A DNA stretch of 13,904 bases from Actinomycetota bacterium (GTDB lineage Bacteria; Actinomycetota; Acidimicrobiia; Acidimicrobiales; CADCTF01). The stretch spans positions 1 through 13,904 of the forward strand of contig JAHWJQ010000037.1 of the NCBI GenBank assembly GCA_019348305.1. Reading direction: 5' to 3'. The first letter of the stretch is position 1. Each line of letters opens with the position of its first letter. Below are positions 1 to 13,904 of the stretch, piece after piece. The translations under genes were made by a program, and so were the position numbers. The notes below the pieces were generated by a model. That model was not told the DNA's origin. It saw nothing but the letters and a program-made list of their open reading frames with translations, and made no database searches.

Positions 1-2085
1 GGCGATCAGGGGACGCCGGGCAAGCACCTCGTCCATGGCTGCGGGCAGCCGGCGGAGCGCGTCGAGCAACTCGCCGGCTCGGTGACGGTCGCCCACGCCG
101 GCCGCTCGGGCCAGCCCCCAGGCCAGCAGCACCCCGGCTGCGATCTGGGCGTAGAACGCCTTGGTGGACGGGACCGCCATCTCCACGTCACGGCCGTCGG
201 ACGTATAGAGCACGCCGTCGGACTTGTCCACCAGGTCGCTGTTGCGGCGGTTGACGATGCTCACGACCACCGCCCCCCGGGCCCGCACCAGATCGACCGT
301 CCGGTTGGTGTCGGTGGAGGTGCCCGACTGGCTGACGGCGATGACGAGGGTGTCGGACATGTCGTCACTCAGCCCGAAGCCCGACAGCTCCGAGGCAGTG
401 GTCGCCTCCATCGCGATCTCGGTGCCCCGGAAGGCATCGGTGAGGGCCACGGCCACGGCCTGGCCGGCGACTGCCGCGGTTCCCTGGCCGGTGACGATGA
501 TCCGGCGCAGCCTCGCCGACACCAGCCGGTCGAGCAGCGCAGCGGGCAACGTCCCCTCCGGCAGCCGGACCGCGGGCAGGCCCCGATGCTCGTCCAGCTT
601 TCCCCGAAGCGTCTTGCGGATGGACTGCGGCGCCTCTTGGATCTCCTTCAAAAGGAAGTGCGGCGCGCCGGCGCGGTCGATGTCGCGGGTGGTGATCTGG
701 GCCCGGGCAAGCTCCTGCGGGCTGAGGGGGAGCTCGGTCCCGTCGTAGGCCATCCGCCGGATGCCCTCGACTGAGCCGGCGCGCGAGCGGTCGATCACCG
801 CGATCTGCCCTGGCCTGCCATCGCGGCCACTGAGCGCCTCCCCGTCGAGGCGAAGGTACCGCGACGTCTCTTCCACCAGGCCGTAGACCTCGCTGGCCAC
901 GATGAACCCCTCGTCGGCCACGCCGACGTAGAGCCCTTGGCCGCTGCCCCGCAGCGCCAGAAGGAGCTTGCCGGGCTCGTCGGCACACGCCGTGGCGATG
1001 GCCACCGAGCCCGAGAAGTTGGCAACGGTCTCCCGAAAGGCGTCGTCGAGCGCAAGCCGCTTCTCCAGACGGCGGGCAACCAGGATCGGGATGACCTTGG
1101 CGTCGGTGGTGATCTCCGGTGCGATGCGCAGTTCCTCCTGGGCCTTGAGGTCGGCGTAGTTGTCCACGTCGCCGTTGAGCGCGGCGATCAGGTACCCACC
1201 TGCTCGGCCCGCTTCCTCGGAGTCGGGGGCTTCCTCGGAGTTCAGCGGGTGGGCGTTGGGTTCGGAGATGATGCCCACGCTGGCCCACCGGGTGTGGCCG
1301 AGCACGGTGACCTCTGCACTGTCAGCCTCCAGGGCGCGGCGCAGCAGGGAGTCGCCGACGATGGTGCGACGCAGCGCGGCGGTGTTGTCCCCCAGCTCAC
1401 CGATCTCGGCTGCTGCCTTGTAGACGAAACTCAACCGACCCGCCGGTGCCCGCACGCTGCCGTCGATGAAGAGGGGGTCCGCCCTGGCCGCCAGCTCCGC
1501 CGCCACCTCTGGGGACGACAGGTCGAGCCCGTGGCCGTCCACCAGGACGTGGAGGCCTGCCGAATCCCGGCCGCGGACCTCCAGGCGGTCGATGGCGGAG
1601 AGCGCCAGCTGGATCGCCAGGTACCCGGTCAGCGCCGCCCGTCCGGCGCCTCGACCGATCATGCCCTCCAGCTCACGCGCTGTCCGCAAGCGGTCCTTTT
1701 CGATGGCCCAGATGGCGTCTTTGAGCCGGAGCAGGACAGCGTTGAGCTCCTCCAGGTCAGGCCCCTCAGGCACCACTTGGCCGACGTCGAGGGCTCGCTC
1801 CAGGTTCTCGTGCCACGTCTTGATGTCGTGCAGGCAGGCCTCCAGGTCCTGGGTGAGCCCATCGTGTTCCAACAGGGCCTGCACCCCCGCCGCGCCCCGC
1901 AGTCGCGCGTCGACCTCGGCCACCGCAGCAGCGGCAGCGGTCACCTCGGCAATGAGCCGGCCGGGTTGGGACCCGTCAGGCGGCCCCAGACCCGAACGCG
2001 CCGCCTCCAACGCCGCCACCAGAGCGGCCCGCTCCGGGACTGGCCGGTCGCTCCGCTGGAGCATCACGGCGATGATTCCGCACAT
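1..2085 (-). CDS. glmS: Glutamine--fructose-6-phosphate aminotransferase, long variant, 3' end outside window
   Basis: Makes glucosamine-6-phosphate from fructose-6-phosphate and glutamine, the entry step to UDP-GlcNAc, in the cytoplasm. ATG at 2085 starts MCGIIAV, whose Cys2 is the N-terminal glutaminase nucleophile. Further conserved blocks are RGRDSAG (from residue 171), HTRWA (264-268), a GDVDNY glutamine-site stretch and, in the first SIS domain, GQGTAA (from 533) and SQSGTSTDT (585-593) for sugar-phosphate binding, then PSTKAF. The frame stays open for 695 codons to the left edge, so the second SIS domain is missing from view. Compared with E. coli GlmS, these blocks sit about 145, 190 and 240 residues later, so the glutaminase half carries large insertions, the biggest at residues 10-165. 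GAGAGG at 2092-2097 lies 6 nt before the ATG. Last visible gene of the rplM operon. Family assignment is firm; a specialised paralogue is possible. Confidence 0.9.
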   Translation of the reverse strand, partial: MCGIIAVMLQRSDRPVPERAALVAALEAARSGLGPPDGSQPGRLIAEVTAAAAAVAEVDARLRGAAGVQALLEHDGLTQDLEACLHDIKTWHENLERALDVGQVVPEGPDLEELNAVLLRLKDAIWAIEKDRLRTARELEGMIGRGAGRAALTGYLAIQLALSAIDRLEVRGRDSAGLHVLVDGHGLDLSSPEVAAELAARADPLFIDGSVRAPAGRLSFVYKAAAEIGELGDNTAALRRTIVGDSLLRRALEADSAEVTVLGHTRWASVGIISEPNAHPLNSEEAPDSEEAGRAGGYLIAALNGDVDNYADLKAQEELRIAPEITTDAKVIPILVARRLEKRLALDDAFRETVANFSGSVAIATACADEPGKLLLALRGSGQGLYVGVADEGFIVASEVYGLVEETSRYLRLDGEALSGRDGRPGQIAVIDRSRAGSVEGIRRMAYDGTELPLSPQELARAQITTRDIDRAGAPHFLLKEIQEAPQSIRKTLRGKLDEHRGLPAVRLPEGTLPAALLDRLVSARLRRIIVTGQGTAAVAGQAVAVALTDAFRGTEIAMEATTASELSGFGLSDDMSDTLVIAVSQSGTSTDTNRTVDLVRARGAVVVSIVNRRNSDLVDKSDGVLYTSDGRDVEMAVPSTKAFYAQIAAGVLLAWGLARAAGVGDRHRAGELLDALRRLPAAMDEVLARRPLIA

Positions 2086-2120
2086 TGGTGACCTCTCGGG
2101 AGACGAGGAACGAAGAAAGT

Positions 2121-3497
2121 CTACGGGCGGGCCGACGAACGAACGTGGGCCTGCGCGCCATCAGGTGCCCCCAGTGCCTCGGTCACGGCCGCCGCTATCC
2201 GACGTACCGCTGCTTCGGCCGCGGCCTGGGTGGGCGCCTCGGCCATCACGCGGACGAGGGGCTCGGTGCCACTCGGGCGCAGGAGCACCCTCCCCCGGTG
2301 CCCCAGCTCCGCTTCCACCGCCTGCACCTCGGCGCGGATCTCCGGCGCCGTCGCCAGACCATCACGCCTGGCCACCCGGACATTGCGCAGCACCTGAGGA
2401 AGCCGCGACATGGCCGCCGCGGCCAGGTCGGCCAGCGGGCGGCCCTGCCGGCGGACCAGGTCGCTCAGCAACAGGCCGGTGAGCATCCCGTCCCCGGTGG
2501 TGGCCAGGTCGGCGAAGATGACGTGACCTGACTGCTCGCCTCCCAGGGAGTAGCCGCCGGCGGCGAGCGCCTCGAGCACGTACCGATCGCCCACCTGGGT
2601 CTCGACCACCCGGATCCCGGCGGCTTCCATGCCCAGGCGGAAGCCCAGGTTCGACATGACCGTGACGACAACGGTGTCGCCCGCCAGGCGCCCCCTCTGG
2701 CGGAGGTCGAGGGCTGCCAGGGCCAGGATCTGGTCGCCGTCGACGATCTCTCCGTCTGCATCCACCGCCAGGACGCGATCGGCGTCGCCGTCGAAGGCCA
2801 GACCGAGGCTGGTGCCCGGCCGCTCCCGCACCGCCTGCTGAAGGCTGTCGGGGTAGGTGGACCCACACCCGGCGTTGATGTTGGTCCCGTCCGGTTCGGC
2901 GTGCAGCACCGACACGGTGGCGCCGGCCCGCCGAAAGACCTCCTCGGCGATCGAGCTGGCCGCCCCGTTGGCGCAGTCGATCACGACGGCTATGCCGGCG
3001 AGGGTGCGCCCCTCGAGCGCGGCCAGCAGCCGGTTGGCGTACGCACCGATGGCCGATCCGTCCGTCATCAGGGTGCCCACCTCCGCCCCCACGGGGACGT
3101 CGCCGCCAGGGCCTGCGGCGAGCGCCGATTCCAGACGTTCTTCGACATCGTCGGCCAATTTGCGGCCGCCGGCGGCGAACAGCTTGATGCCGTTGTCGGG
3201 GAACGGGTTGTGCGAGGCCGAGATCACTGCTCCGGGCAGCCCGCGGTCGGCGCAGGTGGCCGCCACAGCCGGAGTGGGGGCGACGCCGAGGTCGATCACG
3301 GTCGCCCCTTCGGCGGCCAGGCCGGCGGCCAGAGCGGCGTGCAACAGAGGACCGGAGATGCGCGTGTCGCGCCCCACCAGCCACGGGCCCCGCCCGAGCA
3401 CCCGACAGGCCGCTCTCCCCAGTCCCATCGTCAGCTCCGGGGTCAGCTCGGCGTTGGCGACGCCACGGACCCCGTCGGTCCCGAACTTGAGCGACAC
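2121..3497 (-). CDS. glmM: Phosphoglucosamine mutase GlmM
   Basis: Converts glucosamine-6-phosphate to glucosamine-1-phosphate in the cytoplasm, the step after GlmS on the route to UDP-GlcNAc and peptidoglycan. The 458-residue length is normal for the family. It starts MSLKFGTDGVRG, as GlmM proteins do. The phosphoserine loop ISASHNPFPDNG gives catalytic Ser95, the metal loop DGDADR is at 236-241, the sugar-binding GGEQSGH at 319-325, and the phosphate-binding RPSGTEP at 407-413. All four alpha-D-phosphohexomutase domains appear complete. The start is GTG, 14 bp after the rpsI stop, with only a weak purine-rich site, so translation may depend on coupling to rpsI. glmS follows after 35 bp, so both enzymes are probably made from the same transcript as ribosomal proteins L13 and S9. 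The SASHNPFPDNG and GEQSGH forms favour GlmM over other phosphomannomutases. Confidence 0.97.
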   Translation of the reverse strand: MSLKFGTDGVRGVANAELTPELTMGLGRAACRVLGRGPWLVGRDTRISGPLLHAALAAGLAAEGATVIDLGVAPTPAVAATCADRGLPGAVISASHNPFPDNGIKLFAAGGRKLADDVEERLESALAAGPGGDVPVGAEVGTLMTDGSAIGAYANRLLAALEGRTLAGIAVVIDCANGAASSIAEEVFRRAGATVSVLHAEPDGTNINAGCGSTYPDSLQQAVRERPGTSLGLAFDGDADRVLAVDADGEIVDGDQILALAALDLRQRGRLAGDTVVVTVMSNLGFRLGMEAAGIRVVETQVGDRYVLEALAAGGYSLGGEQSGHVIFADLATTGDGMLTGLLLSDLVRRQGRPLADLAAAAMSRLPQVLRNVRVARRDGLATAPEIRAEVQAVEAELGHRGRVLLRPSGTEPLVRVMAEAPTQAAAEAAVRRIAAAVTEALGAPDGAQAHVRSSARP

Positions 3498-3511
3498 GGC
3501 GCCGCGGCCGC

Positions 3512-3901
3512 CTAACGCTTGGAGTACTGAGGTGCCTTGCGGGCCTTCTTCAGGCCGTACTTCTTCGATTCCTTCTCGCGAGCGTCTCGGGTGAGGAAGC
3601 CGGCCTTCTTGAGCGACGCCCGAAGCTCGGGGTCGAGCTCGACCAAAGCGCGCGCGATGCCCAGCCGGAGGGCGCCGGCCTGGCCGGCGACGCCACCCCC
3701 GTCGATGGTGGCCTCTATGTCGTAGTTCTCGGTGGTCGTCATCCGCAGCGGCTCGGTGACCACCATCCGGTGGCTGGCGGAGGGGAAGTAGTCCTCGATC
3801 GGTCGCCGGTTGACCGTGATCGTGCCGGCCCCTTCACGGATTCGTACCCGGGCCACCGCCTGCTTGCGGCGACCGGTTGACTGCATGAGCGGCTTCGGCA
3901 A
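3512..3901 (-). CDS. rpsI: 30S ribosomal protein S9
   Basis: Ribosomal protein S9 of the small subunit; its basic C-terminal tail reaches the P-site tRNA. The 129-residue product has the family N-terminal block [11 protein letters not shown] (residues 9-19), the central [10 protein letters not shown] stretch and the diagnostic basic end finishing in QYSKR. I chose the TTG at 3899-3901 because GAGGAG at 3908-3913 sits 6 nt upstream. The next candidate, an ATG at residue 6, would be 21 nt away, too far for that site. The ribosome-binding site lies directly against the rplM stop codon, so the two ribosomal proteins are closely linked. Always paired with rplM in bacteria, and here followed by glmM after 14 bp. 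Confidence 0.97.
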
Positions 3902-3907
3902 CTGGGG

Positions 3908-3913
3908 CTCCTC
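3908..3913 (-). promoter_or_regulatory. Shine-Dalgarno site of rpsI
   Basis: GAGGAG on the minus strand, 6 nt before a TTG codon and abutting the TAA of rplM. It decides the rpsI start in favour of TTG at 3901 over the in-frame ATG 15 bases further on. Confidence 0.75.
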
Positions 3914-4366
3914 TTAGGACGCCCGCTTGGCGATGGCGGCCAAGTCGAGTGGCTGGGGCATCTGGGCGGCGTGGGGGTGGGTAGGTCCCCCGTAGACCTT
4001 GAGCTTCTTCAACATGTTGCGGCCGAGGGTGTTCTTGGGCAGCATGCCCCGCACCGCCTTGCGCACCGCTTCCTCGGGACGGGCAGACAGGAAGTCGCTG
4101 TAGCGCTGCTGCTTTAGCCCACCGGGATAGCCGGAATGGCGGTACACGATCTTCTTGTCCGCCTTGCCCGCGGTGAGCACGACCTTGTCGGCGTTGACGA
4201 TGATCACGAAGTCACCCGTGTCGGCGTGGGGGGCGAAGATCGGCTTGTGCTTGCCGCGAAGGATTCGCGCCACCTCAGTGCTCAGGCGGCCGAGGACGAG
4301 ACCGTCGGCGTCGACGACATGCCAGGCGCGCTCGATGTCTGCGGGTTTTGGAGAAAAGGTGCGCAC
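3914..4366 (-). CDS. rplM: 50S ribosomal protein L13
   Basis: Large-subunit protein L13, an early assembly protein that binds 23S rRNA. The 150-residue product carries the family N-terminus ([16 protein letters not shown], residues 15-30), the [12 protein letters not shown] strand (51-62) and the L13 signature region around [13 protein letters not shown] and [10 protein letters not shown] (105-132). I chose GTG at 4364-4366. AAGGA at 4372-4376 lies 5 nt upstream and the protein then begins VRTFSPKP, a usual L13 N-terminus. The same frame is open further upstream, but that reading would cross the promoter region and the divergent gene at 4461, so it is rejected. First gene of the operon continuing into rpsI (12 bp gap), glmM and glmS. 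Confidence 0.97.
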
Positions 4367-4406
4367 GCGGATCCTTAGGCGGCTGGCTGCGGGCTGGAAC
4401 CGGTCC

Positions 4407-4436
4407 AGTGTAGGGGGCGGCCCCTGCCTCCGCCAA
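4407..4436 (-). promoter_or_regulatory. Candidate promoter of the rplM-rpsI-glmM-glmS operon
   Basis: On the minus strand, TTGGCG (4431-4436) and TACACT (4407-4412) are separated by 18 bp, resembling a sigma-70-type -35/-10 pair. A start near 4400 would leave a leader of about 34 nt before the rplM GTG. It lies in the 94-bp gap between the divergent rplM and threonine ammonia-lyase genes. Assigned by eye only. Confidence 0.4.
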
Positions 4437-4448
4437 CGCCGGCACCGG

Positions 4449-4461
4449 TAGCGTTGTCCAG
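4449..4461 (+). promoter_or_regulatory. Candidate leaderless -10 element of the threonine ammonia-lyase gene
   Basis: TAGCGT (4449-4454) fits the actinobacterial TANNNT -10 form and lies exactly 6 nt before the GTG start at 4461. I see no Shine-Dalgarno sequence there and no clear -35 box. This geometry is typical of leaderless mRNAs beginning at the G of the start codon. Confidence 0.45.
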
Positions 4462-5657
4462 TGATCACCCTGGCGGAAATCCGCGCCGCGCGCGAACGGC
4501 TGGCACCGGTGGTGCGGATGACGCCAGTGGACACCTCGACCACGCTGTCGCGGATGGCGGGCCGGCCCCTGCTGTTCAAGCCCGAGCACCTGCAGCGCAC
4601 CGGGTCGTTCAAGATCCGAGGCGCCTTCAACTTCATCTCCCGCCTGCCGGATGCCGAAGCGGTGGTGGCCGCCTCCGCCGGAAACCACGCGCAGGGCGTG
4701 GCGCTGGCTGCCAGCCTCACCGGGCGGCCCTCCACGATCTTCATGCCTGTCAACGCGCCGCTACCGAAGGTGGAGGCAACGAGGGGGTATGGGGCCGAGG
4801 TCCGCCTCGAGGGCGAGGTCGTCGACGACTGCTTCGTGGCCGCGCTCGATTTCGCGGCGGCGACGGGGGCCACCTACGTGCCCCCGTTCGACGATCCCCT
4901 GGTGATCGCCGGCCAGGGCAGCGTCGGTCTCGAGATCGCCGAGGAAGCGGGCGAGCTGGAGGTGGTCCTGGTGCCGGTTGGCGGCGGCGGGCTGATCGCC
5001 GGCGTTGCCACTGCGTTGGCCCACACCCGCCGCAACGTCCGCGTCGTCGGCGTCGAAGCGGCCGGCGCCGCCGCCATGCTGCCGGCCATGGCCGCCGGGC
5101 ACCCGGTGAGGGTGAACACCGAGGCCACCATGGCCGACGGCATCGCCGTGCGGCGCGTCTCGGATCTCACCTTGGCCCACGTGAAGGCCTATGTCGACGA
5201 TGTCGTGTCCGTGAGCGAGGAGGAGATCAGCACGGCGCTCCTGCTGCTCGTGGAGCGATCGAAGGCGGTCGTCGAGCCTGCGGGAGCGGTGGGCCTGGCC
5301 GCCATTCTGGCCGGCCGCGTCGCCGGGAGCGGCCCGGCACTGGCGATTCTCTCCGGCGGCAACGTCGACCCGCTCCTGTTGATGAAGTTGATCGACCACG
5401 GCCTCTCCGCCGCCGGTCGCTACCTGCTGTTGCGCGTCGTGCTCGGTGACCATCCCGGCGCGTTGGCTGCTCTCACCACCGCTGTCGCCCGGCTGGGCCT
5501 CAACGTTCTCGAGGTCGAGCACCACCGTTCGGGCCTCCGCCTCGGCCTGCACGAGGTCGAGGTCCTGGTGACGCTGGAGACCCGCGACCCGCAGCACCGC
5601 TCCGACGTGGTCTCCACACTGACCGCAGCAGGCTTCCGGGTGGAGCCGTTGCCCTGA
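4461..5657 (+). CDS. ilvA: Threonine ammonia-lyase with ACT domain
   Basis: PLP enzyme deaminating L-threonine (often also L-serine) to 2-oxobutanoate and ammonia in the cytoplasm, feeding isoleucine synthesis or threonine breakdown. The 398 residues hold a fold-type II PLP domain: the Schiff-base lysine is Lys51 in [16 protein letters not shown] (72-79) is the substrate loop, GGGGL (174-178) binds the PLP phosphate, and LSGGN (297-301) closes the site. A C-terminal ACT domain spans about 321-398, with GDHPGAL at its first loop. One ACT domain and about 400 residues match the shorter, TdcB-like or IlvA-short class rather than the 510-residue two-domain biosynthetic form, so feedback behaviour cannot be predicted. 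The GTG start lacks a Shine-Dalgarno sequence but has a leaderless -10 geometry. Divergent from rplM and convergent with the M50 gene. Confidence 0.92.
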
Positions 5658-5690
5658 TTGGCTACCGCGCTCGCTTCAGGAGAGGTCGGT

Positions 5691-5737
5691 CTGCTCGCAG
5701 CGGAGTTCAAGCGCCAGCATCGGAAGCGGAGGGCAGC
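5691..5737 (+). repeat. Dispersed intergenic repeat, copy 1
   Basis: This 47-bp segment recurs in the same orientation at 13859-13904 with two substitutions and one single-base indel. The longest uninterrupted identity is 18 bp, tcaagcgccagcatcgga. It lies 33 bp after the threonine ammonia-lyase stop, in the 141-bp gap between convergent genes, and shows no coding sign. It begins with a small ctgc/gcag inverted pair. Nature unknown: a REP-like or miniature-element-like unit is possible. Confidence 0.8.
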
Positions 5738-5767
5738 CGGCGCCCCCACGCCGAGGACAGGGCGCCG
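5738..5767. terminator. Possible bidirectional hairpin between convergent genes
   Basis: An 8-bp all-GC inverted repeat, cggcgccc (5738-5745) and gggcgccg (5760-5767), with a 14-nt loop. It is placed between the ends of the threonine ammonia-lyase and M50 genes. There is no T tract on either side, so terminator function is inferred from position alone. Confidence 0.3.
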
Positions 5768-5798
5768 CCCTGGCCTTGGCCTCCGTCGTCACCGCCGA

Positions 5799-8087
5799 TC
5801 AGGGCGCGGTGGTCGCCGTTGTCGCCTTGGTGGTCGTGGTCGACGCTGAAGTGTTCTCGTCGGTGTCGGCCGACGTTGTGGTCGTCGAAGTCCGCACTGT
5901 TGAAGTCGTAGTCGTCGCGATCGACGAGCCGGGCGAGCTGTCCGTCGTGGTCGTCGTCGAACTGCCACTCGAAGAGGGGCTCGTCGTCGTGGTCGCGGTC
6001 GCTTTGGAAGTCCTCGTCTCCTGGTCCTGCACGAGCCCGTTCTCGACGAGCAGGGTGAGGATCTCGCTCTCGACGGTCTTCACCTGGGCGTAGGGGTCGT
6101 CCATGTGCTCGAGGCCGTCGAGGCGGGCGAGCGCGGCTCGGATCTGCTCTTGCACCTCCTCACTCGGCATCTCCCGCAGCGTGACGACAAGCTGCACGGC
6201 GAGCGCGGTTGTCACGCACTTGATGCAGCCGCCGTTGGCGGCGACAGCGGCGTTGATCGGGGTGACGGCGTCGCTCTGCCCGATGACCAGCACCACCTGG
6301 AAGGCGATCGCCACCGTCGTGCACGAGGTGCAGGAGGCGAGGGCATACGCCTCGTTTCGGTTGTCCGCGACCTCGCCATCCTTCACCCAAACCAGGGCGA
6401 CGGCGATGTCGTAGACCACGGTGCCGTCGCGGGTGTTGACCGCGAGCGCCTGGTTGTCGCCCTTACCGGGGGCGTCGGGCAGCTCGAACGGGAAGGCGAG
6501 ACCGGTACGGCTGGTGCCGTCGGTGAGGATGTTGCGCAGCGTGCCATCGTCCTCCCGGACGAGCAGCAGGGTCGGCCCCTCGCCGCTGCGGGGGACGAGT
6601 GCGTAGGCCGTACGGGGCTCGACTCCCTCTATGGGACGGACGGCAGTGCCGCTGGCGCCCGTGCCCTTGGAGGCAGTGCCTCTGACGGCGCTGACGTTGA
6701 CGGCGTCGCGCAGGGTGCCGCGCTCGTCTGCCCGCACCGGCTGGTACTGCCCCGAGGGCCACCACGCCCAGGCGAGCAGCGCGAGCAGCCCGGCGCCGGC
6801 CAGCACCACGGCCGTTCGGGCCACCGGTCTACCCTCGGTCCGGGTCCGCAGCCAACGGCCGCCCCTGCGGACGAGGCGCACCGCCTGGTAGGTCACCGCC
6901 GCGACCGGCAGTACGAGGGCGGCCATCTGCAGCACAGAGGCCAAGACGCCGACCAGGTCCCCGTCCTGGCCGTTGGTGGTGAAGGCGCTGCCCTGCTTCT
7001 GCAATCCCACCCACGCCGTCGCCACCAGCCGAGGCAGCAGCAGCACCGCGAGCACGAACATCCACAGCAGCAGCGGCACCACGAGCAGCACCCACGCGCG
7101 CACGACCCAGCGCGCCCACGGGCGCAGCGGCTGCGGCTTGCCCCAGTTCGTCGGGAGCAGGCCGGCGAGTGTGGGCTTGATGTGCTGGAAGAGGTCGGGG
7201 ACACCGGTGAGGTCGGCGAGGATGTGGTAGCCGTCCGCCCGGATCACCGGCGTCAGCTGGCGGAGCATGAGCAGCAGCTGGGAGGCAACGACGAGCAGGA
7301 GCGCGTCACGGCGGGTGGCCAACCAAGCTCCGGTCACCGCCACCGCGACGAGCGCGTTGAAGTACAGCCCGCCGAGGTCTACGACGAGGCGCCGCCATCG
7401 ACTGAGGCGGTAGGAGTCGTCGACGTCGGTGTAGAAGGCCGGCCAGACGAGGTACAGGCCGGCGCCCATTGCCCCCGGGGTGGCGCCGGCCGCCCGGCAG
7501 GCGGCGGCGTGGCCGAACTCGTGCCAGCCCGCCGACAGGACGGTGAGCGCGAAGACGCCGAGCAGCAGGCCGGGCGACTCGAAGGCCTGCCGGGTGCCTG
7601 ACGCCAGCCCCTGCTTCCACAACACCCACCAACAGGTCACCGCGAAGGCCAACAGCACCGGAACCACGATCCACCTGCGGAACAGCCACGCAAAGGGCCT
7701 GGTGATCCGGCGGGTGATTGCGGGATCGGAGACGACGACCTTGAATCTCAGCCCGAGCAGCGGTGTGGACTTCTCGACCGCGGGCGCCGAGCCGTCTGGC
7801 TCGCACAGCAGCCCCAGCGGCGCCAGCTTCTGTTCGAGCAGGTAGCGGACGTCCTCCGGCGCCACCGCCTTGCCGCACCGTCGCCCGAGCTCGTCGGCCA
7901 GCTCCTCGAGGTTCCGCTCGCCGTCGAGCGACTCGAGGAGCTGGTAGAGCAGCGGCGTGACCTGGACGGTCTGCCCGTCGGCCCTCCGGACCAGCCTCGG
8001 GGCCTCGTTGTAGCCCGACCCGGTGAACTCGCCCAGCAGCTCCATCCCCGGCGCCCGCGTCGGCGCTCGGGCGTCGAGGACGGACAC
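5799..8087 (-). CDS. PqqD-like/M50 membrane metalloprotease with C-terminal double-CxxC domain
   Basis: A 762-residue multidomain membrane protein. Residues about 24-94 resemble a PqqD-like winged-helix domain, the peptide-recognition fold of RiPP pathways. Several hydrophobic spans follow (about 139-157, 171-188, 234-255, 262-277, 331-352, 380-402, 424-443). The M50 zinc site is HEFGH at 189-193 with RADGYH (283-288) as the likely third-ligand loop, so a site-2-protease or YydH-type peptide metalloprotease is indicated. After the last span comes a probably extracytoplasmic part of about 250 residues with CTSC (586-589), PINAAVAAN (610-618) and CIKC (621-624), then a helical stretch and a Thr/Ser-rich tail (693-762). 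The GTG start lies 3 nt after the stop of 8091-8732, implying coupling; ATG at 8045 (residue 15) is an alternative start. Likely processes or exports the upstream-encoded protein; substrate and product are unknown. Confidence 0.85.
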   Translation of the reverse strand: MSVLDARAPTRAPGMELLGEFTGSGYNEAPRLVRRADGQTVQVTPLLYQLLESLDGERNLEELADELGRRCGKAVAPEDVRYLLEQKLAPLGLLCEPDGSAPAVEKSTPLLGLRFKVVVSDPAITRRITRPFAWLFRRWIVVPVLLAFAVTCWWVLWKQGLASGTRQAFESPGLLLGVFALTVLSAGWHEFGHAAACRAAGATPGAMGAGLYLVWPAFYTDVDDSYRLSRWRRLVVDLGGLYFNALVAVAVTGAWLATRRDALLLVVASQLLLMLRQLTPVIRADGYHILADLTGVPDLFQHIKPTLAGLLPTNWGKPQPLRPWARWVVRAWVLLVVPLLLWMFVLAVLLLPRLVATAWVGLQKQGSAFTTNGQDGDLVGVLASVLQMAALVLPVAAVTYQAVRLVRRGGRWLRTRTEGRPVARTAVVLAGAGLLALLAWAWWPSGQYQPVRADERGTLRDAVNVSAVRGTASKGTGASGTAVRPIEGVEPRTAYALVPRSGEGPTLLLVREDDGTLRNILTDGTSRTGLAFPFELPDAPGKGDNQALAVNTRDGTVVYDIAVALVWVKDGEVADNRNEAYALASCTSCTTVAIAFQVVLVIGQSDAVTPINAAVAANGGCIKCVTTALAVQLVVTLREMPSEEVQEQIRAALARLDGLEHMDDPYAQVKTVESEILTLLVENGLVQDQETRTSKATATTTTSPSSSGSSTTTTTDSSPGSSIATTTTSTVRTSTTTTSADTDENTSASTTTTKATTATTAP
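5802..6011 (-). repeat. Thr/Ser-rich low-complexity coding tail
   Basis: Codons 693-762 of the M50 protein are dominated by Thr and Ser, with runs of four to five threonines, appearing on the plus strand as repeated gtcgt/gtggt triplets. Such tails are common as extended, possibly glycosylated linkers on exported actinobacterial proteins. Length may vary between strains through slippage. Confidence 0.7.
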
Positions 8088-8090
8088 GGC

Positions 8091-8732
8091 TTACTGGGTG
8101 ATCTCGGAGTTCTGGTCGGCGGTGGCGTCCGCCGTGACTCCGTCGAGGTCCTGGTTGATGATGGCGGTCTGCTGCGCGACGGCCGTGGCCTCGGAGTCGA
8201 TGGAGGCGATGTTGGCGGCCACCGCGGCGTCGATGGGAGCGGCAATGTTGGCGTTTGCGGCCACCGCTCCGGCGATCGGGGCCGCCGCGTCGACATCGGC
8301 GTCGACGTTCAGGTCGACGTCGAGCAGATTGCCGGAGGCGGTCAGGTCCCCTGTGGTCACCGACCCGTCGCTGGTCTCGGCCGGTGGTGGCGCATCCGTT
8401 TCGCCGATGGTGTCGTTGCCCTGGTCGATGGTCGAGTCCTGCGGGGCGTTGGCGATCGCCTCGCCGGATTGCGTCTGGTTGATCAGCACCCCCTGGTCGG
8501 CCAAGGCCTGGGCCTCGGAGCCAACCGACAAGATGTTCGCCGCGGCGGCCGCGTCGATGGGCGCGGCGACGTTGAGGTTGGCGGCGACGGCGAGGTCAAC
8601 CGGGGCCGCGAGGTCGAGGGCGAGGTCGACGTCGGCGTTGAGGTCGAGCAGCGACATGACCTCCTTGGTGGGCAGCGCGGAGGCGCCCTGCGCCTCGAGG
8701 TCCTCGGCGGACAGTCGCTCAAGCTCAGTCAT
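8091..8732 (-). CDS. Acidic two-module repeat protein, candidate substrate of the adjacent PqqD/M50 protease
   Basis: I recognise no characterised family. The 213-residue product starts MTELERLSAEDL, a short leader-like segment carrying its only basic residues (Arg6, Lys23). No Lys or Arg follows residue 23, and it has no Cys, His, Phe, Tyr or Trp. Residues 28-104 and 136-213 are two copies of one module: LLD, an Asp-rich strand, two AAP[IV]xxA[VA]AAN-like units 14 residues apart, SEAxAxAxQ, an INQ step and an ending near IxQ. The linker (105-135) is rich in Gly, Asp, Thr and Pro. There is no signal peptide or membrane span. ATG at 8732 is fixed by GAGGAG 6 nt upstream. It ends 3 nt before the M50 gene, strongly suggesting one operon. 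A RiPP-like precursor, a secreted structural protein or an adaptor are all possible. Confidence 0.8.
   Translation of the reverse strand: MTELERLSAEDLEAQGASALPTKEVMSLLDLNADVDLALDLAAPVDLAVAANLNVAAPIDAAAAANILSVGSEAQALADQGVLINQTQSGEAIANAPQDSTIDQGNDTIGETDAPPPAETSDGSVTTGDLTASGNLLDVDLNVDADVDAAAPIAGAVAANANIAAPIDAAVAANIASIDSEATAVAQQTAIINQDLDGVTADATADQNSEITQ
8094..8327 (-). repeat. Internal module 2 of the repeat protein
   Basis: Encodes residues 136-213. It aligns with module 1 from LLD through AAPIxxAVAAN, AAPIDAAVAAN, SEATAVAQ, IINQ and the closing ITQ, indicating internal gene duplication. Confidence 0.75.
8421..8651 (-). repeat. Internal module 1 of the repeat protein
   Basis: Encodes residues 28-104. 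It has the same order of elements as module 2: LLD, Asp-rich strand, AAPVDLAVAAN, AAPIDAAAAAN, SEAQALADQ, LINQ and closing IDQ, over 77 residues versus 78. Confidence 0.75.
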
Positions 8733-8738
8733 TCGCTT

Positions 8739-8744
8739 CTCCTC
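8739..8744 (-). promoter_or_regulatory. Shine-Dalgarno site of the repeat protein gene
   Basis: GAGGAG on the minus strand, 6 nt before ATG 8732. The reading frame continues open upstream to 8831, so this site decides the start and removes an Arg-rich artificial extension. Confidence 0.75.
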
Positions 8745-8786
8745 TGTCGTCTCCCTGCGTGACCAACCGATTCCCGACCGCGTCCG

Positions 8787-8792
8787 ATCGTA
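8787..8792 (-). promoter_or_regulatory. Possible -10 element for the repeat protein/M50 operon
   Basis: TACGAT on the minus strand (TANNNT form) lies in the 258-bp gap to the divergent gene. It would give a leader of about 50 nt before ATG 8732. No -35 consensus is visible at 16-19 bp. Apart from this, the gap shows only the Shine-Dalgarno site and the opposite leaderless promoter. Confidence 0.3.
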
Positions 8793-8977
8793 AACAGGCC
8801 TACCGGTGTGGCGCCCAGGAACCCGGGCCACGCCGCTTGGCGACGGCGGTGGCTGACCCGTCCGCCGAGCACCACCAGCGACGTCTCCCCGCTGGTCTCA
8901 AGCGCCACGGTTGACGGCACGACCTGCGAGGCTGAGACCGACCGGGACGCGAGAGCGATCCGATCAGCGACCACACC

Positions 8978-8991
8978 TAGGCTCCGCCTCG
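8978..8991 (+). promoter_or_regulatory. Candidate leaderless -10 element of the DUF1905/OmdA gene
   Basis: TAGGCT (8978-8983) is followed after 7 nt by GTG at 8991, and there is no Shine-Dalgarno sequence. The arrangement repeats that seen before the threonine ammonia-lyase gene. Confidence 0.4.
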
Positions 8992-9449
8992 TGGTGCACC
9001 GGTTCGAAGCACGCGTGGAGCCGCACGGAAAGACGTCGACCTTCTTGCACGTACCGGCCGAAGTCGTCGAGGCGCTCGGTCCGAAGAAGCGGGTAGCAGT
9101 GCGCGTCACCGTCAACGGCTACACCTACCGCAGCACGGTGGCCCCGATGGGTGGGAACTTCCTCCTGCCGCTGAACCGGCAGAACCGCGCAGGTGCCGGT
9201 GTTGCCGCCGGGGACGTCGTGCGAGTGTCGATCGAGCGAGACGAGGCGCCCCGGGTGGTGGAGGTGCCCGAGGACCTGACGGCCGCGATCGCTGCGGACG
9301 ACGCGGCGGGTGAGGCGTTCAGCCGTCTCTCCTACAGCCACCAACGGGAGTACGTGGAGTGGATCACGGGGGCCAAACGGACCGAGACCCGCGCCCGGCG
9401 AGTGGCACAGGCGCTGGAACGGCTGAGAGATGGCAAGACGGCCCGCTGA
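8991..9449 (+). CDS. DUF1905 / YdeI-OmpD-associated family protein
   Basis: A 152-residue cytoplasmic protein with two recognisable parts. Residues 3-88 fit the DUF1905 beta-barrel: FEARVE, a FLHVPAEVVEALG segment, VNGYTYRSTVAPMGG and a GDVVRVSIERDE end. Residues about 92-148 fit the YdeI/OmpD-associated (OmdA) helical segment: VPEDLTAAI, then FSRLSYSHQREYVEWI and an Arg-rich ALERL helix. This pairing is common in actinobacteria. The precise biochemical role is not established as far as I know, though relatives are named for bacteriocin or polymyxin protection. The start is one of two consecutive GTG codons (8991 or 8994). I prefer 8991 for its -10 spacing. The 3' end overlaps the PAP2 gene by 20 nt if that gene starts at 9430. 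Confidence 0.8.
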   Translation: MVHRFEARVEPHGKTSTFLHVPAEVVEALGPKKRVAVRVTVNGYTYRSTVAPMGGNFLLPLNRQNRAGAGVAAGDVVRVSIERDEAPRVVEVPEDLTAAIAADDAAGEAFSRLSYSHQREYVEWITGAKRTETRARRVAQALERLRDGKTAR

Positions 9450-10170
9450 TATGGCGATGACGAGACTGAAGCGCGGGCTCAGGTGCCTGAGGGTGGCAGA
9501 GGACGGGTTGGTGCGTCTGTTGCCACGACGGGCCCACAAGGGCTCGACCTGGTTCGGCAGGATGGGAGACATCGTCCAGCAGCCGCCGGTGTGGGTCGGT
9601 GTCGCCGGCATGCTGGGGGTCGCCGGCGGAACGAGGGGCCGGCGGGCGGCCATGCGCGGGAGCGTGTGCTACGGCGTCACGGCGATTGTCGCCAACCTCC
9701 TCGTCAAGCCGGTGGTGCGCCGCAGCCGGCCACCGGGCTCGGGGAGCGGGAGGCCGGGGCCCATCACGTCGTCGTTTCCGTCAGGACACGCGGCCACCGA
9801 CCTTGCCTTCGCCCTCGGTGTCGCCCAGGAGGTGCCCCTGCTGTTCCCCCCTCTGGCCCTCGCCACCTCTGCAGCACACTGGTCGATCGTGCGCAGCCGG
9901 GGCCACTACCCGAGCGACGTCTTCTTCGGTGGCGTCCTGGGCGTCGCGGTGGCATTCGGGGTGTGGAGGCTTTGGCCCCCGGGCGAAGGGGCGGGCGGAG
10001 GCAACAGCTTGGAGGGGTCCTCGGCAGAGGTCCGCGCCGCCGACCCGAATCAGGTTCCCGGTGTTGGCCGAACACGACATAGAGGTGTCCGTCGGGCCCG
10101 AACCGGCAGTCGACAGGGCGCTCGAATCCCTCGTGCGGCAGTACGCTCGCTCCGCCGGCAATGCGATTGA
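9430..10170 (+). CDS. PAP2-family membrane phosphatase
   Basis: Type-2 phosphatidic acid phosphatase-like membrane enzyme, probably acting on a lipid phosphate such as phosphatidate or undecaprenyl diphosphate. The motifs are KPVVRRSRP (Lys93 to Pro101, matching KxxxxxxRP), PSGH (117-120) and HYPSD with His159 and Asp163. In the third motif the usual SRxxxxxH reads SIVRSRGH, so the normal Arg position is Ile, with other arginines close by. Hydrophobic spans cover about 52-66, 78-92, 122-150 and 164-182. The domain ends near residue 186, whereas the frame runs 60 residues further. That Arg-rich tail is antisense to conserved sequence of the neighbouring pseudogene, so the native stop has probably been lost or shifted. 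ATGs at 9451 and 9457 are alternative starts. Likely co-transcribed with the preceding gene. Confidence 0.85.
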   Translation: MARRPADMAMTRLKRGLRCLRVAEDGLVRLLPRRAHKGSTWFGRMGDIVQQPPVWVGVAGMLGVAGGTRGRRAAMRGSVCYGVTAIVANLLVKPVVRRSRPPGSGSGRPGPITSSFPSGHAATDLAFALGVAQEVPLLFPPLALATSAAHWSIVRSRGHYPSDVFFGGVLGVAVAFGVWRLWPPGEGAGGGNSLEGSSAEVRAADPNQVPGVGRTRHRGVRRARTGSRQGARIPRAAVRSLRRQCD

Positions 10171-11052
10171 CGGCGAAATCAACGACCCGTCCGTCGGCCA
10201 TGTCGACGCGGGCGACCTTGAAGCCTGCGGGGGTGATGCGCCGCGTCGTCACCGGCGCCGCATCGCCGAAGCACGCCACAAATGCATCCCCGTCGAACCC
10301 GAACCCGTCACCTGGCCCCGCTCGGTGGTAGTGCCGAACGGCACGAACGCCCCGGTGCGAGCCTTGTCCCGCAGCGACCCGGTGACGTCCTGCGTCTCGT
10401 AGTTCACTCCGCGCGCGGGAAATCGCACACGCTCTGCAACGCGGGGTTGCGCAGCCACTCGTAGGCGATGTTGTCGGCTCCCACGACGCCGGCGTTCGTG
10501 GCGCTGCCGGTGCTGAAGTAGAGCCCCGTCCGGTCCGAAGGTGGGCGGCATCACCTGGTGGTCGCCTCGGCTCGGAAGCCCCGTGACGATCTCTTCTATG
10601 ACGACCTCCTCCGGTGACCCATCCGGGCGGAACCGGCCGATGTGGTCGTTGTAGGGGTAGTACAGGTAGCCGTCGTGCCAGGCGCAGCCGGTGAGGCAGC
10701 CGGCCTGGTTCCACCGGTCAGCGGGGATCTCGAAGACGACGCGGCGGTCACCGGTTGCCGTGTCGAGTTGGAGGATGCGGGGCGGGGAATCGATGCGGTA
10801 GCCGCCCTCGGTGATGAAACACCTCCCGTCGGGAGCGAAGAAGCAGTGGACGGGCTCGTCGAACCCGGACGCCACTACCTCGGCGCCGTACCCCTCGGGC
10901 AGGAGGATGTCGGTCGGGTCGGGGCGACGGGTGCCCTTGCGCGCGACGTTGACGCGCTGGAGAATCCCCCGTCCGGCGACCCACACGTAGCCAAGTGCGT
11001 CGGGAACCATCGGCGCCTTGACCCAGCGGGCGGGGCGGCTCCTGGTTGGCAT
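10050..11052 (-). pseudogene. Decayed PQQ sugar/sorbosone dehydrogenase-like gene, tandem paralogue of its neighbour
   Basis: Starts at ATG 11052 (GAGAGG at 11060-11065) 4 nt after the intact paralogue and reads about 175 residues of beta-propeller sequence, including FFAPDG and FGPDGA. Near 10528 the homology shifts frame (LYFSTGSATNAGVVG). It returns near 10412 (GVNYETQDV, TGAFVPFGT) and shifts again near 10310 to FDGDAFVACFGDAAPVT, then RPVDCRFGPDGHLYVVFG. Compared with the intact copy, about 130 codons are missing at the last junction, including the WGLRNxxGLAF block. No stop follows in that final frame until inside the PAP2 gene; a TGA at 10050-10052 in another frame may be the original end. 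Damage confined to one gene, plus a large deletion, favours real decay over sequencing error. The encoded enzyme should be inactive. Confidence 0.8.
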
Positions 11053-11056
11053 GGCG

Positions 11057-12307
11057 TTACCTCTCTTCCAAAGGGATGCGGTGGACGCTGCCGCTCCCGG
11101 CTTCGGCAACCACCCCTCGCGACGTCATCTCGAACCGCCCGAAGTCAACAACCAGGAGGACCGCGTCCCGGCGGTGCCAGGCCACGTCGATCGGGCGGTG
11201 GAGGCTGGGCGCCGCCAGCGGGTGCAGCGACCAGTCGGAGGCGTCCACCCGCACCAAGCTGCGTCCGGCGCGGCCGCTCGGCGCCGTCATAGGCGCCTCA
11301 TCGCCGAACAGGGTCACGACGAGCTGCCCCGGCCACGGCGCCGAGGCGGGGAGCACGCACAGCTTGGTCGCCGAGCAGTGGGGCGGAAAGCGAACGAGGG
11401 GTTCCGCCGGCGGCGGCAGCCCATCGTGGTCCGCGAGCACGAAGGTGGGCGCAGGGCCGCGCTCTGGGCGGTATGTCTCGTCGGTGACCGGTCGGCCGCC
11501 GACGTAGTCGGGCCACCCGTACCAGCTCCCCTCCTGCACCTCGAACAGCAGATCCGGGGCGCCGCCGATTGGCCTGCTGCCTCGTTCGTCGGCGCCCTGG
11601 TCGAGGGCGAGCAGACGGCCGTCGTCGAGGAACGCCAGCCCGAAGGCGTTGCGCAGCCCCCATGCGACCAACTCGAGCTGGGTGCCGTCCGCGTTGCACC
11701 TCATCACCGCGGCCGTGCACGGGAGCCCGGCGGGCACGGCCTCGCCCGCGAGCGTCGGCGTGCCGAAAGGCTTGAACGCCCCCGTCGTGACCCGCCGCCC
11801 GGGAGTGCGCGGATCGTCGGTCTCGACGTTGGTCCCCGCGAGCACGACGTCGTAGCCGGGGATGTCATGGGCGTCGGGGATCCGCCGTAGCCAGCCGAGC
11901 TCGAGCGCGTCGAGCCCGACGATGGCGAGGTTGGTCATCGACCCCTGGCTGAAGTAGAGCTTTCCGTCGGGAGCGAAGGCCACCATGTTGACGTGGTAGT
12001 CACCTGGCCCTGGCAACCCCTCGATCACCGGCGAGACGACACCGTCGAGCGTGATGCGGCTGATGCGGCCGGCGCCACCCTCGCTGGCGAAGAGCGCACC
12101 GTCGTGCCACGTAAGGCCGTTGAGAGGCGGGGCGAGCCCGCTGGCGACCAGCGTGCGCTCGCCGTCACCGGCGAGGTGCCATACCCGGCCGCCGGGCGTA
12201 GCGCCGGCGAAAGGCAGCCCCGACTCACCTACGTACACCTCGCCGCTGTCGGAGATGGCGACGCTGGTCGGGAACGACAGGTCGCCGGCGACCTGCGAGG
12301 AACTCAT
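11057..12307 (-). CDS. PQQ-dependent sugar/sorbosone dehydrogenase-like beta-propeller protein
   Basis: A 416-residue protein of the soluble glucose/sorbosone dehydrogenase propeller family, whose members oxidise sugars or related alcohols using PQQ and pass electrons to an acceptor. Blade-type motifs are FPTSVAISDSGEVYVGE (12-28), the HVNMVAFAPDGKLYFSQG block with His105 as the candidate base, WGLRNAFGLAF (216-226) and SWYGWPDYVGG (261-271), ending in a RPIDVAWHR and VVDFG blade. There is no signal peptide, although many relatives are exported, so a cytoplasmic location or a different substrate should be considered. ATG 12307 overlaps the stop of the upstream VTT gene by 4 bp (ATGA), implying coupling and fixing the start over a GTG upstream. 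The decayed paralogue follows. No pqq synthesis gene is visible, so cofactor use is inferred from the family. Confidence 0.82.
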   Translation of the reverse strand: MSSSQVAGDLSFPTSVAISDSGEVYVGESGLPFAGATPGGRVWHLAGDGERTLVASGLAPPLNGLTWHDGALFASEGGAGRISRITLDGVVSPVIEGLPGPGDYHVNMVAFAPDGKLYFSQGSMTNLAIVGLDALELGWLRRIPDAHDIPGYDVVLAGTNVETDDPRTPGRRVTTGAFKPFGTPTLAGEAVPAGLPCTAAVMRCNADGTQLELVAWGLRNAFGLAFLDDGRLLALDQGADERGSRPIGGAPDLLFEVQEGSWYGWPDYVGGRPVTDETYRPERGPAPTFVLADHDGLPPPAEPLVRFPPHCSATKLCVLPASAPWPGQLVVTLFGDEAPMTAPSGRAGRSLVRVDASDWSLHPLAAPSLHRPIDVAWHRRDAVLLVVDFGRFEMTSRGVVAEAGSGSVHRIPLEER

Positions 12308-12981
12308 GCGGACGCGTCCCGCTGTCGTCCCCACAGCAACCACGCGACGACAGAGACTGCGGTGACGAAGGCGAACACGAGCGAGACGTTGTTGAAGCTG
12401 GCAGCGACAGCGCCGGCAAGGGCGTACAGAACCGCCTCAGGTAGGGCACCGAGGGTCGCTGCCAGCAACAGGGTCGGCCACGGCATCCCGGCCGCTCCCG
12501 CGGCGACGGCGACCGATTCCGCCAGGACTGGTATCGGGCGGCTCACGACCAGTGCGATCGGGCCCCAGCGCCGTAGCGCCTCGGCGCCTCGCACCTGGTT
12601 GTCATCGTCGATCACCCAGCGGTGAGCACCACGACCGATCAGCGCGCCGGCAGCAGCGGCGCCGATGCGACCAGTCAGCGACAGCAGAGCGCCGCCGACG
12701 GTGCCGAAGAGGGCCCCGTGGGCCACCATGACCAGGCTCGAGGGCACCGGTAGGACGACGTCGGCGACGAGCAGGCAGACGCCGATGACCGCCGCCGCTA
12801 CGCCGCGGTGATCCACCACAGAAGAGGGATCGCCCAGAACCGGAACTTCGGCGGCGGAGACGGCCAGGAACCCGGCGACCGAGAGGGCGGCGACGCCGGC
12901 GGCCAGAAGATAGGGCATCGCGAAGCACCGGCGGGCGCCCGGATCACTGCTCCGATCCCCCATTGGATCGACCATGCCCAT
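12304..12981 (-). CDS. VTT-domain (TVP38/TMEM64/DedA-like) membrane protein
   Basis: A 225-residue integral membrane protein. Hydrophobic spans cover about 22-42, 60-77, 83-103 and 106-116, then a hydrophilic loop 117-140, and spans 141-163, 168-194 and 199-217. VTT features are visible: VLPVPSS re-entrant region (76-82), GRIGAAAAGALIGRG (104-118) and SRPIPVLAESVAVAAGAAGM (147-166), with Arg148, Pro149 and Glu155 at the conserved positions. Relatives move or flip lipids, including polyprenyl carriers, or affect proton-linked membrane homeostasis, but this subgroup has no assigned substrate. I chose ATG 12981, the first in-frame ATG after truA ends (52 bp gap). ATGs at 12975 and 12963 are equally possible, since no Shine-Dalgarno is clear. 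The frame is open back through truA but that part is Arg-rich shadow sequence. The stop overlaps the next start. Confidence 0.8.
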   Translation of the reverse strand: MGMVDPMGDRSSDPGARRCFAMPYLLAAGVAALSVAGFLAVSAAEVPVLGDPSSVVDHRGVAAAVIGVCLLVADVVLPVPSSLVMVAHGALFGTVGGALLSLTGRIGAAAAGALIGRGAHRWVIDDDNQVRGAEALRRWGPIALVVSRPIPVLAESVAVAAGAAGMPWPTLLLAATLGALPEAVLYALAGAVAASFNNVSLVFAFVTAVSVVAWLLWGRQRDASA

Positions 12982-13033
12982 CGGCGGACCAGGAGAAAAC
13001 GGAGCGTCTTCTCCGGCAGGGTCGCCACTCAGC

Positions 13034-13840
13034 TCACCCGTACAGCACCTCCCACAGGCACAAGCCCTGCGGTGGCGCCGGCTGGCCGGCTGCGGAGCGG
13101 TCGCGCGACCTGAGGATCCACGACATCTCTCCCGCCCGCTTCTTGCCCAAGCCCACCTCGACGAGTGTCCCCACGAGCGAGCGCACCATCTGCTGGCAAA
13201 ACGACGACGCCTCGACCTCGAAGCGCAGGGTGTCGTCGCCGAGGTCCCGCCAGCGGGCGTCGTGCAGACGCCGGATGTTCGAGCCGGAGACGTCTGGTGG
13301 CTTGCGGCAGAACGAGGAGAAGTCGTGCTCGCCGAGCAACGGGTCACACGCCGCCTGCATGGCCCGGAGATCGAGTGGTGGTTCCACCTGCCAGCTCGTG
13401 TGCACCAGGAAAGGGTCGGGGACATCGCGGTTCAAGACCGTGTAGCGATAGCGCCGGGCGATTGCGGAATGGCGGGCATCGAAGTCGGGCGGCGCCACCT
13501 TCGCGTCGCGTACGACGACGCTCGGCCGCAGCATCTTGTTGACTGCCCGCTGGAGCGCCGGCAGGTCGAGCTCGCCCGGGCCCCGGGGGGAGTCGAAGTG
13601 CACGACATTGCCCCAGGCGTGCACCCCGGCGTCGGTGCGCCCGGCGACCACGAAGCGAACCGGGTGCTTCACCACCTTCTCGACGACGCCAGCGAGGTCC
13701 CCCGCCACCGTCCGCACGCCAGCGGGTTGGGCCGCGAACCCGCTGAAGCCCGTCCCGTCATAGGCAACGGTCATCCGCACCCGGCACCGCACGGGGCGCA
13801 CGTCCGGGGAGCCCTGCGGCTCGTGGTCGAACAGCGTCAC
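13034..13840 (-). CDS. truA: tRNA pseudouridine(38-40) synthase TruA
   Basis: Converts uridines 38-40 in the anticodon stem-loop of tRNAs to pseudouridine. The 268-residue product contains VAYDGTGFSGFAAQP (25-39), the catalytic GRTDAGVHA motif with nucleophile Asp70, FDARHSAIARRYRYTV in the middle, HDFSSF, and the C-terminal FCQQMVRSLVGTLVEVGLGK block, so it is complete. Start: GTG 13838-13840, two codons after an in-frame TAG. The conserved domain begins only near residue 19, so a downstream GTG could be the true start. First visible gene of a minus-strand operon with the VTT and propeller genes. rplQ, a usual upstream partner, would lie beyond the window. Confidence 0.95.
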   Translation of the reverse strand: MTLFDHEPQGSPDVRPVRCRVRMTVAYDGTGFSGFAAQPAGVRTVAGDLAGVVEKVVKHPVRFVVAGRTDAGVHAWGNVVHFDSPRGPGELDLPALQRAVNKMLRPSVVVRDAKVAPPDFDARHSAIARRYRYTVLNRDVPDPFLVHTSWQVEPPLDLRAMQAACDPLLGEHDFSSFCRKPPDVSGSNIRRLHDARWRDLGDDTLRFEVEASSFCQQMVRSLVGTLVEVGLGKKRAGEMSWILRSRDRSAAGQPAPPQGLCLWEVLYG

Positions 13841-13858
13841 CGTCTAGGGCGGCGGCGG

Positions 13859-13904
13859 CTGCCCGCAGCGGAGGTCAAGCGCCAGCATCGGAGCGGAGGG
13901 CAGC
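13859..13904 (+). repeat. Dispersed intergenic repeat, copy 2 at the window edge
   Basis: This 46-bp segment matches 5691-5737 in the same orientation, with two substitutions and one missing A. It begins 19 bp upstream of the truA start and ends at the last base of the window, so its true extent is unknown. In this copy gctgccc (13858-13864) and gggcagc (13898-13904) could also pair across the unit, a pairing not kept in copy 1. The bases between truA and the repeat hold only a short GGC run. Confidence 0.8.

Follow-up and report, generated by a model that had tools for sequence, protein, structure and literature searches.

An acidic repeat protein and a candidate leader-reading protease

The window, by which we mean the whole 13,904-nucleotide stretch of DNA that was analysed, contains two adjacent genes, here called A and B, that are separated by 3 bases and lie in the same frame (Table 1). 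All other genes scanned in the window are ordinary and include those for threonine ammonia-lyase (IlvA), ribosomal proteins S9 and L13, phosphoglucomutase, a pseudouridine synthase and OmdA-like, PAP2 and VTT proteins. The first-pass annotation had described A and B as a small gene followed 3 bases later by a protein joining a PqqD-like recognition domain, an M50 protease core and a large C-terminal domain, and our analysis confirmed this description.

Table 1. Positions of the A/B genes and their features in the window
Feature	Position	Strand	Basis or remark
Gene A, 213-aa leader and two-repeat substrate protein	8091..8732	minus	stop included
Shine-Dalgarno-like AGAGGAG, upstream of gene A	8739..8745	minus	read off sequence
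Leader of A, residues 1-27	8652..8732	minus	conserved LPxKEV motif; putative core border
Core repeat 1 of A, residues 28-107	8412..8651	minus	self-comparison
Variable linker of A, residues 108-135	8328..8411	minus	alignment
Core repeat 2 of A, residues 136-213	8094..8327	minus	self-comparison
A residues 160-190, gapless match to protease C-domain	8163..8255	minus	profile alignment
Gene B, 762-aa RRE-M50-C-domain protease	5799..8087	minus	stop included
RRE/PqqD-like domain, B residues 5-98	7794..8075	minus	fold matches TbiB1, PqqD, LynD
HEFGH zinc motif, B 189-193	7509..7523	minus	sequence, alignment
RADGYH, second catalytic motif (DG), B 283-288	7224..7241	minus	alignment
C-domain, B 534-645	6153..6488	minus	two CxxC-containing half-repeats
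CxxC 1, B 586-589	6321..6332	minus	alignment
B residues 604-634, gapless match to A 160-190	6186..6278	minus	profile alignment
CxxC 2, B 621-624	6216..6227	minus	alignment
Ser/Thr-rich C-terminal tail of B, residues 690-762	5802..6020	minus	sequence

The core of A is acidic, almost free of Lys and Arg, and built from two N/Q/S/A-periodic copies of about 78 residues, which gave 37 identities over 65 positions at an offset of 108 when compared with one another (best of 200 shuffles, 20). In an alignment of 60 sequences, L20, P21, K23, E24 and V25 of the leader are invariant, the cores are strongly conserved and no Cys occurs after the leader motif. Across 81 frames of A the last residue is Gln in 61, Pro in 7, Ala in 6, Gly in 5, Asn in 1 and Asp in 1. 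Hydrophobicity in A peaks at a modest KD of 1.44 over 19 residues, so A is no obvious transmembrane substrate. A Pfam search at E values up to 10 returned no family for A, neither the curlin repeat nor any other, and a PDB sequence search returned no relative; curli and other known repeat families were rejected on these grounds. Modelled alone with AlphaFold from 60 alignment rows, A reached a mean pLDDT of 44.5 and was excluded from the fold search; the model predicts beta strands in both repeats at low confidence and is unreliable in this respect.

Structure comparison indicated that the N-terminal domain of B has the winged-helix fold of an RRE, matching TbiB1 with its leader, PqqD and LynD. 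Its sequence is too distant for known RRE/PqqD models and scored below their curated cut-offs (TIGR04353, 13.6 bits versus 35; NF050149 ApyI, 17.7 versus 200). The original reading had been staked beforehand on a PqqD-like fold at this end of the protease, and it withstood the comparison. Both M50/site-2 protease motifs, HExxH and the second Asp-Gly, are invariant in 17/17 aligned rows of B, and HExGH is present in 80 of 81 sequences of type I, the arrangement with a long A protein (the exception, L016, is a 77-aa fragment truncated at the end of its contig). B missed the Pfam PF02163 gathering score (14.8 bits versus 27.2), and its kinship with site-2 proteases is supported because its fold matches RseP and S2P. 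A Foldseek search with a fused A+B model gave no E value under 0.001, the top row being SpoIVFB at 0.12, and the informative fold matches came only from a second look at the fused model with VIA-align, in which GPCR rows were discounted as generic helical bundles. Weak matches of the split form of the C-domain, a separate protein described below, fell below cut-offs and were judged to be chance (bindosome_BasB 0.26, Thioredoxin_3 0.14, WhiB 0.03, ENOD93 0.048). A defence system was rejected, as neither A nor B had a PADLOC match.

The M50 proteases RseP and SpoIVFB work in signalling, and B matches the fold of such proteases. One could thus envisage regulated intramembrane proteolysis, in which A would be a membrane-linked regulator or inhibitor, the C-domain would sense redox state outside through its CxxC pairs, which could serve such a purpose, and cleavage would free A inward. 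We regard this as very unlikely: A has neither a Pfam domain nor a strong hydrophobic stretch, the type of RRE indicates leader reading, and the tandem paralogous leader peptides of related loci, described below, resemble products rather than regulators.

Partnership and architectures across genomes

To assess how consistently the two genes occur together, we surveyed relatives of A and their surroundings. A protein search with A gave 4100 relatives at E <= 0.001 among 7999 candidates scored. In the best 80 of 211 confirmed loci, a protease match lay downstream of A on the same strand in 80/80, at -64 to 197 nt from the A frame (median 64). The two frames were adjacent in phase at 30 of the 80, about the one third expected, so no read-through fusion of A and B is proposed. 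In an even sample of 296 genomes from a single actinobacterial class, A-profile matches were found in 24, and a protease in all 24 (23 at E <= 1e-20; that of genome G089 is cut by a contig end), so that an A family lacking the protease, which would have told against the first-pass annotation, did not come to light. The protease profile matched 52 of the 296 genomes, 46 above 300 bits and 6 distantly (about 77-98 bits), and the C-domain profile matched 32, all within these 52, with C-domain genes sometimes located away from the protease. A and B are conserved partners, a conclusion that is well supported, and the pair, rather than being rare, belongs to a widespread, large family with several architectures, a point overlooked in the first-pass annotation. 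Named strains that contain it include Geodermatophilus ruber DSM 45317, Blastococcus aurantiacus DSM 44268 and Arthrobacter oryzae DSM 25586, which makes the predictions below testable.

In relatives, between one and three short peptides, their leader akin to that of A, stand in its place, and across types I-V the leader stays recognisable while the cores change. Type II, found in 7 of the 24 genomes (8 loci, L095-L102), has three peptides of about 70 aa at 8/8 loci, each with a single core and a leader like LTDEELxxExGEELPDREAMSL. The type II protease match ends ahead of the C-domain, which is a separate protein, encoded on the opposite strand in some loci; at locus L096 the stretch has no protease, and the protease of the same genome lies on another contig (L163). 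By eye, the N-terminus of the separate C-domain protein is basic and then hydrophobic, resembling a signal peptide, and the C-domain was placed outside because of this form; its outside position is supported. Types III and IV together comprise 9 loci (L136-L143, L145) with one or two short peptides, whose leaders are such as HELEAESAELLPGREAL in type III and ADLDAETATPLPRRETL in type IV. C-domain matches adjoin the protease in 8 of these 9, the exception being L137, whose sequence breaks off within the protease. The 11 loci of type V carry other cores, and none of them gave a C-domain match. P0254 (117 aa) is intermediate, with one leader, a glycine-rich linker and two short cores. Four loci were left unclassed: L144 and L155, and also L156 and L162, which are pieces or broken. 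No short peptide tested gave a Pfam match above chance level, and a match of a type III peptide to DUF1344 (0.062), below the cut-off, was judged to be chance. A daptide-looking locus, L157, scored 96 bits with the family profile, compared with about 341-575 for unbroken members.

A leader pattern was written after the loci had been inspected, so its counts are descriptive: at 80 type I loci it occurs in 80/798 upstream open reading frames and 133/17335 of all, and at 25 further loci over 300 bits in 32/246 upstream and 43/4817 of all, 20 of the 25 having one upstream. At loci under 200 bits it occurs upstream in 0/4.

Neighbouring genes were judged by eye from their first residues. Among 81 type I sequences, a rough gene caller picked up the protease in 80, the small gene in 65 and any further family in at most 13, so that only the pair itself is widely shared. 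Type II neighbours reach at most 3/8 loci; an HTH-looking gene accompanies type III (6/6 loci) and a single regulator-looking gene type IV (3/3), each on the opposite strand, and type V has a protein of 551-609 aa in 5/11. No third gene recurs across types I-V, and the original remark that neither a modifying enzyme nor a transporter accompanies the pair holds for the variants, beside which none was seen recurring.

These surveys bear on an alternative in which the locus is a RiPP-like peptide system, unmodified or cryptically modified, whose core would be a diffusible bacteriocin or signal; tailoring and export genes would lie elsewhere in the genome, and the C-domain would be a leftover or part of an immunity or receptor function. 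The three peptides of about 70 aa at all type II loci fit this reading, as does the nearest NCBIfam model to B, that of a daptide M50 protein, and a fusion of RRE and site-2 protease with multiple precursors per locus is described for daptides in passages of PMC10036551. We nevertheless consider it unlikely, since no modification or transport family was seen recurring, the type I product is acidic, about 185 aa long, strongly conserved in its core and free of Cys past the leader motif in the 60 relatives, and the copy of the core repeat in the C-domain, to which we turn now, would be left unexplained.

A core repeat common to the putative substrate and its protease

The outer domain of the protease bears the core repeat of its own substrate, in register. 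This is a new observation, overlooked in the first-pass annotation. An hhalign comparison of A 160-190 with B 604-634 scored 28.3 over 31 columns with no gaps. In 300 column shuffles the score never rose above 19.9 (mean 11.9, sd 2.4), and the reversed profile scored 16.8. When B was divided into 12 tiles, only the overlapping tile 561-672 scored high (29.1), the others reaching at most 16.8. The common pattern in A is N/D-x5-N-x2-S-x2-S-x5-A-x-Q, and in B C-x2-C replaces SxxS. Alignments of type II, an independent set, reproduced this register with a score of 17.7 (P 0.038), which is weak taken alone, and the same register was seen by reading in types III and IV. Likeness type by type was mixed: for 3 of the 4 C-domain columns, peptide and C-domain 21-mers showed their best agreement inside one type, the exception being type I, to which the window's pair belongs; because the 21-mers were chosen by pattern, a shuffled null for this likeness is unfair and was set aside.

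A repeat common to a putative subunit and a membrane-held domain suggests a further alternative, an extracellular fibre or coat, in which a beta-rich core would polymerise in a curli-like manner and the C-domain would act as a CsgB-like nucleator, a sharper form of the last step of the mechanism proposed below. The N/Q/S/A-periodic repeats, the low-confidence strands in both repeats of A and the three paralogous peptides of type II are all consistent with it. Against it, the beta model is unreliable, neither A nor the short peptides tested match a Pfam family above chance, and A has no PDB relative, and we hold fibre formation to be possible but doubtful.

A possible route of release and display, and its relation to known systems

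We propose that A and B probably form a two-gene system for leader-guided processing and display. The RRE of B would bind the leader of A (about residues 1-27, with its LPxKE motif) in the cytoplasm, a step with indirect support. The M50 intramembrane protease of B would then cut A near the leader/core border, as the intact catalytic motifs of B lead us to infer. By analogy with EpeP, the acidic core may pass through or alongside the protease to the outer face, with neither an ABC transporter nor chemical modification. Finally, the outer C-domain may receive the core by like-on-like packing and act on it as anchor, chaperone or nucleator, perhaps in building a larger assembly. Because type V has no C-domain match, this last step is not general to all leader/RRE-M50 systems.

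Two lines of analysis address the first step. In the A+B model (joined; 25 alignment rows; mean pLDDT 60.2) the leader blocks reached 73 and 79, with a helix at 9-14 and a strand at 17-19, and most of the core lay under 40, whereas in the A-alone model the leader blocks reached 54 and 52. The rise in leader pLDDT from about 53 to about 76 is between alignments of different depth (60 versus 25 rows). Distance correlations given the M50 core (65 type I pairs, tree structure uncorrected) were 0.42 for leader-RRE and 0.22 for core-RRE, and 0.56 for core-C-domain and 0.50 for leader-C-domain; as the last is as high as that for leader-RRE, they are not very specific. The model is consistent with the leader docking on the RRE.

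Taken together, the family survey and the fold matches support the earlier reading of a leader-bearing substrate and an RRE-M50 protease with an export-side C-domain. Together with the shared repeat, they suggest an undescribed means by which actinobacteria free a surface or secreted protein and anchor it. More tentatively, this might be a new route of secretion and assembly, in which a protease reads a leader, releases a subunit without a transporter and displays a CxxC copy of the repeat as anchor or nucleator, with interchangeable cores across actinomycetes; fibre nucleation would be its boldest extension. If true, RRE-guided leader reading would extend from small natural products to a large protein of structural type, and a protease would bear on its outer face the repeat of the very substrate that it acts on. 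The protease core profile exceeds 300 bits in 46 of 296 genomes of one class, yet the pair is apparently undescribed: no description was recognisable in searches of open-licence papers, which is weak evidence of absence. As PMC10036551 sorted RRE families and chose one set for study, the A/B family may be among those left unselected there.

Several known systems invite comparison. In curli, the secreted subunit, CsgA, and a membrane-held nucleator, CsgB, share one repeat. Any likeness of A/B to this pair would be functional only; no sequence relation was found and the secretion route is different. Daptides, according to passages of PMC10036551, have several short precursors per locus, and their leader is removed by MpaP, an RRE-dependent intramembrane peptidase in which an N-terminal RRE is fused to an M50 site-2 protease. 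B is likewise a fusion of RRE and M50 protease, relatives of the pair have several short precursors per locus, and the nearest NCBIfam model to B is the daptide model NF041824 daptide_HExxH (110.1 bits versus a cut-off of 300). Unlike daptides, in which the C-terminal Thr of the precursor is invariant, none of the 81 A frames has Thr as its last residue; the window scan and the type I neighbour families (none above 13/81) gave no adjacent oxidative decarboxylase or aminotransferase genes; and A has a large acidic repeat product and B an extra C-domain. EpeP, an M50 protease, is proposed in PMC10885120 both to cleave a ribosomal peptide and to export it, and B resembles EpeP/YydH as an M50 protease that may do the same to A. 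The YydH/LiaK model NF058609 scored 42.7 bits versus a cut-off of 225, with the match confined to B 185-296, and, unlike at epipeptide loci, no third family recurs beside A and B, as judged by eye. The A/B system falls outside both families by these measures, yet by analogy it may work in the manner of daptide MpaP or epipeptide EpeP.

Relatives that keep part of the system

The loci L146-L154, L164 and L165 are a further branch of leader/protease relatives, in which the protease and the style of leader are kept, the cores are quite different (FDPTFFPVNSPWSN..., NSPGSNN...) and a match to the C-domain, the CxxC-bearing C-terminal domain of the window's protease, was not found. C-domain proteins are also encoded at two loci (L170, L171) whose stretches show no protease match; the protease is present elsewhere in their genomes. 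A gene on the opposite strand accompanies all six type III loci (L136-L140, L145), which have short leader peptides in place of gene A; judged by eye, its product reads like an XRE/HTH regulator.

Features of the window and of related loci
Feature	Location	Strand
Ribosomal L13 ORF	window 3914-4873	-
Two overlapping ORFs	window 9764-11109	-
GSDH-like beta-propeller gene	window 11057-12343	
97-aa ORF	L144:8618-8908	
Three ~50-aa peptides	L157:7938-8626	
C-domain protein	L170:8833-10101	
C-domain protein	L171:5975-6619	

Neighbouring genes in the window

The ribosomal L13 ORF carries about 180 additional residues at its N-terminus, probably through a start placed too far upstream. Adjoining the beta-propeller gene, the two overlapping ORFs lie in different frames and gave no Pfam match at 0.001; their sequences read like one similar protein with a frame change, through error or decay.

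Unusual peptides

The 117-aa peptide P0254 has a single leader for two short cores, with a glycine-rich linker between them; it is intermediate between substrates of the short-peptide kind and those of the large-protein kind. L144, which matches none of types I-V, encodes a 97-aa ORF with a leader-like GELLPER motif and a Gly-rich, Cys-containing core; the adjoining protease scores 379 bits. The three L157 peptides end in Thr and carry an ELE..EAP motif, with a distant M50 protein downstream, and this locus resembles that of a daptide.
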